A stretch of 64,000 bases of DNA from Planctomycetota bacterium (GTDB lineage Bacteria; Planctomycetota; Phycisphaerae; Phycisphaerales; Phycisphaeraceae), in assembly GCA_016350165.1 (NCBI GenBank), contig CP066225.1, positions 2,108,001-2,172,000 of the forward strand, in the 5' to 3' direction. A program made the position numbers and the translations under genes. Below, piece after piece: positions 1-64,000 of this stretch; the first letter of the stretch is position 1, and each line of letters begins with the position of its first letter. Below the pieces are notes generated by a model. That model saw nothing but the letters and a program-made list of their open reading frames with translations. It did no database searches and had not been told where the DNA came from.

Positions 1-82
1 GTTAATTAACCTTGATCTATTGCGGGGAGTGTCAGTTGAGTCCTGCGGGGGATTCGTAATTGTTTTTGTAAGGGGAAGAATT

Positions 83-670
83 ATGACCGCAACACATCAA
101 GTAACTAATTCACTAACTACTGGCCAAGTCGCGAAGTACTGTGGCGTCAACTACCGAACCGTGATTCGTTGGATCGAACGCGGCGAGATGAAGGCGTACC
201 AGCTACCAGGACGCGGTGACAACCGTATTGAGGTTGAAGATCTGATCGCATTCTTGCGTAAGAATCAGATGCCAATTCCACTGGAACTATCTGGTGGCTT
301 GAGCAGGATTCTTGTTGTAGAGAATGATCGGGCACAAGCTCAGTCATTGTCACAGGCTCTAACCAATGCAGGCTATGAGGTGCAGATTGCATCATTTGGC
401 TTCCATGCTGGTGCACAGATTGATTCGTACAGACCTGCGCTGATCATTTTTGATCTGCAGACACCGGGTCTGGGCGGCATCGAAGCTGTTCACTACCTTC
501 GTGGCAACAATCGAACGAAGCATCTGAAGGTGCTCTTGATCTCTGATAATGCCAATGAAGATCAGCATTCATTAATTGATGCTGGTGCGAATGGTGTGCT
601 TCAGAAGCCGTTCCAAGCTCATGACCTTTTAAACAAGGTTGGGCAGTTGGTTGGCAAACCTAACGAATAA
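83..670 (+). CDS. HTH (excisionase-type) DNA-binding plus response-regulator receiver protein
   Basis: A 195-residue regulator. Residues 11-60 form an excisionase/MerR-like winged helix (TTGQVAKYCGVNYRTVIRWIERGEM, with a polar recognition helix), and residues 74-190 form a CheY-like receiver with the acidic pair near D82, the phospho-acceptor D124 in IIFDLQTPG and the conserved K175 in LQKPF. The order HTH first, receiver second is the reverse of usual response regulators. I chose ATG 83 because AGGGGAAGA lies just upstream at 71-79; a longer reading from 20 has no such site. No histidine kinase is adjacent. A strong terminator follows. It probably is a phosphorylation-controlled or degenerate-receiver transcription factor; its target is unknown. 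Confidence 0.85.
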   Translation: MTATHQVTNSLTTGQVAKYCGVNYRTVIRWIERGEMKAYQLPGRGDNRIEVEDLIAFLRKNQMPIPLELSGGLSRILVVENDRAQAQSLSQALTNAGYEVQIASFGFHAGAQIDSYRPALIIFDLQTPGLGGIEAVHYLRGNNRTKHLKVLLISDNANEDQHSLIDAGANGVLQKPFQAHDLLNKVGQLVGKPNE

Positions 671-747
671 ACAACAAGAGCAGAACCCAATCGAATGCTG
701 ATGAGCGGTTGACCGTTTGTTAGCATCGAAACTTTCATTGCACGTTA

Positions 748-774
748 AACCTGGCCGCGGTGGCCAGGTTTTTT
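748..774 (+). terminator. Rho-independent terminator after the HTH-receiver gene
   Basis: Nine-base arms AACCTGGCC and GGCCAGGTT around a GCGGT loop, followed by a run of T. Confidence 0.85.
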
Positions 775-872
775 CATGTGTGCATATAGGTACTTGTACG
801 ATTGAATAAAAGTCGAGGTGAGATGAGACGAATTGATTAACACCTGTTTGTAGGTGGCAGTACAATATTTAA

Positions 873-1730
873 ATGCCACGGATTAAGGACAACGCGATTT
901 GTATTAAGCATCTCGACTGGTCAGAGACGAGCCAGATCGTTGTGCTGTTTACGGAATCGCATGGATTGATTCGTGGGGTTGCAAAGGGGTCGAAGCGAAA
1001 TTCACCGTCATTGATCGCCCGATTTTCTGGTGGGATTGAGTTGATGACGCAAGGCGAAGTGCTTGCGACGGTGAAGCAAACTGATGCATTGGCGGCCGTA
1101 ACTGAATGGGATTTACAGAAGGATTTCCATCCGTTTCGTCGCAAGCTCTCGATACAGCGATTGGGCTGCTATGCAGTTGATTTAGTTGGGCATATGTATC
1201 CGGAGCAAGACCCACATCCAAGCACTTATCACGTTTTACGTATGACGCTTGAAAAGCTGTGCGGCATTTATTTACAAAACAAATCGTGCCCTGAACAATT
1301 GCTTCAAGCGTGCATACTGACGTTTCAGTATTTGATTCTCAATGATGTGGGTTATGCGCCAAACTTTGAGTTTGATGTTCAGACGGGTGAAATTCTTAGC
1401 AAACAAAGCAGCTACAATTTCGATCCTGTTGCAGGCGGGTTAACGATGGGGTCAACGCGTGAAGATTGGCGTGTACGTCAGTCTACGGTTGAAGTGTTCA
1501 GACAGATCATACAACTGGTGCCGACTCAAACTGAGCAGACAAGTGATCAGGATGAGGATGCGAGAGAAGACCTGATCAAGCTTGCAATTTATACTTATGA
1601 ACAAGTCTATGCGTTACTTAGTCAAGTCGATCCTGACACGCTGATCAGAGGCAATCGTTTGTTATGTTCTTATATACGAGCGTTACTTGATAAGCAGCTA
1701 CCAACGATGCCATTCATTTTGGGTAAGTAA
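873..1730 (+). CDS. recO: DNA repair protein RecO
   Basis: A 285-residue protein with the RecO pattern: an N-terminal OB-fold region (DNAICIKHLDWSETSQIVVLF, HGLIRGVAKGSKR) and a helical C-terminal part with YLILNDVGYAPNF and the segment FDPVAGG. RecO works with RecR to load RecA onto SSB-coated single-stranded DNA in gap repair. The length is slightly above the usual 240-270. The gene stands alone between two terminators. The zinc-finger cysteines found in some RecO proteins are not evident. The ribosome-binding site is weak, so the start is less certain than the identity. Confidence 0.9.
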   Translation: MPRIKDNAICIKHLDWSETSQIVVLFTESHGLIRGVAKGSKRNSPSLIARFSGGIELMTQGEVLATVKQTDALAAVTEWDLQKDFHPFRRKLSIQRLGCYAVDLVGHMYPEQDPHPSTYHVLRMTLEKLCGIYLQNKSCPEQLLQACILTFQYLILNDVGYAPNFEFDVQTGEILSKQSSYNFDPVAGGLTMGSTREDWRVRQSTVEVFRQIIQLVPTQTEQTSDQDEDAREDLIKLAIYTYEQVYALLSQVDPDTLIRGNRLLCSYIRALLDKQLPTMPFILGK

Positions 1731-1782
1731 ATTTGAATAAAAAATACGCAGCGGGCGAGCTGCGTATTTTTTATTCAAATTT
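1729..1782. terminator. Bidirectional terminator between recO and the glycosyltransferase
   Basis: A perfect 24-base inverted repeat (arms 1729-1752 and 1759-1782) with a 6-base GGGCGA loop. Each arm has a T-rich 3' half, so it can end transcription of the convergent genes on both strands. Confidence 0.9.
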
Positions 1783-1797
1783 CTAACCACTGATTAG
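1783..1797. repeat. CTAA-N7-TTAG palindrome (glycosyltransferase stop)
   Basis: CTAACCACTGATTAG; covers the stop codon of the minus-strand gene. Confidence 0.6.
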
Positions 1798-3122
1798 CTT
1801 CGACTGACGATTTCGATGTTGTGCGGCGCATGAATTTTGTAGCGAATGCCACCCCATGTGAAGTGATTGCCGAACATCGAAGCGATACAGCAGAGCCAGT
1901 GAACAAACATCCAGAAAGGTGTCGCGAAGTATTCAAGCATCCAAACACCTGACAATTCTTCGTATGCCTGACGCTGAAGAGATGTTTTTGCTACTTGCTT
2001 ACGTAAGCGGCCACGGATGAAATCAATGATGTAAACCGTGATCAAAGTTGTGATCGCAAATGACCATGTAACGGAGTCCGGGAAGAGAAATAAAGCTGCG
2101 ACAGCGGTAAGGAAGCCTGCGAGGTAGAGTGACGTACCGATTGGACCGACACGCCAAGAGGCTGGCTGGTATACGCGAGCATGCATGTACTGACGACGAC
2201 CAAACTCGAGCAATGACGCCCAAGTAAATGTGACCGGGCCACGTACGAGCATGTTAGGCACGAGGTAAACACGCTTGCCTAACTCATTAATAGCATTTGA
2301 AAGATTGACGTCGTCGTTGAACGTGCCACGCCATGGTTTTGGCATGTCAATGTCTTTGAGAGTTTGACGAAGGACAGCCATGGAGCCACCCCATGCACAA
2401 TTGCGACGGTCACGGCCTTGCAGCGTGACGATGGATGAATTGATGATGCATGCCACCTTGGTAGGGAGGTTTGCTTTCGCACCGAGTTCTGGGACTAACC
2501 AACGCCAAGCGGTTGTGCAACCGACTTTCGGATTGACGAGCGGACCGACCATACGCTTGAGCCAATCAGAGCCCATCACAGCATCCGCATCCGCATAAAC
2601 TACTGCTTCATCGTCATCGTTCATTAGCTGCATTGCTGCAATTGAATTATGAATTTTCTGCGCTTCATTGGTTGCAAGACCTGAGTCAACTAGGTGAACG
2701 GATTTTAAGCCGGGGGTGTGATTGAGTTGATCCAGTGAGGTCCAATTGAGAACAGTGCCATCTTTTTCAGGCAGATCTGCAAATTCTGGTGAACCGCTGA
2801 GATATTCTTTGATCGCGAGGTATGCGGAATCGTCGCATGATTCCGTCGTGAAAATCAAACGATATGAAGGATAATCCTGCTCGAGTAGACCTTGCATATG
2901 CCCTTCGAGTTGATCATCAACCCCTTTGACGGGGACGATGACACATACGTCGGGTGTGAAGTTAAAAGCCTTGGGATTGCTCTGTTCTTCAATGTGTTTC
3001 TTACGCTCGCGGCGAAGGAACATATATACATTTCGCGCGCCGAACAGGGCCTGTGCTACCCAGACGAGCCAGAGCAGTAACAGGGCGTATTCGATGATGG
3101 TGCTTGGAATACTCATAAGCAT
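1794..3122 (-). CDS. Membrane glycosyltransferase, GT2/GT21 (ceramide glucosyltransferase/HpnI-like)
   Basis: A 442-residue inverting glycosyltransferase. It has an N-terminal membrane helix (about 7-27), a GT-A domain starting at VCVIVPVKG with the nucleotide-binding DADAV (about 179-183), an acidic FNDDVNL motif and a RRQYMHARVY box that matches the Q/RxxRW-type motif of processive or lipid-linked GT2 enzymes. Three or so hydrophobic helices follow at the C-terminus. This arrangement is typical of ceramide glucosyltransferase-like enzymes, including hopanoid HpnI, so a lipid acceptor at the inner membrane is likely. The exact sugar and lipid cannot be read from sequence. It lies downstream of the kinase gene, separated by a hairpin. 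The stop codon sits inside a CTAA-N7-TTAG palindrome. Confidence 0.85.
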   Translation of the reverse strand: MLMSIPSTIIEYALLLLWLVWVAQALFGARNVYMFLRRERKKHIEEQSNPKAFNFTPDVCVIVPVKGVDDQLEGHMQGLLEQDYPSYRLIFTTESCDDSAYLAIKEYLSGSPEFADLPEKDGTVLNWTSLDQLNHTPGLKSVHLVDSGLATNEAQKIHNSIAAMQLMNDDDEAVVYADADAVMGSDWLKRMVGPLVNPKVGCTTAWRWLVPELGAKANLPTKVACIINSSIVTLQGRDRRNCAWGGSMAVLRQTLKDIDMPKPWRGTFNDDVNLSNAINELGKRVYLVPNMLVRGPVTFTWASLLEFGRRQYMHARVYQPASWRVGPIGTSLYLAGFLTAVAALFLFPDSVTWSFAITTLITVYIIDFIRGRLRKQVAKTSLQRQAYEELSGVWMLEYFATPFWMFVHWLCCIASMFGNHFTWGGIRYKIHAPHNIEIVSRS

Positions 3123-3216
3123 GTCATTCTAACCGATCGGCAGGCCTTTCGCCTTCCAAGGCAGCAAAACCAATAATGAAACGCATCAGATTGGGACAGG
3201 AGAGCGTTAAAGCAAT

Positions 3217-3246
3217 AAAAAGGCTCATTACGAATGTTTGAGCCTT
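3217..3246 (-). terminator. Terminator after the adenylate-kinase-type gene
   Basis: Read on the minus strand, arms AAGGCTCA and TGAGCCTT are followed by a T run. It separates the kinase from the glycosyltransferase gene. Confidence 0.75.
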
Positions 3247-3274
3247 GGGATATTCAAAATGTGTTTGATGTTGA

Positions 3275-3892
3275 TTAAGCACCGTCAAATTCAGCGAACT
3301 TAGCATCCTGAATTGGTACGACATGCTTAAGTACTTCTTCAAGAACACCGGCTGGGGAGCCGATCGCATCAACTTCACTGATGATATCTGGATTATAGTA
3401 ATCGAGGACTGGACGGGTCTCTTCTTCATAAACCGCCCAACGCTGACGGATCACTTTTTCATCTGCATCATCAAAACGATTCTGCTTCAGAGCACGGCGA
3501 CGTAAACGTTCGATCATTGCTTCCTGATCGCGGCAAACAAGGTACACAACTTTTAAAACATCGATGTGCTCTTCCATGAGTTTGGCTTGCTCAACGGTGC
3601 GGGGAATACCATCAAGAACGAGCAGGTCGAAGTGCGGTTTATACTCACCGAGTACGTGACGAGCAGCCAAGTTTTTGGCCCACATTTTGACGGTCACATC
3701 ATCAGGCACCAACTCGCCACGGCTTGAGTATTCATAAAACACCCTGCCAAGATCAGAGTGGATGTCGAGGTTTCTGAACACATCACCACATGACATGTGA
3801 TAGTAGCCAGGAATACGACCGACGATAGCACCTTGAGTACCTTTGCCAGACCCAGGTGCACCGAACAATAAGACTGTCTTATAACGGTTCAT
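3275..3892 (-). CDS. adk: Adenylate kinase-type nucleoside monophosphate kinase
   Basis: A 205-residue P-loop kinase. GAPGSGKGTQG at residues 11-21 is the adenylate/UMP-CMP kinase Walker A motif, MSCGDVFR is the NMP-binding start, LLVLDGIPRT is the Walker B region, and RLRRRALKQNRFDD is the lid entry. The lid is short and lacks zinc cysteines. The enzyme would interconvert ATP, AMP and ADP in the cytoplasm. The usual bacterial DGFPR is DGIPR here, and other residues diverge, so it may be a second, specialised copy rather than the housekeeping enzyme. No ribosomal protein operon surrounds it, unlike many adk genes. Confidence 0.8.
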   Translation of the reverse strand: MNRYKTVLLFGAPGSGKGTQGAIVGRIPGYYHMSCGDVFRNLDIHSDLGRVFYEYSSRGELVPDDVTVKMWAKNLAARHVLGEYKPHFDLLVLDGIPRTVEQAKLMEEHIDVLKVVYLVCRDQEAMIERLRRRALKQNRFDDADEKVIRQRWAVYEEETRPVLDYYNPDIISEVDAIGSPAGVLEEVLKHVVPIQDAKFAEFDGA

Positions 3893-4294
3893 ACGATTTA
3901 GCCCATACTATGGATTGCAAGTTTGCGTTGCTGGGTATATGCCGACGTCCAACTCTAAATGATGAACAAATATTGAAAAGCTCAATCTGCCCAATCATAA
4001 CCAGATCGGTTGCTTAACCCACTGAAATTACTAGCGAACTCCAAGGGTGAATTAAGAACGTTAATAATCCACACGACCATGTGGCGATTATACCGTTGTT
4101 TTTTTATTAATGAGTCATGAAACAACTGTAAATTTAGATATATTCCTTTATCTCTCACAACAGAATTTGCATCGGCGACATATCCCAAATAAAGAGAAAT
4201 ATACTTCTTTTTCCTTTAACTATTGGAATCAGGGCAATTACTACAAAAGGCAATATTGTCTTGACAAAATTTAGGAAGAGCAGAAAATGCCGCC
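3893..4294. other. Intergenic region with no convincing gene
   Basis: 402 bases between divergent genes, AT-rich toward the pseudopilin side. Only short, compositionally poor reading frames are present. It must hold both promoters, but I could not place a clear -35/-10 pair. Confidence 0.6.
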
Positions 4295-5212
4295 ATGAAA
4301 AAAATGCTTCCGGAGTGGAACGGACCCACACAACATAAACCTGAAAAACTGAATACTACGAGCCGATGCCGATTCGCTTTCACGCTAATCGAGCTTCTGG
4401 TAGTTATTTCGATCATTGCCCTGCTTATTGGCATCCTACTGCCAGCCCTCAGTTCAGCTAAACAAACGGCTCAACGTGCTGCATGCCTGTCCAATATCCG
4501 ACAGCTTGCAATTGCCTGCAATGCTTACTCAGCGGATAACCGTGATATAGCTATCCCCAGTTACAACATGGTCGGCAACGGTTCGGCCGACACCATCATT
4601 GACGGATGGGGCCCAATCCTCGATCGCGATCAATATGTCGCAGGTTCAAAAGATTTGGATTCGTCCATCTTCACTTGTCCAAACGCACTGGATATCGCGG
4701 GCATGGTTAGTGGACAAACAACGAACACGGATGATCCTATGGGTTATATGGAGTGGCCAAACCGACGAAGCGGTTCTGGTGCAGGAAACACACCTGTAAC
4801 GATTCCTCAAAAAGGCTTCACCAAAATCATGAAGGTAGCCTACTGGATCAACGGCGACAATCCGATCGGTCGTAATAAAGCCTTCATCCAATCTCGCTAC
4901 TACACCTGCTCCGTCGGCTACACCAATACAGCGACTCGCCAAACGATGATGCCGGTATTGCAAGTTCAGTATCGTCAGCCTTCAAATCTCGTCATGCTTG
5001 CTGACGGCGTCTACTCCGGCAAGCACTCTAAAGCTCGCATTGATACGCCTAAGTCTCGCATCGGCTATCGCCACAAAGGTTCACCTGCCACAGCCAACAC
5101 AGCCTTCGCAGACGGCCACGCAGCTTCTATCGCTGGCGATCTCTTCCCCACAGGCGTCCCAGAACTGGATGATCCATCCGGCGTAAACTACACGGTATAC
5201 TCGCAGCCGTAA
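4295..5212 (+). CDS. Type II secretion/pseudopilin-like protein with H-x-DG motif
   Basis: A 305-residue secreted protein with a long basic leader (about 30 residues), then the prepilin peptidase and methylation motif FTLIELLVVISIIALLIGILLPAL. The mature domain ends with RHKGSPATANTAFADGHAAS, a His followed twelve residues later by Asp-Gly, matching the processing-associated H-X9-DG region of planctomycete and lentisphaera pseudopilin-like families. Prepilin peptidase would cleave before the Phe and leave a membrane-anchored, pilin-like surface or pseudopilus protein. These families are strongly expanded in this phylum and mostly uncharacterised. A possible ribosome-binding site AGGAAGAG at 4272 is rather far from ATG 4295. 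Confidence 0.85.
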   Translation: MKKMLPEWNGPTQHKPEKLNTTSRCRFAFTLIELLVVISIIALLIGILLPALSSAKQTAQRAACLSNIRQLAIACNAYSADNRDIAIPSYNMVGNGSADTIIDGWGPILDRDQYVAGSKDLDSSIFTCPNALDIAGMVSGQTTNTDDPMGYMEWPNRRSGSGAGNTPVTIPQKGFTKIMKVAYWINGDNPIGRNKAFIQSRYYTCSVGYTNTATRQTMMPVLQVQYRQPSNLVMLADGVYSGKHSKARIDTPKSRIGYRHKGSPATANTAFADGHAASIAGDLFPTGVPELDDPSGVNYTVYSQP

Positions 5213-5806
5213 TTGATTCACAAAATCTCAACAACACCAATATGTCGATAAAATATAGTTTTATCGACATATTTTAATTAAATGTCGAAATATTGTGCTA
5301 AAATTGTGATTATTAGAGTGCAATCCACCGTTCTACGAAATCATGCGACCCAGTCGCAAAATTGGTACAATGCGGTTTCGCCTGTCAGATACCTGCCTGT
5401 GTATACGTCTGTATTTTGTATACGGACACGCCTGTGCATAGGCGCCTGTGACACCGTGTTGTGTTGTTTTTAGGCATGGTCGATCGTCGTCTGATTTCAT
5501 ACTGACATTGACACGATATGACTCATCCCTGCTGCACGAACGCTTTGTTGCAAGGCGTTGTTTGCGTTCATATACCGAACTACTTTAGAATAGATCTAGA
5601 TTAGCTCGATAATAGAGTTGAATAGGTACTGATTTAGTCCTATTATGAGGCGCAAACAGGTTCTAAATGACAGCTGACTGATGTGACTTTGTTATACGCA
5701 TCACAGGCTGCCGCCAAAAGAGCATCGTGTGAGGATGAGATCAGCCGACTGGCTTGAAGATGCACACGTTTCTGGGATTGATTGCTCTACGATAGGGAAT
5801 CTGACG
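5213..5806. other. Long iscR upstream region with repeated GCCTGT
   Basis: 594 bases without a convincing gene. After the terminator there are four GCCTGT hexamers at 5380, 5395, 5430 and 5444 and two GTATACG copies at 5401 and 5418. This cluster could be a multi-site operator for the isc operon. That is an inference from spacing only. Confidence 0.4.
5239..5277 (+). terminator. Terminator after the pseudopilin gene
   Basis: Fifteen-base arms (5239-5253 and 5259-5273) around a TATAG loop, followed by TTTAATT. Confidence 0.85.
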
Positions 5807-6358
5807 ATGCTGAGTTTGACAAGGAAAACGGATTACGCACTAGTAGCTTTGGCCTATTTGGGTCACCGCCACTCAACTGAGACTGGCCCCGCGTCGGCAA
5901 GACTGATTGCTGACACCTACGGCTTGCCTCTTCCTCTACTGATGAACATTCTTAAAGAACTTTCATCAGCAGGGCTACTCACCAGCACACGTGGTGCAAC
6001 AGGTGGGTATATGATTGCGGTGTCTCCTGCTGAGATCTCTGTGCTTAAGGTGGTCGAAGCAATTGAAGGCCCAATGCGCATTGCTTTGTGTGCAGACGAA
6101 AACGCACCTGCGGTCTGCAACTGCAATATTCAGGATGACTGCCCGATCCGCAATCCTGTACGCAAGCTGCACTTTAAAGTCGCTGAACTGTTCGGCAACA
6201 CATCTCTCGAAGACTTAATCAACGAGAGCAACTTCGAACAAGCCGAAGCTTCTGCACCATGTAAAGCAGGGCAAAACGGCGAAGCAGCGACCTGCAGTGA
6301 AAATCAGTGTGAACAAAGCACTGAAGTTGAGAATGACTCAATCACAGTGCCTAAGTAA
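5807..6358 (+). CDS. iscR: Rrf2-family regulator, IscR type
   Basis: A 183-residue Rrf2 winged-helix regulator that starts MLSLTRKTDYALVALAYL, like IscR. The recognition region is RLIADTYGLPLPLLMNILKELSSAGLLTSTRGATGGY. A cysteine cluster (LCADENAPAVCNCNIQDDC) occupies the place of the three [Fe-S] ligands in IscR, so it should sense iron-sulfur status. The C-terminal tail has further cysteines (APCKAG, TCSENQC), which is unusual. ATG 5807 is preferred over the frame-open ATG at 5729 because the family N-terminus begins here and AGGGA lies eight bases upstream. It is the first gene of the isc operon and probably represses it. Confidence 0.88.
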   Translation: MLSLTRKTDYALVALAYLGHRHSTETGPASARLIADTYGLPLPLLMNILKELSSAGLLTSTRGATGGYMIAVSPAEISVLKVVEAIEGPMRIALCADENAPAVCNCNIQDDCPIRNPVRKLHFKVAELFGNTSLEDLINESNFEQAEASAPCKAGQNGEAATCSENQCEQSTEVENDSITVPK

Positions 6359-6533
6359 AAATGTCCGAAATAAACGGACAGAAATAAAACTCTGTTCCTG
6401 CTGATTAGATATGTGACTGATGTTAGTGAAGGCATCAATCACGACAGTAAGACAGCGTTTTACAACCGCATGTCAGTAGAAGGGCAGACTCTACGCTTAT
6501 CGAGTCTGACTGGTATGCAAGGAGTATGAGACT

Positions 6534-7775
6534 ATGGCATTAGAATTGCCGATCTATATGGATAACAACGCGACTACGCCCGTTGACCCTCGTGTCCTCG
6601 ATGCAATGTTGCCTTATTTCCAGGGCAAGTTTGGCAACGCAGCTTCACGCTCTCACTCATTCGGTTGGGCAGCGGAAGATGCAGTCGCAAAAGCACGTAA
6701 GCAGGTCTCCAGCCTGATTGGTGCTTCACCAAAAGAAATCATCTGGACCAGTGGCTCCACCGAAGCTTGCAACCTTGCAATCAAAGGTGTTGCTGAGATG
6801 TATGGCAAACCACGTACCGATGACGGTGCTTGTCGCGGCCACATCATCACCACTGCTTACGAGCACAAAGCTGTTCTCGACCCATGCAAACGTCTGCAAC
6901 GTGAAGGCTTCGACGTAAGCTGGATCGATCCGCAAGAAAACGGCATCATCACCGCTGAACAAGTCGCTGAACAGATTCGTGAAGACACCATCCTCGTTAC
7001 CGTCATGTGGGCGAACAACGAGATTGGCACGATCAACGAAATCGAAAAAATCGGCAAGCTCTGCAAAGAAAAGGGCATCCTCTTCTTCACAGACGCAACT
7101 CAAGCTGTCGGCAAGATCACTGTGAACGTTGAAGAAGCTGGCGTTGACCTGCTTTGTGGTTCAGCTCACAAGATCTACGGCCCCAAAGGTGCTGGCTTCC
7201 TTTATGTACGCCGCAGAAAACCACGTGTCCGTCTCAGCCCAATCATCGACGGCGGTGGTCACGAACGTGGCATGCGTTCAGGTACACTCAATGTTCCCGG
7301 CATCGTCGGTCTTGGCGAAGCTTGCGAAATCGCTGGCAAAGAAATGGTTGAAGAAACCAAAAAGCTAAGCGCACTTCGCGACAAGCTCATTGATGGCATT
7401 GTCAGCCAACTCGATATGGCTGTCCTCAACGGCGACAAAGAGAAGCGCTTGCCGCAAACCGCTAACATCAGCTTCCCTTATGTTGAAGGTGAATCGCTGA
7501 TGATGGCGATGAAGGATATTGCAGTCAGCTCAGGTTCAGCATGCACCAGTGCATCACTCGAACCAAGCTACGTCCTCAAATCACTTGGCCTCGGCGACGA
7601 ACTGGCACACAGTTCAATCCGTTTCGGCCTCAGCAGATGGTCAACTGAAGAGGAAGTCGATTATGTCGTAGACAAAGTCGTCAAAGCAGTTGAACACTTG
7701 CTCGCAATGAGTCCGCTCTACGACATGGTTAAGGAAGGTATTGACCTTTCAACCGTTGAATGGGGCAGTCACTAA
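6534..7775 (+). CDS. iscS: Cysteine desulfurase IscS
   Basis: A 413-residue PLP enzyme that takes sulfur from cysteine as a persulfide for iron-sulfur cluster and thio-cofactor assembly. [14 protein letters not shown] is the N-terminal signature, K213 in [10 protein letters not shown] is the PLP Schiff-base lysine, and C337 in [10 protein letters not shown] is the mobile persulfide cysteine on the short IscS/NifS (group I) loop. The length is typical. It is preceded by AAGGAG at about 6520 and followed closely by iscU, its scaffold partner. Confidence 0.96.
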
Positions 7776-7843
7776 ACGAATCGTCTGTTTTGTAAATCAG
7801 CAAAACGGGGGTTGGATTGAACATGATTACAAGGAGATAAGCA

Positions 7844-8227
7844 ATGGCTTACTCAGAAAAAGTTATTGATCACTACGAAAACCCACGTAACGTTGGTGCT
7901 CTCGACAAGGCTGCACAAAACGTTGGTACGGGTGTTGTCGGCGCTCCTGAATGTGGCGACGTTATGAAGCTGCAAATTCAGGTCAACGAAGACACAGGCG
8001 TGATCGAAGATGCGAAATTCAAGACCTTCGGTTGCGGTAGCGCAATCGCTTCAAGCTCACTCGCTACAGAGTGGCTTAAAGGTCGCACCATTGAACAGGC
8101 TAAGGAAATCAAAAACACAGAGATCGTGAACGAGCTTTCACTACCTCCAGTTAAGATCCACTGCTCAGTGCTTGCTGAAGACGCAATCCGTCACGCGATT
8201 AGTGATTACGAAGACAAAAACAAGTAA
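7844..8227 (+). CDS. iscU: Iron-sulfur cluster scaffold IscU
   Basis: A 127-residue scaffold protein. The three cluster cysteines are C37 (with D39 in PECGDVM), C64 (FGCGSAIASSS) and C107 (KIHCSVLAED), with H106 beside the last. LPPVK at 100-104 is the HscA-binding motif, although no hscA or hscB is in this operon. It receives sulfur from the upstream IscS. AAGGAGATAAGCA precedes the start. Confidence 0.96.
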   Translation: MAYSEKVIDHYENPRNVGALDKAAQNVGTGVVGAPECGDVMKLQIQVNEDTGVIEDAKFKTFGCGSAIASSSLATEWLKGRTIEQAKEIKNTEIVNELSLPPVKIHCSVLAEDAIRHAISDYEDKNK

Positions 8228-8398
8228 ATCTCAAAGACACGCACCCACGACATGACTATCCTGTCATCCCAAACCTGTTCGTGCTTTGTAGCGTATAGTC
8301 GGTAAGATAAAATTTACATTTCCCCGTAGCCTGGTTGTTTATGTGGCAATCATAATCGGCACACATAACAGGGGGGGATCAAAACGGAGTCAATAACA

Positions 8399-8731
8399 AT
8401 GGCAATTGAACTGACAGAAACAGCTGCTCGCGAAGTTAAGTCTATCATCGATCAGCAAGAACTCGACGCTGAAAAAGTACGTCTTCGCGTAGGCGTCAAA
8501 GGTGGCGGCTGCTCTGGTTTCTCATACCTCCTCGACCTCACCGAACAAGAGCGTGAAGCTGATGAAGTATTCGAAAAACATGACATCAAAGTCGTTTGCG
8601 ACCAAAAGTCATACCTCTACCTCAACGGTACAACCATCGATTTCAAAGACGAAATCATGCAGCGTGGCTTTGTATTCAACAACCCGAATGCAAACAACAC
8701 CTGCGGCTGCGGCAGCAGCTTCAGTGCCTAA
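8399..8731 (+). CDS. iscA: A-type iron-sulfur carrier protein (IscA/ErpA, HesB family)
   Basis: A 110-residue HesB-fold carrier with the three conserved cysteines: C38 in GGGCSGFSY and the C-terminal TCGCG pair C102 and C104. It would accept or deliver [2Fe-2S]/[4Fe-4S] clusters after IscU. The 171-base gap from iscU includes a G7 run and ACGGAG before the ATG. ErpA is an alternative name that cannot be separated by sequence alone; the operon position favours IscA. The stop codon lies in a CTAA-N7-TTAG palindrome. Confidence 0.92.
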   Translation: MAIELTETAAREVKSIIDQQELDAEKVRLRVGVKGGGCSGFSYLLDLTEQEREADEVFEKHDIKVVCDQKSYLYLNGTTIDFKDEIMQRGFVFNNPNANNTCGCGSSFSA

Positions 8732-8742
8732 CTTATAGTTAG
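8728..8742. repeat. CTAA-N7-TTAG palindrome (iscA stop)
   Basis: CTAACTTATAGTTAG; covers the iscA TAA. Confidence 0.6.
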
Positions 8743-8757
8743 ATATAACCGAACACC

Positions 8758-8789
8758 AAAAGCTCACAGCGAATGCCGTGAGCTTTTTT
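8758..8789 (+). terminator. Terminator of the isc operon
   Basis: Arms AAAGCTCAC and GTGAGCTTT around a 10-base loop, followed by a T run. Confidence 0.88.
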
Positions 8790-8880
8790 CATACCCGCAC
8801 AAAACCACTAGCGATTCCCTGCCCTGCCTGATATCCTGAATACTCAGATTTACTTTTCGAAAGCTTCTGGGAATTCAACA

Positions 8881-10161
8881 ATGACACATATCCGCCCCAC
8901 CAAGCTCACCCGCTTGTTCTGCACCTTCCTGTGCGCCTTACTTATAGCTACCACTTCATTCGCCCAAGATTCAGATAAACCAACAACCCCGCAATGGGTT
9001 AAAGATTACCAAGCTCATCTTGATCAAGGCAAGTGGGAAGAAGCGCTCGACGTAGCCATGCTGCAAATCGTTAGTGAAGACAACAATACCTCTGGCAAAT
9101 TTTGTGCAGGCTTCGCAAGACTTGTCGGCACGATGGAATGGACAATGCAGCAATTGTCTCAGTACCCACTTGCTCGACAGGAATTCAATCCACTCCGCAT
9201 GATGGGCATCCGTCTCCCACAAATACCCCGCTCCAAGAAGACATATGCTGAGCCACTAACCTACGAAGAAACTCGCGTTTTCTTTCAAAGCATTCATCGT
9301 CGTCTCGGCAAAGTCAGCGAGTTGATGAGTGAAGTCGAAGGCGACTTCAAAGTTCCAATCCATCTCGGACGCATCCGCATCGATATGAACGGCGATGGCA
9401 TTCGTTCTGAAAAAGAATCCTTCGCAACCGCATTCGCAATTCTCACGCGCATCCCACTCGATCAAGAACGTGCAAGCGATTTCTATGTTGCATTCGACCA
9501 AGCAGACGCTGTTTGGCTCGAAGGTTACTGTCATCTCGTTTCAGCAATCTGCGACTTCGGCCTCGCCCACGATTACCGTGATCTATTCGAGCGCTGCAGT
9601 CACCTGCTCATCGAAAAAGTTGAAAGCCCCTACCCTTACCTCACACACCGTCAGCGTGGCCACAACGAAATGTTCTTCTTAGATGCCATCGCAGCTATTC
9701 ATAGCGTCAACTTCGAAGTGATCGACGAAGAAAGTCTTTTTGGCATCAAAGAGCACCTACTCTCAGCAATTATTTGCAGCCGTAAAAACTGGGAACTAAT
9801 TAACGCAGAAACTGACAACGACCATGAATTACTGCCAAGTCCCAAACAGCAATCAGTCGTCGGTTGGGTCGAGATCAACGACTCACGTATCGAAGCGTGG
9901 CACACATTCCTCGATGAAATGGAAATGATTCTCGAAGGCAAACGTCTCGCACCATTCTGGCGTGACCCCAATCGAACACTCGGCATCAACATCAGCAAAT
10001 ACTTCGAAGAACCATGCACTTTCGACCTCGTCACCATCATTCAAGGCTCAGCACTTGATCAGTACCTCGAAGAAGGCGACATCGTCCGCCGCGGCTTCAT
10101 GCGTGATCTCCAACGCGCCTTCAACGGCGGATTCTGGAGCCACGCTGCAATGATCAACTAA
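8881..10161 (+). CDS. Secreted protein of unknown function with one EF-hand-like loop
   Basis: A 426-residue protein with an N-terminal signal peptide (basic start, hydrophobic 11-27, cleavage near FAQD). Residues 168-179 read D-M-N-G-D-G-I-R-S-E-K-E, which fits the calcium-ligand pattern of an EF-hand or dockerin-like loop (D1, N3, D5, G6, E12), although position 8 is Arg rather than hydrophobic. The rest is mostly helical and I do not recognise a family. It forms a single-gene unit between terminators. It is likely periplasmic or a planctomycete-specific envelope protein. Confidence 0.75.
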   Translation: MTHIRPTKLTRLFCTFLCALLIATTSFAQDSDKPTTPQWVKDYQAHLDQGKWEEALDVAMLQIVSEDNNTSGKFCAGFARLVGTMEWTMQQLSQYPLARQEFNPLRMMGIRLPQIPRSKKTYAEPLTYEETRVFFQSIHRRLGKVSELMSEVEGDFKVPIHLGRIRIDMNGDGIRSEKESFATAFAILTRIPLDQERASDFYVAFDQADAVWLEGYCHLVSAICDFGLAHDYRDLFERCSHLLIEKVESPYPYLTHRQRGHNEMFFLDAIAAIHSVNFEVIDEESLFGIKEHLLSAIICSRKNWELINAETDNDHELLPSPKQQSVVGWVEINDSRIEAWHTFLDEMEMILEGKRLAPFWRDPNRTLGINISKYFEEPCTFDLVTIIQGSALDQYLEEGDIVRRGFMRDLQRAFNGGFWSHAAMIN

Positions 10162-10180
10162 CCACAAAAAACAACCAACA

Positions 10181-10214
10181 AAAAAAGCTCGCAGCACCAA
10201 CTGCGAGCTTTTTT
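10181..10214. terminator. Bidirectional terminator
   Basis: Fourteen-base arms ending GCTCGCAG/CTGCGAGC around CACCAA, with A and T runs on either side. It serves the convergent genes at 8881 and 10262. Confidence 0.88.
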
Positions 10215-10261
10215 AATGTAATATCCTATGTACCATTTCGTAGTTTCACACACTCCTCATT

Positions 10262-10801
10262 TCAAGCCACCTTACACAATTCATTCGTCAGCTTCTTATT
10301 TTTATCTTTCAACACATTGATATTTTCATGCGCTTCCGCCAGCTTAATTTCATAGCTCGCTTTCATTTCTTCATACTCATTTTTCAACCGCATATATTCG
10401 TCTACGTCATACTCCGCGTGATCCATATCAGACAACCGCTGCAAACGCTCGCCCACATGACTCATCGCAAGCTCTCGCACATCAGGCTCCAGATCCACCG
10501 CACCAAACGTGTTATTAACCGCATACTCAATCACCTGATCGTCCGTGAAATACACACCCGCTAGCATTGATGTCTTCACCGTCGCATGATGCGTATTATT
10601 ATCCGCATCAACATAAGTCACACTATAAATCCGGTTCTTATCACCAAACCAACCCGTTCCAAATAGCACCCAATGTATCTCAAGCACATTACCGCCACGA
10701 TCACTCACATACTTACGCACGCGATCTTTATCGAAGAAGCAACTCGCCACATACACCACGACACACGCAGCAACAAATATCACAACACTCGTCACAGACA
10801 T
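10262..10801 (-). CDS. Membrane-anchored protein with C-terminal coiled coil, unknown
   Basis: A 179-residue protein starting MSVTSVVIFVAACVVVYVASCFF, a single N-terminal membrane helix, followed by a small soluble domain (about 40-110) and a charged coiled coil (MRLKNEYEEMKASYEIKLAEA and onward). I use ATG 10801 because TGAGGT lies nine bases upstream; the frame stays open to 10894 without a ribosome-binding site. No family is recognised. Topology suggests an inner-membrane protein with a cytoplasmic or periplasmic coil. Confidence 0.65.
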   Translation of the reverse strand: MSVTSVVIFVAACVVVYVASCFFDKDRVRKYVSDRGGNVLEIHWVLFGTGWFGDKNRIYSVTYVDADNNTHHATVKTSMLAGVYFTDDQVIEYAVNNTFGAVDLEPDVRELAMSHVGERLQRLSDMDHAEYDVDEYMRLKNEYEEMKASYEIKLAEAHENINVLKDKNKKLTNELCKVA

Positions 10802-10961
10802 ATCAAATACCTCACAACTTGATATCAGAATCCGACCTGTATTATCCGATTCGATCTCTTCAGACGTGAATTTATCGGCTGTATTAACTCGCAAACCCTG
10901 TTAAACCTTAACACCTGTAACGATCTGTCCCCTCTGCCCCACCATACCTTCCCTCCCACGA

Positions 10962-10967
10962 TATAAT
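10962..10967 (+). promoter_or_regulatory. -10 box directly before the methyltransferase ATG
   Basis: TATAAT ends six bases before ATG 10974, which would place transcription start at or next to the A of the start codon. The -35 region is weak. Confidence 0.45.
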
Positions 10968-10973
10968 GCCCAT

Positions 10974-11639
10974 ATGACCACACAGGACGACTACGAATTT
11001 GTCAGCCGCGGCGGCCTCAAACTCTGGCATGCCATCCAAGACTTCGATCTCGACATCAAAGATAAAGTTTGTTGCGACCTTGGTTGCAGCGTTGGAGGCT
11101 TCGTCGAAGCATGGCTACGCGCCGGTGCTAAAAAGGTCTACGCAGTCGATACAGCCTACGGCCAGCTCGCTTGGAAACTGCGCCAAGACGATCGTGTCGT
11201 CGTCCTTGAACGTAAAAATGCTCTCCACGTCGATGTCGGTGAACCATGCGATTTCATCAGCGTCGATCTCGGCTGGACCAAACAGGACAAAGCCGTCCCC
11301 GCCGCACTACGTTGGCTCAAGGACCTCGATCAAAACCCAGACGCACGCGTCATCAGCCTCATCAAACCACACTACGAAATGACATTCGAAGATCGTGGCC
11401 TCACCGAAGACGAGCCACCACAAGATGTTAAAAAAGGCAAGAAACACCAAGGTAAAGGCAAAAAAAGCAAAGCAAAAGCAAAACGTCTCACAGACGAAGA
11501 AGCTGCAGCAGTTAACAATCGTGTACTGACCGACGTCATGCCCACACTCAACGTCCAAGTCCTTGGCTGCATCGAATCCCCTATCCGCGGCGCCAAAGGC
11601 GGCAACATCGAATTCCTCGCAAACCTAAAACGCCTTTAA
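10974..11639 (+). CDS. TlyA/FtsJ-type SAM-dependent rRNA methyltransferase without S4 domain
   Basis: A 221-residue Rossmann methyltransferase. FVSRGGLKLWHAI is the TlyA start of the catalytic domain, DLGCSVGGFVEAWLRAGAKKVYAVD is the SAM-binding motif I-II, and GQLAWKLRQDDRVVVLERKNA follows the TlyA pattern. TlyA enzymes 2'-O-methylate cytidines in rRNA. The usual N-terminal S4 RNA-binding domain is absent, and a lysine-rich insert (about 146-164) is present that might replace it in RNA binding. A perfect TATAAT at 10962-10967 lies seven bases before the ATG and no Shine-Dalgarno sequence is seen, so the message may be leaderless. Confidence 0.8.
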   Translation: MTTQDDYEFVSRGGLKLWHAIQDFDLDIKDKVCCDLGCSVGGFVEAWLRAGAKKVYAVDTAYGQLAWKLRQDDRVVVLERKNALHVDVGEPCDFISVDLGWTKQDKAVPAALRWLKDLDQNPDARVISLIKPHYEMTFEDRGLTEDEPPQDVKKGKKHQGKGKKSKAKAKRLTDEEAAAVNNRVLTDVMPTLNVQVLGCIESPIRGAKGGNIEFLANLKRL

Positions 11640-11759
11640 TTTTCACCACATTAGATCAAAACTCACGATTCGTTCGTCAACATATCAAGAACTGAATCGA
11701 TTCGTTATACTGTTAACTCGTATAGATTTTCATGAATTGCGTACTCGAGGGAGCCAATC

Positions 11760-12317
11760 ATGCTAGGCAAGCATTTCCTACTTACCGCATTACTCACCGC
11801 AACCGTACTCATCACCGGCTGCTCTTCCTATGCTCAACAAGACAAGTGGCTCAGACAGGACCCAACCCCACAGCAAGAAATGCAACGATTGAAATCTCAG
11901 GAAACCGCAGCTGTTTCCAAAGAATACAAAAGCATGATCGAAACTTGGCTCGGCTTCAAACTGCCACGTGGCACAAAACCACAATACGCCAGCCAAATGG
12001 GTGCATACGAGCAAAATCTCTACATTCGCTTTGAATGTGACGATGTCGCACTAAAAACCGTCCTCGACAAAATGCACCTCTTAGACAAACAAGGCAAGCA
12101 ACCCGAGCAATTTGTCTCAGACAAATACACCCAAATGAACCTCATGAGTTACCTCGATCAAGGTCTCTTCGGTGCAGTCCCTGTTTTCGACAAGCCTGTT
12201 CATAGCAGAGAAGTCATCACCAACCGCAGCATGACCACCGCAAAAGCAAAAATCTTCCTCGTTCGTCAATCAAAAGACGTCAACACCGTCATGATCCACA
12301 TCAGCTCATACTATTGA
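11760..12317 (+). CDS. Small lipoprotein of unknown function
   Basis: A 185-residue protein with a lipoprotein signal peptide: LLTALLTATVLITGC ends in the lipobox I-T-G-C, with the acylated Cys at residue 21. The mature part is polar and helical with no family that I recognise. Lgt at 19931 would acylate it. GAGGGAG lies eight bases upstream of the ATG. It converges on fbaB with a shared terminator. Confidence 0.75.
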   Translation: MLGKHFLLTALLTATVLITGCSSYAQQDKWLRQDPTPQQEMQRLKSQETAAVSKEYKSMIETWLGFKLPRGTKPQYASQMGAYEQNLYIRFECDDVALKTVLDKMHLLDKQGKQPEQFVSDKYTQMNLMSYLDQGLFGAVPVFDKPVHSREVITNRSMTTAKAKIFLVRQSKDVNTVMIHISSYY

Positions 12318-12338
12318 TCAATCCATTCCCAACAAAAA

Positions 12339-12369
12339 CAAAAACCACTACGTATGTAGTGGTTTTTTT
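12339..12369. terminator. Bidirectional terminator between lipoprotein gene and fbaB
   Basis: Arms AAAAACCACTAC and GTAGTGGTTTTT around GTAT, flanked by A-rich and T-rich runs. Confidence 0.88.
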
Positions 12370-12395
12370 ATACCCATATCATTTCACAATCACCA

Positions 12396-13463
12396 TTAAG
12401 CAACCGTGATATTCGTATCAAGATAAACATCCTGAATCGTATTCAACAACTTTACCCCTTCATTCATCGGTCGCTGAAACGCTTTCCGACCCGATATCAA
12501 TCCCAAACCACCCGCACGTTTATTAATCACAGCCGTCCGCGTCGCATCAGCCAAATCCGCATCACCAGCCGACGCACCACCTGAATTAATCAGTGGTGAA
12601 CGACCCATATAACAATTCGCAATCTGATATCGCGTAAGTTCAATCGGATGATCATGAGGCGTCAACTGCGTATACACGCGTTCATCTGTCTTCCCAAACT
12701 GCAACAACGTAAACCCACGATTATTCGTCGGCAACTTCTGCTTAATAATATCCGCCTCAATCGTCACACCCAAATGATTCGCCTGCCCCGTCAAATCTGC
12801 TGATGCATGAAAATCAGTCCCATCATGTTTAAACGCATTATTCCTCAAGTAACACCACAAAATCGTCGTCATTCCAAGTGAATGCGCATGATGAAACGCT
12901 TCCGACACTTCAACAATCTGCCGATCCGAATCTTCTGAACCAAAATAAATCGTCGCACCAACCGCAGCCGCGCCCAACTCATACGCCTGCGTAACAGAGG
13001 CAAACATGATCTGATTAAAATGATTCGGATACGTCAATAACTCATTGTGATTCAATTTGCATATAAACGGAATCTTGTGTGCATACTTTCGCGACACCGA
13101 ACCCAACACGCCAAGCGTCGTCGCAACAGCATTGCACCCTCCCTCAATCGCAAGCTTAATAATATTCTCAGGATCAAAGTACAACGGGTTCGCAGCAAAC
13201 GATGCACCAGCCGAATGTTCAATCCCCTGATCCACAGGCAAGATCGAAACATACCCCGTATTACGTAAACGCCCATACCCCAAAATTGCCTGAAAATTCC
13301 TCAAAACCTGCGGATTACGATCAGAAATCGAAAGCACACGATCCACAAACGCCGGCCCCGGCAGATGCAATTGTTCCTTCGGTATTCCTTCAGCCTTATA
13401 ACTCAACAACGACTCCGCCTCATCGCCCAATAGCTCAACAATACGAGGATTAATCTCACTCAT
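12396..13463 (-). CDS. fbaB: Class I fructose-bisphosphate aldolase, DhnA/FbaB type
   Basis: A 355-residue aldolase of the archaeal/FbaB branch, cleaving fructose 1,6-bisphosphate to dihydroxyacetone phosphate and glyceraldehyde 3-phosphate through a Schiff base. [16 protein letters not shown] is the family signature, ICKLNHNE carries a strand lysine, and GATIYFGSE and [11 protein letters not shown] match the phosphate-binding segments. The length agrees with FbaB. AAGGTGAAG precedes ATG 13463. An inverted repeat GTATGCAT-N16-ATGCATAC lies 33-64 bases upstream and a CGACCT-N2-TGGTCAACG element about 110 bases upstream; either could be an operator. Confidence 0.92.
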
Positions 13464-13495
13464 AATACTTCACCTTTATTATTCCGCCTGTTGAA

Positions 13496-13527
13496 GTATG
13501 CATGAGTAATTCTCGGACGATGCATAC
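13496..13527. promoter_or_regulatory. Inverted repeat upstream of fbaB
   Basis: Eight-base arms GTATGCAT and ATGCATAC separated by 16 bases, 33 bases upstream of the fbaB start. Spacing fits a dimeric repressor site; the regulator is unknown. Confidence 0.4.
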
Positions 13528-13571
13528 AAATTTCGGCAGCAGTTTGATGCTATCTACCTGTTGTCACAAAA

Positions 13572-13604
13572 CGACCTTCTGGTCAACGAGATAGTAATTT
13601 CGCA
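13572..13604. repeat. Copy A of a 33-base conserved intergenic element
   Basis: CGACCT-TC-TGGTCAACGAG followed by four variable bases and TAATTTCGCA. It matches 17516-17548 at 28 of 33 positions with no gap. The core GACC-N4-GGTC is a dyad. Confidence 0.6.
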
Positions 13605-13748
13605 TAGCGCATTAACCGCAAGTTAGTCGCAACAACCCATCCGCCTTACCTTCACATGCATCAATCATCGACCTCATACCACACCAAGACTACGCGGTAG
13701 TTTCCATTAGTAGACAAGCCGCTCACCCATGCTGACGATGACACTTCT

Positions 13749-14330
13749 ATGAGCAATCACTTCAGCCAAAAACTCTTCCTCGTCAGACACGGCCAAACCG
13801 CCTGGTCACTCTCAGGCAAACACACCGGCAAGTCCGACATCCCACTCACCGAAGCTGGCAAACGCAATGCAGAAAAACTTCGCCCTGTCCTCGCTCACCT
13901 CAATTTCGAAATGGTTCTCACCTCACCACTACAACGCGCCAAGAATACCGCACATTTAGCTGGTTTTAGCGAAGCAATCGAAGACCCCGACTTAATCGAG
14001 TGGGATTACGGCCAATACGACGGCATCACCACTTCAGAAATCCGACAAACTGTTCCCAACTGGACTGTCTTCACACACCCTTGCCCCGGCGGAGAAACTG
14101 GACGTCAAGTTGGCAAACGTGTCGATCGCGTCATCGAAAAAGTCCGCAACTGTCGAGGCGATGCAATCCTCTTCGCCCACGGCCACGTTCTGCGCGTACT
14201 CACAGCTCGATGGCTTCAACTCAACCCACTCGAAGGAAAACACTTTGTTTTAGGAACTGGCCACCTCAACATCCTCGGCTTCGAACATGAAACCCCCGTC
14301 ATCGAAGTCTGGAATGAGCACATTCAATAA
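13749..14330 (+). CDS. Histidine phosphatase family protein (phosphoglycerate mutase-like)
   Basis: A 193-residue phosphatase/mutase. LVRHGQTAWS contains the catalytic His of the RHG motif, LTSPLQRAKNTA the second conserved Arg, and FAHGHVLRVL the second catalytic His. The short length fits cofactor-dependent mutase relatives such as GpmB, alpha-ribazole phosphatase or sugar phosphatases. The substrate cannot be fixed from sequence. It diverges from the aldolase gene and ends two bases from the convergent thpR gene. Confidence 0.85.
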   Translation: MSNHFSQKLFLVRHGQTAWSLSGKHTGKSDIPLTEAGKRNAEKLRPVLAHLNFEMVLTSPLQRAKNTAHLAGFSEAIEDPDLIEWDYGQYDGITTSEIRQTVPNWTVFTHPCPGGETGRQVGKRVDRVIEKVRNCRGDAILFAHGHVLRVLTARWLQLNPLEGKHFVLGTGHLNILGFEHETPVIEVWNEHIQ

Positions 14331-14331
14331 T

Positions 14332-14940
14332 TCATGCCTCATCCAAACCCATATCCCCCGGCAATGCCAACTCCAACTCATGCTGCGTCGTATAAAACGC
14401 GCCACCACCCGTCAACGTTGATGCTATCAACTCAATCCGATCCGCTTTCACATGCCCCAACGCTTGCCCCTCATACTTCTTCATAATCTTCTCAATATTA
14501 TTTGCCGCCTTCTCCTGATCCTTCACTCTCGCCAGCGTCAAGTGCGGCACAACATTCCTGTCTAATCGATCAATAGAAGGCGACATCTCCTCCAACGCTG
14601 CCGTAATCTTCTCGGACACATCAATAATAAAATGCTCCGAATCTTCATCCAGCGTCAAAAACACCACACGTGCCGGCTTCTTCCTCGAACTCGGAAATCG
14701 CGACACACCCCTCAGCTCCATCAACCTTGATTCAAAGTTGTACTCTTCATGTAACTCCGTCAACGTATCCGCAATCGGCTCAACAAACGTGTTCGGCACC
14801 TCACCAATAAAACGCAACGTTAAATGCAGATTCTCCGTTGAAGGCACCCTCACTAAATCACCCAACGCTTCTAAATCTTCATAGACCGCCATCCCCGCCT
14901 CGGACAACTCAATCGGTATTGCAATAAATAGTCTAACCAT
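14332..14940 (-). CDS. thpR: RNA 2',3'-cyclic phosphodiesterase (2H family)
   Basis: A 202-residue 2H phosphoesterase starting MVRLFIAIPIELS. The two His-x-Thr-x motifs are HLTLRFIGEV and HLTLARVKD, which form the active site for opening 2',3'-cyclic phosphates at RNA ends. ATG 14940 was chosen because the family N-terminus begins here; a longer frame to 14976 adds unrelated residues. It ends one base after the phosphatase gene on the other strand, with no terminator between them. Confidence 0.88.
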   Translation of the reverse strand: MVRLFIAIPIELSEAGMAVYEDLEALGDLVRVPSTENLHLTLRFIGEVPNTFVEPIADTLTELHEEYNFESRLMELRGVSRFPSSRKKPARVVFLTLDEDSEHFIIDVSEKITAALEEMSPSIDRLDRNVVPHLTLARVKDQEKAANNIEKIMKKYEGQALGHVKADRIELIASTLTGGGAFYTTQHELELALPGDMGLDEA

Positions 14941-14991
14941 ACACACAAGCCTATCGGCCAAATCCCCCCAATTCAAATCGTATTTACAGAC

Positions 14992-15438
14992 TCACCAAGA
15001 GTAGTAATACCCATCCAACTGACCCGCACTATCGATATACCACCAACATCGCTCTGTACCATACGTCCACTTCACCATTCCCTTCACACATCCATACTTC
15101 TTCCAGCCCCAATACCATTCATCAAACTCAATCCTCTCAACATCATTCTCATCATGCCCGTCAGGCCGCACCGCCCATAACACACTCCCATTCTGATCCT
15201 TCAATTGCACCACAGGTGATTGCTCACCCTCCCCCGTCTCATAAACTTCCAGCAAATACCGATCAGGATAAATCCACATCGATTCCTCAGGCTCGCGATC
15301 CTCAATCGCCAACACCTCATGACCAACAAACGGGCCATCATCCAAAAACGGCGGAATATAGCCATTGAAATACAACCACCCCAAAAACAATCCAATACAC
15401 ACCACAAAGAAAACGATAACCGATGAGCATCCAATCAA
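14992..15438 (-). CDS. Small membrane-anchored protein, unknown
   Basis: 148 residues, with an N-terminal hydrophobic helix (SSVIVFFVVCIGLFLGWLYF) and an acidic, Trp/Tyr-rich extracytoplasmic part ending WWYIDSAGQLDGYYYSW. The start appears to be TTG at 15438 with GAGGGG five bases upstream. The alternation of tryptophans and aromatic residues suggests a small beta domain. No family recognised. Confidence 0.55.
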   Translation of the reverse strand: MIGCSSVIVFFVVCIGLFLGWLYFNGYIPPFLDDGPFVGHEVLAIEDREPEESMWIYPDRYLLEVYETGEGEQSPVVQLKDQNGSVLWAVRPDGHDENDVERIEFDEWYWGWKKYGCVKGMVKWTYGTERCWWYIDSAGQLDGYYYSW

Positions 15439-15478
15439 TACACCCCTCGTTTCATCTCGCCCTCATTTCACCCCACAT

Positions 15479-15820
15479 TCAAACCTTCGTCATCTGCAAC
15501 AATTCAAAATCCGAAACCTTACCTTCCGACACCTTCCGCCATCGCTTCAAATGCTCCGTCTCCATATGCGATTCCCACAACCCCTTGTTCTGCCACGTCT
15601 CATAAAACAAAAACGTGTTCGCATCCTCATTCGACTGATGCATGTCATACAACAAGCACCCCGCATCCTTACGCGATGGGTCCAGCAACCTCACCAATTC
15701 AGGCTCAAGCTCCTCACGATACTCCTCTTTCACAACAACCTTCGCCACAATCGTCAGCGGCATATCTTCTTTCATCACAGGCTCCATTTCTTCCGATACA
15801 TCATTCCAAAATAACATCAT
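15479..15820 (-). CDS. Antibiotic biosynthesis monooxygenase (ABM) domain protein, third of three
   Basis: A ferredoxin-like ABM fold protein: PLTIVAKVVVKEEYREE, DAGCLLYDMHQSNED and FLFYETWQNKGLWESHMETEHLKRW follow the family pattern (Y-x-x-x-x-x-x-D, F-x-x-Y-E-x-W, H-x-x-x-x-H). Members are cofactor-free monooxygenases or haem- and quinone-related enzymes acting as dimers. It lies 21 bases behind the previous ABM gene. I give ATG 15820, but ATG 15775, with GGAG upstream, is an equally good start. About 40 percent of positions look shared with the neighbour, so they are recent paralogs. Confidence 0.75.
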   Translation of the reverse strand: MMLFWNDVSEEMEPVMKEDMPLTIVAKVVVKEEYREELEPELVRLLDPSRKDAGCLLYDMHQSNEDANTFLFYETWQNKGLWESHMETEHLKRWRKVSEGKVSDFELLQMTKV

Positions 15821-15841
15821 GCTCTTTATACGACACAAAAG

Positions 15842-16159
15842 TCACATCAGTTTGATCATTTTCAATAATTCAAATCCTGCAATCTTCCCTTCACTCAATC
15901 GCTGCCACGCCTTCACATGCGCCGCATCCATATGATCCGCAAGCGATTCCTCCGACACCCACGTTTCATACAGAAAATAAACATTCTTATCTTCAATCGA
16001 CTGATGAAGGTCATACTGCAAGCAACCCGGATCAAGCTTCGACACCGCAACCAGCTCACGGATATCCGAATCAAGTGCCGCTTGATATTCATCCACCAAA
16101 ACTATCTTTGCTGTTACCACCAAAAGTTCACGATCTGGCATCTCTATTTCCTCACCCAT
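15842..16159 (-). CDS. ABM domain protein, second of three
   Basis: 105 residues: ELLVVTAKIVLVDEYQAAL, DPGCLQYDLHQSIED and YFLYETWVSEESLADHMDAAHVKAW give the complete ABM pattern. Its ATG directly follows the TGA of the upstream paralog with no spacer, so translation is probably coupled. The substrate is unknown. YgiN-like quinol monooxygenase is the nearest well-known comparison. Confidence 0.78.
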   Translation of the reverse strand: MGEEIEMPDRELLVVTAKIVLVDEYQAALDSDIRELVAVSKLDPGCLQYDLHQSIEDKNVYFLYETWVSEESLADHMDAAHVKAWQRLSEGKIAGFELLKMIKLM

Positions 16160-16489
16160 TCAACGCACAAATGTCTGTGGCGAATCCAACGCCTCAATAA
16201 TCTCGACATCCTCAACAATATGGTCGATCGCATCGACAAACGTCACCGTATGTCCTTTCCCTAAATGCTCCATCCAATGATCTGCCGATTCCCACTTGTG
16301 ATAAATAATAAAACACGTCGGACAACCATGTGACTGGAATAACTCATAGTGCAAACATCCTTCTTCACCTCGCGTCGCCTTCGCAAACGTATTGAAGTGA
16401 AAGATAAACGTATCACCCGTACCAGGCTTCGTGTTGTAATGTGAAAATCCGGTGACGTGCGAATTCTTCTTGATTTTCTTCTTACTCAT
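16160..16489 (-). CDS. ABM domain protein, first of three
   Basis: 109 residues and the most divergent of the three: FIFHFNTFAKATRGEEGCLHYELFQSHG and FIIYHKWESADHWMEHLGKGHTVTF keep the ABM spacing but replace FYETW with IYHKW. The N-terminus is lysine-rich. It leads a three-gene unit that ends near 15479, so the three chains may form hetero-oligomers. That is an inference from gene order. Confidence 0.7.
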   Translation of the reverse strand: MSKKKIKKNSHVTGFSHYNTKPGTGDTFIFHFNTFAKATRGEEGCLHYELFQSHGCPTCFIIYHKWESADHWMEHLGKGHTVTFVDAIDHIVEDVEIIEALDSPQTFVR

Positions 16490-16688
16490 ATCCCAACTCT
16501 ATTCAATAAATAGCAGCTACCACTTCATGAACCACGCCTCTCCCCCTTCAACCACACCACACTTCTTTATTCTATCCACCACCTACACCGCTTTTACCCT
16601 ATCGGCCGCCCGCCCACACTCACATTGAAATCACACCAACCATACGCATCTCACCCTAGACCCATAACATTCCACCAACTTCGCGCAT

Positions 16689-16728
16689 AAAAAAACCATG
16701 CCACCGGTAGGGAGTCCGTATGGCATGG
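16689..16728 (-). terminator. Minus-strand terminator with no upstream protein gene
   Basis: Arms CCATGCCA and TGGCATGG around a 17-base loop that can pair internally, followed on the minus strand by seven T. The nearest minus-strand coding gene is mraZ, almost 1 kb away. Confidence 0.7.
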
Positions 16729-17040
16729 CGGAGGAGAAAGATCTGTTTTAATTGCCTCTTACAAGGCCGCCTCAAACGCTTTCGCAAGAGACTTTCGAGC
16801 CCTTAAGCTCATCAGATTATACGCAGGGCATTGCGTATGTGTTCGGATGTGCCTTATTCAGCACAAACCTATTTTAACTAAAACTAACCCAAATTAAACA
16901 ATCACTTTTGGGAAAGAATCGTCCACGCAATAAGTTTTTCTTGAATATTAAGAAAAAACCCTCTTTTTTGACTTTGTAATGACTTGGTAATGACTGATTC
17001 AGTCGAGGGAGGGTATCACATGCGCTATTGACGGATTGCT

Positions 17041-17230
17041 CGAAAAAAATGTCAGCGAAGGGCCATAACCGTGGGGCAACGTGCCAGAGAAGATGACTGA
17101 ATGCTTGAAGGCATCCGATCACTGATGCGACTGGCTTGACACACAAAAGTCGTTCGTCCGTGAAGCGACCATTAGGCTGCCTGCGTTGCGGTTCCCGGGT
17201 CCTGGAAAGAATCCGTTCCACCTTCGCTGA
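17041..17230 (-). ncRNA. Candidate structured non-coding RNA
   Basis: On the minus strand the segment opens with TCAGCGAAGG and closes with CCTTCGCTGA, a 10-base closing stem, then CA and seven T. Internal helices can be drawn: TGGAA/TTCCA at the 5' side, AACCG/CGGTT and CAACG/CGTTG as a long stem, and GCATC/GATGC and ATGC/GCAT small hairpins. I checked by eye for RNase P, SRP RNA and tmRNA core sequences and found none. The size (about 180 bases) and overall shape resemble 6S RNA, but this is only a suggestion. Confidence 0.35.
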
Positions 17231-17515
17231 GCAAATCCGTCAGCAGTAAGAGCGTCCTAGCTCCGTCTGCAATCATTTCCTGCTACTTTGCGACGTCCGT
17301 TGTCACGTAGAAGCTATTCGCTATCAAGCGATCCATGCCTGACAGTTAAGAAATTGGTCGCCTCATCCATGAGGCCCAAAAAAATCGTTTTGTTTTACTG
17401 ATTGAAACCGAAAGGCTTTGAACCATGCTTTGACAGCTATTTGCGCCATTAATCACTCAGCCTAGTATCGGAATCGTCATCAGCAATATGCTTCAGATTC
17501 CTGCAAAGCCAACAT

Positions 17516-17548
17516 CGACCTCTTGGTCAACGAGCAACTAATTTCGCA
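17516..17548. repeat. Copy B of the 33-base conserved intergenic element
   Basis: CGACCT-CT-TGGTCAACGAG, four variable bases, TAATTTCGCA. It lies upstream (minus-strand sense) of the candidate RNA region. Confidence 0.6.
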
Positions 17549-17653
17549 AGACACTCTAAAATGATCCGACCTCATGTCGAACAAAAAGCTGGTATCTCGC
17601 CACGCCCAGTTCAGCCTGCATATCCAGAAGAAATCTATGCCGACCTATTTACC

Positions 17654-18136
17654 TCAAGGCTTACGCATCATGCGTCGTGGGTTTGTGAGCAATGCGGGGT
17701 TCTGTGCAAGCTTCTGTTCAAGTCGTTCCATCCATGCCTCGCGACTCCGTACCTCAAGGTGATCCTTCACGCCTAAGAGTACAATGTCAGTTGGCAAATT
17801 TGTTCGCTTGAGCAGAGTCTCCGGTAACCTGATGCGACCCTGTTTATCAATCTCCACGCGACTCGCTAATGAGAACAAAATCCTCTCGTACTCAAGTAAC
17901 TCGTCAGCATCCAATTCCGAACTATCAAGCTGTTCAGCTCGCTTCTCGAAATCTGATTCCGTATACACGCTCAACGACCCGCCTTCGGGTGTCAGCTCGC
18001 CGGGAATCACGAACAGAGCAATAGCGTCGCCTTCGCCAGCTCCCGCGGCCCGTTGGATTTGGGCTCGGATTGGTGCCGGTATTGCAAGGCGGTTTTTCGC
18101 ATCGATCGAGTGCTCGTAGGTGCCTGTGAAAACCAA
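17654..18136 (-). CDS. mraZ: Transcriptional regulator MraZ
   Basis: A 160-residue protein with two SpoVT-AbrB-like MraZ domains: FTGTYEHSIDAKNRLAIPAPIR (residues 3-24) and LASRVEIDKQGRIRLPETLL in the second half. MraZ forms a ring and binds repeated TGGG-type sites to control its own promoter. In most bacteria it heads the division and cell wall cluster with rsmH next. Here no rsmH, ftsL or mur gene follows; instead there is a 1-kb non-coding stretch. An insert (EGDAIALFVIPGELTPEGGS) makes it slightly longer than the usual 145-152 residues. Confidence 0.93.
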   Translation of the reverse strand: MVFTGTYEHSIDAKNRLAIPAPIRAQIQRAAGAGEGDAIALFVIPGELTPEGGSLSVYTESDFEKRAEQLDSSELDADELLEYERILFSLASRVEIDKQGRIRLPETLLKRTNLPTDIVLLGVKDHLEVRSREAWMERLEQKLAQNPALLTNPRRMMRKP

Positions 18137-18178
18137 AATTTCAATCTTTCACACACAAAGGTGTTACGTGGGATATTA

Positions 18179-18193
18179 CCCCACTACTCCCCA
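18179..18193 (-). promoter_or_regulatory. MraZ-type repeats, downstream pair
   Basis: Two TGGGG sites on the minus strand (CCCCA at 18179 and 18189 on the plus strand) exactly ten bases apart, one helical turn, as in known MraZ operators. They lie just downstream of the predicted -10 box. Confidence 0.65.
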
Positions 18194-18205
18194 CTCAGCA
18201 ACACT

Positions 18206-18235
18206 TTTATACCCCAAACCCCCACTTTTTCTCAA
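18206..18235 (-). promoter_or_regulatory. mraZ promoter with two more TGGGG sites in the spacer
   Basis: Minus strand -35 TTGAGA (18230-18235), 18-base spacer, -10 TATAAA (18206-18211). The spacer itself contains TGGGG copies at 18212 and 18220 (plus-strand CCCCA), so MraZ binding would occlude RNA polymerase. Confidence 0.65.
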
Positions 18236-18758
18236 GTTACGGATACGCCCTTACCGATTGACCACCGTTCAGTTACAACCAGTCACTCACCCCATTCGAT
18301 ATAAATGCTGATATATCTTGATTTAATCGTGTCGTGACTGTCCCTGAGGGCAATTACCAACATCCTCCCCCTCGTTATTCTCGGACCCTTTTCATTCCAT
18401 TAACCCCACCATCACACTGACCGCGCATCGTGTACAAGTGGATAACCTGTCGATTACTGGACCTTGCGACCATTTATCAGACCTTAAAACCATCCACCGA
18501 CCACCAGAATTTTTCATCACTGCCCTATAAAACCGTTATACGGACCTTCTTTTTCATCATTCAGTCCGTATGACACTACAGAAAAATCATCCCAGGCCCC
18601 ATAGCCCGCACAGTTACTACAACCCACACGACCATCCCATCACATCAACTTCGCATTAACTGATCCACATCTAAGAAATTATTCAGACGATTCAATTACA
18701 TCTGGATCAACCCCCTACGCAGGTCGATGATAACACTACGGACTGTTGTGAAAGCATC

Positions 18759-18781
18759 TCACACATTAATCAATCGTGTGA
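18759..18781. promoter_or_regulatory. Inverted repeat upstream of the diguanylate cyclase
   Basis: TCACAC-N11-GTGTGA, an operator-like dyad about 77 bases before ATG 18858. Confidence 0.35.
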
Positions 18782-18857
18782 AATGCATTAAGGGTTGTGA
18801 TTGCTCAACAACATGGCACGGGGCTATGGACGTTGCTGCAGCTACGAAAGGGAGCCG

Positions 18858-19874
18858 ATGGAGGAGAACTACCCTCGCATTCTGCTCATCGAGGATGATG
18901 ATCGTGCAGCGTTACTCATGAGAGAAACGCTCGAAGATCACTTTACCGACGTTCACGTCGACACCTATTCATTGGTTAGACACCTCACCAAGGTCGATCC
19001 ATATAACTATGACATCGTCCTCACCGACATGAACTTCCCCGACGGCACGGGTCTCGACATCCTCGCAATCCTTCTCAACCGTCGCCGCGATATCCCCATC
19101 GTCGTCGTCACCGCAGATGTCATCATGGAAAACGCCGTCACCGCTATCCAGCGCGGTGCTTACGACTACGTCGTCAAAGCCGGCGACTATCTCTTCGCAC
19201 TCCCCGTCGTCGTCGAAAAGAACCTCGCTCTCTATCGCATGAAGCGGGAAAATGAGCAACTCCGAGGCAAGCTCGAACGCACACTCGATCAACTCAAAAT
19301 CAAAAACGAGCAGCTCGAATCCGTCATCGTCAAGCTCGAAGATATGGCCGCCACCGACCCACTCACAGGTCTCGCCAATCGTCGCGCATTCGCACGCGCT
19401 CTCACCCGTTATTTCGCATCCGCCACACGTCAATCCACCGATCTCTCTTGCATCATGATCGATCTCGACGGCTTCAAAAACCTCAACGACACCCTCGGTC
19501 ACCAGACAGGCGATCGTCTCCTTCAACACACCTCACGCATCCTCCAACACTTCATCCGCCAGTCCGACCTCGCCGGCCGTTTCGGAGGTGACGAATTCGT
19601 TCTCTTGCTCCCAAACACCGATCAAAACACCGCACTCCAGGTCGCACAGCGCATCCAACAAACCTTCACCACCGAAATCACAAACAAAATCCAATTCACA
19701 CACCCCGAGATCGTTCTCTCCATGAGCATGGGACTCGCCACCCTCAAAACATCTCGAGCCTCAACCCCACAGCGCCTCATCGATCTCGCCGACCAAGCCC
19801 TCTACGCCGCAAAGAGCGCAGGCAAACGACAAATCAAAATATATCAGCCACGCACAACCACACTAAGCGCCTGA
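18858..19874 (+). CDS. Receiver-GGDEF diguanylate cyclase response regulator
   Basis: A 338-residue protein starting MEENYPRILLIEDDD. The receiver (5-120) has the acidic cluster D13-D15, phospho-acceptor D57 in VLTDMNFP and K107. A coiled linker (about 128-163) leads to a GGDEF domain with DPLTGLANRR, IDLDGFKNLND and the active-site GGDEF at 243-247. RQSD at 234-237, five residues before it, is an intact I-site for product inhibition. It should make cyclic di-GMP on phosphorylation, probably as a dimer. ATG 18858 has AAAGGGAG just upstream; earlier in-frame ATGs lack a site. Two PilZ proteins in this window are possible readers of the signal. Confidence 0.92.
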   Translation: MEENYPRILLIEDDDRAALLMRETLEDHFTDVHVDTYSLVRHLTKVDPYNYDIVLTDMNFPDGTGLDILAILLNRRRDIPIVVVTADVIMENAVTAIQRGAYDYVVKAGDYLFALPVVVEKNLALYRMKRENEQLRGKLERTLDQLKIKNEQLESVIVKLEDMAATDPLTGLANRRAFARALTRYFASATRQSTDLSCIMIDLDGFKNLNDTLGHQTGDRLLQHTSRILQHFIRQSDLAGRFGGDEFVLLLPNTDQNTALQVAQRIQQTFTTEITNKIQFTHPEIVLSMSMGLATLKTSRASTPQRLIDLADQALYAAKSAGKRQIKIYQPRTTTLSA

Positions 19875-19894
19875 TAGATACCAACTAAACCAAA

Positions 19895-19929
19895 CAAAAA
19901 AAGCCGCCTCACATCGAAGCGGCTTTTTC
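19895..19929. terminator. Bidirectional terminator between the cyclase and lgt
   Basis: Arms AAGCCGC and GCGGCTT extended by A and T runs around an 11-base loop. Confidence 0.85.
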
Positions 19930-19930
19930 T

Positions 19931-20974
19931 TTATTCCTTTTCATCATCCCCAACATCATCAATCCCCTCAGGCACTGGCAGCCATCCACCCAGCGTCTCA
20001 ACCCTCCTCGTCCTTTCCCATATCAATCCAATAACACCAGCCAGAATCACCGGGAACGTCAACCACTGACCTCTTGTAAACCCAAACGCTTCATACCCAA
20101 TCTGTATATCAGGATTTCGATAAAACTCTGCAATAACCCTGAAAATACCGTAAAAAATGAAGAAATTAAACGTAATCACGCCCGGCTTCCGTGGCTTCTT
20201 ATAAATCAAAAACAAAATTACAAACAGCGACAACCCTTCAAGCAGCGCCTGATATATCTGCGACGGATGCCGTGTCGTCAGCATCGGTGCAATCAAATCA
20301 ATGATCACCTGATTATGCTTCTGCGTTTGCTCAATTATTCGATGGATCGTCCACTGCGAATCAACATAACCAAAGTCCGTCGCAGGCGGCAACTTCGCCA
20401 TCAACTGATAATATTTCTCAGGATCTTGCTCAGGCCAATTCACAATCTCTGTCGGAAACTTCACACCTAATGGAAACTTAGGATTCCCAACAGCCCTGCC
20501 ATACAACTCGCCATTAATAAAGTTTGCAATACGACCAAAGAAAATCCCAAGCGGTGCACTCACCGCCAACAAATCAACCAAGTACAACAACTGCTGCTTA
20601 TGTTTTCGCCCATAAAACCATGCCCCCGCCATCGCACCAACAATCCCACCATGCGACGCCATCCCACCATTATTAATCGCAAGCACGCCCCAATACGGGA
20701 ACGAATCTGTAAACCCCCACAAGCTGCGGTCATAAAACAAACAATAACCAAGCCTTCCCCCAATCATCATCCCCAACGCAACGAACACAATAAAGTCCGT
20801 CACCGCCTCTGGCTCCATCGTCCCCTTCCCCACCTTACAAATCCGCCTCACCAGTAACCACGCCGCAACTATCCCCGCCAAGTACGACAACCCATACCAG
20901 CGTATCGGATAGACCAAAAACGGCGATATCTGATGAACATACGCATCAGCTTGTGCTAATAGTTCTGCAATCAT
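19931..20974 (-). CDS. lgt: Prolipoprotein diacylglyceryl transferase
   Basis: A 347-residue inner-membrane enzyme with about seven helices that moves diacylglycerol from phosphatidylglycerol to the lipobox cysteine of prolipoproteins. HGGIVGAMAGAW carries the essential His, and GRIANFINGELYGR is the Lgt signature. The protein is longer than E. coli Lgt because of an extra loop (about 178-235: PEQDPEKYYQLMAKL and onward) between signature and C-terminal helices. A CTAA-N7-TTAG palindrome sits two bases before the ATG, and no clear Shine-Dalgarno sequence is seen. Confidence 0.93.
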   Translation of the reverse strand: MIAELLAQADAYVHQISPFLVYPIRWYGLSYLAGIVAAWLLVRRICKVGKGTMEPEAVTDFIVFVALGMMIGGRLGYCLFYDRSLWGFTDSFPYWGVLAINNGGMASHGGIVGAMAGAWFYGRKHKQQLLYLVDLLAVSAPLGIFFGRIANFINGELYGRAVGNPKFPLGVKFPTEIVNWPEQDPEKYYQLMAKLPPATDFGYVDSQWTIHRIIEQTQKHNQVIIDLIAPMLTTRHPSQIYQALLEGLSLFVILFLIYKKPRKPGVITFNFFIFYGIFRVIAEFYRNPDIQIGYEAFGFTRGQWLTFPVILAGVIGLIWERTRRVETLGGWLPVPEGIDDVGDDEKE

Positions 20975-20976
20975 AT

Positions 20977-20991
20977 CTAATCAACAGTTAG
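20977..20991. repeat. CTAA-N7-TTAG palindrome (lgt start)
   Basis: CTAATCAACAGTTAG; ends two bases before the lgt ATG. Confidence 0.6.
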
Positions 20992-21012
20992 TTATTCTGT
21001 TCTCTATTCAAA

Positions 21013-23415
21013 TCACCTGCGCCGCGACTTCTTCTTCGCTGCACGCAACTTATTTTTCTGTTTATGTGCATGCTTCGCTTTCGACGCCTTAGCAGCTTTC
21101 TTCTTGCTCCCCTTCTTTTTCATCAAACCCGAACGCTTCGTTTTTTTCGCATGCGCCTTCTGCTTTGATTTTGAATTACCACCACCCTTCATCCCATCAA
21201 CAATCACAAGATCCATCTGCCTTCGCGACAAATCAACCTTCGCAATACGGATCACAAACTGATCGCCAATCGTGATCGACTTACCCGATCGTTGCGCAAC
21301 CAGTGCACCTGTATTCGCATTCAGTTTCCACCGCTCTCCCTCAGGAGGCAACTCGTTCACATGCACAAATCCATCAATCACAAACTTATCGATCTGCACA
21401 TAAATACCCGACGATGTCACACCCGTCACTGTCCCCGCATAATCCTCACCTAAGTGATCCGCCAATAACTCCAACACCAGATAAGATCGTAGTTCTCTCT
21501 CTGCTTTCTCAGAATTTCGCTCTGTATGCGAGCAATTCCGAGACATCTCAACCATCTTATCTTCATTAGGAACGCGCGCATCACGCGTCACTGCCTTCGC
21601 AATCTTTTTACGATTTTTCGAAGTAACTTTCTTACCTTCAGCCGCATCAATCACTGCATCAATACCACGATGCACCACAAAGTCCGGGTACCGTCGAATC
21701 GGCGACGTGAAGTGCGTATAGTGCTTACTCGCAAGTGCAAAGTGACCAATGTTCGCAGGCGAATACTCTGCTTTATTCAACGTCTTCAGCACCGCCATAT
21801 GCACCGCATGTTGTGCAGGCTTACCCTTCACCGACTCCAGCAACATCTGCAATGAATGCCGATCAGGTCGCTGCGGGATGTTATAACCTGCCACACGAGC
21901 AAATGAACGCAACTCACCCAAATCATAAGTATCAGGATCAGGGTGCGTTCGCCTAACCATCGGCACACTCAAATCGTTGAATAGACGAGCTGCTGCTTCA
22001 TTTGCTTCAACCATGAACATCTCGATGACCGTATGAGTAAACGCATCATCCTCAGGCTGCGCATCAACCACACGTCCCGAGTCATCAAACACCAACTCAA
22101 CATCAGGCAAACCCAAAACAATCATTCCCTGTTTCATACGACGTTGTCGAATGACTCTCGCAAGTTCATCCATCAACTTCACTGCCGCAATCAACTCCCT
22201 CGAATACTTCGGCGTCGACTTCGTATGCTTCATCGCTTCACGAATATCATCCTCAATCAACGCTTGCGCTTCCAAGTACGTCAAACGCTTCGCAGAACGT
22301 ATCACCGTACGAGCAAACCGCTCGCCAATCACATGCCCCGTCGCGTCATATCGCAAGAAACAAGACTTCGCATAACGGTTCACGCCTTCTTGCAGCGAGC
22401 AAACACCGTTCGACAAAATCTCAGGCAACATCGGTATAACCTTCCGCGGCAAATACGTCGAGTTACCCCTTCTAAATGCTTCTTCATCAAGCGGACCACC
22501 CGGCTTCACAAAATGCGCAACATCCGCAATATGAACGCCTAACTCATAGATAGCCCCATCCGCCTCAGCGCCCGGCTCAAACAATGTGATCGAAATCGCA
22601 TCGTCGTAATCCTTCGCGTCAGGCGGGTCGATCGTACAAATAAACGTATCCGTCAAATCCAAACGATCTTCCGGTATCTCCTCACCAATCGACTTCGACG
22701 CTTTCCGCGCCTCTTCTAATACTTCTTTAGAAAACGTTTCTTCCAAACCAAACGCACGCATGATCGCCATCGTCTCAACATCAGGCTCACCCGCTGCGCC
22801 CAACACCTCAGTAATCACACCCTCAGGCAGATTTCCAAAGTCGTCCGGATACGAAACCAATTCAATCGCAACCTTCGCGCCCACCTTTGCATTCTTCGCA
22901 TGTGGATCACGAATAATCACAGGCTCATGCAGCGTTCGTCCATCGACATTCACCACATAAACATGTCCACGTTTTTCCAAAGTGCCGACATATGCCTTAT
23001 CACTTCGCTCAAGAATCTCAATAATCCGTCCCACATAAGGCGACTTGCCCATCGTCGCGCGACGCTTCTGCGAGATCACTCTGGCTCTCACCTTGTCACC
23101 TGTCAGCGCATCCGAACCATTGCCCGGCGGCACAAACAAATCACCGTGAGCCGTCAACTCATCTGGCACAATAAATCCAAACCCACGCTCATGACGACGG
23201 TACGTCCCAATCATCTCCTTACCCGGAGGCGGCAACGTCACCGTTTCCGATGATCCCAATATCACATGACCATCCGACAGCAATTGCTCCGCTGCCTCGA
23301 AAAAAGCTTCCTGCTCTTCTCCCAACACACCCAATTCCTCCGCTAACTCACGCAATGTCTGCGGCTCGTAGCGACGGTCCGAAATATAATCCAATATGCG
23401 GTTCTGATAAATCAA
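21013..23415 (-). CDS. rnr: Ribonuclease R
   Basis: An 800-residue 3'-5' exoribonuclease. The order is: N-terminal winged helix (RILDYISDRRYEPQTLRELAEELG), cold-shock OB domains (RHERGFGFIVPDE), the RNB catalytic domain with TIDPPDAKDYDDAISI (Mg-binding aspartates) and HYTHFTSPIRRYPDFVVHR, an S1 domain (YAGTVTGVTSSGIYVQIDKF) and a lysine-rich tail of about 55 residues. The tail is typical of RNase R and helps unwind structured RNA. The start seems to be TTG 23415, directly after an in-frame stop. RNase II lacks the helix and tail, so RNase R fits better. Confidence 0.93.
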   Translation of the reverse strand: MIYQNRILDYISDRRYEPQTLRELAEELGVLGEEQEAFFEAAEQLLSDGHVILGSSETVTLPPPGKEMIGTYRRHERGFGFIVPDELTAHGDLFVPPGNGSDALTGDKVRARVISQKRRATMGKSPYVGRIIEILERSDKAYVGTLEKRGHVYVVNVDGRTLHEPVIIRDPHAKNAKVGAKVAIELVSYPDDFGNLPEGVITEVLGAAGEPDVETMAIMRAFGLEETFSKEVLEEARKASKSIGEEIPEDRLDLTDTFICTIDPPDAKDYDDAISITLFEPGAEADGAIYELGVHIADVAHFVKPGGPLDEEAFRRGNSTYLPRKVIPMLPEILSNGVCSLQEGVNRYAKSCFLRYDATGHVIGERFARTVIRSAKRLTYLEAQALIEDDIREAMKHTKSTPKYSRELIAAVKLMDELARVIRQRRMKQGMIVLGLPDVELVFDDSGRVVDAQPEDDAFTHTVIEMFMVEANEAAARLFNDLSVPMVRRTHPDPDTYDLGELRSFARVAGYNIPQRPDRHSLQMLLESVKGKPAQHAVHMAVLKTLNKAEYSPANIGHFALASKHYTHFTSPIRRYPDFVVHRGIDAVIDAAEGKKVTSKNRKKIAKAVTRDARVPNEDKMVEMSRNCSHTERNSEKAERELRSYLVLELLADHLGEDYAGTVTGVTSSGIYVQIDKFVIDGFVHVNELPPEGERWKLNANTGALVAQRSGKSITIGDQFVIRIAKVDLSRRQMDLVIVDGMKGGGNSKSKQKAHAKKTKRSGLMKKKGSKKKAAKASKAKHAHKQKNKLRAAKKKSRRR

Positions 23416-23645
23416 ATCTTCCGTTTACCTTCTTTTACTATTTATTCTTTCAACACACTCACACGGGCTTCGATCTTCCATTAAATCCTCGCCCATATAA
23501 TCAATCGGCTTTTCTTCTTCTTTACAAAGAATCGCCGATCACCCTATTGTACGTTACTCTTACGTATCGTGACTCCCAACGGTTGATCGAAAGTCAATCC
23601 AACGCAATAATATCCTAACAACTCACGAATTAACAGGAACAAAAC

Positions 23646-24044
23646 ATGGCCACAACCGAACAGATCCTCGAAGATGCGAAAAAACTTGGCAAGCTGATTA
23701 AGGAACATCCTGCAGCCCAAAAAATGGACAAAGCCGTCGAAGCTCTCCAAGCCGACATCGACTCGCAACGCCTCGCCAATGATTACAATCGTATGGCTCA
23801 AACCATCGCCGAAAAAGAACAACAGGGCCAACCTGTCGAAGTCGATGAAAAACACAAAATGGCGGAGCTACACAAACAAATCATCATGAACAAAGTCCTC
23901 TCAGATCTGCAAATGGCTCAAATGGATTACTCCGACCTCATGCGCAAAATCGATACTGCTATGTCTGGTGAAATCGCTCCCGAACCAACCGCTCCCCCCG
24001 CCGACGACCAAAATGACTCAGGCGAATCTCCCATTATCCAATAA
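23646..24044 (+). CDS. YlbF/YmcA-family protein
   Basis: A 132-residue, largely helical, highly charged protein of the YlbF (Com_YlbF, DUF964) type: LGKLIKEHPAAQKMDKAVEAL and QKQ-like helices LHKQIIMNKVLSDLQMAQMDYSDLM. In Bacillus these small proteins assist RNase Y-dependent RNA processing. Here it is divergent from rnr, which suggests an RNA metabolism link, but that is only context. The C-terminal 25 residues are Pro/Ala/Asp-rich and disordered. CAGGAA lies before the ATG. Confidence 0.75.
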   Translation: MATTEQILEDAKKLGKLIKEHPAAQKMDKAVEALQADIDSQRLANDYNRMAQTIAEKEQQGQPVEVDEKHKMAELHKQIIMNKVLSDLQMAQMDYSDLMRKIDTAMSGEIAPEPTAPPADDQNDSGESPIIQ

Positions 24045-24067
24045 TTCGACATTAATACAAGCGATAC

Positions 24068-24097
24068 AAAAAGCCGATCTTCACGATCGGCTTTTTT
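24068..24097 (+). terminator. Terminator after the YlbF-family gene
   Basis: Arms AAAAAGCCGATC and GATCGGCTTTTT around TTCAC. Confidence 0.88.
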
Positions 24098-24175
24098 CAT
24101 CATCCCTTTGGGACCTTTTTACTGTCCTTTGTCGCTCAGTGTATATGCATTGAGTCTCAGCACAGCCTTCACTAT

Positions 24176-24952
24176 CTACGTCGTTCCATAACGCATCAAA
24201 GGCATCGCGACACTCGTAAACCCAAGGAATATGAGAATACTGTAAGCAATCCGCCTCAACCTCACCGCCCCCATCGTATGACCCAGCCCATTACCCAGCC
24301 GCGTTCCCAGCATCGTCATCGGGAAACACAACACCCCCACCACCGTCGCATACGCAATCTGATTCCCAAAGCTGTACCAAAGTAAAAACAGCATCGGTGC
24401 AATATCAACCAAAAAGATAAACCAGATAAATGTACGCATACGATTCGCATCCCACTTATGCGCCATCATATAAAGTATCAGCGGCGGCGATCCCATCCCC
24501 ACCAAACTCTCAATGTACCCACTCGTCAATCCAGCTGCACACCCCCACCCCGATGACAACCTCTCACGCGGTTTAATCTGTAAAAATAGCTGTAAACCCA
24601 CCGCCAACAACACAAACACACCCACAACCGACTTCGTTAATTGTTCATCAAGTTCATCCAGATAAAACAACGTCAGCACACCCAACGGCAGTGCGATCAA
24701 ATGAAATACCAACACAGGCAGAATCGATCGCCAATGCAGATGTTTTCGATAGTGATAACAACTCAGCCCATTCGCAAACAACATCGTCACCAGCATCACC
24801 GCAATCGCTTCAGGTAACGTAACACCACCTAAAACTAAAAGCGGAATACAAATGAGCCCAATCCCGAATCCAACAGCTCCATTAACAAGACTGCCGAACA
24901 TCAGCACAAATGCAATCCAGATGATTTCCTGCGTATTCACCATCTCATGCAA
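24176..24952 (-). CDS. TauE/SafE family permease, third of three tandem copies
   Basis: A 258-residue protein with about eight membrane helices in two repeats (GSLVNGAVGFGIGLICIPLLVLGGVTLPEAIAVML, then GYIESLVGMGSPPLILYMMAHKW). The motif GSLxxGxxGFGxGL is diagnostic of the TauE/SafE anion exporters for sulfite, sulfoacetate and similar. The residues after GMGSPP are nearly identical in all three copies. It could start at ATG 24952 or 24943. The substrate is unknown. Confidence 0.85.
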   Translation of the reverse strand: MHEMVNTQEIIWIAFVLMFGSLVNGAVGFGIGLICIPLLVLGGVTLPEAIAVMLVTMLFANGLSCYHYRKHLHWRSILPVLVFHLIALPLGVLTLFYLDELDEQLTKSVVGVFVLLAVGLQLFLQIKPRERLSSGWGCAAGLTSGYIESLVGMGSPPLILYMMAHKWDANRMRTFIWFIFLVDIAPMLFLLWYSFGNQIAYATVVGVLCFPMTMLGTRLGNGLGHTMGAVRLRRIAYSILIFLGFTSVAMPLMRYGTT

Positions 24953-25250
24953 TCGTTATATCTACGGTGCTTGATCGCATGTTTGAGTAACTAATGGTGC
25001 TTGATCGATGTGATTCGCGCCCGAAGACGCTCCTTCCTGTGTGTGATGAATTAAATCCCCTTATAAATACAGGGTCAAATTTCCATAGGCTATTCCACTC
25101 CCACATCAGGAAAACACTCACAACAACCTGCCCTCACACCCAACCATGACGCATTGTTCAACCAACCAATCCGTATTAACACAATTAGCACCTCATTGTC
25201 TTGTAAAAATCAAAGCCATCTAATACCTGAATAGTCTAAACACCACTCAC
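24953..25250. other. Spacer between TauE copies
   Basis: 298 bases with no gene or clear terminator. TGGTGCTTGATCG occurs twice (near 24968 and 24994), a short direct repeat of unknown meaning. Confidence 0.4.
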
Positions 25251-26012
25251 TTAATCAAGGAAAGGCAAACAAACACTCACAACACCCAGAATGATCAGAA
25301 TCACATACGCAACCACGCGCAACCGCTCTGTCCCCAGCGCATGCCCCAATATATTTCCAATCCGCGCGCCGATGAACGTGATTGGAAAAAACAAAATCCC
25401 GATCATTGTCGCATAAACAACCTCATGCCCAAACGTATACCACAGCATTAAAAACATCGGCAAAATATCAATTAAAAAAATCACCCAAATAAACGTACGC
25501 AATCGATGCACGTTCCAATTATGCGCCATCACATAAAGTATCAGCGGCGGCGAGCCCATCCCGACTAACCCTTCGATATACCCACTACTCAATCCCGCCG
25601 CTGCGCCCCACATCGGATGCAGATGATCCCGCCTTTTCACCTTCAACAATAACTGCGAGCCCACCGTACCTAACACGACAACGCCGACGATCGCCTTCGC
25701 GATATCAGGATTAAATTCTGTAAGAAAATACAACGTCACGATCCCAATCGGGAGCGCGAGCAAGTGCAAACTGAGTACGGGCGTAATCACTTTCCAATCA
25801 ATGTGCTTACGATAAAACCAACAACTCGCACCGTTGGCGAAAAACATCGTAATCAGCATAATCGCAATTGCCGACGGCAAACTGATTCCACCCAAAACCA
25901 AAAGCGGGATACAAATCAGCCCCACACCAAAACCCACCGCCCCTTGAGATAAACTCCCAAAGAACAAAACAAACGCAATCCAAATAATGTCCGCAACATC
26001 CAGTGTCGACAT
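25251..26012 (-). CDS. TauE/SafE family permease, second of three tandem copies
   Basis: A 253-residue paralog of its neighbours: GSLSQGAVGFGVGLICIPLLVLGGISLPSAIAIML and GYIEGLVGMGSPPLILYVMAHNW. It has eight predicted helices and the same His-rich loop CWFYRKHIDWK after helix three. It probably exports a sulfur-containing or organic anion across the inner membrane. It sits 64 bases behind copy one and could share its transcript. Confidence 0.87.
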   Translation of the reverse strand: MSTLDVADIIWIAFVLFFGSLSQGAVGFGVGLICIPLLVLGGISLPSAIAIMLITMFFANGASCWFYRKHIDWKVITPVLSLHLLALPIGIVTLYFLTEFNPDIAKAIVGVVVLGTVGSQLLLKVKRRDHLHPMWGAAAGLSSGYIEGLVGMGSPPLILYVMAHNWNVHRLRTFIWVIFLIDILPMFLMLWYTFGHEVVYATMIGILFFPITFIGARIGNILGHALGTERLRVVAYVILIILGVVSVCLPFLD

Positions 26013-26076
26013 ACCCGTCTAACAGTCAAATAGAGTTTCAGAATATAAAATCATATAACACACGAGTTACAGAATA

Positions 26077-26856
26077 CTATGCAAGCAGCGCATGATGCGT
26101 CCATTTCGCCAACGGCAAACAAATGCTAATCACCCCCAACGCCACAAGTATGCAATACGCCACCATCCGCAATCGATCTTCGCCCAACTGATGTCCCGCC
26201 TTATGTCCGATCCGCGTACCCAACAATGTGATCGGAAACAACAGAACCCCTATAAAAACAGCATGAACAATCTGATCGCCGAACGAGAACCACAGCAAAA
26301 GTAGTAGTGGAATAACATCAGATAAAAACACCGTCCAAATCGTCGTGCGCATACGATCTAGATTCCACTTATGCGCCATCACATACAACACCATCGGCGG
26401 CGATCCCATCCCCACCAACCCTTCCACATAACCGCTGGTAAACCCAGCTCCATATCCCCATGCCATATTCAAATGATCCTGCGGTTTGATTTTAAATAAC
26501 CACTGCACACCAACCGCGATGAGCACAAACACTCCGACCACAGCTTTCGCGATGTTTGGATCAAAGTTTTCGATGAAAAACAACGTACCCACACCAAAAG
26601 GTAGGCCGATCAGATGAAAAATCAAAACGGGGGTCACCGTTTTCCAGTGAATGTGTTTGCGATAACAGCAACAACTGAATGTGTTTACAAAGAGCATCGT
26701 AACAAGCATGATCGCAATCGCGTCAGGTAGTGGAATGTCGCCAAGGACGAGGAGCGGGATCGCGACGAGGCCGAGGCCGAAACTGACAGCACCTTGGGTA
26801 AAAGCGCCGACAAACAGGACGAATGCGATCCAGATGATGTGTGTCAGTTCGAACAT
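26077..26856 (-). CDS. TauE/SafE family permease, first of three tandem copies
   Basis: 259 residues: GAFTQGAVSFGLGLVAIPLLVLGDIPLPDAIAIML and GYVEGLVGMGSPPMVLYVMAHKW. It is clearly homologous to the two downstream copies. Base use changes inside this gene: the plus strand is C-rich up to about 26.6 kb and G-rich beyond, as if the 5' end lay across a replication-strand or rearrangement boundary. Confidence 0.87.
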   Translation of the reverse strand: MFELTHIIWIAFVLFVGAFTQGAVSFGLGLVAIPLLVLGDIPLPDAIAIMLVTMLFVNTFSCCCYRKHIHWKTVTPVLIFHLIGLPFGVGTLFFIENFDPNIAKAVVGVFVLIAVGVQWLFKIKPQDHLNMAWGYGAGFTSGYVEGLVGMGSPPMVLYVMAHKWNLDRMRTTIWTVFLSDVIPLLLLLWFSFGDQIVHAVFIGVLLFPITLLGTRIGHKAGHQLGEDRLRMVAYCILVALGVISICLPLAKWTHHALLA

Positions 26857-27521
26857 ATGTTTGTGGATGCTAGGCGCGTGATGTATGAGGTTCAGGTTGG
26901 TTGGTTTGTATTGATTTCGGTTTTGTGCGCACGTTTTGTTTGGAAGTTGGTTTTTGAGATGGTCTTAAAAAGAGGTTTTATATTGAGGGTGGTTTTGTTA
27001 TTTGGACGAAATGCGTTCTGCGAGATGATTGTATGTGCGAAAAACGGACGATCAGAGGGAAAAGTTGGACTTGCGAAGCGTATATGTGCGCGCGGTTTTT
27101 GATTTTCGATGATTTACCCGTAGTCAAGAATGAGATGAAATGAGCTGGAAACGTGCAAAATTGGTGTGGAATGAGTTGGAAATGGTTAGAATGGTTAAGG
27201 AATTGCGCGCTTTTTTGCGGCGATTGCGTGAATGTGCGCACGGGTTGAGATCGGGATGGTTTGGTATGTGGTTTGCTGCGGTAAAAGAGAAAAGGTGGTA
27301 AAGGGTGTGCACGATGAGTGTAGTTCGTCGGCTATTTAGAATTGTTTCACTTGAACGTATCTTTGATTGGTGGCTGTCGAGAGTCTGCGAGCGGTAAGCT
27401 CGTAGCTGTTGGTGTTGCTGGCATATCGTTTTGTTCTTTGTTTATGTGATCAGTGGGTGAATAAAAAAGACCGTCGCAGCTGCGACGGTCTTTGGGGTTG
27501 ATTGTTTTGTAATATAGTTGA
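26857..27521. other. G/T-rich spacer with GTGCGCAC octamers
   Basis: 665 bases with strong strand asymmetry (plus strand rich in G and T) and no credible gene. GTGCGCAC occurs at 26925 and 27234, with related GTGCGCGC at 27086. It mirrors the C/A-rich spacer at 49190-49822. A GCGAGC-GGTA-AGCTCG hairpin lies at 27386-27408 and the terminator of the next gene at its right end. Confidence 0.5.
27463..27493 (-). terminator. Terminator of the PEP-CTERM gene at 27522
   Basis: A perfect 28-base palindrome centred at AGCT, followed on the minus strand by a T run. Confidence 0.85.
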
Positions 27522-28304
27522 TTAGTTTCCTGAACGACGACGGGCGAGTAGTGGCAAAGTAGAGAGTGCGAGTAGTGAGAGAGATGCGGGTTCAGGGACG
27601 AGTACCAGATTTATGATGGCAGTTGTATCAATGACATTACCGAGAGGATTGTTGTAGGTATTGTCGAGATAAAAAGTGAGTGGTGAGCCATCTTGATTGG
27701 TGCCTGTCAGCGTAAGATTGCTACGGCCAGTAACGAGATGTGGGATATTGAGCATGAGACCTGTGACGGGAACACCGTCGAGTTTAAAGTCTGAACCATA
27801 GAAATTAATGGTACTACCAGAACGGGCATGGAAATAACCGTCAAAAGTTCCACCATAGATGTTTACGATGCCTGTGTATTCACTACTAAAATCTTTGACG
27901 CGTACATTTTTCATGGATCCGCCATAGATATTTGTAGTACTGCCATCTTCGGCGTGGTAGTTGGGCGCCATATCTCCAGCATAGATATTGGTGGTCCCAC
28001 CCCAATTCGTGTGGTACTCACCGAGGAAGTTGCCGTTGGAAACGTTAACGACACAACCAATATTTGAATTGAAGTAATGGCCGATGGTTCCTCCGGTGAT
28101 ATGAACTGTCGAATCGGAGCCGGTACTAAAATATTCGGGGAGCTCTCCTGTGCCTGACAGGTGGAGAACATCGCCGGCATTGATGCCATACACGATTGGA
28201 TCTGAGGGATCGTTGATGTGATACTCGACAGCGTTTGCTGAGAAACTGAAGCATAATGATGCGGCGAAAGCGGTCACTGCACTCAATAGTTTTGTTTTTT
28301 TCAT
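27522..28304 (-). CDS. PEP-CTERM sorting-signal surface protein with short beta repeats
   Basis: A 260-residue exported protein. It has a signal peptide (MKKTKLLSAVTAFAASLCFSF, cleavage near ANAVE), a repetitive centre where units such as GSTTNIYGGS, GIVNIYGGTF and GSTINFYGSDF recur about every 20 residues, as in a beta-solenoid, and a C-terminal tail VPEPASLSLLAL with a membrane helix and RRRSGN. An exosortase would recognise the PEP motif and remove the tail, attaching or releasing the protein at the cell surface. No exosortase gene lies in the window. AGGAG precedes the ATG. Confidence 0.85.
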   Translation of the reverse strand: MKKTKLLSAVTAFAASLCFSFSANAVEYHINDPSDPIVYGINAGDVLHLSGTGELPEYFSTGSDSTVHITGGTIGHYFNSNIGCVVNVSNGNFLGEYHTNWGGTTNIYAGDMAPNYHAEDGSTTNIYGGSMKNVRVKDFSSEYTGIVNIYGGTFDGYFHARSGSTINFYGSDFKLDGVPVTGLMLNIPHLVTGRSNLTLTGTNQDGSPLTFYLDNTYNNPLGNVIDTTAIINLVLVPEPASLSLLALSTLPLLARRRSGN

Positions 28305-28416
28305 GTTTTTCTCCTGACGTTTTTATTTTATTTTTGTAAACGTGAAATGGATTTAATCTGAACAAAATGAACAGATCGGCGCGTGCAAAATGGTTGATGT
28401 TTTGCAAACAAACAAT

Positions 28417-28431
28417 CTAAGCGTTGATTAG
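28417..28431. repeat. CTAA-N7-TTAG palindrome (mini-protein stop)
   Basis: CTAAGCGTTGATTAG; covers the stop of the 37-residue frame. Confidence 0.6.
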
Positions 28432-28541
28432 TTTCTTGAACGACGGCGAGTTAAGATCGGGAGGGTTGCGAGTGAGAGGCATGCGAGGGAGGCGGCGCAA
28501 AGCGTGGTGCTGACTGCTGCAAGTAATTTGTTGAGTTTCAT
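28428..28541 (-). CDS. 37-residue signal peptide plus PEP-CTERM-like tail (mini protein or deletion remnant)
   Basis: ATG 28541 with AGAGAAG upstream opens a 37-codon frame ending TAA. Residues 1-20 read like a signal peptide (MKLNKLLAAVSTTLCAASLA), and residues 17-37 align without gap to the last 21 residues of the neighbouring PEP-CTERM protein (ASLSLLALSTLPLLARRRSGN against ASLACLSLATLPILTRRRSRN). The PEP motif itself and the whole mature domain are missing. It may be an in-frame deletion relic of a duplicated gene or an expressed membrane micropeptide. Its stop lies in a CTAA-N7-TTAG palindrome like those at other gene ends. Confidence 0.6.
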   Translation of the reverse strand: MKLNKLLAAVSTTLCAASLACLSLATLPILTRRRSRN

Positions 28542-28938
28542 TTTCTTCTCTTAGTGATAAACCATGTGATCAACGTGATCGATTAAACATGCTGCTTTCT
28601 GTTGATGAACAGCAGTGCATGCAGTCGTGTTTGGCTAGTATTGCAAGGGGAGGCGGTATCGCGGCAACGAAGGCGCAGCGCAAAAAGGACGTGAAATTAC
28701 AGGCGTCGTTTCTCTCCTACAGCTTCAGTCTGGTAAAACAAAAACAGAAGCTAATGATATTAAGGTACCACGACAATTTAAAAGACATAAATGTTTTATG
28801 TTGGATAGTTCGGCCTGATTAACCCTATATTCACGTGGGTTTATAGGTAGATCGTGATATTGCTTGGGTTTAAGCAGAGATTAAATTGAAAAAGAATAAA
28901 ACGGGATCTGCATATTGAGATGGGAAGCTATGAAGCTT

Positions 28939-28963
28939 CCGCGGAGCGTGGCTCCACGGCTAT
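28939..28963. repeat. Dispersed palindromic unit, copy 1
   Basis: Read on the minus strand it is ATAGCCGTGGAGCCACGCTC followed by CGCGG. It matches ATAGCCGGCGAGCCACGCTC at 49364 on the plus strand. Confidence 0.5.
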
Positions 28964-29050
28964 ATTGTTGAATTGCAGGAATATCGTTTAACAGATATCT
29001 AAAAGATAAATTGGTATAGTTAAAAGAAATTTGGAGTTGCATGGGATGTT

Positions 29051-29082
29051 AAAAAAGACCATTGCGAAGAGCAATGATCTTT
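29051..29082 (-). terminator. Terminator of the FG-GAP gene
   Basis: Minus-strand arms AAAGA-CATTGC type with one mismatch around a 5-base loop, then a T run. Confidence 0.75.
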
Positions 29083-29102
29083 GGGTGTTTTTTTGAAGGT
29101 GG

Positions 29103-30341
29103 TTATTTTGAGCGACGACGTAGTGTGCAGGCGAATGCGCAGATTGAGAATATAGCAAGGGATGTTGGTTCGGGGATGTATGCGGCGATGTCGTAGATGT
29201 ATGCGGCACCGGCGTCGTTGCCGAATTGATCATTTTGTTGTGCGCCGATGACGATGGTGTTGCCGCTGATAGCGACGGTGGAGCCGAACTCATCATATTT
29301 TCCAGCATCACTGGCGGTGAATTTTGCGAGTTGCTTGCCTGTGGTGATGTCGAAGAGGTAAGCGGAGCCGGAACCGTAGACATTGTTATCACTGTCTTTA
29401 GGTGCGCCAACAATTGCGTAGTTGCCATCGATATCGACGGCGGAACCAAAGCGATCAAAAGGATGGGCATCTTCTGCGACAAGTTTGAGAGGCGAATCAT
29501 CGTTGGAAAGGTCGAAGATATAGGCGTTACCGCCAGTCGTCATGTTGCCACCAATCAACGGCTCACCAACGATGGCTGTATTCTGGCTGATGGCAACGTC
29601 ACGTCCAAAGGCAGAAGTATTATTTCCGTTAACCGTTAATTCGGTAGTCTGGCCAGTAGCCAAATCATAAATGTTAACATAACTGCTGATGAATATATCG
29701 CCATGCGAGGCAACGATGATGTTTGTGCCATCAATATCGACGCATGAAGCTTGGCCGTTGTTAGGAATAATGCTCTGAATGGGTGGGCCATAGTCAGCGA
29801 AAAAATCGATTGCATGGGCTGCATTTGCGGGGTATTCATAGTCGAATCCGCTGACACCGACAACAGCCAAGTCATCGCTGATGGCAACAGAGTGGCCAAA
29901 TCCGTTACCTTCTGATGTGGGTGAATTTATTTGTTTGAACAGGTAGCCGGTGTTTGCGTTGAAGAAGTAAGCGGAGCCATCGTATTGTGTTGCATGCTTC
30001 TTATCAGGCGAAGATCCTACGACCACTCTACGATTGCTGATTGAAACAGAGGTTCCAAATCGAGTATGGTCTTGGCCATACTTGGCGATGAATTTATGTA
30101 ACTGATTGCCTGTGGTTGCATCGAAGACATAGGCGGCACCAGCGTTTATGCCGTTGATGTTGTCATCATTAAGTGCGCCGATGACGACTTTTCCGTCATC
30201 AATGGCTACGGAAGAACCGAAGCCGTCTTGAGCAGCAGCATCGCTGGCAGTGATTTTGATCTCGGCGTTTGTATTGGAAGCAAATGTGGTCAGTGCCAAT
30301 GCAAACACAGTAACCAAGATGAATGGATTATGCATATTCAT
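29103..30341 (-). CDS. FG-GAP beta-propeller surface protein with PEP-CTERM tail
   Basis: A 412-residue exported protein. A signal peptide (HNPFILVTVFALALTTFA) is followed by about seven repeats of the FG-GAP pattern: DGFGSSVAIDDGKVVIGA, TRFGTSVSISNRRVVVGS, NGFGHSVAISDDLAVVGV, SAFGRDVAISQNTAIVGE, DRFGSAVDIDGNYAIVGA and DEFGSTVAISGNTIVIGA. Such repeats form a beta-propeller, often binding ligands or Ca2+ at the surface. The tail IPEPTSLAIFSICAFACTLRRRSK is a variant PEP sorting signal. I start at ATG 30341 with GGAGAG upstream; the frame is open to 30398 but adds residues unlike a signal peptide. Confidence 0.85.
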   Translation of the reverse strand: MNMHNPFILVTVFALALTTFASNTNAEIKITASDAAAQDGFGSSVAIDDGKVVIGALNDDNINGINAGAAYVFDATTGNQLHKFIAKYGQDHTRFGTSVSISNRRVVVGSSPDKKHATQYDGSAYFFNANTGYLFKQINSPTSEGNGFGHSVAISDDLAVVGVSGFDYEYPANAAHAIDFFADYGPPIQSIIPNNGQASCVDIDGTNIIVASHGDIFISSYVNIYDLATGQTTELTVNGNNTSAFGRDVAISQNTAIVGEPLIGGNMTTGGNAYIFDLSNDDSPLKLVAEDAHPFDRFGSAVDIDGNYAIVGAPKDSDNNVYGSGSAYLFDITTGKQLAKFTASDAGKYDEFGSTVAISGNTIVIGAQQNDQFGNDAGAAYIYDIAAYIPEPTSLAIFSICAFACTLRRRSK

Positions 30342-30544
30342 CGGTCTCTCCATATCACAGTAACTGTTTGCAGGCGAAGTAACATTCAAAAGATACACTG
30401 ACCAGAATGTCCAATCTAGGGAAACAACTATATATTAAATAATTTATGCTATATTGCGCGTGAATAGATGAATAAGAGAAGATAGGTAAATGCGTACCAA
30501 CCCATCGTAAGTAGGTTGGCTGCGTTTGGAGTTGGTTAGGATAT

Positions 30545-30580
30545 AAAAAAGATCGCTGCTTGAGGGCAACGATCTTTTTT
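30545..30580. terminator. Terminator after the CoA-transferase gene
   Basis: Arms AAAAAAGATCG and CGATCTTTTTT; A and T runs on both sides allow action on either strand. Confidence 0.8.
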
Positions 30581-30602
30581 GATTTTGGTTTTGTGCATCG
30601 AA

Positions 30603-32099
30603 TTATTCTGGGAGCATTTCGCCAGTTTCGATGAAGTTGCGGTGCAACTCGAAGCACTTGGTGAGGTCGTGGTGGAGGTGGCCACCAGGTGACTCGCTGA
30701 CGTACTTGCGAAGGTACTCTTTGTACTTCGGATGAGCACAGTTATCGATGATTGAGTGAGCACGCTCGATTGGGCCGAGACCGCGGAGGTCGGCGAGGCC
30801 TTCTTCAGTGACGAAGACATTAACAGAGTGCTCGGAGTGGTCGATGTGTGACGCCATTGGAACGACGGCAGAGATCTTGCCAGCTTTGGCGACGGATGGA
30901 GCGACGAAGATTGAGAGGTATGCGTTACGGATGAAGTCGCCGGAGCCACCGATACCGTTCATGAGTTGTGTACCACAGATGTGTGTGGAGTTAACGTGGC
31001 CGTAGATGTCGGCTTCGATCGCAGTGTTAATTGCGATGACGCCGAGACGACGGACGACGCCTGGGTTGTTTGAGAGTTCTTGAGGACGGAGTACGACGCG
31101 TGAGCCGTAGAAGTCCATGTTGTCGTAGACGCTTTGGATTTTTGGATCTGAGAGTGTGAGTGATGTGGTTGAAGCACCGAGGAGTTTGCCGTTTTCCATG
31201 AGGTCAACAAGCGCGTCCTGGAAGACTTCTGAGTACATGTAGAAAGGTGGGATGTCGTCGGCTGTACCGAGACCTGCCATGACAGCGTTGGCGACGTTGC
31301 CGACACCTGACTGAAGTGGGAGGAATTCTGGTGGGATGCGACCTGCTTTGAGTTCAGCAACGAGGAACTTGACGACGTGATCAGCGATTCTGTTGCTGAC
31401 TTCATCAGGAGCAGCGAAAGGCGCTACGCCGTCGGATTGGTTGCTTTCAACGACTGCGACGATCTTGGATGGATCGACGGAAGCGTATGGCGTACCCATC
31501 TTGGAAAGTGGGTGGAAGATTGGGATTGGGTTACGGTGTGGAGGCTTCGGCAGGATGACGGAGTCGTGCATTTCTGCGAGGCGAGAAGAGTGGAAGCGGT
31601 TGACTTCGATGATGACTTTCTTTGCGTGGCGGAGAGCTGCGGCAGAGATACCACCTGAAGTTGTGAGGTAGACGCGGCCGTCTGGGGTGACGTCGGTTGC
31701 TTCTACAACTGCGAAGTCAGGTTGCTTGATGAAGCCGAAGCCGAGCATTTGTGGGACATGCGAAAGGTGCATGTCGAGGAACTCTGTCTTCTGCGTGTTG
31801 ATGCAACCACGGAGTGATTTGGATGACTGGTAAGGAGCACGCCAAGCGATTGCGTCGGCGGCAGCGAGAGCTTCGTCGAGGCCTTTACCAGTGGAAGCAC
31901 CGGTGAGGACTGAAACGCGGAATTCTTCGCCTTTTTCGTGAAGTGCTTTTGCACGTTCAGCGAGTGCGGAAGGGACGACTTTTGCTGAGCCAGCTGGTGT
32001 GAAACCAGAGAAGGCGATCATAGCGCCGTTTGGAATCAGTTCAGCGGCTTCTTCGGGTGTCATGCGTGGGAATGTGAGACCCTGTTTATCACTTACCAT
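30603..32099 (-). CDS. Acetyl-CoA hydrolase/transferase family, probable propionyl-CoA:succinate CoA-transferase
   Basis: A 498-residue class I CoA-transferase of the acetyl-CoA hydrolase/succinate CoA-transferase family. GFTPAGSAKVVPSALAERA is the N-terminal lobe, and GSGDFIRNAYLSIFV and the segment ending VNVFVTEEGLADLRGLGP belong to the C-terminal lobe with the catalytic Glu region (EADIYGHVNSTHICG). It would exchange CoA between propionyl-CoA and succinate, closing the propionate cycle with the decarboxylase and mutase genes upstream. Acetate or 4-hydroxybutyrate are alternative partners for close relatives. GGAG precedes ATG 32099. Confidence 0.87.
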   Translation of the reverse strand: MVSDKQGLTFPRMTPEEAAELIPNGAMIAFSGFTPAGSAKVVPSALAERAKALHEKGEEFRVSVLTGASTGKGLDEALAAADAIAWRAPYQSSKSLRGCINTQKTEFLDMHLSHVPQMLGFGFIKQPDFAVVEATDVTPDGRVYLTTSGGISAAALRHAKKVIIEVNRFHSSRLAEMHDSVILPKPPHRNPIPIFHPLSKMGTPYASVDPSKIVAVVESNQSDGVAPFAAPDEVSNRIADHVVKFLVAELKAGRIPPEFLPLQSGVGNVANAVMAGLGTADDIPPFYMYSEVFQDALVDLMENGKLLGASTTSLTLSDPKIQSVYDNMDFYGSRVVLRPQELSNNPGVVRRLGVIAINTAIEADIYGHVNSTHICGTQLMNGIGGSGDFIRNAYLSIFVAPSVAKAGKISAVVPMASHIDHSEHSVNVFVTEEGLADLRGLGPIERAHSIIDNCAHPKYKEYLRKYVSESPGGHLHHDLTKCFELHRNFIETGEMLPE

Positions 32100-32251
32100 C
32101 GTGTAGCTCCAGGCTGCGGATACGAATTTACGATTTATACAAAGTTCCTATCGGAACATTTTTACTCAATATTAGGTGTAGCCCGTGTTTTCTTTGGGGA
32201 ATGGGCTTAAAAGCTAAATTTTAGCGTTTTTTGTATGTCGGGGCATGCGAC

Positions 32252-33037
32252 TTAGGTGTCAATGGGGCGAAGTTTTGAGATTTCGCCTGACCCTTGAGTG
32301 ATGCGTCCTGAGGGTGTTTCGAGAATGAGTTGGCCTTGGTTGTCGATACCTTTGAGGATGCCGGTGATTGCTTTGCCTGCACGGTCGAGACATACGTGTT
32401 TGTTGCGCCATGCGAGTGCGTTGTTGATGCGTGCTTGAGTGATGTCGCTGAGTTGACCTAGTGACTCTAACTCATTCATAGAGGCTGCGATTTCTTCGCC
32501 GCAGTTGTGAATGAGGTCTGCTATGTCAACGGGCTCACCGATTTGGTCTTTGAGTGAGGTTGGTGCTGTGCGTAGACCGGGGCCTAGTGATTGGATGTCG
32601 ACGTTGGCGTTGATGCCGACACCGAGGATCATGGTTGAGGGTTGAGTTGATGAGGCGTCTGAGGGTTGAGCGATGAGTGATCTTTCGCAGAGTATGCCGA
32701 CGACTTTGCGCTGGTTGATGAGCAGGTCATTGGGCCACTTGATTCGCATCTGGTTTGTCCAAGGTTCTTGGGGCAATGCGAGTTTGGCGATGACGTCGCG
32801 GACGGCGATGCCGACGATGAGTGGTGCGGCTTGCATCTGTTCGGGTGAACGATGCGAGGGGTATGCGAGGCTGAACCAAGCGCCCCCGGGTGGTGATGAC
32901 CAGTTGCGGCCGAGTCTTCCGCGACCTGAGGTTTGTCTGTCTGCACTAACGAGTATGACTTGATCGGGGTACTGCTGAGCCAAGTTCATGGCTTGCGTAT
33001 TGGTCGAGTCGGTTTGCTCGTAGTGTATGACAAGCAT
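32252..33037 (-). CDS. birA: Biotin-[acetyl-CoA carboxylase] ligase
   Basis: A 261-residue biotin protein ligase of the short type without an N-terminal repressor HTH. TDSTNTQAM, the biotinyl-AMP loop SGRGRLGRNWSSPPGG and the catalytic IKWPNDLLINQRKVVGIL are all present, and a small C-terminal SH3-like domain follows. It would biotinylate the AMKMES lysine of the carrier protein encoded 2 kb upstream on the same strand. A terminator at 33138 separates it from the decarboxylase genes, so it has its own promoter, with a CTAA-N7-TTAG palindrome 18 bases before the start. Confidence 0.92.
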   Translation of the reverse strand: MLVIHYEQTDSTNTQAMNLAQQYPDQVILVSADRQTSGRGRLGRNWSSPPGGAWFSLAYPSHRSPEQMQAAPLIVGIAVRDVIAKLALPQEPWTNQMRIKWPNDLLINQRKVVGILCERSLIAQPSDASSTQPSTMILGVGINANVDIQSLGPGLRTAPTSLKDQIGEPVDIADLIHNCGEEIAASMNELESLGQLSDITQARINNALAWRNKHVCLDRAGKAITGILKGIDNQGQLILETPSGRITQGSGEISKLRPIDT

Positions 33038-33054
33038 TGCGGTTTCCCGTTTAT

Positions 33055-33069
33055 CTAATCATGTATTAG
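33055..33069. repeat. CTAA-N7-TTAG palindrome (birA upstream)
   Basis: CTAATCATGTATTAG; 18 bases before birA. Confidence 0.6.
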
Positions 33070-33137
33070 GCATCATGATTAAATTGGTTATCCCCATCCC
33101 CCCCGCTATTCCCCCCCGTCATCCCGTCCCCGTTCTT

Positions 33138-33170
33138 AAAAACACCTCTTCACTTTTCAGTGAAGAGGTG
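33138..33170 (-). terminator. Terminator after mmdB
   Basis: Twelve-base arms CACCTCTTCACT and AGTGAAGAGGTG around a tetraloop, then a T run on the minus strand. Confidence 0.9.
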
Positions 33171-33184
33171 CGAATGATTTTATG

Positions 33185-34855
33185 TTAGCCGAGGGAGCTT
33201 AGTAAGACACCAGCGGCGACTGCGGAGCCAATAACGCCAGCGACGTTTGGTCCCATTGCGTGCATGAGGAGGAAGTTCTGAGGATCTTCATCCGTACCGA
33301 CTTTGTGTACGACGCGAGCTGCCATTGGGACAGCGGAGACGCCAGCGGCACCGATGAGTGGATTGATCTTCTCTTTGAGGAAGAGGTTCATGATCTTGGC
33401 GAAGATAAGGCCTGATGCGGTTGCAACGGCGAACGCTGTGATACCAAGAACAAAGATGTAAATCGTCTGCATAGTGAGGAAGTTAGCAGCAGAAGTTTTT
33501 GCACCAACTGTTACGCCGAGAAGGATGGTAACGATGTCGATGAAGGTTGTCTGTGCAGTTTTTGCGAGACGATCAGTGACGAGTGACTCACGGAGGAGGT
33601 TGCCGAAGAAGAGCATGCCGAGGAGGGCGAGGCCACCTGGAGCAATCATGGCTGTCATGAGGAAGCCAACGACTGGGAACATGATCTTGACTGTGCGTGA
33701 GACTTCCGTCTTAGGCATAGGCATTCTGCGGAGACGTTCTTCCTTGCTGGTGAGCAATCTCATGATTGGTGGCTGAATGATCGGAACCATGGCCATGTAT
33801 GAGTAAGCTGCGAGAGCGATTGCGCCGAGCAGTGGTGGGGCGAGCTGTGAAGCTGTGAAGATGGCGGTTGGGCCGTCTGCACCACCGATGATGCCGATAG
33901 CACCAGCTTGTGCGTCAGTAAAACCGAGGAAAATCGCACCGAGGAAAGCACCGAAGATACCGAACTGAGCAGCAGCACCGAGAAGCAATGTTTTCGGGTT
34001 GCTGAGCATTGGGCCGAAGTCAGTGAGAGCACCGATGCCGAGGAAGATCAATGGTGGGTAGAAGCCTGCGAGGCCGACACCAGCAAAGAGCCACCAGAAG
34101 ACAGAAGCGTTGTGAACGTTCTGTTTGTCAGCAGACCAGACCTGTGGGTACTGGGGGAACTGACCGGCTTTATCAATTTCTTTCGCGAAGATGTAGCGAC
34201 CTTGGCCAAGGTTAATGAACCCAGGCTTGGTGATTTCTTTTTCGCCATCAACTTCTTGAACGTCGAAGCTTGGGCTAAAGCTACCAGTGCTCCAAGGGTA
34301 GAGGTTGTGGCCGTTGGTCATGACGGCTTTGCCTTCGAAGGCAAGGTTTTCACCTTCCTGAGGATTCTCTACGACTTTGATGTCGTTGAGTGAGCCGAAG
34401 TTTGCGGTATCAGAAGCGTAAAGAGCGGTGAGGAATTTTTCGCCACCGTTCATGTGCTCGAGTTCAGCTTCGAAACCAGCCTTTTGTGTTTCAGATTTAA
34501 GTGACTCGATGCGATCGAGAGCAGCTGCAACACCAGTGACATCTTCGCCTTCGATATTGAAGGTAAGGTTGTCGGTGTTGATCTGATAGTAGTGAAGGTC
34601 ATGTGGGTTGACCGGACCATCGTAAACACCCAGAGCAACTTCGTTGGAGTTGTATGGGATGTTACCGATGAGTATGCCGAAACCGATTGGCACGAGAAGT
34701 AGCGGCTCAAAACCCTTCTTAATCGCAAGGTATATGAAGAGGAGGCCGATACCGATCATGACCAGGTTTGGCCACATGTACTCCCACTGCCCGAAACCCG
34801 AGCCAGCGAGGTACTGTGAAATTGTATCTATAAGTTGTTGCATTTTGCCAAACAC
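33185..34855 (-). CDS. mmdB: Sodium-pumping decarboxylase beta subunit with large extracytoplasmic insert
   Basis: A 556-residue membrane subunit that couples carboxybiotin decarboxylation to Na+ export. The family core is intact: NLVMIGIGLLFIYLAIKKGFEPLLLVPIGFG, then PPLIFLGIGALTDFGPMLSNPKTLLLGAAAQFGIF, GADGPTAIF (key Asp of the Na+ site) and the C-terminal half with AARVVHKVG. Typical subunits have 375-430 residues; here about 180 extra residues (roughly 69-250) sit between helices two and three. The insert is polar with repeated NLYPWSTGSF and QGRYIFAKE features and no known domain. The start is GTG 34855 or ATG 34843. Confidence 0.92.
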   Translation of the reverse strand: MFGKMQQLIDTISQYLAGSGFGQWEYMWPNLVMIGIGLLFIYLAIKKGFEPLLLVPIGFGILIGNIPYNSNEVALGVYDGPVNPHDLHYYQINTDNLTFNIEGEDVTGVAAALDRIESLKSETQKAGFEAELEHMNGGEKFLTALYASDTANFGSLNDIKVVENPQEGENLAFEGKAVMTNGHNLYPWSTGSFSPSFDVQEVDGEKEITKPGFINLGQGRYIFAKEIDKAGQFPQYPQVWSADKQNVHNASVFWWLFAGVGLAGFYPPLIFLGIGALTDFGPMLSNPKTLLLGAAAQFGIFGAFLGAIFLGFTDAQAGAIGIIGGADGPTAIFTASQLAPPLLGAIALAAYSYMAMVPIIQPPIMRLLTSKEERLRRMPMPKTEVSRTVKIMFPVVGFLMTAMIAPGGLALLGMLFFGNLLRESLVTDRLAKTAQTTFIDIVTILLGVTVGAKTSAANFLTMQTIYIFVLGITAFAVATASGLIFAKIMNLFLKEKINPLIGAAGVSAVPMAARVVHKVGTDEDPQNFLLMHAMGPNVAGVIGSAVAAGVLLSSLG

Positions 34856-35014
34856 TCTATTAGGTGGTTAGGCGTATGACGTTATGTATTGGATTAAAAC
34901 CTCAATAGCGTCAACGGGCAGGCGACTAAACAAGTCGGAATACCCAACAATGAGCTTGCGGTGAAAGACAGGAGTTGAATCCTGAGACGCAAGGCAAACT
35001 CAATACGACTGAGA

Positions 35015-35407
35015 TTAGAACTTAACCAGTACTTGACCAGCTTGGACTGCGTCACCTGCTGCACAAGTGATTTCAGAAACAGTGCCAGCAACTGGAGAAG
35101 CGACAACTGATTCCATCTTCATAGCTTCGAGTGTGAGCAGTGGGTCGTTGACAGCAACGGTGTCGCCGACTTTGACCTTAACTTCGAGGATGCTGCCTGC
35201 GATCGGTGCAGTTGCGTCGCTACCGGCTGCGGCTGGTGCTGCTGGAGCAGGTGCTGGAGCTGGTGCAGGAGCGGCGGCTGGAGCTGGTGCAGGAGCTGGT
35301 GCGGGAGCTGGAGCTGCTGCGACTGGCGCTGGAACTGAACCGTTTTCTTCGAGAACGTCTACATCAACGTCGTACTGTTTACCTTGAACCGTAATGCGTA
35401 ATTTCAT
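35015..35407 (-). CDS. mmdC: Biotin carboxyl carrier subunit of the decarboxylase
   Basis: 130 residues: a short beta N-terminus (MKLRITVQGKQYDVDVDVLEE), a flexible Ala-Pro linker of about 40 residues, and a biotinyl domain (APIAGSILEVKVKVGDTV and onward) with the biotinylated lysine in AMKMES. The carrier shuttles carboxyl groups from the carboxyltransferase (36110) to the membrane pump (33185). The start is set at ATG 35407 because the frame before it has no family similarity. The Ala-Pro linker DNA is a GGTGCTGGAGCT-like repeat and not a mobile repeat. Confidence 0.92.
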   Translation of the reverse strand: MKLRITVQGKQYDVDVDVLEENGSVPAPVAAAPAPAPAPAPAPAAAPAPAPAPAPAAPAAAGSDATAPIAGSILEVKVKVGDTVAVNDPLLTLEAMKMESVVASPVAGTVSEITCAAGDAVQAGQVLVKF

Positions 35408-35511
35408 GGGAATCGTACCTTGCGTTTTTTGGTTTTGATTGACCAGGTTTTTTTGTGATTGAGGCCACGTTTGTTGGCCGTCGTTTTTTAACAAATAGAA
35501 CTCGCGTGCAT

Positions 35512-35526
35512 CTAATACATTGTTAG
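35512..35526. repeat. CTAA-N7-TTAG palindrome (between mmdD and mmdC)
   Basis: CTAATACATTGTTAG; 10 bases after the mmdD stop. Confidence 0.6.
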
Positions 35527-35536
35527 ATGCTGAAAC

Positions 35537-35929
35537 TTAGCGGCGAGTTGGACGGTGGGAAGTCATGATGGCGCGGCGGCCGTGACGTGCCCAGTTACTG
35601 CTTGTCGTAGCAGTGAGGGAATCCACACGACGGATCGTGTGTGGTTTGCGAACCACTGCGGCAACTGCGGCAGCGATGACAACCATGATTTCAGGATCTT
35701 CTTCATCAGAAGCTGGCTTAGCTGGAGCCGCTGCAGGTGCGGCCGCTGGAGCAGCTGCTGGTGCAGGTGTTGGCTTCGAGAGAGCGGAGTTCAAACCTTT
35801 GATCGCCCAGAGGAGCAGAATCAAAGCGGAGAACACAACGCCCATGCCGACGATCATCAGGACGAAACCGCCGTTGATCTGATCTGCCGTTGGCCAAGAG
35901 AAAGCCAGTGTTGTCAGGTTGGTGAGCAT
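35537..35929 (-). CDS. mmdD: OadG-family small subunit of the sodium-pumping decarboxylase
   Basis: 130 residues with one N-terminal membrane helix (GGFVLMIVGMGVVFSALILLLWAIKGL), an Ala-Pro-rich linker, an acidic stretch (DEEDPEIMVVIAAAVAAVV) and a basic C-terminus (NWARHGRRAIMTSHRPTRR). This is the OadG/MmdD layout. The subunit stabilises the complex by linking the soluble carboxyltransferase to the beta subunit. Confidence 0.88.
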   Translation of the reverse strand: MLTNLTTLAFSWPTADQINGGFVLMIVGMGVVFSALILLLWAIKGLNSALSKPTPAPAAAPAAAPAAAPAKPASDEEDPEIMVVIAAAVAAVVRKPHTIRRVDSLTATTSSNWARHGRRAIMTSHRPTRR

Positions 35930-36109
35930 ATTATCTCTTTCCTGTGATTAACGTTACATAAGCAGAGCGGGTCGCTCACTTTTACAAACACATTTAGTCA
36001 GGGGCTTGATGGTAATCTGTAAGGATCACCAATCATCGCTGGGAGAATCCAGCAGCCCCGGAAACTAAACAGTGCTAGTTTTTGTATGAATCGTAGAGAG
36101 AAGCGTGAT

Positions 36110-37681
36110 TTATAACGGGATGAGGCCGTGCTTCTTCTCTGGGCGAACGTCACGCTTGGATGAAAGCGCGTCGAGTGCCATCGCGATATAGTGGCGAGTT
36201 TCAGATGGCTCGATGATATCATCCACCAATTGACGCTGGCCTGCAATATATGGGGTCGAGAACTTCTCGCGATATGCTTCGATGAGCTCGTCACGCTTGG
36301 CAGCCTTATCGTCTGCAGCAGCGATTTCCTTACGGAAGACGATACCAGCAGCACCTTCAGCACCCATAACAGCGATTTCAGCTGATGGCCAAGCTGCGAC
36401 ACGGTCACAACCAAGTTGCTTAGATGACATCGCGAGGTAAGCACCACCGTATGCTTTGCGGAGCATGATGGAGATCTTTGGAACTGTTGCTGCTGAGTAA
36501 GCAAAGAGCATTTTCGCACCGTGACGGATGATGCCGCCGTACTCTTGCTGAACGCCTGGCATGAAGCCTGGGACGTCAACGAGCGTAACCAGTGGAATGT
36601 TGAACGCATTACAGAAGCGAATGAAGCGTGATGACTTGTCAGAAGCATCAATGTCGAGGCAGCCGGCTTTAACCATTGGCTGATTGGCAATGATACCAAC
36701 TGAGCGACCATTGATACGTGCGAAGCAAGTGATCATGTTCTGTGCGAATGTCTGCTGTGATTCGAGGAAATCGCCTTCATCAACGATCTTCGCGATCACT
36801 TCACGCATGTCGTAACCCTGACGTGGATTGTCTGGGATGATGCTGTTGAGTGATTCTTCAACTTCCATTGTCTCAACACGTGGACCCATTGGTGGGTCTT
36901 CCATGTTGTTCGCTGGGAGGAAGGAGAGAAGCTTCTTACAGATTTCCATTGCGTGCTTATCATCGTCAGCGACGAAGTGAACAACGCCAGAGTAAGTCAT
37001 CTGAGCTTCTGGGCCACCGAGCTGTTCAGCGGTAACTTCTTCACCAGTAACCTGCTTGATAACAGCAGGGCCAGTGATGAACATTTGTGCCTGGCGAGTC
37101 TGAATGATGAAGTCAGTCAGAGCAGGTGCGTAAGCAGCACCACCAGCACAAGGACCACAGATCAGTGAGATCTGAGGAACAACACCTGAAAGCAGCGTGT
37201 TGTGGTAGAACGTGCGGCCATAACCTGACAACGCGTCAATACCTTCTTGAATACGAGCACCGCCGGAGTCGTTGATGAACACGAATGGGCTACCTGTCTT
37301 CAGGGAAGCCTTCATCATGTTGACGACTTTTTCGGAGTGAATTTCACCAGCTGCACCACCGACTGATGTGAAGTCTTGTGAAGCAAAGTGAACAAGGCGG
37401 CCATCAACTGCACCGCAGCCTGTGATCACGCCGTCAGCAGGAATGAACTTGCCTTCCATGCCGAAGTTGACACAACGGTGTGCAGCAAATGCGTTCTGCT
37501 CTTGCATGGAATCCGGGTCTAAAAGAACATCAACGCGTTCACGAGCGGTCAGCTTACCTTGAGAATGCTGCTTCTCAATACGCTTTTCGCCGCCCATTTC
37601 GCGGATCGTCTTTTTCTTCTCGCGCAATTCGGCGATGCGATCAGCCATCGACATTTGACTGCGAGTCTTGCTCTCTGGCAT
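36110..37681 (-). CDS. mmdA: Methylmalonyl-CoA decarboxylase carboxyltransferase subunit (PccB/MmdA)
   Basis: A 523-residue carboxyltransferase of the propionyl-CoA carboxylase beta/MmdA family. It has two crotonase-like halves with oxyanion-hole glycines: FINDSGGARIQEGIDALSGYG and ICGPCAGGAAYAPALTDF in the first, and DVPGFMPGVQQEYGGIIRHGAKML and AYGGAYLAMSSKQLG in the second. It moves the carboxyl group between methylmalonyl-CoA and biotin. With mmdB, mmdC and mmdD present and no biotin carboxylase gene nearby, the Na+-exporting decarboxylase role is favoured over an ATP-driven carboxylase. GAGGAA precedes ATG 37681. Confidence 0.92.
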   Translation of the reverse strand: MPESKTRSQMSMADRIAELREKKKTIREMGGEKRIEKQHSQGKLTARERVDVLLDPDSMQEQNAFAAHRCVNFGMEGKFIPADGVITGCGAVDGRLVHFASQDFTSVGGAAGEIHSEKVVNMMKASLKTGSPFVFINDSGGARIQEGIDALSGYGRTFYHNTLLSGVVPQISLICGPCAGGAAYAPALTDFIIQTRQAQMFITGPAVIKQVTGEEVTAEQLGGPEAQMTYSGVVHFVADDDKHAMEICKKLLSFLPANNMEDPPMGPRVETMEVEESLNSIIPDNPRQGYDMREVIAKIVDEGDFLESQQTFAQNMITCFARINGRSVGIIANQPMVKAGCLDIDASDKSSRFIRFCNAFNIPLVTLVDVPGFMPGVQQEYGGIIRHGAKMLFAYSAATVPKISIMLRKAYGGAYLAMSSKQLGCDRVAAWPSAEIAVMGAEGAAGIVFRKEIAAADDKAAKRDELIEAYREKFSTPYIAGQRQLVDDIIEPSETRHYIAMALDALSSKRDVRPEKKHGLIPL

Positions 37682-37749
37682 GGCTTACATTCCTCACTGA
37701 TAAAAGTGGGTTATTAATAATTTTTAAAGCGTCGTTCGTGAGCCTGATC

Positions 37750-37766
37750 CGTTGACCATTAGGTCG
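37750..37766. repeat. Copy C of the CGACCT element (core only)
   Basis: CGTTGACCATTAGGTCG, the reverse complement of CGACCT-N2-TGGTCAACG. It lies 69 bases upstream of mmdA. Confidence 0.5.
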
Positions 37767-37941
37767 ATAACAACTAACCATTTCAAATCACCTAATACTG
37801 GTGATCATCCAAGTAAAAGCTGTTCACATACCACAATCAAACTCATCTATTGCGTCCACCCCTGTGAAGCCCATCAATCAACTTTCGAAGACTGATGAGT
37901 TTATTCAGTCACTGCATCGAACTGACTGCAGCGTATGAATT

Positions 37942-37956
37942 CTAATCATTGATTAG
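37942..37956. repeat. CTAA-N7-TTAG palindrome (mce stop)
   Basis: CTAATCATTGATTAG, a perfect palindrome, covering the mce stop. Confidence 0.65.
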
Positions 37957-38366
37957 TGATCGCCAGGCTCACAAAGCTCTGTGAGGATGCCGCGTGAAGA
38001 TTTTGGATGCATGAATGCAATCTTTGTGCCGTGAGCACCATTACGTGGCTTCTCGTCGATCATGCGGAGACCGCCTTCTTTGATTTCATCAATGCGGTCC
38101 TGAATGTTCTCAACGGTGTAAGCAACGTGATGGATGCCTTCGCCGCGTTTTTCGAGGAACTTGCTGATTGGTGAATCTTCGCTGGTTGGCTCAAGCAGTT
38201 CGATACGAACGTCGCCAACGAGGTAGAAAGCGACTTTGACCTTCTGCTCTGCAACTTCTTCAACACCTTCGAACTTGCCGCCGAGGACGTTTTCGTAGTA
38301 CTCGCGTGCTTCGTCGAGTGATTTAACTGCAACACCCAGGTGATTGATTGCTTTAGCCTTAATCAT
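37953..38366 (-). CDS. mce: Methylmalonyl-CoA epimerase
   Basis: A 137-residue vicinal-oxygen-chelate protein that interconverts (R)- and (S)-methylmalonyl-CoA. Metal-ligand positions are visible in [13 protein letters not shown] (His), the RIELLEP segment, HHVAYTVEN (His) and the final ILTELCEP (Glu). The length is typical. It sits between mutase and carboxyltransferase genes and supplies the right isomer to each. GGAGC precedes the ATG, and the stop is inside a CTAA-N7-TTAG palindrome. Confidence 0.94.
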
Positions 38367-38433
38367 TGCTCCAGCCTTTCTGTTCTTTTAACAGGCTGCA
38401 TCTTAACGATGCATGATTATCTTTGTGTTAAAT

Positions 38434-38462
38434 AAAGCTCACCCGATTTCTCAGATGAGCTT
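38434..38462 (-). terminator. Hairpin between mutase and epimerase genes
   Basis: Minus-strand arms AAGCTCA and TGAGCTTT with a 14-base loop and TATTTAAC after it. It is a weak terminator or processing site inside the cluster. Confidence 0.45.
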
Positions 38463-38477
38463 CTAATCATCAATTAG
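38463..38477. repeat. CTAA-N7-TTAG palindrome (mutase stop)
   Basis: CTAATCATCAATTAG; covers the mutase stop. Confidence 0.6.
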
Positions 38478-40162
38478 TTGAAGGTCTCGGTGTATTGACC
38501 GAAGACGCCTTCCATTGCGTTGCAGATTTCGCCAATCGTTGCGTATTCGCGAACTGCATCAAGAATGAATGGCATCAGGTTGTCATCACCCTTGGATGCT
38601 TCAGTAAGAGCAGCGAGCTTAGCCTTAACGGTTTCTTCGCTACGATCTGCTTTAACCTTAGCAATCTTGTCTGTCTGAAGTTTACCAACAGTTTCATCGA
38701 CCTTGAACAGTGGAATCGTGTTTTCTTCTTCCACTTGGAATTTGTTCACGCCAACAACGATTCTGTCGTTACTTTCGATGGACTGACCGTAATTGTAAGC
38801 CGATTGTTCGATTTCCTTCTGCACGTAACCTTGCTCGATGGCGGAGACCATGCCACCCAGTTCATCGATTTTTTCGATATAGGCAAGGGCCTCGGCCTCG
38901 ATCTTATCTGTGAGCTGTTCAACATAGAAGCTGCCTCCTAATGGGTCGATCGTGCTAGTAACACCTGACTCCTCAGCAACAATCTGCTGTGTACGCAGTG
39001 CGACGCGAACGCTGTCTTCAGTTGGAAGCGCGAGAGCTTCGTCCTTCGAGTTCGTGTGTAGTGACTGTGTACCGCCGAGAACCGCAGCAAGCGTCTGAAT
39101 CGCAACACGAACGATGTTGTTGTCAGGCTGCTGAGCTGTCAGCGTTACGCCACCAGTCTGCGTATGGAAACGAAGCATCCATGATTTTGGATTTTCCGCT
39201 TTGAAGCGTTCCTTCATGATCTTCGCATACAACCGGCGTGCTGCACGGAACTTCGCAACTTCTTCGAGAAGGTCCGTGTGAGCTGCAAAGAAGAATGCTA
39301 AACGTGGTGCAAAATCGTCAACCTTCAGGCCAGCCTTCATCGCTGTTTCAACGTAGCAGATTGCGTCTGCAATTGTGAAACCAACTTCTTGTGCAGCAGT
39401 CGAACCTGCTTCACGGATGTGGTAGCCAGAGATTGAGATTGTGTTCCAGCGTGGAACGCTCTTCGTGCAGTACTCAAAGATATTTGAGATCAAACGCAGT
39501 GACGGCTTCGGTGGGAAGCGATAAGTACCACGTGCGATGTATTCTTTAAGAATGTCGTTCTGGATCGTACCCGTCAGCTTATCAGCTGATACGCCCTGCT
39601 TCTCACCAACAGCGATGTACATCGCGAGCAAGATCGCAGCACTTGAGTTGATGGTCATCGAAGTGGACACCTTGTCCAGTGGGATGCCATCAAAGAGTAC
39701 TTCCATGTCTGCCAGTGAGTCGATCGCAACGCCGACCTTACCGACTTCGCCAGCTGACATATCGTCATCTGAGTCGTAACCAATCTGTGTTGGCAGGTCG
39801 AATGCAACTGACAAACCAGTTGAGCCCTGTTCGAGCAAGTAACGGTAACGCTTGTTGGATTCTTCAGCAGTTGAGAAACCAGCGTACATACGCATCGTCC
39901 AAAGACGACCACGGTACATCGTTGGCTGCACACCACGTGTGAATGGATACTGACCCGGGAAGCCGAGCTTCTCGTTGTATTCCTTCATCACACTTGGTTC
40001 TGGTGTGTAAAGACGTTCCACCGGCTCATCTGAAACCGTTACAAATTCTTCTTTACGCTCTGGGAAACGACCACATGTCTTTGCGACCGGGCCTTCGTCC
40101 CATGCCTTCTTTGCTTCTGCAATCTTTTCAAGATTCGAGCATTTATCAGCCATCTTATTCAT
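38474..40162 (-). CDS. mcmA: Methylmalonyl-CoA mutase, catalytic (large) subunit
   Basis: A 562-residue TIM-barrel subunit that rearranges succinyl-CoA and methylmalonyl-CoA. [25 protein letters not shown] and [13 protein letters not shown] are the family N-terminal substrate channel, and [22 protein letters not shown] follows. It lacks a B12 domain, which is supplied by the separate 136-residue protein at 41378, as in archaeal and some bacterial two-chain mutases. The start may be ATG 40162 or ATG 40153; GGGAG suits the second better. Confidence 0.94.
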
Positions 40163-40270
40163 CTCCCGTTAGGGCTCTTTTAGCTTTCCCTCACTGTCGG
40201 GCCAGCTTTGATGATTATCTTATTTATGGGCGATCGCTCGCCCCTTTTCCCTATCTGACGATTAGAACGA

Positions 40271-40285
40271 CTAATCATCAGTTAG
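40271..40285. repeat. CTAA-N7-TTAG palindrome (between meaB and mutase)
   Basis: CTAATCATCAGTTAG in the intergenic gap; GATTAGAACGACTAATC overlaps it. Confidence 0.6.
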
Positions 40286-40331
40286 CTCCCGACCCCGACA
40301 TTAAAAAAACCTGCTTCCGTCCCTCGCGAAG

Positions 40332-41333
40332 TTAAACTTCCTGGGTGGAGTCGCAGGCCTTTTCCAAAAGCACTTGAGCAACGTCATGGACGGTGACCGT
40401 GCCTTCGATAATTTGTTTGGTTAAGTCAGGATTCGTACGTAGCTCACCAGCCAACAACATGCGTGCCTGGTCGAGTACTGATTCGCTCACATCCGCATAC
40501 ATACGCTTCTCGCGCAACGCCGGCCAATCCGAACTCTGCTCGCTCGTCCTCTTATCTAAAAGATCAACAAGCTGATCAATGTTCGTCTTGTCGGTTGCAC
40601 TCACAAGCTGCACGTCCGTCACTTCCTTCTTATCGAAGCTAAGATTCAGACTGCTCAGCAACTGCGTATGCAATTGAGCACTGCCTTCACGGTCCATCTT
40701 GTTGATCACATATAAGTCTGCGATCTCCATCAGGCCCGCTTTAAGCATCTGTATCGAATCGCCCTGACCCGGTGCCAATACAACTGTCACCAAGTCAGCA
40801 ACCTGCGTCACTTCAACCTCGCTCTGCCCAACGCCAACAGTCTCAATGATCACGACATCGCAACCAATCAGACCCATTACGCGAGCAACGCCCTTAACAC
40901 CAAGTGTTAGGCCGCCAAGGTGTCCGCGTGCAGATAGCGAACGAATAAATACATTCGAATCCGTCGCGTGACGCATCATTCGAACACGGTCACCCAAAAC
41001 TGAGCCACCTGTAAATGGGCTTGACGGATCAACCGCAATAACGCCCACTTTCTTGTCCGGATGCTTCTCACGATATTCACCAACCAACGCATCGGTCATC
41101 GTTGACTTACCGCTACCCGGTGCACCTGTAATACCCAGGAACAACCGTGGCATCGGGATCTGCTCACTCAACTCGTCTTCACGACCCTGTCGGACCGCAG
41201 CCCATGCATGGAACAACTCTGGCAATCGCCAAGGCTGATCCTCCATGAGGCTCATCAATCGCCCCGCAGCACGAACCGAAATCGGCCCATCCTTCAAAGC
41301 TATATCTACAAGTTGTATCAGATCATTCGTCAT
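40332..41333 (-). CDS. meaB: MeaB/ArgK-type GTPase, mutase chaperone
   Basis: A 333-residue P-loop GTPase. GITGAPGSGKSTMTDAL is Walker A, AVDPSSPFTGGSVLGDRVRM is the MeaB signature, ETVGVGQSEVEV is switch II-like, and NKMDREG gives guanine specificity. MeaB guards methylmalonyl-CoA mutase, gating cofactor loading and removing damaged B12. It lies between the two mutase subunit genes. The older label ArgK kinase is not supported by this context. Confidence 0.94.
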   Translation of the reverse strand: MTNDLIQLVDIALKDGPISVRAAGRLMSLMEDQPWRLPELFHAWAAVRQGREDELSEQIPMPRLFLGITGAPGSGKSTMTDALVGEYREKHPDKKVGVIAVDPSSPFTGGSVLGDRVRMMRHATDSNVFIRSLSARGHLGGLTLGVKGVARVMGLIGCDVVIIETVGVGQSEVEVTQVADLVTVVLAPGQGDSIQMLKAGLMEIADLYVINKMDREGSAQLHTQLLSSLNLSFDKKEVTDVQLVSATDKTNIDQLVDLLDKRTSEQSSDWPALREKRMYADVSESVLDQARMLLAGELRTNPDLTKQIIEGTVTVHDVAQVLLEKACDSTQEV

Positions 41334-41377
41334 AATGCTTAACCGAAACCTTGATCAGCAAACTACTTATATCACTG

Positions 41378-41788
41378 TTAAGCCAAGCAGCTATTCAGTG
41401 TGTCAACAATTTCTTTCGCTGGTGTACCCGGGCCAAACACAGCCTTGATACCCATGGCTTCCAAACCTGGAACATCATCCGGAGGAATCGTGCCGCCACC
41501 GAACACAATAATGTCCTCAGCGCCTTTTTCCTTCAGCAAGTCCAACACACGCTTAAACAACGTGTTATGTGCACCAGATAGCAAACTCAGGCCAATCATC
41601 TTGACGTCTTCCTGAATCGCAGCATCAACGATCTGCTCAGGAGTACGACGAATGCCTGTGTAAATCACTTCAAAACCAGCATCGCGGAGGATGTGCGCAA
41701 CATACTTGGCACCACGGTCATGACCATCAAGACCTGGCTTACCAATCAGCACACGTACCTTCGCACCTGTCGCGGTACTATCGCTCAT
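41378..41788 (-). CDS. Methylmalonyl-CoA mutase, cobalamin-binding (small) subunit
   Basis: 136 residues with the B12-binding fold. [22 protein letters not shown] contains D-x-H-x-x-G, whose His replaces dimethylbenzimidazole as the lower cobalt ligand. [10 protein letters not shown] and [13 protein letters not shown] complete the nucleotide-tail pocket. It pairs with the 562-residue subunit. ATG 41788 is chosen because AAGGGA lies eight bases upstream; an ATG at 41797 directly abuts that site. It is first in the minus-strand cluster. Confidence 0.94.
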
Positions 41789-41888
41789 AGCAAACATTCC
41801 CTTTTCTAATTATCAGCTCGCCGATTGCGCCGGGTGGGATTCCATAACAGGACCGGCAAGGCGGGCACAGGCGTCCCACGAGTCTCAG

Positions 41889-41917
41889 AGAATAGAATCT
41901 TTCCTACCCTTTATCAA
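41889..41917 (-). promoter_or_regulatory. Probable promoter of the mutase/decarboxylase cluster
   Basis: Minus-strand -35 TTGATA (41912-41917), 17-base spacer and -10 TATTCT (41889-41894), about 100 bases before the first ATG. Confidence 0.5.
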
Positions 41918-42462
41918 GTTAACCAGCACCTTTTGTCTTTTTATGAACCCTTTCTCCTTTAAGGATATACCCTATCGACATAAACCTCCACTAAACTGAT
42001 ACTTAAAACAAATTCACCCCTCACGACCCCTTTACGCCCCCCTTTATCGGCCCACCTATTTACATCAGTGAAATAACACTTAAAATCGCGTTCCAAATAG
42101 CAAAATACACGATTCCATAGTCTTTTTTAGCACCCATGAATACCTACTTTTCGCCCCAACTCAACAACAGCCACTAACCAAAAAAACTTTTACAATTTTC
42201 AATTTTCTCCACCGCCCATCCACCGACCCCCTAATCCCCTTAACCTACTTAATCGTTTCATGACACTATCCCCGCCCTTTCATCCATCTTTTTCACATGT
42301 AATTTTGTCGCAAATTATTACAAACTTACAAAAGACGTTTGCTCCTTTAATTAATAGCAATATACTCCCATTTAACACTGTCGCAATTCGAGGGGATAAA
42401 GGGATACCGAGGCGGAGAGAGCCGACCTACACCAATCATCTCGATCATGCGATTTAATCCAA

Positions 42463-42494
42463 CCCAAGCCTCCTACCAATGCTTGGGCTTATTT
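42463..42494 (+). terminator. Hairpin ahead of the first array gene
   Basis: Arms CCCAAGC and GCTTGGG around an 11-base loop, followed by CTTATTTTG, 30 bases before ATG 42524. It may be an attenuator in the leader. Confidence 0.35.
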
Positions 42495-42523
42495 TGCTTA
42501 TATCTATATAGAGAGACAACAAC

Positions 42524-43294
42524 ATGAATCGCCTGTGCTTATCTGTCATCCGACCGATGACCCTATCCATACTTCTAATACTCACACTCATCACCACCAC
42601 AACACACGCCAACCCCATCCTCGTCGAAGGCATCGCCACCAACGAACAATTCTCCCAAGGCCTCTTCGGCGTCGCCGCTCAAGTCCAAGGCAACTACATG
42701 CACACACCACTCACCTCAGACTTCTCATCCATTAATTCCGACACCGATCTCCAAGTCACCATATCAGCACCCACTGGCAAGCAATTCGTCGTTGAATTCA
42801 CCGCGGCAGGCGATCTTGATTTCAACATCAATCACAACGCACACTTCCCCCACGACTTTGTCGCTGTCGATGAAAACTACACCGTTACAAATTTCACACT
42901 GAACAATCTCCAAGGCGACGCTCACCCCATCTTCAATGCAGGCACCGCCCTGAAACCTAAAAACAGTCAATTCGATGGTGTCTTCACCATCCCCGGCGGA
43001 CAAAATATCAATCTCAATGCAAAAACCACACTCGCTGCGAACACATCATTCACCTTCACATCCTTCACCTTCAACCTCAACATCCCCGCAAGTTCTCAAG
43101 CAACATTCCAAGGCCCATACTTCCACAGCAGCGACTTCTCCGTTCGCGGCTTCATGAACTTCGTCAATGTCCAAGATCATTTCGGACCCTTCGTCCGCCT
43201 CGGCGACATCTCCCCACCAGTTCCAGAACCCGCATCTATCTCTCTATTAGCCCTTGGCTCACTCACACTCATCCGCAAACGCCAAACAAACTAA
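42524..43294 (+). CDS. PEP-CTERM array protein 1
   Basis: 256 residues: a signal peptide (hydrophobic MTLSILLILTLITTTTHA), a beta-rich mature domain of an unrecognised family, and the sorting tail PEPASISLLALGSLTLIRKR. It shares two landmarks with the next five genes: a DTDLQVTISAPTGKQFVVEF strand pair and FTFTSFTFNLNIPASSQATF before the tail. It has an extra C-terminal segment (SVRGFMNFVNVQDHFGPF) that its neighbours lack. The leader GAGAGACAACAAC before the ATG is identical to that of gene 2. It is likely exported and processed at the cell surface. Confidence 0.82.
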   Translation: MNRLCLSVIRPMTLSILLILTLITTTTHANPILVEGIATNEQFSQGLFGVAAQVQGNYMHTPLTSDFSSINSDTDLQVTISAPTGKQFVVEFTAAGDLDFNINHNAHFPHDFVAVDENYTVTNFTLNNLQGDAHPIFNAGTALKPKNSQFDGVFTIPGGQNINLNAKTTLAANTSFTFTSFTFNLNIPASSQATFQGPYFHSSDFSVRGFMNFVNVQDHFGPFVRLGDISPPVPEPASISLLALGSLTLIRKRQTN

Positions 43295-43389
43295 CCACCA
43301 AATAGACAACAACACCGCACACGCTCCCAACTTAGTTGTGCGCGTTCGCTATCCCCTTCTGTATTACCAAACATCAGAGAGACAACAAC

Positions 43390-44097
43390 ATGCCAACAAA
43401 TATCAAAACAACCGTGCTGTTCTTATTGACATTCATCGCGCTCATTACATCCACCCACGCCGCCAACCTCAACTACGAAATCACCTTCGATAGTGAATCA
43501 GTCCAATACCAAAAGCACTATCTGACTGACGATCTCGAAGCCACAAGAGCCAACCTGCATGCCTCACATGAAACCCCAATCAACCCCAACTTCAACGCAC
43601 TCCCTGAAACCACGCTCACACTCACCGTCAAATCATCCACCGGCCGCTTCTACGCCAACTTCTCGAAAGCTGGCGTGCTAGCCTTCAGTCTTCGCACGGG
43701 CAACATCATCCATTACACAGACGCCTTCATCGATGGTAATCCTCAGATCACATTCAATGATCTACAAGCCGATTTCACACCCCAAGTCATCAATGGTTAC
43801 ACACAAGCACACTTCACAGGCCCAGCTTCAGACGGCAACAGCCTCAACATGGAATTCAATATCCCTGAGAACAAAGCGTTCTCATTCGAATCCATCACCT
43901 TCACAACCATCATCCCAGAATCTTACAGCCACGATTTCTCTAATAGCGCCAGCACAGGAGCTTACTTCCTCGGCTTAATCCTAGACCCCACAACAGAACA
44001 CGGCCAGTTCCTCTCCCTCACACCAATCCCAGAACCCGCTTCTATCTCACTGTTAGCCCTCGGCTCACTCACCCTCATTCGCCGTAAACGTAAATAA
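43390..44097 (+). CDS. PEP-CTERM array protein 2
   Basis: 235 residues. Signal peptide TTVLFLLTFIALITSTHAA, family landmarks LPETTLTLTVKSSTGRFYANF and FSFESITFTTIIPESYSHDF, and tail PEPASISLLALGSLTLIRRKRK. ATG 43390 follows the same GAGAGACAACAAC leader as gene 1. The earlier open frame from 43336 is not used. Confidence 0.82.
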   Translation: MPTNIKTTVLFLLTFIALITSTHAANLNYEITFDSESVQYQKHYLTDDLEATRANLHASHETPINPNFNALPETTLTLTVKSSTGRFYANFSKAGVLAFSLRTGNIIHYTDAFIDGNPQITFNDLQADFTPQVINGYTQAHFTGPASDGNSLNMEFNIPENKAFSFESITFTTIIPESYSHDFSNSASTGAYFLGLILDPTTEHGQFLSLTPIPEPASISLLALGSLTLIRRKRK

Positions 44098-44160
44098 AAC
44101 AACAAACCTGTCGACAAACTAAAATCCAATCGACACATCATCACCATAAAGAGAAACTAT

Positions 44161-44925
44161 ATGAATCTATATACCAAAATTGCGACAAGCTTCGCGCTTG
44201 CTGCAATCACACTTACCTCTCCATCCAAAGCCTCAGCAGATATCGACCTTTACGCAACCCTTCACAACGAAATCTCATTCACAGGCACAGGCCCAGGACC
44301 CTTCGGCCCAACCCCTGTCTCATACGCATCCGTATTCTCAACAGGCCTCGACGTCTTCGACGCACCCTTCGAAACTAATTTCGCAGAACTCGGCGACACA
44401 ACCCTTAACATCCACTTACGCTCTCCCTCAGGCCGCTTCTACGTCGACTACTCCTCAGCACTCGACGAATTCGGTTTCCCCATTGAAATCGGCAACCTCA
44501 CAGCAATGATCACCATCAGCACCCCACCAGCAGTTCCCGATTTCTCACTCGATTCCTTCACCGGCGACACCTCCGTAACCATCAATGACATCCAAAACGA
44601 ACTCGAAGAACCAATGCCCTTCAACGTTCACGCCGACCTCTACCAAAGCACCATAGATGCAATGCAGATCGACCTGCAATACGACACCACATTCTCAGGC
44701 GCCTTCTCTTTCGAATCACTCACAGTCTCAATCAACATCCCCGAAGAGTTCAACGCTGACTTCTCCAACGGCATCCCTCTCGATGTCTACGCAGAAATCG
44801 GGGCTTCCCGTGAACAAGCCATCGGCGATCACGGCCAGTTCCTCTCAGCACTCCCAGTCCCAGAGCCAGCATCTATCTCACTATTAGCCCTCGCCACACT
44901 CCCGCTCCTCACACGTCGTCGCTAA
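44161..44925 (+). CDS. PEP-CTERM array protein 3
   Basis: 254 residues. Signal peptide ATSFALAAITLTSPSKASA, an acidic mature part, landmarks LGDTTLNIHLRSPSGRFYVDY and FSFESLTVSINIPEEFNADF, and tail PEPASISLLALATLPLLTRRR. AAGAGAAA precedes the ATG. Only 63 bases separate it from gene 2, so co-transcription is possible. A strong terminator follows. Confidence 0.82.
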   Translation: MNLYTKIATSFALAAITLTSPSKASADIDLYATLHNEISFTGTGPGPFGPTPVSYASVFSTGLDVFDAPFETNFAELGDTTLNIHLRSPSGRFYVDYSSALDEFGFPIEIGNLTAMITISTPPAVPDFSLDSFTGDTSVTINDIQNELEEPMPFNVHADLYQSTIDAMQIDLQYDTTFSGAFSFESLTVSINIPEEFNADFSNGIPLDVYAEIGASREQAIGDHGQFLSALPVPEPASISLLALATLPLLTRRR

Positions 44926-45424
44926 TACAAATCAATACAGACAAAGCACAAAAGCTCGCTCCGCGCGAGCTTTTTTTGTGTAAACCCATTCATGTAACAC
45001 ATGTAAAATTTCTTACATCAAATATTTTTATCTTTTCACACATAAACCCAACCACCTCTATATAAAGAACTTCGTTCTTTTGTTCGTACATAACAATTTC
45101 ATATCGCCCAATGTCAACGCAAAAAAACAATACACAACCGCAAAGCTTTCTATATTCACAGACCATTACGCAATTTACAGAATAATACGATCTTGCGGTA
45201 CCTCACTTTTTTCGTATATTGACTCCACACTACATGCAAGCGCATCATTTCTTTGCTTGCAACATAAACCCCAATTAACTTCCTGTCGCTTTGTAGGAGA
45301 AGAAAGACATGAAGCACGCTGTCCTTCGCACGAACCATTGTCTATTCAATGCATAGACTACAGCAGCTACACATCAATATTTGTGTAGTTGCTATACCCG
45401 TATCATTTTTTAGAGGAGAAAAGA
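44926..45424. other. Spacer in the array with leader hairpin
   Basis: 499 bases. After a terminator the sequence is AT-rich and holds a frame of 102 codons (45080-45388) that I judge spurious. A 12-base stem (AGCAGCTACACA/TGTGTAGTTGCT, one G-T pair) at about 45362-45393 lies just before gene 4 and could be a 5' leader structure. Confidence 0.4.
44950..44977 (+). terminator. Terminator after array gene 3
   Basis: Arms AAAGCTCGC and GCGAGCTTT around TCCGC, then a T run. Confidence 0.88.
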
Positions 45425-46114
45425 ATGTCACACTTATCAATCGTTAAAAATCTAATCATAATCACGACCTTAACCATAGCCTCTGCTGCACACGCTGCAG
45501 ATATCAACATCACTCGAACCGTCAGCAACGAAACTGCATACGAAAATTTCGGTTATATCAATGAAATTAGTGAAACGACCATCGACACCAACAACATTCT
45601 CACCGCCGACTTCAACACGCTCAGTGACACAACCATCGAACTCAACATCACTGCACCAATCGGCAAACGCTTTCACGTCATCGGCCATGACTTCGGCAAC
45701 CTATCCTTCAGAATTCATCACAATCTCAACACACTTTGGTCCGACCCAACAACCTTCATCAACACCAGCACATCAACGCTCAACGGTTTCCAAGGCATCC
45801 TAGCTGACAACGCTCACGCCACCGACAACTACTTCGGCAACTCCGGAAATACAGGCTACTCAACCGACACCTACTTCCAACTCACATCCGGCGACGATTT
45901 CTACTTCGACTCAATCACCATACTCTTCACAATCCCCGCATCCTTTAGCACAGACTTCAGCAACTCATCCCCACAAACCATCACAACCACAGTCCTCGCC
46001 TACGCAGACCCCGGATACGACCCCGGCCAATTCCTCTCCCTAGTCGCCGTCCCTGAACCCGCGTCTATCTCTCTATTAGCCCTCAGTTTGCTCGCCCTCA
46101 CTCGGCGCAAGTAA
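45425..46114 (+). CDS. PEP-CTERM array protein 4
   Basis: 229 residues. Signal peptide IVKNLIIITTLTIASAAHA, landmarks LSDTTIELNITAPIGKRFHV and FYFDSITILFTIPASFSTDF, and tail VPEPASISLLALSLLALTRRK. ATG 45425 has AGAGGAGAA upstream, the best ribosome-binding site in the array; the frame is open from 45389 but without a site. Confidence 0.82.
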   Translation: MSHLSIVKNLIIITTLTIASAAHAADINITRTVSNETAYENFGYINEISETTIDTNNILTADFNTLSDTTIELNITAPIGKRFHVIGHDFGNLSFRIHHNLNTLWSDPTTFINTSTSTLNGFQGILADNAHATDNYFGNSGNTGYSTDTYFQLTSGDDFYFDSITILFTIPASFSTDFSNSSPQTITTTVLAYADPGYDPGQFLSLVAVPEPASISLLALSLLALTRRK

Positions 46115-46198
46115 TTACCTTCCACGAAAAATATCCATTAAACCAATTTTATTACATCAAAAAATTATCTCAGATAAATTTAAAAGAGAAGAAAGATC

Positions 46199-46942
46199 AT
46201 GAACATCCTGAAAACATCTATCTTACTACTAGCTTGTACATTAATCACAACAACCACTTTCGCCGACGTCGATGTCAACTACACCCTTACCGACGAAAAC
46301 AATTATAACTACTGGTTCCCAGCCGATGGAAGCGATCCCGCCTTCGGCGGCTCTTACGCCTACACAAACTTACCCTTCTCTCCATCACTAACACCTTTCA
46401 CAATCGACTTCTCAACCATCAATACCGACACCACGCTCAACATCACACTCAACTCTTCCACCGGCAGATTCTACGCCAACTTCCCCGAAGCTGGCGGATT
46501 TTTCATCGGCATCACAGCTGACCGTGACACACACATCGGCACCGACGATTTCGACACCGACATCGTCTCCGTTACATTCAACGGCCTCATCGGCGCACCA
46601 GACATCACACACAGCTTCTCAAACGCATCACTCGGAACATCCGCAACGCCATGGTTCACCACTGAATCAAGCCTCACTGTTAACAGCCCCACAGAATTCT
46701 CATTCGAATCCGTCACCGTCTCATTCACCGTACCCGCTAGCTACAACACCGACTTCTCAACTTTCACCGAATTCGAAGAAGATTGGTTTGCATTTTCAAT
46801 CACCGCTAGCGTGGATGGCGCATATCCCGCTCCATTCGACTACGGTCAATTCTTCTCACTTAACCCGATCGTAATCCCCGAACCCGCATCTATCTCACTA
46901 TTAGCTCTCAGTTCACTCGCCCTCATCCGTCGCCGCAAATAA
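46199..46942 (+). CDS. PEP-CTERM array protein 5
   Basis: 247 residues. Signal peptide TSILLLACTLITTTTFA, landmarks INTDTTLNITLNSSTGRFYANF and FSFESVTVSFTVPASYNTDF, and tail IPEPASISLLALSSLALIRRRK. It is closest to gene 2 in the central motif (SSTGRFYANF is identical). AGAGAAG precedes the ATG. Confidence 0.82.
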   Translation: MNILKTSILLLACTLITTTTFADVDVNYTLTDENNYNYWFPADGSDPAFGGSYAYTNLPFSPSLTPFTIDFSTINTDTTLNITLNSSTGRFYANFPEAGGFFIGITADRDTHIGTDDFDTDIVSVTFNGLIGAPDITHSFSNASLGTSATPWFTTESSLTVNSPTEFSFESVTVSFTVPASYNTDFSTFTEFEEDWFAFSITASVDGAYPAPFDYGQFFSLNPIVIPEPASISLLALSSLALIRRRK

Positions 46943-47035
46943 ATCAACAGACACCCACGCAAGCTTTCGTTAACTCGAATTCTTGCGTTTAATTCTTACT
47001 GTATCACTTCGTACACATCCCATTGGATACACATC

Positions 47036-47731
47036 ATGAACCTGTTCAAATCGTCTATCTCCCTATTAGTCACCATCACCTTACTCTCATCCACCCACGC
47101 CGCCGGCATCAGCTTCACCCGCACCGTTGATACCGAAACCAACTCGCAAAACTCAGGTTCACTCACCGCCTACGTCCGAGCCAACGTCAACAATCAAACC
47201 ACAAACATCATCACTTCCAACTTTGCAAACCTCCCCGAAACCCCAGTCTCCATCACACTCACCGCACCCACCGGCTACCGCTTCCACGCCAAATACGATA
47301 ATCCCGGCACTATCTCCGCGTACATCATCAACAACGCACTACAAATCACACAAGACCTCTACCACAGCAACACAAACACAACATTCCATAACCTCCAAGG
47401 CATCGCACCACCTCCTGTCAACGCAACATACGCATCACTTTCAGGACCCGGCGGAGGCTTCTACCGATTCGCTGCATACTTTAACATCGCAGCACAATCC
47501 GAATTCACCTTCGACGCAATCACACTCAACGCAACCATCCCAGCACACATCAACCTCGACCTCTCCTCATACACATCACAAGATATCGTCTCAGGCATCG
47601 GCGGCGGACAAAACAACATCCTCGCCATTAACGATTTCCAATTCGTCAAACTCATCCCCATCCCCGAACCCGCTTCCCTATCACTCATCACCCTAGCCTC
47701 ATCCACACTACTTATCCGCAAACGCAAATAA
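47036..47731 (+). CDS. PEP-CTERM array protein 6
   Basis: 231 residues and the most divergent member. Signal peptide SSISLLVTITLLSSTHAA, landmarks LPETPVSITLTAPTGYRFHAKY and FTFDAITLNATIPAHINLDL, and tail IPEPASLSLITLASSTLLIRKRK. It ends the array, followed by a terminator. The ribosome-binding site is weak. Confidence 0.8.
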   Translation: MNLFKSSISLLVTITLLSSTHAAGISFTRTVDTETNSQNSGSLTAYVRANVNNQTTNIITSNFANLPETPVSITLTAPTGYRFHAKYDNPGTISAYIINNALQITQDLYHSNTNTTFHNLQGIAPPPVNATYASLSGPGGGFYRFAAYFNIAAQSEFTFDAITLNATIPAHINLDLSSYTSQDIVSGIGGGQNNILAINDFQFVKLIPIPEPASLSLITLASSTLLIRKRK

Positions 47732-47761
47732 ACCAACACAAAAACATCACCCCTCAAAACG

Positions 47762-47787
47762 CCCGGCCACCACACCGGGTTTTTTTT
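47762..47787 (+). terminator. Terminator at the end of the PEP-CTERM array
   Basis: Arms CCCGG and CCGGG around an 8-base loop, followed by eight T. Confidence 0.75.
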
Positions 47788-47869
47788 ACACCCCCTTCCA
47801 ATCACAAATAACAATGACTTCCCCCTCACAAACAGATACACTCATCGATCAGAAACACGAGGAACTACC

Positions 47870-48634
47870 ATGAATATACACTTCATCAGAAACGCCACAC
47901 TCATCATCCACGCCAACGAACATTCAATCCTCGTCGATCCCATGTTCGCAGACCTCAGCACAATGATCCCCTTCGCACTCTTTCGTCATAAACCAAAACG
48001 CAACCCAACCGTCCCACTCCCTGACAACGCGCAACAAGCTTTCCAATCCATCACCACCGCACTTATCACCCACAATCACCCCGACCATATTGATAAGAAA
48101 GCAATCGACTTCCTCACCTCGCGCAACACGCCAACCTATTGCAGCACCATCGACGACAAAAAATTCAAAAACAAAAACTTAAACACCTACCCACTCACCA
48201 TCAACAATCACCAACCCTTCCTTGATGGCCACATCACACCCATCCCCACCCAACACGGCTACGGCGGCATCCTCACCAAACTCATGGGTAAAGGCGTCGG
48301 CTACTTCATCGAACTCCCCAACCAACCCACACTCTACATCTCAGGCGACACCATCATCACACACGACGTCAAAAGCGCACTCACCAGCTTAAAACCAGAC
48401 ATCGCCATCGTCGCAGCAGGCTCCGCACAAGCCGACCTCGGCAAACCAATCCTCATGACCATCGACGACATCGTCGAGTTCACTCGTCTCGCTCCAAATC
48501 AAGTCGTCGCCAATCACCTCGAAGCCATCAATCATTGTCCCACCACGCGCAAACAACTCGCCGCCGCCATGGACCAAGCCAACCTCACCGCAAAAATCCA
48601 AATCCCCACCGACGGCCAAACCCTCTCCTTCTAA
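47870..48634 (+). CDS. Metallo-beta-lactamase-fold hydrolase (UlaG-like)
   Basis: A 254-residue MBL-fold enzyme. THNHPDHID is the HxHxDH metal motif, TQHGYGG and YISGDTII supply further His and Asp ligands, and VANHLEAINHC is the last His strand. IHFIRNATLIIHANEHSILVDPMF is the usual UlaG-like start. The substrate is unknown; relatives hydrolyse lactones or phosphoesters. GAGGAA precedes the ATG. Confidence 0.87.
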   Translation: MNIHFIRNATLIIHANEHSILVDPMFADLSTMIPFALFRHKPKRNPTVPLPDNAQQAFQSITTALITHNHPDHIDKKAIDFLTSRNTPTYCSTIDDKKFKNKNLNTYPLTINNHQPFLDGHITPIPTQHGYGGILTKLMGKGVGYFIELPNQPTLYISGDTIITHDVKSALTSLKPDIAIVAAGSAQADLGKPILMTIDDIVEFTRLAPNQVVANHLEAINHCPTTRKQLAAAMDQANLTAKIQIPTDGQTLSF

Positions 48635-48742
48635 ACTCACCACCTTCATTGAACTAGTTTTACATATACTTTCCGTAAAACCTACTTCACCAACAATCAT
48701 TCTGCGCATTAAACTACCCATACCATCAACCAAGGAAGCATA

Positions 48743-49189
48743 ATGCTCAAAAACATCCTCAAATTAGCTACCGAGGATTTCCAATGGTCTGCCATCGTTC
48801 CATCAGATTCATCATGGATCAGTGGCATCCCAGTCGAAATCAGCGCAAACGAAGAACCTCTTGATCCAGCCATAATCCAGCTGATCGAACAGTTCATTAC
48901 ATATCTCACGCACAACCAGAACGAACTCAAAACCCAACTACACCAGTTTTATACCGAATGCCGCGAGGACATCATCGAAAATTGCGAACTATGGTGCGGC
49001 GACCTACCAGAAGACGAATCAAGCCAAACAATCTGGGAAACATTGGATGATTTCGTCATCTGCTACTCCGGCTTCATGCGGGAACAACCCGCACTCAGCC
49101 TCATTGCTGGATGCGATTGGCAACCCGACGGCGGAATTGAATTCATCTATGAAAACGGCTCAATCACCAGCGTCAATTTCCAAAGCTAA
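48743..49189 (+). CDS. Small acidic protein, DUF6985-like, unknown
   Basis: A 148-residue soluble acidic protein. The C-terminal pattern LIAGCDWQPDGGIEFIYENGSI resembles the W-D-x-E-H-G-x-x-x-x-x-x-x-G end of DUF6985-type proteins, often found near toxins or in uncharacterised pairs. I cannot confirm it by eye. No toxin gene is adjacent. AAGGAAG precedes the ATG. Confidence 0.6.
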   Translation: MLKNILKLATEDFQWSAIVPSDSSWISGIPVEISANEEPLDPAIIQLIEQFITYLTHNQNELKTQLHQFYTECREDIIENCELWCGDLPEDESSQTIWETLDDFVICYSGFMREQPALSLIAGCDWQPDGGIEFIYENGSITSVNFQS

Positions 49190-49822
49190 TACATTCAAAC
49201 TCAAAGCAAACTGCAGTGCCACACACCTCCCACTCCCCCCACCAACGATACCCTTTTGAGCCACAACCAAAACCAACTCTCCCACTCATAAACCGGCGAA
49301 ACGCTGCATTGAAACAACTCCCTAACGTTCAAACCACCAATCAACATATTTCCTGCAATTCAAATAGCCGGCGAGCCACGCTCGCCGTGCTCACCCCTCA
49401 CACCAATCTTTTGCTCACAATTTCGCCTCCCCACACAGCAAACCACATACCAAACCCAATCCCCTTCCAATCCGCGCGCATAAACACGCATTCCCCCTCT
49501 CCAAACCATTCAATTTCTAATCAAAACCACCCCAAAACTCACCAATTCCAACGCAAAACTGACCAAACCTGCCCATTTCCATATCAGGGAAAGTCACCAA
49601 AAATCGATCAACTTTCACATTCGTGCGCACAAACGCGCATCCCCTCATTCATAACTCCTTTGGTTTCCGGCAAACTTAACAATATCGCTCATCAACTTAA
49701 CACCAACGCGCACAACTCCATTTCAAAACCCCTTTTTAAAACCTTCTCAAAAACCAACTTCAATTCAAAACGTGCGCACAAAACCGCTTCTCTCAATCAC
49801 CACACTTCAACAAACTCAAAAT
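49190..49822. other. C/A-rich spacer with GTGCGCAC octamers
   Basis: 633 bases without a credible gene, with the plus strand very rich in C and A, the mirror of 26857-27521. GTGCGCAC occurs at 49623 and 49772, with relatives GCGCGCA at 49473 and ACGCGCAC at 49706. A dispersed palindrome lies at 49364-49387. Confidence 0.5.
49364..49387. repeat. Dispersed palindromic unit, copy 2
   Basis: ATAGCCGGCGAGCCACGCTC followed by GCCG. The arms GGCGAG and CTCGCC fold into a hairpin. It matches copy 1 at 28939-28963. Confidence 0.5.
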
Positions 49823-51568
49823 CTAAACCTTAATTCGCTGCCATCTTCCCAACTGGAACCAGCCCATAAACAGACAACCACGGATCACAAACTCGCCGCA
49901 AAGCCCGATCCAAATCCCCTTCAAACCATACCCAAGATAAATCCCAATAAACCACGCAGCCGGGATCCTGATAAAGAAAATACTCGCATACGTCAGAATC
50001 ATCGGCCCAATCGTTTCGCCCGCACCCCTCAAACCCTGACTGATCACGATGTACGTCGCAAAGAAGAACTGTACAAACCCCGCAATGATCAGCAGCGGTG
50101 TCGCCATATCGCGCATCATCGTCGCACTCGTATCATTACCCGTCACAAGCATCCCCACATACACACCCGGCATCACAATAAAGCTCAGCCCCATCAAACC
50201 CATCACCGTACCACCAATCAACCACGACAGCATCACAGCCTGCTTCGCACGTTTCACGTCACCCAAACCCAAGTACTGACCCACAAGCGTTGCCGCCGCG
50301 ATACCAATCGCCATGCCCGGCAAGAAGCTCAAACTCTCCAACCTGATCCCCACAACGTGCGCACCCATCACACCGTCAGCAAAATCTTCGACCTGCCATT
50401 TAAACAAACCGCCCACCATAAATGCGATCACCAAATTGCCCACCCACAAACCACTACTCTCAATCAGACTCGGGATACCAATCCGAATAATGCGCCAACA
50501 CATTTCCAAATCGGGGCTCATCCATTTCCATCGCAACTTAATCGGCAAGTGCATCAGTCGCATACGCACCGGCACCCATACCTCCGGCGACAACGGGTTG
50601 CCCTGCCTGATCGATATCGCATGTCGCGCACTCAGCGTACGACGTTCGCCTCGCTTATACCCCTTCCATCTCGCCCACGAAATAAAGTCCGGGCCTTTAC
50701 CCTTAAACAGGATGCCGCCGATGATGATCCCGCCCACCATCCATGCAATTGCCGTTCCTCCCGCAATACCTGCAACACCATGCCCGCCGATCGGTGCGGG
50801 GCCAAACGTCAAAACCGAGGACGCAATGATATTCACGATGTTCACAACCACCATCGCAATAAACGGCGTCCGCGTATCACCCGCACTCCTTAACGCTGCA
50901 GCACCCAATGCAACAACCGCATTCACCGGTGTCGCAATTGCGAGGATGCGCAAATACAACGTACACAGTCCAAGTGTTTCGCCTTGCAGATTAAAGAGTT
51001 TGCCGAATACCGGCGCGGTAGCCCAAAGGAATATGCCGATCATGATCCCCCAGATCACGCCCATCATCATCGCCTGCCCGAGAACCTGATTCGCCTGTAC
51101 CCTGTTCTTACTACCAATCGAACGTGCTACCAACGCCCCTGCACCAACACCCACCGCTGCGAAGAGCATTGCGATCAGCCACGTGACGTAAGCCGCAACG
51201 CCTACCGAGTCGAGTGCGCGAAGTGCGAGTTCACCTTCCAATCGACCTGAGAGCGCAACATCAACGAGTCCGACCAGTGATGTACCGAGCAGTTCAAAGA
51301 AGGGCCAAATCGCCAACACGAAAATCTGTCCGAGCAATGAGCGCCCAGCAAGATTGCCGCTGAGCTCTTTGCGACGTGCTTCGCCGCCGGCTGCGACACC
51401 CTCGATGACTTCACCCGCGATTTCGCTGGCATCAACCGCTCCCGCGAGTACTTCCTGCCCCAATGACTCATCCTGCGGCTTCTCCCGCTCATTCTCAGCG
51501 TCTTGCTTCTGAGAACAGGCTGCATCATTGCAGTTATCAGAGCTTTCTTTAAACTTATCTTCCTGCAT
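49823..51568 (-). CDS. MATE family efflux transporter
   Basis: A 581-residue, 12-helix MATE exporter. The core pattern is clear: PFFELLGTSLVGLVDVALSGRL in helix 1, ALRSAGDTRTPFIAMVVVNIVNI in the first lobe and SQGLRGAGETIGPMILTY in the second. It has an acidic 60-residue N-terminal extension and a long central loop (about 290-360, KGYKRGERRTLSARHA and onward) that are not typical. It exports cationic drugs or metabolites with Na+ or H+. ATG 51568 is preferred to TTG 51574. Confidence 0.9.
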   Translation of the reverse strand: MQEDKFKESSDNCNDAACSQKQDAENEREKPQDESLGQEVLAGAVDASEIAGEVIEGVAAGGEARRKELSGNLAGRSLLGQIFVLAIWPFFELLGTSLVGLVDVALSGRLEGELALRALDSVGVAAYVTWLIAMLFAAVGVGAGALVARSIGSKNRVQANQVLGQAMMMGVIWGIMIGIFLWATAPVFGKLFNLQGETLGLCTLYLRILAIATPVNAVVALGAAALRSAGDTRTPFIAMVVVNIVNIIASSVLTFGPAPIGGHGVAGIAGGTAIAWMVGGIIIGGILFKGKGPDFISWARWKGYKRGERRTLSARHAISIRQGNPLSPEVWVPVRMRLMHLPIKLRWKWMSPDLEMCWRIIRIGIPSLIESSGLWVGNLVIAFMVGGLFKWQVEDFADGVMGAHVVGIRLESLSFLPGMAIGIAAATLVGQYLGLGDVKRAKQAVMLSWLIGGTVMGLMGLSFIVMPGVYVGMLVTGNDTSATMMRDMATPLLIIAGFVQFFFATYIVISQGLRGAGETIGPMILTYASIFFIRIPAAWFIGIYLGYGLKGIWIGLCGEFVIRGCLFMGWFQLGRWQRIKV

Positions 51569-51743
51569 GTCCAATTGTCACAATCTTATGGAATCACTGG
51601 ATCGTCAACTAATGACTCTTTATCGTCGATCTGTCATTCATCGCAATATGAATATCACACAACTTAGTCAATAAAAACAATATTCATCAGATGACTCGCT
51701 TTCCCCTAAATTTATTGTCTTTGGCCATTTCAAATATAGAGTT

Positions 51744-51759
51744 AGGCTCTGAAATTGCA
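51744..51759 (+). promoter_or_regulatory. Sigma-54-like promoter
   Basis: AGGCTCTGAAATTGCA matches TGGCACGRNNNTTGCW at 13 of 16 positions, with the invariant GG and GC (51745-51746 and 51757-51758) exactly ten bases apart. It lies 65 bases before the start codon of the sorting-tail protein. Confidence 0.5.
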
Positions 51760-51823
51760 TCAGGTCTAGACAGCATCGTCTAGTACATTTGAGTATTTGA
51801 ACAAAATTGCATCGGAGCAACAA

Positions 51824-52519
51824 ATGAGATTGTTCAGTTATGCTGCGGCGGCGATCGTTACGCTGCTCTCAATTATTACATCACCGATACAGGCAGCACT
51901 GGTCACTGCAGACGACGTTGCAATCGATTCCGGTTCACAATACTTTTCTGCATTGAACCTGACCAACACAAGCGGCTTAACGCTGGGCAGTGACAATACA
52001 CTCACCGCTGACGATTTCTATACCAACTCATTCAACTACGTTGATTCATGGGTTACCAATACAGTCTCAGGCGGGGACTATTTTAATGTCGAATCAAGCC
52101 CGATCCTGACGTTCACCTTCGATAACGCTGTAGATATCGATCAGGTTGCGATCTGGGGCTATGTGGGTTTTGATGATACACGCGGGGTGGGTAACTCTGC
52201 GAGCCAGGGCTTCATCGAGTTTTCAACGGATGGCGTGAACTTTGGACCCGCCATTGCGTTTTCAATTGACCCGACACAAGTGGGCGAAGGTGCGACTGTG
52301 ACTGATTTTGATTTACAGCACGATATTGTCGCGGCCCGTGTGACGTTCACCGATAACCATGCGAACCTCGACGGCGGGGACCGCGTGGGCGCGAACCTTG
52401 TCGCGTTCAACACGGTCATTGTTCCGACTCCGAGCGCGATGTGGTTGATCATGTTCGGGCTTGCGGGCTTAGTGGTGATGCGGAACAGACGTAAACTTGC
52501 ATATGCGAGAGTTCGATAA
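51824..52519 (+). CDS. Secreted discoidin-like protein with PTPSA-type sorting tail
   Basis: 231 residues: a signal peptide (FSYAAAAIVTLLSIITSPIQAA), a beta-sandwich domain with AIWGYVGFDD and IEFSTDGVNFGPA that resembles the F5/8 type C (discoidin) fold, and the tail VPTPSAMWLIMFGLAGLVVMRNRRK. This is a PEP-CTERM relative in proteobacterial style rather than the PEPASISLLAL style of the other proteins here. GGAG precedes ATG 51824. With its sigma-54-like promoter it may be a separately acquired or separately sorted surface protein. Confidence 0.75.
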   Translation: MRLFSYAAAAIVTLLSIITSPIQAALVTADDVAIDSGSQYFSALNLTNTSGLTLGSDNTLTADDFYTNSFNYVDSWVTNTVSGGDYFNVESSPILTFTFDNAVDIDQVAIWGYVGFDDTRGVGNSASQGFIEFSTDGVNFGPAIAFSIDPTQVGEGATVTDFDLQHDIVAARVTFTDNHANLDGGDRVGANLVAFNTVIVPTPSAMWLIMFGLAGLVVMRNRRKLAYARVR

Positions 52520-52549
52520 ACAAGGATCAGATCATTGCTAGTGGTCTAG

Positions 52550-52576
52550 CGTCACGTAAAAACGTGACGTTTTTTT
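52550..52576 (+). terminator. Terminator after the PTPSA-tail gene
   Basis: Arms CGTCACGT and ACGTGACG around AAAA, followed by seven T. Confidence 0.9.
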
Positions 52577-52685
52577 ATGCGCGGATGATAGTCATAAAAA
52601 ACAGATGCAACGTTGGGTTTTGGGATTGGGCGAATGTCTGATTACAATAGGAGCAAAACCATTCTAAATTGCTTGGGAGTATTCC

Positions 52686-55013
52686 GTGGCTGAGTCTGAA
52701 GTTAAAAAATCGTTGATTGCACGCTTGGTATCTTTTGTATTACGTCACCTGTTTCGATTCACAATGTACGCATTGCCGGTGGTTTTGATAGCCATCGTGT
52801 CCATATTTCTCGTTAGGAGTAACAACAATCGGGCAGAAACTGCTCAGCGCGCATTGAATGACAAATTGGAGAGCCTTGGGTATCCGGTAACGAGTTGGGA
52901 TTTGAATAGAAGTAATCCGTTTGTTGATGCAGAACTGTTCAAGGAAGAATTCGGATGGGATTACGATTTAGACATGGATGATGAAGAGGAAGAACAGGAA
53001 AGCATAACGACGTGGGAGCACACGAAAAAAAGTCGTTATGCTGAAAACAGAGCATTTTACAAAGCATTGATTAATATGCCGACGCGGTTGGAATATTACA
53101 AGATGCCGGGCGTGACAGTTGGTGCGATGGATACGGTTGTGGGCGTGCCTTATGATTCAAGTCGCGATAAGAATATTGAAGCGTGCGTTGAGTATAACAA
53201 AGCATTTTATGGTCAAATGGATAAACTGCTTGCACTATCGACTGAAGAGATTAATCAGCTTGGACATGATATATTCAGTGAGATTTCTTTAGAGCCTACT
53301 AAAAATTTGAGCAAGTTTAGAAATGTAGCAAGAACGTTAAGCTCGCGTACTTTGCATCATGTGATCATGAAGGATGCGGAGCAAGCATGTGTATCGATAG
53401 TAAATCAGTTGAGATGGCCGAGCACGTTAAACTCATCGTCACAGTTGATTACTGGGTTGGTGCAGATTTCTTGTGATGCACTTGCTCATGAGAATTTAAA
53501 ATATACGTTATCAATTTTAGAGTTTAATGAAGACCAACTGAAGCGGATGGAAGTTGCACTAGATGAGCGTATTGGTGCGGAAAGTTTTGCCTGGCAGCTA
53601 AAAACTGAGATTGCGAGTTTGAATACACTCCTGCAAACATACCCGCATTTAAGTATTGATGTTACATATGAGGATTTGAAGAATAAATATTTGCATGGCG
53701 GTTTCCTACCACAAGAACGTGAAACATTTAACGCCTTTTTGGATTCAGTTGAAGAATCTAAAAATTTTGCTAATCGCACTGAACAATTTTGGGTAGATAT
53801 TAAAGATCAATATGCACCGGGCGCTGACAAATTACGATTGATCAAGTATGTCCATGAATTTTTGCTGGTTATGGAAGCACTTGATAAAGAAGTCAAAGAA
53901 TCACAGCACTATGCAGGCTCGTATGATCTTGCCGTTCAATTAAGAGAAGAGGCTGATGAAAATAACGAGCATCCGTTCAGGTATATTGACGCCTCGTTCC
54001 GCACGATGATGAGTAATCAGTCGCAGATAGTTTTAGCAAGAGCGGGGTTACAGGCTGAGCGTTTTTACCTGAAAAACAAGCGTTATCCAAAAGATATTGC
54101 TGAGTTGGAAACTTTAGGAAAGCTGCCAAAGTGTCCATTCAATAACACGCCGATACTAATGCGCGAGTTGCCTGAAGGCATTTTATTTTACACGCTTGGT
54201 ATGGATGGTCAGGATCAATATGGGTTTGCTCATAACTATTACGATCCGGAGAGTTATCCGGCACGATTCAGGTTTGAAGATCCGATGCGTGAGAAGCTGC
54301 TGATCAATAATGAATTTAGTGGCATGGGAATGGGGATGAGCATGAGCTTGGATCTGGACGACTTGGATGAAGAATATTTGGATGAAATGGAAAAGGAATT
54401 TCTTATTGCAGCAGGAGCGATCGATGAAGATGGAACTATTGAGAAGAAATTGATGATATGGGATTGTGATGACTTTTCATTTGTGCTTTTGAAGCCTGAA
54501 TATCGTGGGACGTTTACATATCAAAAGAATGCTGATGCGGTCGTACCGGAAGTCCTGAAAGGTTTGAGTCAATCTGAAGCGGAATGGATCGAATTAGTTG
54601 AGCGTCAGGGTTGGGTTTCTGCTTTTGATCTTACGCAGTTAAGTGAGGCTGAACGTGTTTATGTTTGCATGTCTGATTTATCCGATAGCATGTATGAGAT
54701 TGATTTGAACGAATATTTTTATACTGAGTTATGTGATACTTCTTTAGCGTTACCTGATGCGCTGGATAAGATTGGCGCGCATGAACATGCGAAGTTGATA
54801 CGTGAGGCGAATGAGTTTTTGGAGCAAACTGAAGAGAAGGTTAACAATTCTGATTATCTTTCATCACGTGATTTAACGGATGATGAACTGAAGTATCTAA
54901 AGAAGATTGAGAAGAGGCGGCAAGCGATTGATGAGCCTTTGATGGTGCTGTTGTACGAATATATGCAAGAGTATTTGGATGAAGTGCGTATTCGTGAAAT
55001 CAGTGACTTTTAG
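52686..55013 (+). CDS. Large membrane-anchored protein, unknown, with pseudopilin-like end segment
   Basis: A 775-residue protein starting at GTG 52686 (GGGAG upstream). A basic N-terminus and one helix (FTMYALPVVLIAIVSIFLV, about 26-44) anchor a long, mostly helical acidic domain. Residues about 455-520 (AERFYLKNKRYPKDIAELETLG, KCPFNNTPI, ILFYTLGMDGQDQYG) resemble the Y-P-x-x-L, D-P-F and Y-S-x-G-x-D-G pattern of GspG-like pseudopilin domains often seen in planctomycete proteins. A Met/Asp-rich patch (MGMGMSMSLDLDDLDEEYLDEME) follows. The function is unknown. The 3' end overlaps the next, convergent gene by four bases. Confidence 0.7.
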   Translation: MAESEVKKSLIARLVSFVLRHLFRFTMYALPVVLIAIVSIFLVRSNNNRAETAQRALNDKLESLGYPVTSWDLNRSNPFVDAELFKEEFGWDYDLDMDDEEEEQESITTWEHTKKSRYAENRAFYKALINMPTRLEYYKMPGVTVGAMDTVVGVPYDSSRDKNIEACVEYNKAFYGQMDKLLALSTEEINQLGHDIFSEISLEPTKNLSKFRNVARTLSSRTLHHVIMKDAEQACVSIVNQLRWPSTLNSSSQLITGLVQISCDALAHENLKYTLSILEFNEDQLKRMEVALDERIGAESFAWQLKTEIASLNTLLQTYPHLSIDVTYEDLKNKYLHGGFLPQERETFNAFLDSVEESKNFANRTEQFWVDIKDQYAPGADKLRLIKYVHEFLLVMEALDKEVKESQHYAGSYDLAVQLREEADENNEHPFRYIDASFRTMMSNQSQIVLARAGLQAERFYLKNKRYPKDIAELETLGKLPKCPFNNTPILMRELPEGILFYTLGMDGQDQYGFAHNYYDPESYPARFRFEDPMREKLLINNEFSGMGMGMSMSLDLDDLDEEYLDEMEKEFLIAAGAIDEDGTIEKKLMIWDCDDFSFVLLKPEYRGTFTYQKNADAVVPEVLKGLSQSEAEWIELVERQGWVSAFDLTQLSEAERVYVCMSDLSDSMYEIDLNEYFYTELCDTSLALPDALDKIGAHEHAKLIREANEFLEQTEEKVNNSDYLSSRDLTDDELKYLKKIEKRRQAIDEPLMVLLYEYMQEYLDEVRIREISDF

Positions 55014-55612
55014 CGGGACATATATTCGGCCCAGCCAACACGATGCCACCAAATTTCGGCACGTGATTGTTTTTGGTCGGGGTCATATTTTGGGTTGTAC
55101 CACATATCGTCGATGAGTTCTGGTTGGGCTGCGTCGACGCCGTTCATGATGGCGAGAGCTATGATGATTTGATCGTCGTGGCCATCACAAGCAATTGTGA
55201 GAAGACGTGTGAGCGCTTCTTCGGATTCATCAGTATCGATTTTTTGTAAGAACCAGATTGCACGTGCACCTTGCATGGACCATCGCTGATTTTCGATGGG
55301 GTTATCTTTTAAGTTTTGGTAATCAAGCCATGCTGCGAATTCGAATAATGCAACAGAGCGGTTGCCATAGCTACGGATGAGGTCGACTTCCATGTTGGCG
55401 AGGATGTGATCGCTTTTTCTGTTGTAGAGAAGCGTTGGAACATCGACGTAGAGTGCGTATGAAGCGTCATGAATACTGTACATTGAGTGGTTAGGTGAGG
55501 CAGAACCAGCTTGGCTTGGGGTGTAGTAGTAGGTAATGAATTTGTGGCCGATGACACTGCTTGTGATGCACAAAATGATGATGCTGAATGCTGATGCGAT
55601 TTTAGATTTCAT
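55010..55612 (-). CDS. Exported or membrane-anchored protein, unknown
   Basis: 200 residues with a hydrophobic N-terminus (ASAFSIIILCITSSVIGHKF) and a helical mature part with paired helices (ARAIWFLQKIDTDESEEALTRLLTIACDGHDDQIIIALAIMNG) suggestive of HEAT-like repeats. No family recognised. Its stop overlaps the end of the 775-residue gene. Confidence 0.6.
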   Translation of the reverse strand: MKSKIASAFSIIILCITSSVIGHKFITYYYTPSQAGSASPNHSMYSIHDASYALYVDVPTLLYNRKSDHILANMEVDLIRSYGNRSVALFEFAAWLDYQNLKDNPIENQRWSMQGARAIWFLQKIDTDESEEALTRLLTIACDGHDDQIIIALAIMNGVDAAQPELIDDMWYNPKYDPDQKQSRAEIWWHRVGWAEYMSR

Positions 55613-55699
55613 CTCAAGGCTCTGCTTAGATTTTAGAAATGCACAGATAATTGAAGATGTTATTTCGCTGAAAATGTCACTCCAGCATACAATAGCTGC

Positions 55700-56632
55700 A
55701 TGACTTCACTCAACAAAAAAATGAAAACAGTTGATGAATCTGTAAATGGCACGGATGGGAATTTAGTGCGTGTTGCCTTGTTGCAGTATGCGGTGCCGAT
55801 TGGGAGTCGACCTGAAGCGGTACTAAATAAAACTGAAGTGATGATACGTGAAGCAGTTGAAAGTGGTGCTGATGTTGTTGTGACGCCTGAGTTATTCATG
55901 TCGCCTTACTTTTGCAGAGAACAAGATCCGAAGTATTTTGATTTGGCTGAGGAGTTGCCGGGGGAGACAACGAAGCGGTTACAGAAATTGGCAAGTGAGT
56001 TGGGGATTACGATTCATGCATCGCTGTTTGAGAAACGCGCGATGGGGTTGTATCACAATACGTCAGTGACGTTGGTCGCTGAGGGTGGCGATGAATTGAT
56101 GCTGTATCGAAAGATGCATATCCCGCATGATCCGTCGTTTGAGGAGAAGTATTATTTCACGCCGGGCGATGGGTTTGTGTTGCATGAGACGTCTAACTTG
56201 AAGATAGGGCCGTTGATATGCTGGGACCAATGGTTTCCTGAAGCAGCAAGAATTGTGTCGTTGATGGGTGCTGAGCTTTTGGTGTATCCGACAGCGATTG
56301 CATATTTGGATGGGGAGTCTGAAGATGAACAGAAGGCGCAGCGTGAGGCTTGGGTGACGATGCTGCGGTCACATGCGATTGCGAATAATGTTTATGTGGC
56401 GGCGTGTAACCGAGTAGGGCGTGAAGGGGAATTGGATTTCTGGGGGACGTCGATTGTTGTGGGGCCTAATGGGGTGGTGATGGCTGAGGGGAGTGAGGAT
56501 AAGGATGAGATTGTGATGGCGGAGCTGGATTTGGGGCGTATTGAGGAGCAACGGAGGTGGTGGCCTTACATGAGAGATCGGCGGATTGATGAATATCAAA
56601 CGTTATTGAAGCGGTTCGCCGATGGGACATAA
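55700..56632 (+). CDS. aguB: N-carbamoylputrescine amidase
   Basis: A 310-residue nitrilase-superfamily enzyme that hydrolyses N-carbamoylputrescine to putrescine, CO2 and ammonia. The Glu-Lys-Cys triad is visible: Glu in VTPELFMSPYFC, Lys in LYRKMHIPHDP and Cys in PLICWDQWFPE. The SPYFCR and HIPHDPSFEEKYYF motifs are specific to this branch. Agmatine deiminase lies 0.5 kb downstream and makes its substrate. The start has no clear Shine-Dalgarno sequence; ATG 55718 is an alternative. Confidence 0.93.
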   Translation: MTSLNKKMKTVDESVNGTDGNLVRVALLQYAVPIGSRPEAVLNKTEVMIREAVESGADVVVTPELFMSPYFCREQDPKYFDLAEELPGETTKRLQKLASELGITIHASLFEKRAMGLYHNTSVTLVAEGGDELMLYRKMHIPHDPSFEEKYYFTPGDGFVLHETSNLKIGPLICWDQWFPEAARIVSLMGAELLVYPTAIAYLDGESEDEQKAQREAWVTMLRSHAIANNVYVAACNRVGREGELDFWGTSIVVGPNGVVMAEGSEDKDEIVMAELDLGRIEEQRRWWPYMRDRRIDEYQTLLKRFADGT

Positions 56633-56683
56633 GTGAACGTTACGAGTTTCATGCGAAACCCAAAAGATGAGTAGAATACGGAC

Positions 56684-57037
56684 ATGGATATATTTCAATT
56701 TGGTTTATTGGTCGCGTTGGGGCTGTTTATTCTCTGGCGTGGCGGCGTGATCTGGAAGCGTGGCGCGAAGGGATTTTCGATCGCGATGTTCGTGCTTGCT
56801 GCGTTTGTGTTTTATGAAGCGGGGCGGATTTACTTTACGCAGCCAGACGAAACGCCTGAAGGTGGACAGATCATTACGCAGCCTGAAACGGTTGATGAAG
56901 CGAAACCTGCGGAGTTGGATGAGAAACCAACTGGGTTGGAAGAAGGGTCGCAACCTGACGAAACGAAGATTAATAATAATAAGCAGTATATGTCGGCACC
57001 AGTGACCGATGAGAATGGAGATACTGGCAATCAATAA
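56684..57037 (+). CDS. Small membrane protein between aguB and aguA
   Basis: 117 residues with two hydrophobic helices (FGLLVALGLFILWRGGVIW and FSIAMFVLAAFVFYEAG) and an acidic, disordered tail (QPDETPEGG, KPAELDEKPTG). No family recognised. Its place between two polyamine genes on the same strand suggests a shared transcript. Confidence 0.6.
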   Translation: MDIFQFGLLVALGLFILWRGGVIWKRGAKGFSIAMFVLAAFVFYEAGRIYFTQPDETPEGGQIITQPETVDEAKPAELDEKPTGLEEGSQPDETKINNNKQYMSAPVTDENGDTGNQ

Positions 57038-57058
57038 TTAATTGCGGACAGTGTCTGG

Positions 57059-57073
57059 CTAATCGTTGATTAG
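57059..57073. repeat. CTAA-N7-TTAG palindrome (aguA upstream)
   Basis: CTAATCGTTGATTAG; 25 bases before aguA. Confidence 0.6.
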
Positions 57074-57097
57074 TTTATGAATTGAGAGCTGATTAAG

Positions 57098-58171
57098 ATG
57101 AATCATGCTATGGAGGGGCATCCACGTATTGATGGGTTTGAACGATTGGCTGTGCTTGAGGGGACAGCGAAGTCGTTGGGCTATCGTTTGCCTGCGGAGT
57201 TTGAGCGGCAGCGAGCGGTGTTGTTGACAAGACCTCATAATAAAGAAACGTGGCCTGCAGGGACGTTAGAAAAGGCGAGGGACGAGTTTGAATATTTTGT
57301 AGAGACAGTGAAGAAGTACACGCCGGTTTTGTTTACGGATGAACTTGGGTTTGCGACGACGGATTCGTGGACCAGAGATTATGGTCCTATTACGATGACA
57401 AAGCTGAGAGTGGGGAAAGTAAATGAGACTAATCATGCATTAGGATGGGAGCATTTGGCGTACCATGATTTTTGTTTTGATGGGTGGGGCGCTAAGTATG
57501 ATGTAAAGGCGGATGATGATGTGATTCCGCAACGGTTTGCAATGAAAGATGGGGTGAAGTTATGGGTGCATGATCTGATTTTGGAAGGCGGATCGATTGA
57601 GTGTAATGGCAATGGAATATTAATAACGACAGAGCAGTGTTTGTTGAATGAGAATCGGAACACGCAGTTGGATCGGGATGCGATTGAGGGGTATTTGGTT
57701 GATGCGTTTAATTTGGAACGGGTGATTTGGCTGCCGAGTGGGATAACGGGTGATGATACGGATGGGCATGTTGATGATATGACACGGTTCATTTCGGAGA
57801 ATACAGTGCTGACGGTGGTGGCGGAGAAGGGGCACGCAGATTATGAGATTTTACTGCGAAATAAGGCGATTTTGGTTGAGCATGGGCTGAATGTGATTGA
57901 TTTACCGATGCCTGAGCCGATGTGGTTTGATTTTCCGAATGACCAGCCTTATGAGCAGGCGGGGAGACAGGTATTGCCTGCGTCGTATGCAAACTTTTTG
58001 ATTACGAATGACGCGATACTTGTGCCGACGTTTGGACAGGCGAGTGATGATGTGGCGATGCGTGTGATTGAAACGGCTGCGCCTAATCATGTGATAGAAC
58101 CTGTACCAGCGGAGACTCTGATTATAGGTATGGGATCGCTGCACTGCTTGTCGATGCAGGTACCGATGTAG
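57098..58171 (+). CDS. aguA: Agmatine deiminase
   Basis: A 357-residue peptidyl-arginine-deiminase-like hydrolase converting agmatine to N-carbamoylputrescine and ammonia. Landmarks are TDSWTRDYGPI (Asp), LEGGSIECNGNGILITTEQCLL, GDDTDGHVDDMTRF (His/Asp) and the catalytic Cys in IGMGSLHCLSMQ near the C-terminus. With aguB it gives the arginine-decarboxylase route to putrescine; no arginine decarboxylase gene is in the window. A CTAA-N7-TTAG palindrome sits 25 bases before the ATG. Confidence 0.93.
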   Translation: MNHAMEGHPRIDGFERLAVLEGTAKSLGYRLPAEFERQRAVLLTRPHNKETWPAGTLEKARDEFEYFVETVKKYTPVLFTDELGFATTDSWTRDYGPITMTKLRVGKVNETNHALGWEHLAYHDFCFDGWGAKYDVKADDDVIPQRFAMKDGVKLWVHDLILEGGSIECNGNGILITTEQCLLNENRNTQLDRDAIEGYLVDAFNLERVIWLPSGITGDDTDGHVDDMTRFISENTVLTVVAEKGHADYEILLRNKAILVEHGLNVIDLPMPEPMWFDFPNDQPYEQAGRQVLPASYANFLITNDAILVPTFGQASDDVAMRVIETAAPNHVIEPVPAETLIIGMGSLHCLSMQVPM

Positions 58172-58192
58172 GTTTAAAGAGGTGGGTTGATA

Positions 58193-58207
58193 CTAATTGA
58201 TGATTAG
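58193..58207. repeat. CTAA-N7-TTAG palindrome (PilZ A stop)
   Basis: CTAATTGATGATTAG, the exact reverse complement of the copy at 38463; covers the PilZ A stop. Confidence 0.6.
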
Positions 58208-58653
58208 CTGAGGCTGCGACGTGCGAGTCGCATGACTTTGTCCATGTCTGTTTCAAAAAGGCAGCCAAGGCGATAGGTCTGTTCGAGCATTTTAACGCAG
58301 TAGCGTGGAACGATGGGAATGAGCCCTGCACAGGGACATGTGGAATTGAAGACCATTGATTTAAGGTTGACCCAAAGGAGGCCTGTTTCGTCAACGTCCC
58401 AGAATCGTTCGATGATGAGGCCGAGGCCTGACTCGGAGATGTCGAGCGCCCATGCTTTACTGATTGCGGCAAAATCGCGGGGTTTGCCTTCACGGATTGC
58501 GCATGTACCGATTTCGACTGGTACTTGAAGCATGACACGTTCGTGCTTGCGTTGGTTTGGTTCGGTTTCGTAGACTTCGTGTTTGGCGGCGTTGATGATG
58601 CATTCGATTACATCATTGATTGATTTCGGCTGGAATGCCTGAGCTGTCTGCAC
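58204..58653 (-). CDS. PilZ-domain protein A
   Basis: About 149 residues with a PilZ domain: the R-x-x-x-R motif in NQRKHERVMLQVPVEI and D-x-S-x-x-G in LDISESGLGLIIE, which together bind cyclic di-GMP. A Cys-rich loop (NSTCPCAGLIPIVPRYCV) follows. I set the start at GTG 58653, six bases after GGAG; GTG 58680 is the alternative. It pairs with the neighbour at 58720. Confidence 0.75.
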   Translation of the reverse strand: MQTAQAFQPKSINDVIECIINAAKHEVYETEPNQRKHERVMLQVPVEIGTCAIREGKPRDFAAISKAWALDISESGLGLIIERFWDVDETGLLWVNLKSMVFNSTCPCAGLIPIVPRYCVKMLEQTYRLGCLFETDMDKVMRLARRSLS

Positions 58654-58702
58654 GGTATGCTCCGGAGGTTTGGATAACACGGGCGATCGGTTATTGCCAA
58701 AA

Positions 58703-58717
58703 CTAACATACGATTAG
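58703..58717. repeat. CTAA-N7-TTAG palindrome (between the PilZ genes)
   Basis: CTAACATACGATTAG; lies between PilZ B stop and PilZ A start. Confidence 0.6.
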
Positions 58718-58719
58718 AA

Positions 58720-59172
58720 CTACTCAACAATGCGCTGCCACGATTTTTCAGGGATAGTGGAGATGTCTTTGATGAATGCGCCGCCGACTCTGTAAGTGTG
58801 AGGGAGGAGCTTCATGCAATACGCAACTCTAAAGGGCAGGAGTTGTTGTTTATCACTGCGGAGTTCTTCTGGGATCATTGAACTGAGGTTGACCCATATG
58901 ATGATGTTGCCGGGGAGATCGTGTTCAAGGAGCATGCCGATGCCGCTGCTTGAAATGTCGGTGATCCATGCGTGATAGAGTGGTTTGAAGTTGACTGGCA
59001 GATCGCCTTTGGCGCGTTCGACCAATCCGAGCTTGGCGGGTGCGTGTAAGTTGTGTCTCGTATCACCACGTTGCGACATTTGATGTGTACGGCTCTCTCG
59101 GTCGAGTCGTTCCATCAGGTAGCCGATGGTGTGGTCCACGAACGTCGGATTTTCTGAACTGCTAAAAACCAT
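58720..59172 (-). CDS. PilZ-domain protein B
   Basis: 150 residues with a PilZ domain: R-G-D-T-R in MSQRGDTRHNLHAPAKL and ITDISSSGIGMLLE. The rest (IIIWVNLSSMIPEE, FRVAYCMKLLPHTYRVGGAFI) parallels protein A (LLWVNLKSMVF, YCVKMLEQTYRLGCLF), so the two are paralogs. Start ATG 59172 with AGGA eight bases upstream. Likely an effector of the cyclic di-GMP made by GGDEF proteins such as that at 18858. Confidence 0.78.
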   Translation of the reverse strand: MVFSSSENPTFVDHTIGYLMERLDRESRTHQMSQRGDTRHNLHAPAKLGLVERAKGDLPVNFKPLYHAWITDISSSGIGMLLEHDLPGNIIIWVNLSSMIPEELRSDKQQLLPFRVAYCMKLLPHTYRVGGAFIKDISTIPEKSWQRIVE

Positions 59173-59393
59173 AACAATAATCCTATCGGTCAATTTTGCG
59201 TTTCAAGTCCTGATACATACAAGAAAAACCCTAAAAACCAGACTTTCCTGTCCTCAATATCTGATACAACCGTTTGAGGGGGTATTCTTCCACCGTATAT
59301 CCACGTGAGTACACAAGTTATAACGAGGTAGCCGAGGGTCCGAGATGGGTTATAACGTGCCAATTGTGCGTGATTGAGGTTAAACTAAGGGTT

Positions 59394-60263
59394 ATGGAAA
59401 TCGACTCACAACAATTGATCGACCGTTCAAGGAAGCTTTTACCACGGATAATGGGTGTGTTGAATGTGACGCCTGATTCGTTTTCGGATGGTGGCTGGTA
59501 TAACGTGCCGGAGGCTGGTGCGAAGCATGCGCTGGAGATGGCGAGGGATGGGGCATCGATTATTGATATTGGCGGCGAATCGACGAGGCCTGGGGCTGAA
59601 CGGATTGGTGAGGCTGAGCAGATTGAACGTACGGCACCTGTGATTGAGGCGGTGCGGAAGATATTGAATGAGCACCATTTTGATGATGTGGTGATTTCAA
59701 TTGATACAACTTTGAGTCCAGTTGCGAAAGCGGCGTTGGATGCTGGCGCGGGGTTTATTAATGATGTGTCAGGTGGGACTGAAGATGTTGAGATTATTGG
59801 GTTGGCTGCTGAGCGGGAGGTGCCGTTGTGCTTGATGCATATGCAGGGGGAGCCGGGGAATATGCAGCAGAACCCAACGTATGAAAATGCGACGGAAGAA
59901 GTTTTGGGTTACCTGCTTGATCGGGCGAATCTTGCGATGAGTGCGGGGTGCGAGGCATCTAACATCTACTTAGATCCGGGTATTGGGTTTGGCAAGACGG
60001 TGGCTCATAATTTGGATTTGCTTGCAAATCTTGAGAAGTTTACATCGACGAGTTTTCCTGTGTTGTTGGGGACATCGAGGAAGTCGTTGTTTTATGCGAT
60101 CTCGCCGACGACGGCTAAGCTGCCGACGAACCGTGAAATGGCGACGGCTGTGACATCGGCGCTGGCGGTACAGACGGGCGTGTCGATTATTCGTGTACAC
60201 AATGTTGCTGCGAACTTACAAGCCATTCAGACGGCGGCGGCGATCATGGAAGCTGGTGCTTAG
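59394..60263 (+). CDS. folP: Dihydropteroate synthase
   Basis: A 289-residue TIM-barrel enzyme joining p-aminobenzoate to the pterin diphosphate in folate synthesis. RIMGVLNVTPDSFSDGG and IIDIGGESTRPGAERI are the two PROSITE-type signatures; VISIDTT, FINDVSGG, LCLMHMQGEP and LDPGIGFGKT complete the pterin pocket. ATG 59394 has TAAGGG upstream; the longer frame from 59274 adds an unrelated 40 residues. It overlaps the convergent hydrolase by four bases. Confidence 0.95.
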   Translation: MEIDSQQLIDRSRKLLPRIMGVLNVTPDSFSDGGWYNVPEAGAKHALEMARDGASIIDIGGESTRPGAERIGEAEQIERTAPVIEAVRKILNEHHFDDVVISIDTTLSPVAKAALDAGAGFINDVSGGTEDVEIIGLAAEREVPLCLMHMQGEPGNMQQNPTYENATEEVLGYLLDRANLAMSAGCEASNIYLDPGIGFGKTVAHNLDLLANLEKFTSTSFPVLLGTSRKSLFYAISPTTAKLPTNREMATAVTSALAVQTGVSIIRVHNVAANLQAIQTAAAIMEAGA

Positions 60264-61021
60264 GTATCGATGAAATTCAAGATGGCTTGAAGAATGGGGT
60301 CGCTGTCGTTCATGATGCCGGTGATGATGGTTTCGTGATCACGGTCTATTTGAGCATGAAACTCAACTGACTTATTTGCACGCTCACGACAGATTGCAAA
60401 GAGCGCGTTTTCCTGTTCACGCGCAATCATATCGTTTTTACCTGCTGCTATGAAGAATGGGACGTTGCCTTGAGCGACATGAAAGAGTGGTGCATATTGA
60501 TCGACACGGACATCAATGGGAGAAATGTTTTGTTCACGGCGAACAATTTCGTGCGTGACCATTTGGCCTGAAATTACGATTGCGCCTGCAAGATTTTGGG
60601 TTGAGTGGTTGTGTGCTGCAAGGTATTGGTTATCGAGGCTGATCATGGACATGAGGTATGCACCGGCGGAGTGGCCGAAGGCGTAGACGTTGTTTGGGTT
60701 GCCGCCGTGCTGCTCGATGTTGTCGAGTGTCCATGCAATCGCAGCTGCTGCATCCTGGATATAGTCGGGGCAAGTTGCTTGTGGTGAAAGACGATACCCG
60801 ATTGAGACGACGGCAATGCCTTGCTTGGTGAAGGTATCCATGATGAATATGTCGTCGGTACGATCGCGTTCGGTGAGCCCGCCACCATGAGCAAAGACGA
60901 GGGTGGGTTTGTTTGGGCGCCACTGATCGGGCAAATAGACATCGAGCAAACATCGCTGATCTGCGTAGTCGTTGATATGCGTTTTGTAATAGGGAACTGC
61001 AGCGAGAACAGGCTTTCTCAT
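60260..61021 (-). CDS. Alpha/beta hydrolase (esterase/lipase type)
   Basis: A 253-residue alpha/beta hydrolase. FAHGGGLTERDRTDD is the oxyanion-hole HGGG, GHSAGAYLMSM holds the nucleophile Ser, and DRDHETIITG supplies the His. YLPDQWRPNKPTLVF is typical of carboxylesterase or kynurenine formamidase-like relatives. The substrate is unknown. ATG 61021 is chosen because AAGGAG lies five bases upstream. Confidence 0.85.
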   Translation of the reverse strand: MRKPVLAAVPYYKTHINDYADQRCLLDVYLPDQWRPNKPTLVFAHGGGLTERDRTDDIFIMDTFTKQGIAVVSIGYRLSPQATCPDYIQDAAAAIAWTLDNIEQHGGNPNNVYAFGHSAGAYLMSMISLDNQYLAAHNHSTQNLAGAIVISGQMVTHEIVRREQNISPIDVRVDQYAPLFHVAQGNVPFFIAAGKNDMIAREQENALFAICRERANKSVEFHAQIDRDHETIITGIMNDSDPILQAILNFIDT

Positions 61022-61039
61022 CACGGCTCCTTGGGAAAG

Positions 61040-61204
61040 TTAGCCTTTGGATTGGCGTTTGAGTTTAGCGGAGAGTTGGAGTTTGCTGACGCCGATGGTT
61101 TCGCAATTTTCTTTAAGCTTGGCGGTCGCTGTTTGCGAAACAACTTTAACACCTTGTGGCATGTATGGTCCTGGTCTGCCTAGCTTGTTCGTGATATGCG
61201 CCAT
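61040..61204 (-). CDS. Small basic protein, unknown
   Basis: 54 residues (MAHITNKLGRPGPYMPQG at the start, KLKRQSKG at the end), lysine-rich, with AAGGAG 11 bases upstream of ATG 61204. It lies just before the hydrolase start on the same strand. No family recognised. It may be real because of the ribosome-binding site and location, but could be chance. Confidence 0.4.
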   Translation of the reverse strand: MAHITNKLGRPGPYMPQGVKVVSQTATAKLKENCETIGVSKLQLSAKLKRQSKG

Positions 61205-61316
61205 ACAGCCCTGCTCTCCTTGCATGAAAGTGTGCTTCCTTGCTGACTCAGTCCACCGTTGGATTTGTCATTCCAATGATACCAAGCAGAGCGGTTTCCA
61301 CAGTGGTGATTTTTGC

Positions 61317-62744
61317 TTAATCGAGATAAAAATTCCAGAAGGCATTGGTGAGGAAACGGTCGCCGGTCATGACGCGGAAGACGGAGCCTGTTGCGGCTTC
61401 GATGAGCATGAGATATTGAACGCCTTCTACAATTTTTTCTTCAACTTCAAACTCAAGTGTGCGTGTGAGAATTTGTCTAATAAGGGTTGCACATTCCAGT
61501 GGGGTACGAGCAACGAGGACGCCGTTGGCGACGCCGGTCTGAAGATGAACCTGTATACCGAGTGGGTGAGAGTGCTTAAGTGTATCGGCGCGCTTGTCGT
61601 AGTGCTTGATAATTTCTACGCCTAACCGGCGCTTAGCCTTAGTTATATCTATAGCGTTTATATCAGCAAGCCATGACTGGACTTGTGAATCTTTCCATGC
61701 GAGTTTGGGATTAAAGACTTTAAGTTGCCCAAGAATAAGTTCGGCTTCAGTTGCATCAGGATGACTGAGCGCGACCATCTTAAGAAGGCTTTCAACGTGC
61801 GAATCAATCTCGTTTGAATCGAACCTTGGAATATATGCGACGACCGGCTTACCTTGCGCGAGAGTGCTTGCAAGCTCGGAGTCTTTACCGAAGGTGTCGC
61901 TTTCTTGTGCGAGATACAAGGTGCAAAAAGCACGTTTGAGCATGAGCGCTTCGGAAAGTCCTTTATCGATACGATCTGCACAGTAGGCTTGCGTTGGATC
62001 GAACCAACGAACTTTAAGTTCAGCAAGTGCATCACTACTGAAAACATCACGTACAACTTCATTGATGATCTGGTATTCATGTCGCTCACGCATAGAAGTT
62101 GCGACATAAACATCCATATGATCGGAAGTGAGGTAAGCATCTTGATTACGTTTTGCTCTGCTGACGATCTCTTCACGCTCTCTGAGTTGTTTAAGTACTT
62201 CAGGGTTGTTTGGGTTTTCTTCTAGCTGAAGTTTAAGTTGGCGTTCAATGAGGTAGCCGAGGTAGTAGGTTTTTTCAGCAGCGATGACATCAACCGGCCA
62301 AAGTGGATCGTGACGTTGCTTGAAGATTTCTTCGTCGACAGGTCCGATGCGTTCGATTTCGTCATGAAGATTCGTGGTGAATGAGCTGAGATATTTGAAG
62401 CCGAATTTAACGTTGCCATAGTTGAGGATTGCAAGTTTTCGAAAACGATCAATACCTTTGCCCATATCTTCAAGACTAGCGAAAGCTTCGCCGCCGACGT
62501 ATTCGGTGTCGCCATCAATGAGGAAACGGAAGAAGCTTGGCGAGACACGGTCGTAGCCAAGTAAGAGAAGCATTTCGTTGAATTGACTGTAACCAACGCC
62601 GGAGCCTGAAAGAAGGTCATCAACTTTGTCGGAGAGTTGTCTGTCGAACTCGGCTTTCTGGCCGGTGAGTTGACGCAGTAAATCACAGATCTTCAATTGA
62701 GTCGTCTCCACTACTTTTTCGATAACACTGATTTCAGATGACAT
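61317..62744 (-). CDS. Large protein with a deoxyribosyltransferase/TIR-like domain, unknown
   Basis: 475 residues in three parts. Residues 1-205 are helical (RFFLIDGDTEYVGGEAFASL-like and charged helices). Residues 209-308 read DVYVATSMRERHEY, WFDPTQAYC, DKGLSEALMLKRAFCTLYLAQ and KDSELASTLAQGKPVVAYIP, which follows the nucleoside 2-deoxyribosyltransferase/TIR-like Rossmann pattern: strand one, a mid D-x-G-L-x-E-A-L, and a terminal Glu (E290) before GKPVVAY. Residues 350-475 form another mixed domain. An N-glycosidase or NAD-cleaving activity is possible, perhaps in stress or phage defence, but this is inference. It is monocistronic. Confidence 0.6.
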   Translation of the reverse strand: MSSEISVIEKVVETTQLKICDLLRQLTGQKAEFDRQLSDKVDDLLSGSGVGYSQFNEMLLLLGYDRVSPSFFRFLIDGDTEYVGGEAFASLEDMGKGIDRFRKLAILNYGNVKFGFKYLSSFTTNLHDEIERIGPVDEEIFKQRHDPLWPVDVIAAEKTYYLGYLIERQLKLQLEENPNNPEVLKQLREREEIVSRAKRNQDAYLTSDHMDVYVATSMRERHEYQIINEVVRDVFSSDALAELKVRWFDPTQAYCADRIDKGLSEALMLKRAFCTLYLAQESDTFGKDSELASTLAQGKPVVAYIPRFDSNEIDSHVESLLKMVALSHPDATEAELILGQLKVFNPKLAWKDSQVQSWLADINAIDITKAKRRLGVEIIKHYDKRADTLKHSHPLGIQVHLQTGVANGVLVARTPLECATLIRQILTRTLEFEVEEKIVEGVQYLMLIEAATGSVFRVMTGDRFLTNAFWNFYLD

Positions 62745-63102
62745 GCGTTAACCCCGCTTTTCGCATCGGCTCAACTGCGTTGCCTCTGCCCAATGACTGG
62801 GACAATTTTGACGGCTTAGTACTTGCGAATTCTGATGAATTTCAGCAACAAGGCAAACTTCCAAAGCTATGCCAATTCACAACGTTAACGGTTTTAAAGC
62901 TTGAAAACAACAGTATTTCACTGTTTTTGAAGATGGGTGAAATAGTGTGAAAACTTGTGTAGTGTGTATATGAACAGTCGAATCAACAACATATACCAAA
63001 AAGATATCGGAGGACCACAACCCATCGTATAATCCGCAGGACTCATTATGTGAAGTGCCCAATTATTAACATCGCGACAAATGTTACAGTTGAGAATTAA
63101 AA
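62745..63102. other. Divergent spacer before the lyase gene
   Basis: 358 bases with no convincing gene. TATTTCAC (62914-62921) and GTGAAATA (62937-62944) form an inverted repeat with 15 bases between, a possible operator. Confidence 0.45.
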
Positions 63103-64000
63103 ATGAAGCGTGGATTAGCTGAACGGTTGGGATCAATCAAGGTCGAGCATCCAAGGTTGGGATTGAGTGATGCTGAGGTTGGCCTGATTTGCGATGCAAT
63201 TGAGCGAGGAAAGCCGGTGGCACGGGAGTGGTTTACTAATGCGCAAATAGATGCAGATTCGTACTTGAGCGAAGAGATTCTTAAGTATGAGATTGAGGGT
63301 GGGTTGAGACTTTTGTATGTTGCGCAAGAAGCAGTTAGACGGATGTATACGCTTTGTTTGACTTATCGCATTACTAAAGAAAAACGCTATGCAAAACGAG
63401 CTATCGATGAGCTTTTGAATGTGTGCTGGTTTACTGATTGGAATCCGAGACATTTTTTGGATTGCGCGGAAATGACGCATGCGGTTTCGATTGGATATGA
63501 CTGGCTGCATGACGAGTTAAATAAACGGCAACGTAAAGTGATTGTTGAAGCGATTGTAAAAAAGGGATTACAGCCGGGGCTTGAGTGTTTTGAAAAGAAA
63601 ATCAGATGGACGTTTGAAACGAATAATTGGAATTTGATTTGCGCGACAGGGATGATTGTTGGGTGCTTAGCTGTAAGTGATCTGGAACGTGAGATTGCAA
63701 ATGATCTATTTAGCCGCTGTATTGATATTGTAAAGTTACCGTTGGACCAGTTTGCGCCTGATGGAGGCTGGTTTGAAGGGCCAGCTTATTGGCGGTACAC
63801 GACCGAGTATATGACGCTATTGTTTCGAGTTTTACAATCCAGTTTAGGAACCGATTTCGGTCTGTCGAAAAAGGCTGGGATTGCGGAAACAGCCAAGTTT
63901 CCAATTTATATGATTGGGCCGACGTATCGGTTTTTTAATTATGCTGATAGTGTTGATGAGGTAAAACCTGCTCCTCATCTATTGGATTTGGCGAATCGGT
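63103..64000 (+). CDS. Heparinase II/III or alginate-lyase-like polysaccharide lyase (partial, runs off window)
   Basis: 299 codons from ATG 63103 to the window end with no stop. The frame has the helical toroid typical of heparinase II/III and PL15/PL17 lyases: HFLDCAEMTHAVSIGYDWLHDEL, FETNNWNLICATGM (N-x-N-W-N) and PDGGWFEGPAYWRYTTEYM. These enzymes cleave uronic-acid polysaccharides such as alginate or heparin by beta-elimination, which would suit a marine, algae-associated planctomycete. No signal peptide is seen at this start. GAGAA lies six bases upstream. Confidence 0.8.
   Translation, partial: MKRGLAERLGSIKVEHPRLGLSDAEVGLICDAIERGKPVAREWFTNAQIDADSYLSEEILKYEIEGGLRLLYVAQEAVRRMYTLCLTYRITKEKRYAKRAIDELLNVCWFTDWNPRHFLDCAEMTHAVSIGYDWLHDELNKRQRKVIVEAIVKKGLQPGLECFEKKIRWTFETNNWNLICATGMIVGCLAVSDLEREIANDLFSRCIDIVKLPLDQFAPDGGWFEGPAYWRYTTEYMTLLFRVLQSSLGTDFGLSKKAGIAETAKFPIYMIGPTYRFFNYADSVDEVKPAPHLLDLANR

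Follow-up and report, generated by a model that had tools for sequence, protein, structure and literature searches.

Six tandem genes and their surroundings

The DNA analyzed here, referred to as the window, is a stretch of 64,000 nucleotides from a marine bacterium, and positions 42524-47731 of its plus strand hold a tandem array of six open frames with products of 229-256 aa (Table 1). For genes 2 and 4, the ATG was chosen as the start over a longer TTG frame. Judged by eye, all six products have a hydrophobic stretch and an A-x-A-like site near the start, and the last 22-25 residues form a tail with a PEP motif, a hydrophobic helix and a basic end. No copy is broken: every frame is intact and carries a signal-like start and a tail. 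PF07589 matches all six proteins at E up to 1, with gene 1 at 19.4 bits, below the curated 20.7, while five of the six reach the TIGR02595 cut-off (16 bits) and gene 3 falls just short at 14.9 bits.

Table 1. Coordinates of the array and of the features around it, numbered within the window.
Feature	Position	Strand	Remarks
Long non-coding region 5′ of gene 1	41878..42523	+	~88% identical in KS4
14-base leader, gene 1	42510..42523	+	identical to leader of gene 2
Gene 1	42524..43294	+	256 aa; KS4 orthologue, 85% identity
14-base leader, gene 2	43376..43389	+	identical to leader of gene 1
Gene 2	43390..44097	+	235 aa, ATG start; KS4 orthologue, 59% identity
Gene 3	44161..44925	+	254 aa; without clear KS4 orthologue
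Terminator-like hairpin after gene 3	44950..44974	+	fold z -3.8
Gene 4	45425..46114	+	229 aa, ATG start; without clear KS4 orthologue
Gene 5	46199..46942	+	247 aa; without clear KS4 orthologue
Gene 6	47036..47731	+	231 aa; without clear KS4 orthologue
Terminator-like hairpin after gene 6	47761..47780	+	fold z -3.0

A preliminary description of this DNA, made from the sequence alone, had read the locus as six tandem paralogs with a shared architecture, and had named the absence of homology between the mature domains as a result that would overturn it. The homology is real: with the signal and tail removed, every one of the 15 pairs outscores all of the 500 shuffles (z 7.9-21.2). Leave-one-out profiles recovered the omitted member in all six cases at 65-103 bits, as opposed to 12.5 bits for the best of 1000 shuffles. 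A profile of the six matches 140 places in its own genome, with a whole-length match only at these six. The two motifs by which the family had first been characterized are present in looser versions, whereas the exact wording is found in gene 2 only (by eye). The identical leader ahead of genes 1 and 2, described earlier as 13 bases, is indeed common to both but is 14 bases long, and it has two exact occurrences in the genome, both at this locus.

The region upstream of gene 1 is also conserved in the sister species Poriferisphaera corsica KS4, reaching 92% over positions 42380-42523. This segment folds slightly better than its shuffles (z -1.6 here and -0.8 in KS4), and among 61 genomes it has no strong match elsewhere, the next best being E 0.008 over 33 bases. 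The window gave no Rfam match at the gathering score, and none better than E 3 was found in the region 5′ of gene 1; we do not claim an RNA element there. A search for sigma-54 sites returned three-mismatch matches only (n = 4), all of them 5′ of gene 1, which has the longest upstream region searched. Terminator-like hairpins follow genes 3 and 6 here and the second gene in KS4. From these hairpins only, the array would be divided into two units in both species, 3+3 here and 2+1 in KS4. This differs from Haft et al. 2006 (PMC1569441), in which more than 65% of PEP-CTERM genes lie in single-gene operons.

Age of the array and variation among its copies

The preliminary description proposed local duplication and diversification, and suggested comparing copy number. 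KS4 carries three copies at the same place, compared with six here, and two of the three are orthologous to genes 1 and 2, indicating that part of the array predates the species split. That a secreted, sorted protein was duplicated and then diverged is thus supported, but not as a fresh burst. A recent burst of duplication in the source species would account for the four copies that lack a clear KS4 orthologue; however, in the tree the nearest pairs within genes 3-6 lie 2.3 and 3.1 changes per column apart, and the orthologue pairs only 0.12 and 0.9. Since these closest paralogues are more diverged than the orthologues, and genes 1 and 2 have partners in KS4, we find a recent burst improbable. 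Because rates are uneven among the copies, genes 3-6 can be dated only loosely. As judged from the sequences, the array appears to be the product of old duplication with gain and loss, and its turnover would be a slow course of duplication, divergence and loss.

Three more specific histories were considered. Duplication of genes 1-3 as a block to give genes 4-6 was rejected, as the tree pairs genes 3 and 5 and genes 4 and 6 (with modest support) rather than 1-4, 2-5 and 3-6, and the similarity scores lack that pattern too. A single origin for the six that excludes the KS4 copies was also rejected (AU p 1e-7), as expected given the two orthologue pairs; a single origin for all nine copies in Poriferisphaera is neither rejected nor shown (AU p 0.27). 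For a mobile origin, gene 2 has no match in the plasmid collection, and viral contigs searched with a three-row alignment gave no match. Scans of genome contigs, from which near records may have been left out, found no named relative.

The earlier proposal also included surface variation. In its fullest form, the copies would be silent or alternately expressed and would be shuffled or switched to escape phages or predators. Tandem copies, their strong divergence and the copy number of six against three between two species are what such a locus might look like. All copies are intact, however, and across the array and its flanks (41800-47870) neither inverted repeats of at least 18 nt nor long simple repeats were found. 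The longest word common to two genes in this interval is 20 nt, and there is one short tandem repeat (15 nt x 2.1). Variation by recombination or switching is therefore not upheld. Codon identity at identical residues is 122/214 in the tails and 485/806 in the mature parts; with no excess in the tails, a history of recent gene conversion or of tails swapped among the copies was rejected. The array tails have more codons in common with one another than with the other PEP-CTERM genes compared from the same genome (1139/3503), and more than codon usage would predict (0.40). The mature parts show the same excess, which fits common descent.

The suggested test for selection or recombination came out largely negative, with no clear positive selection and no sign of gene conversion. 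Pairwise dN/dS (NG86) is 0.46 and 0.36 for the two orthologue pairs, below 1 over the whole gene. The middle third of gene 1 is the only part in which dN exceeds dS (0.096 vs 0.075, from few changes), a point that a surface-variation locus could claim. Weighing these observations, we give that explanation very little credence.

Sorting, predicted structure and possible role

We consider it likely that the array comprises old tandem paralogues of one PEP-CTERM family, which would be processed by an exosortase, serve as structural or adhesive beta sandwiches of the surface or matrix, turn over slowly and be organized in two units. In the proposed pathway, each product would be exported via its putative signal peptide and anchored through the C-terminal PEP-CTERM helix to the inner membrane, after which an exosortase whose gene lies elsewhere in the genome would release it or transfer it outward. 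We infer the exosortase step from the tail and from the exosortases present in the genome. As first noted, the array lacks a linked exosortase, none being found in the window, which weighs against this pathway. The source genome has three homologues (PF09721, above the Pfam cut-off), the nearest of them more than 500 kb from the array. One adjoins an EpsI-like gene that scores below the EpsI cut-offs, and one occupies a 689-aa frame whose C-terminal extension is long. Two of the three PF09721 matches are cysteine-bearing; the third lacks the Cys motif. Exosortase homologues also occur in all five other genomes that hold the family.

The mature parts are free of cysteine (0%) and rich in Thr (12.1%), Ser (9.2%) and Asn (8.5%), compared with 1.0, 5.4, 5.7 and 3.3%, respectively, in 11 other genes of the window. 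Low Cys and high Ser/Thr/Asn are likewise attributed to PEP-CTERM proteins in PMC1569441. Structure prediction, recommended in the preliminary description, yielded a predicted beta sandwich for the two targets modeled (pLDDT 63.5 and 74.5) and no convincing relative. Foldseek against the PDB and viral models found none at E 0.001 or better (best E 0.0051 and 0.0018, respectively), and VIA-align found none at Z 5 (best Z 4.6). The lack of a match in the PDB and viral models does not establish a new fold.

We speculate that the proteins are structural or adhesive components of the cell surface or of an exopolysaccharide matrix, and that the copies differ in the target bound, a role to which we assign about even chances. 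They would probably bind or pack exopolysaccharide; that no structural relative stands out counts against a binding role. The one functional precedent considered is another PEP-CTERM protein, PepA, which has an effect on floc formation and on bound polymer (PMC9850573), although according to the abstract of that paper its gene is not involved in biofilm formation, which counts against the role.

Alternatively, the six could assist polysaccharide degradation as carbohydrate-binding accessory proteins, with each copy directed to a different marine glycan. The models' weak fold similarities do include CBM35, CBM27, CBM6 and CBM3 chains, and one member resembles a Pfam CBM-like family (E 0.053 whole, 0.073 tail-less). 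CBM35 (Z 3.7) and CBM27 (Z 3.4) are, however, listed among unrelated chains whose Z is as high or higher; receptor-binding chains of phages, capsid chains and TNF/C1q-type chains score equally, placing the CBM-type matches at a generic beta-sandwich level. Such an accessory role in glycan degradation is unlikely in our estimation, though less so than a recent burst or a switching locus.

Relation to known PEP-CTERM families and arrays

The family had been called unrecognised, and scans of curated libraries agree: once the signal and tail are cut away, neither Pfam nor NCBIfam offers a fitting family, so a known family with a known role was not found. A sequence search of the PDB gave nothing usable (best E 0.16, an NADH oxidase). 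By E-value, the best NCBIfam match of the whole proteins is NF038120 (PEP_CTERM_QFxxD), but its highest score, 33.4 bits in the C-terminal 100 residues of gene 2, is far from the cut-off of 80, and none of 13/13 tail-less members matches it at E 0.1 or better. The THxN family NF038125 (best 17.5 bits, gene 1; cut-off 85) and the PepA flocculation protein NF033554 (best 16.8 bits, gene 4; cut-off 80) also stay under their cut-offs. PepA and the six are both PEP-CTERM proteins, without evidence for common descent of the head. A search of other genomes, as had been suggested, found the family in 6/400 genomes of the order, and its distribution looks narrow.

In the source genome, similar arrays occur for several unrelated PEP-CTERM families. 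At 2671-2676 kb, seven tandem PEP-CTERM paralogues make up one such array (family L034), whose members gave no match to the head profile of the six. This second family was found in 2/21 genomes searched, the source genome and KS4, with 7+1 copies here and 2+2 in KS4. TIGR02595 at E up to 10 gives at least 150 candidates in the source genome but also matches 12/14 control genomes (2 above cut-off), and so was not used as a count of PEP-CTERM genes. We tentatively raise the possibility, somewhat short of an even chance, that the Poriferisphaera surface repertoire consists of many private tandem arrays, each with its own narrow head family and the common sorting tail, whose sizes shift between sisters. 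If true, arrays would be the unit of surface rebuilding and the exosortase the fixed port. The cultured pair ZRK32 (Poriferisphaera heterotrophicis) and KS4 allows array size, orthology and unit structure to be compared. PMC1569441 describes many PEP-CTERM proteins without a partner between congeneric species, which that paper takes as a sign of frequent duplication and loss; with several unrelated paralogue arrays in one genome, this idea of fast turnover becomes testable locus by locus.

The finding overturns no known view, and the array habit fits known PEP-CTERM behavior. Like the PEP-CTERM/exosortase substrates (TIGR02595, PF07589) described in that paper, the six combine a signal-like start and a C-terminal PEP motif, hydrophobic helix and basic end with heads that lack recognised homology. 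Their head family, however, is absent from the curated families scanned. Together this looks like a new head family on the known PEP-CTERM/exosortase plan, as far as sequence comparison can tell, and one that the array adds to the PEP-CTERM proteins.

The six paralogs and their heads

The array consists of six consecutive genes, separated from gene 1 to gene 6 by 95, 63, 499, 84 and 93 nt. All six products have what looks by eye like a signal start, and each tail opens with PEPAS, followed by a hydrophobic stretch and a basic end. With signal and tail removed and the mature parts trimmed to 177-201 residues, all 15 pairs scored above all 500 shuffles and leave-one-out profiles found the missing member each time at 65-103 bits (best of 1000 shuffles, 12.5), confirming the homology of the mature domains suggested by the preliminary description; pairwise identity in global alignment is 24-37%. 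Two motifs it had assigned to all six occur in their exact form in gene 2 only, and in looser forms in all six.

With whole proteins, only the tail reached a useful Pfam score, and tail-less members gave no Pfam E below 0.07. NF038120 from NCBIfam matched gene 2 at 33.4 bits (cut-off 80) and none of the 13 tail-less members at E 0.1, while a profile search of PDB sequences gave nothing below E 0.16. Because these searches gave no usable match, the head is absent from what these libraries describe, and the family was rightly called unrecognised. No title or abstract found in the open-licence literature has the array as its topic. We rate the six genes as a new family of an already known kind, PEP-CTERM.

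Two AlphaFold models, with the six window sequences as the only input, are all-beta sandwiches (gene 2, pLDDT 63.5; gene 6 with the tail removed, pLDDT 74.5, pTM 0.75). For the two models, the best Foldseek matches against PDB had E 0.014 and 0.0051, and the best VIA Z-scores were 3.7 and 4.6. The structural match rows mix collagen-binding domains, CBMs, TNF/C1q-type domains, capsids, a clostridial toxin domain and phage receptor-binding heads. The predicted fold would suit a binding or structural module, and no function follows from it.

Distribution and history of the array

The ZRK32 genome (Poriferisphaera heterotrophicis) is one contig of 5,234,020 bases, and that of its sister species P. 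corsica KS4 has 4,291,168 bases. The six-row profile matched at least 140 places in ZRK32 at E ≤1 (best 150 of 183 candidates), and among those listed only genes 1-6 matched over the full length; the others start no earlier than profile position 110 and extend into the tail. The head was not found in 51 other PEP-tail frames from 16 fetched ZRK32 stretches (best E 1.1). Other genomes were searched, as the preliminary description had proposed. Counting ZRK32 each time, the full profile at E 1e-10 found the family in 5 of 61 genomes, and a tail-less 13-row profile found it in at least 2 of 392 across the phylum and at least 6 of 400 from the order, two overlapping samples in which the best 8 or fewer candidates per genome were scored. 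Given these low counts, the family looks rare and, in the samples searched, restricted to the order.

Copy number was likewise compared between relatives: at the same place, flanked by the same metabolic genes (presumably a methylmalonyl-CoA mutase locus), KS4 has three copies versus six in ZRK32. Gene 1 has its orthologue in the first copy (s1), at 85% across the full protein, and gene 2 in the second (s2), at 59%, whereas the third has no clear partner among the six; tblastn of genes 1-6 against 19 kb of KS4 matched only these copies. The tree gives full support to pairs 1-s1 and 2-s2; none of its ten remaining inner branches is starred, and the placement of genes 3-6 is unsure because of long branches. 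Among genes 3-6, even the closest pairs are separated by 2.3 and 3.1 changes per column, versus 0.12 and 0.9 for the orthologue pairs. Although rates are uneven, these distances suggest that the array for the most part probably predates the species split and that KS4 lost copies. The genes downstream of the array at corresponding sites in the two species are listed in the table.

Of the positive selection or recombination among the copies that the preliminary description had raised, no clear sign emerged: orthologue-pair ratios are below 1, and searches of the array region detected neither inverted repeats (≥18 nt) nor extended simple repeats or shared tracts. NG86 gave dN 0.086, dS 0.187 and a ratio of 0.46 for gene 1 and s1 (YN00 ratio, 0.24), and 0.331, 0.914 and 0.36 for gene 2 and s2. 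As seven neighbouring genes have ratios of 0.01-0.12, genes 1 and 2 are judged to be under weaker constraint, a plain reading against which the middle third of gene 1 counts (dN 0.096 above dS 0.075, on few changes).

Gene 1 and its upstream region are unusually alike between the species. Fourfold sites are identical at 97 of 116 positions in gene 1 versus 560 of 938 in the seven neighbours, a difference that is not significant against the nearest gene alone (50/70; p 0.06), and dS is 0.19 versus 0.48-2.0. Divergence is greater in the last third of gene 1. Either an exchange between the lineages or constraint acting on the DNA itself may explain the likeness. The conserved leader before gene 1 had no Rfam match and no strong-scoring copy elsewhere.

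The identical leader reported for genes 1 and 2 exists, with 14 bases before the ATG instead of 13. Apart from these two sites, this word is absent from ZRK32 (5.23 Mb, both strands), and the equivalent KS4 sites are similar, not identical; it looks like a duplication remnant retained with the ribosome-binding region. Terminator-like hairpins are pattern matches whose totals (6 versus 4.2, sd 2.3, and 6 versus 2.6, sd 1.7, in shuffles) are little or moderately higher than in shuffles. Read this way, the hairpins would divide the array into two units per species, 3+3 genes in ZRK32 and 2+1 in KS4.

Features in the window and in fetched genome stretches (L-numbers; L030 is the KS4 array region)
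Feature	Position	Strand	Remark
TauE/SafE-type transporter genes	24176-26856	-	three in tandem, all above Pfam cut-off
Sorted-looking protein	27522-28304
PEP-CTERM-tailed protein	29103-30398		six FG-GAP_2 stretches
Gene 1 and ~640 nt upstream	41878-43230		alike in KS4
Conserved leader	42380-42523		before gene 1; predicted hairpins; 92% identical in KS4
Six-gene array	42524-47731	+	genes 1-6
Terminator-like hairpin	44950-44974		3' of gene 3; folds better than all 200 shuffles
Terminator-like hairpin	47761-47780		3' of gene 6; folds better than all 200 shuffles
Metallo-beta-lactamase-fold gene	47870-48634		ZRK32 site corresponding to L030:11286-14534
Sorted-looking protein	51797-52519
Terminator-like hairpin, KS4	L030:10177-10204		3' of second gene; pattern match
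1082-aa protein, KS4	L030:11286-14534		autotransporter beta-domain; downstream of array
Exosortase homologue without Cys motif	L029:1438-2340		ZRK32 (G000:C1, 891 kb)
Exosortase homologue without Cys motif	L082:567-1469

Sorting and PEP-CTERM arrays elsewhere

PF09721 matched ZRK32 at 891, 1603 and 4144 kb only and not near 2150 kb, in agreement with the earlier statement that no exosortase is linked to the array; homologues are present in 5/5 other family-bearing genomes. Two of the three ZRK32 homologues carry an EACNG or EACAG motif, whose cysteine is presumably catalytic, and the third is without it. A cysteine nucleophile is proposed in a figure legend of PMC1569441. The homologue without the cysteine motif occurs in both Poriferisphaera, with ETGR and HTGR at the motif position, and has a conserved neighbour with weak likeness to nucleotidyltransferases. 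It is possibly inactive or has a different task.

Same-strand clusters (start-to-start gap ≤2.5 kb) contain 66 of the at least 140 listed profile matches, some of the weaker of which may be chance, versus 8.8 on average and at most 25 over 1000 random placements. At E ≤0.001, 36 of at least 73 listed matches are clustered (random mean 2.5, at most 11); leaving out the array genes, the figure is 30 of 67. BLAST grouping of heads in the fetched stretches gave tandem families of 7, 6 (the six-gene array), 4, 3, 3 and 3, together with four tandem pairs as well as a trio and a pair across separate stretches or places, counts that do not describe the whole genome because stretches were picked for clustered or extended matches. 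The seven-member tandem family (2671-2676 kb) has eight copies in ZRK32 and four in KS4, and was absent from 19 other genomes at E 1e-10.

Proteins in stretches L046 and L048 resemble, by eye, the window product with FG-GAP_2 stretches. One of the two sorted-looking proteins of the window has a PEP-CTERM-like tail (TIGR02595, 14.8 bits, below the cut-off of 16) and the other a VPLPA-CTERM-like tail (21.4 bits, below its cut-off).

As described by Haft et al. (PMC1569441), PEP-CTERM proteins mostly lack recognisable heads and expand within lineages, with fast turnover among species of the same genus. With abundant Thr, Ser and Asn and zero Cys, the mature parts of the six follow the composition trend given there for the class. 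Most PEP-CTERM genes in that account are in single-gene operons, whereas the six-gene array would have three genes per unit. The array provides a clear local example of the turnover reported in that paper.
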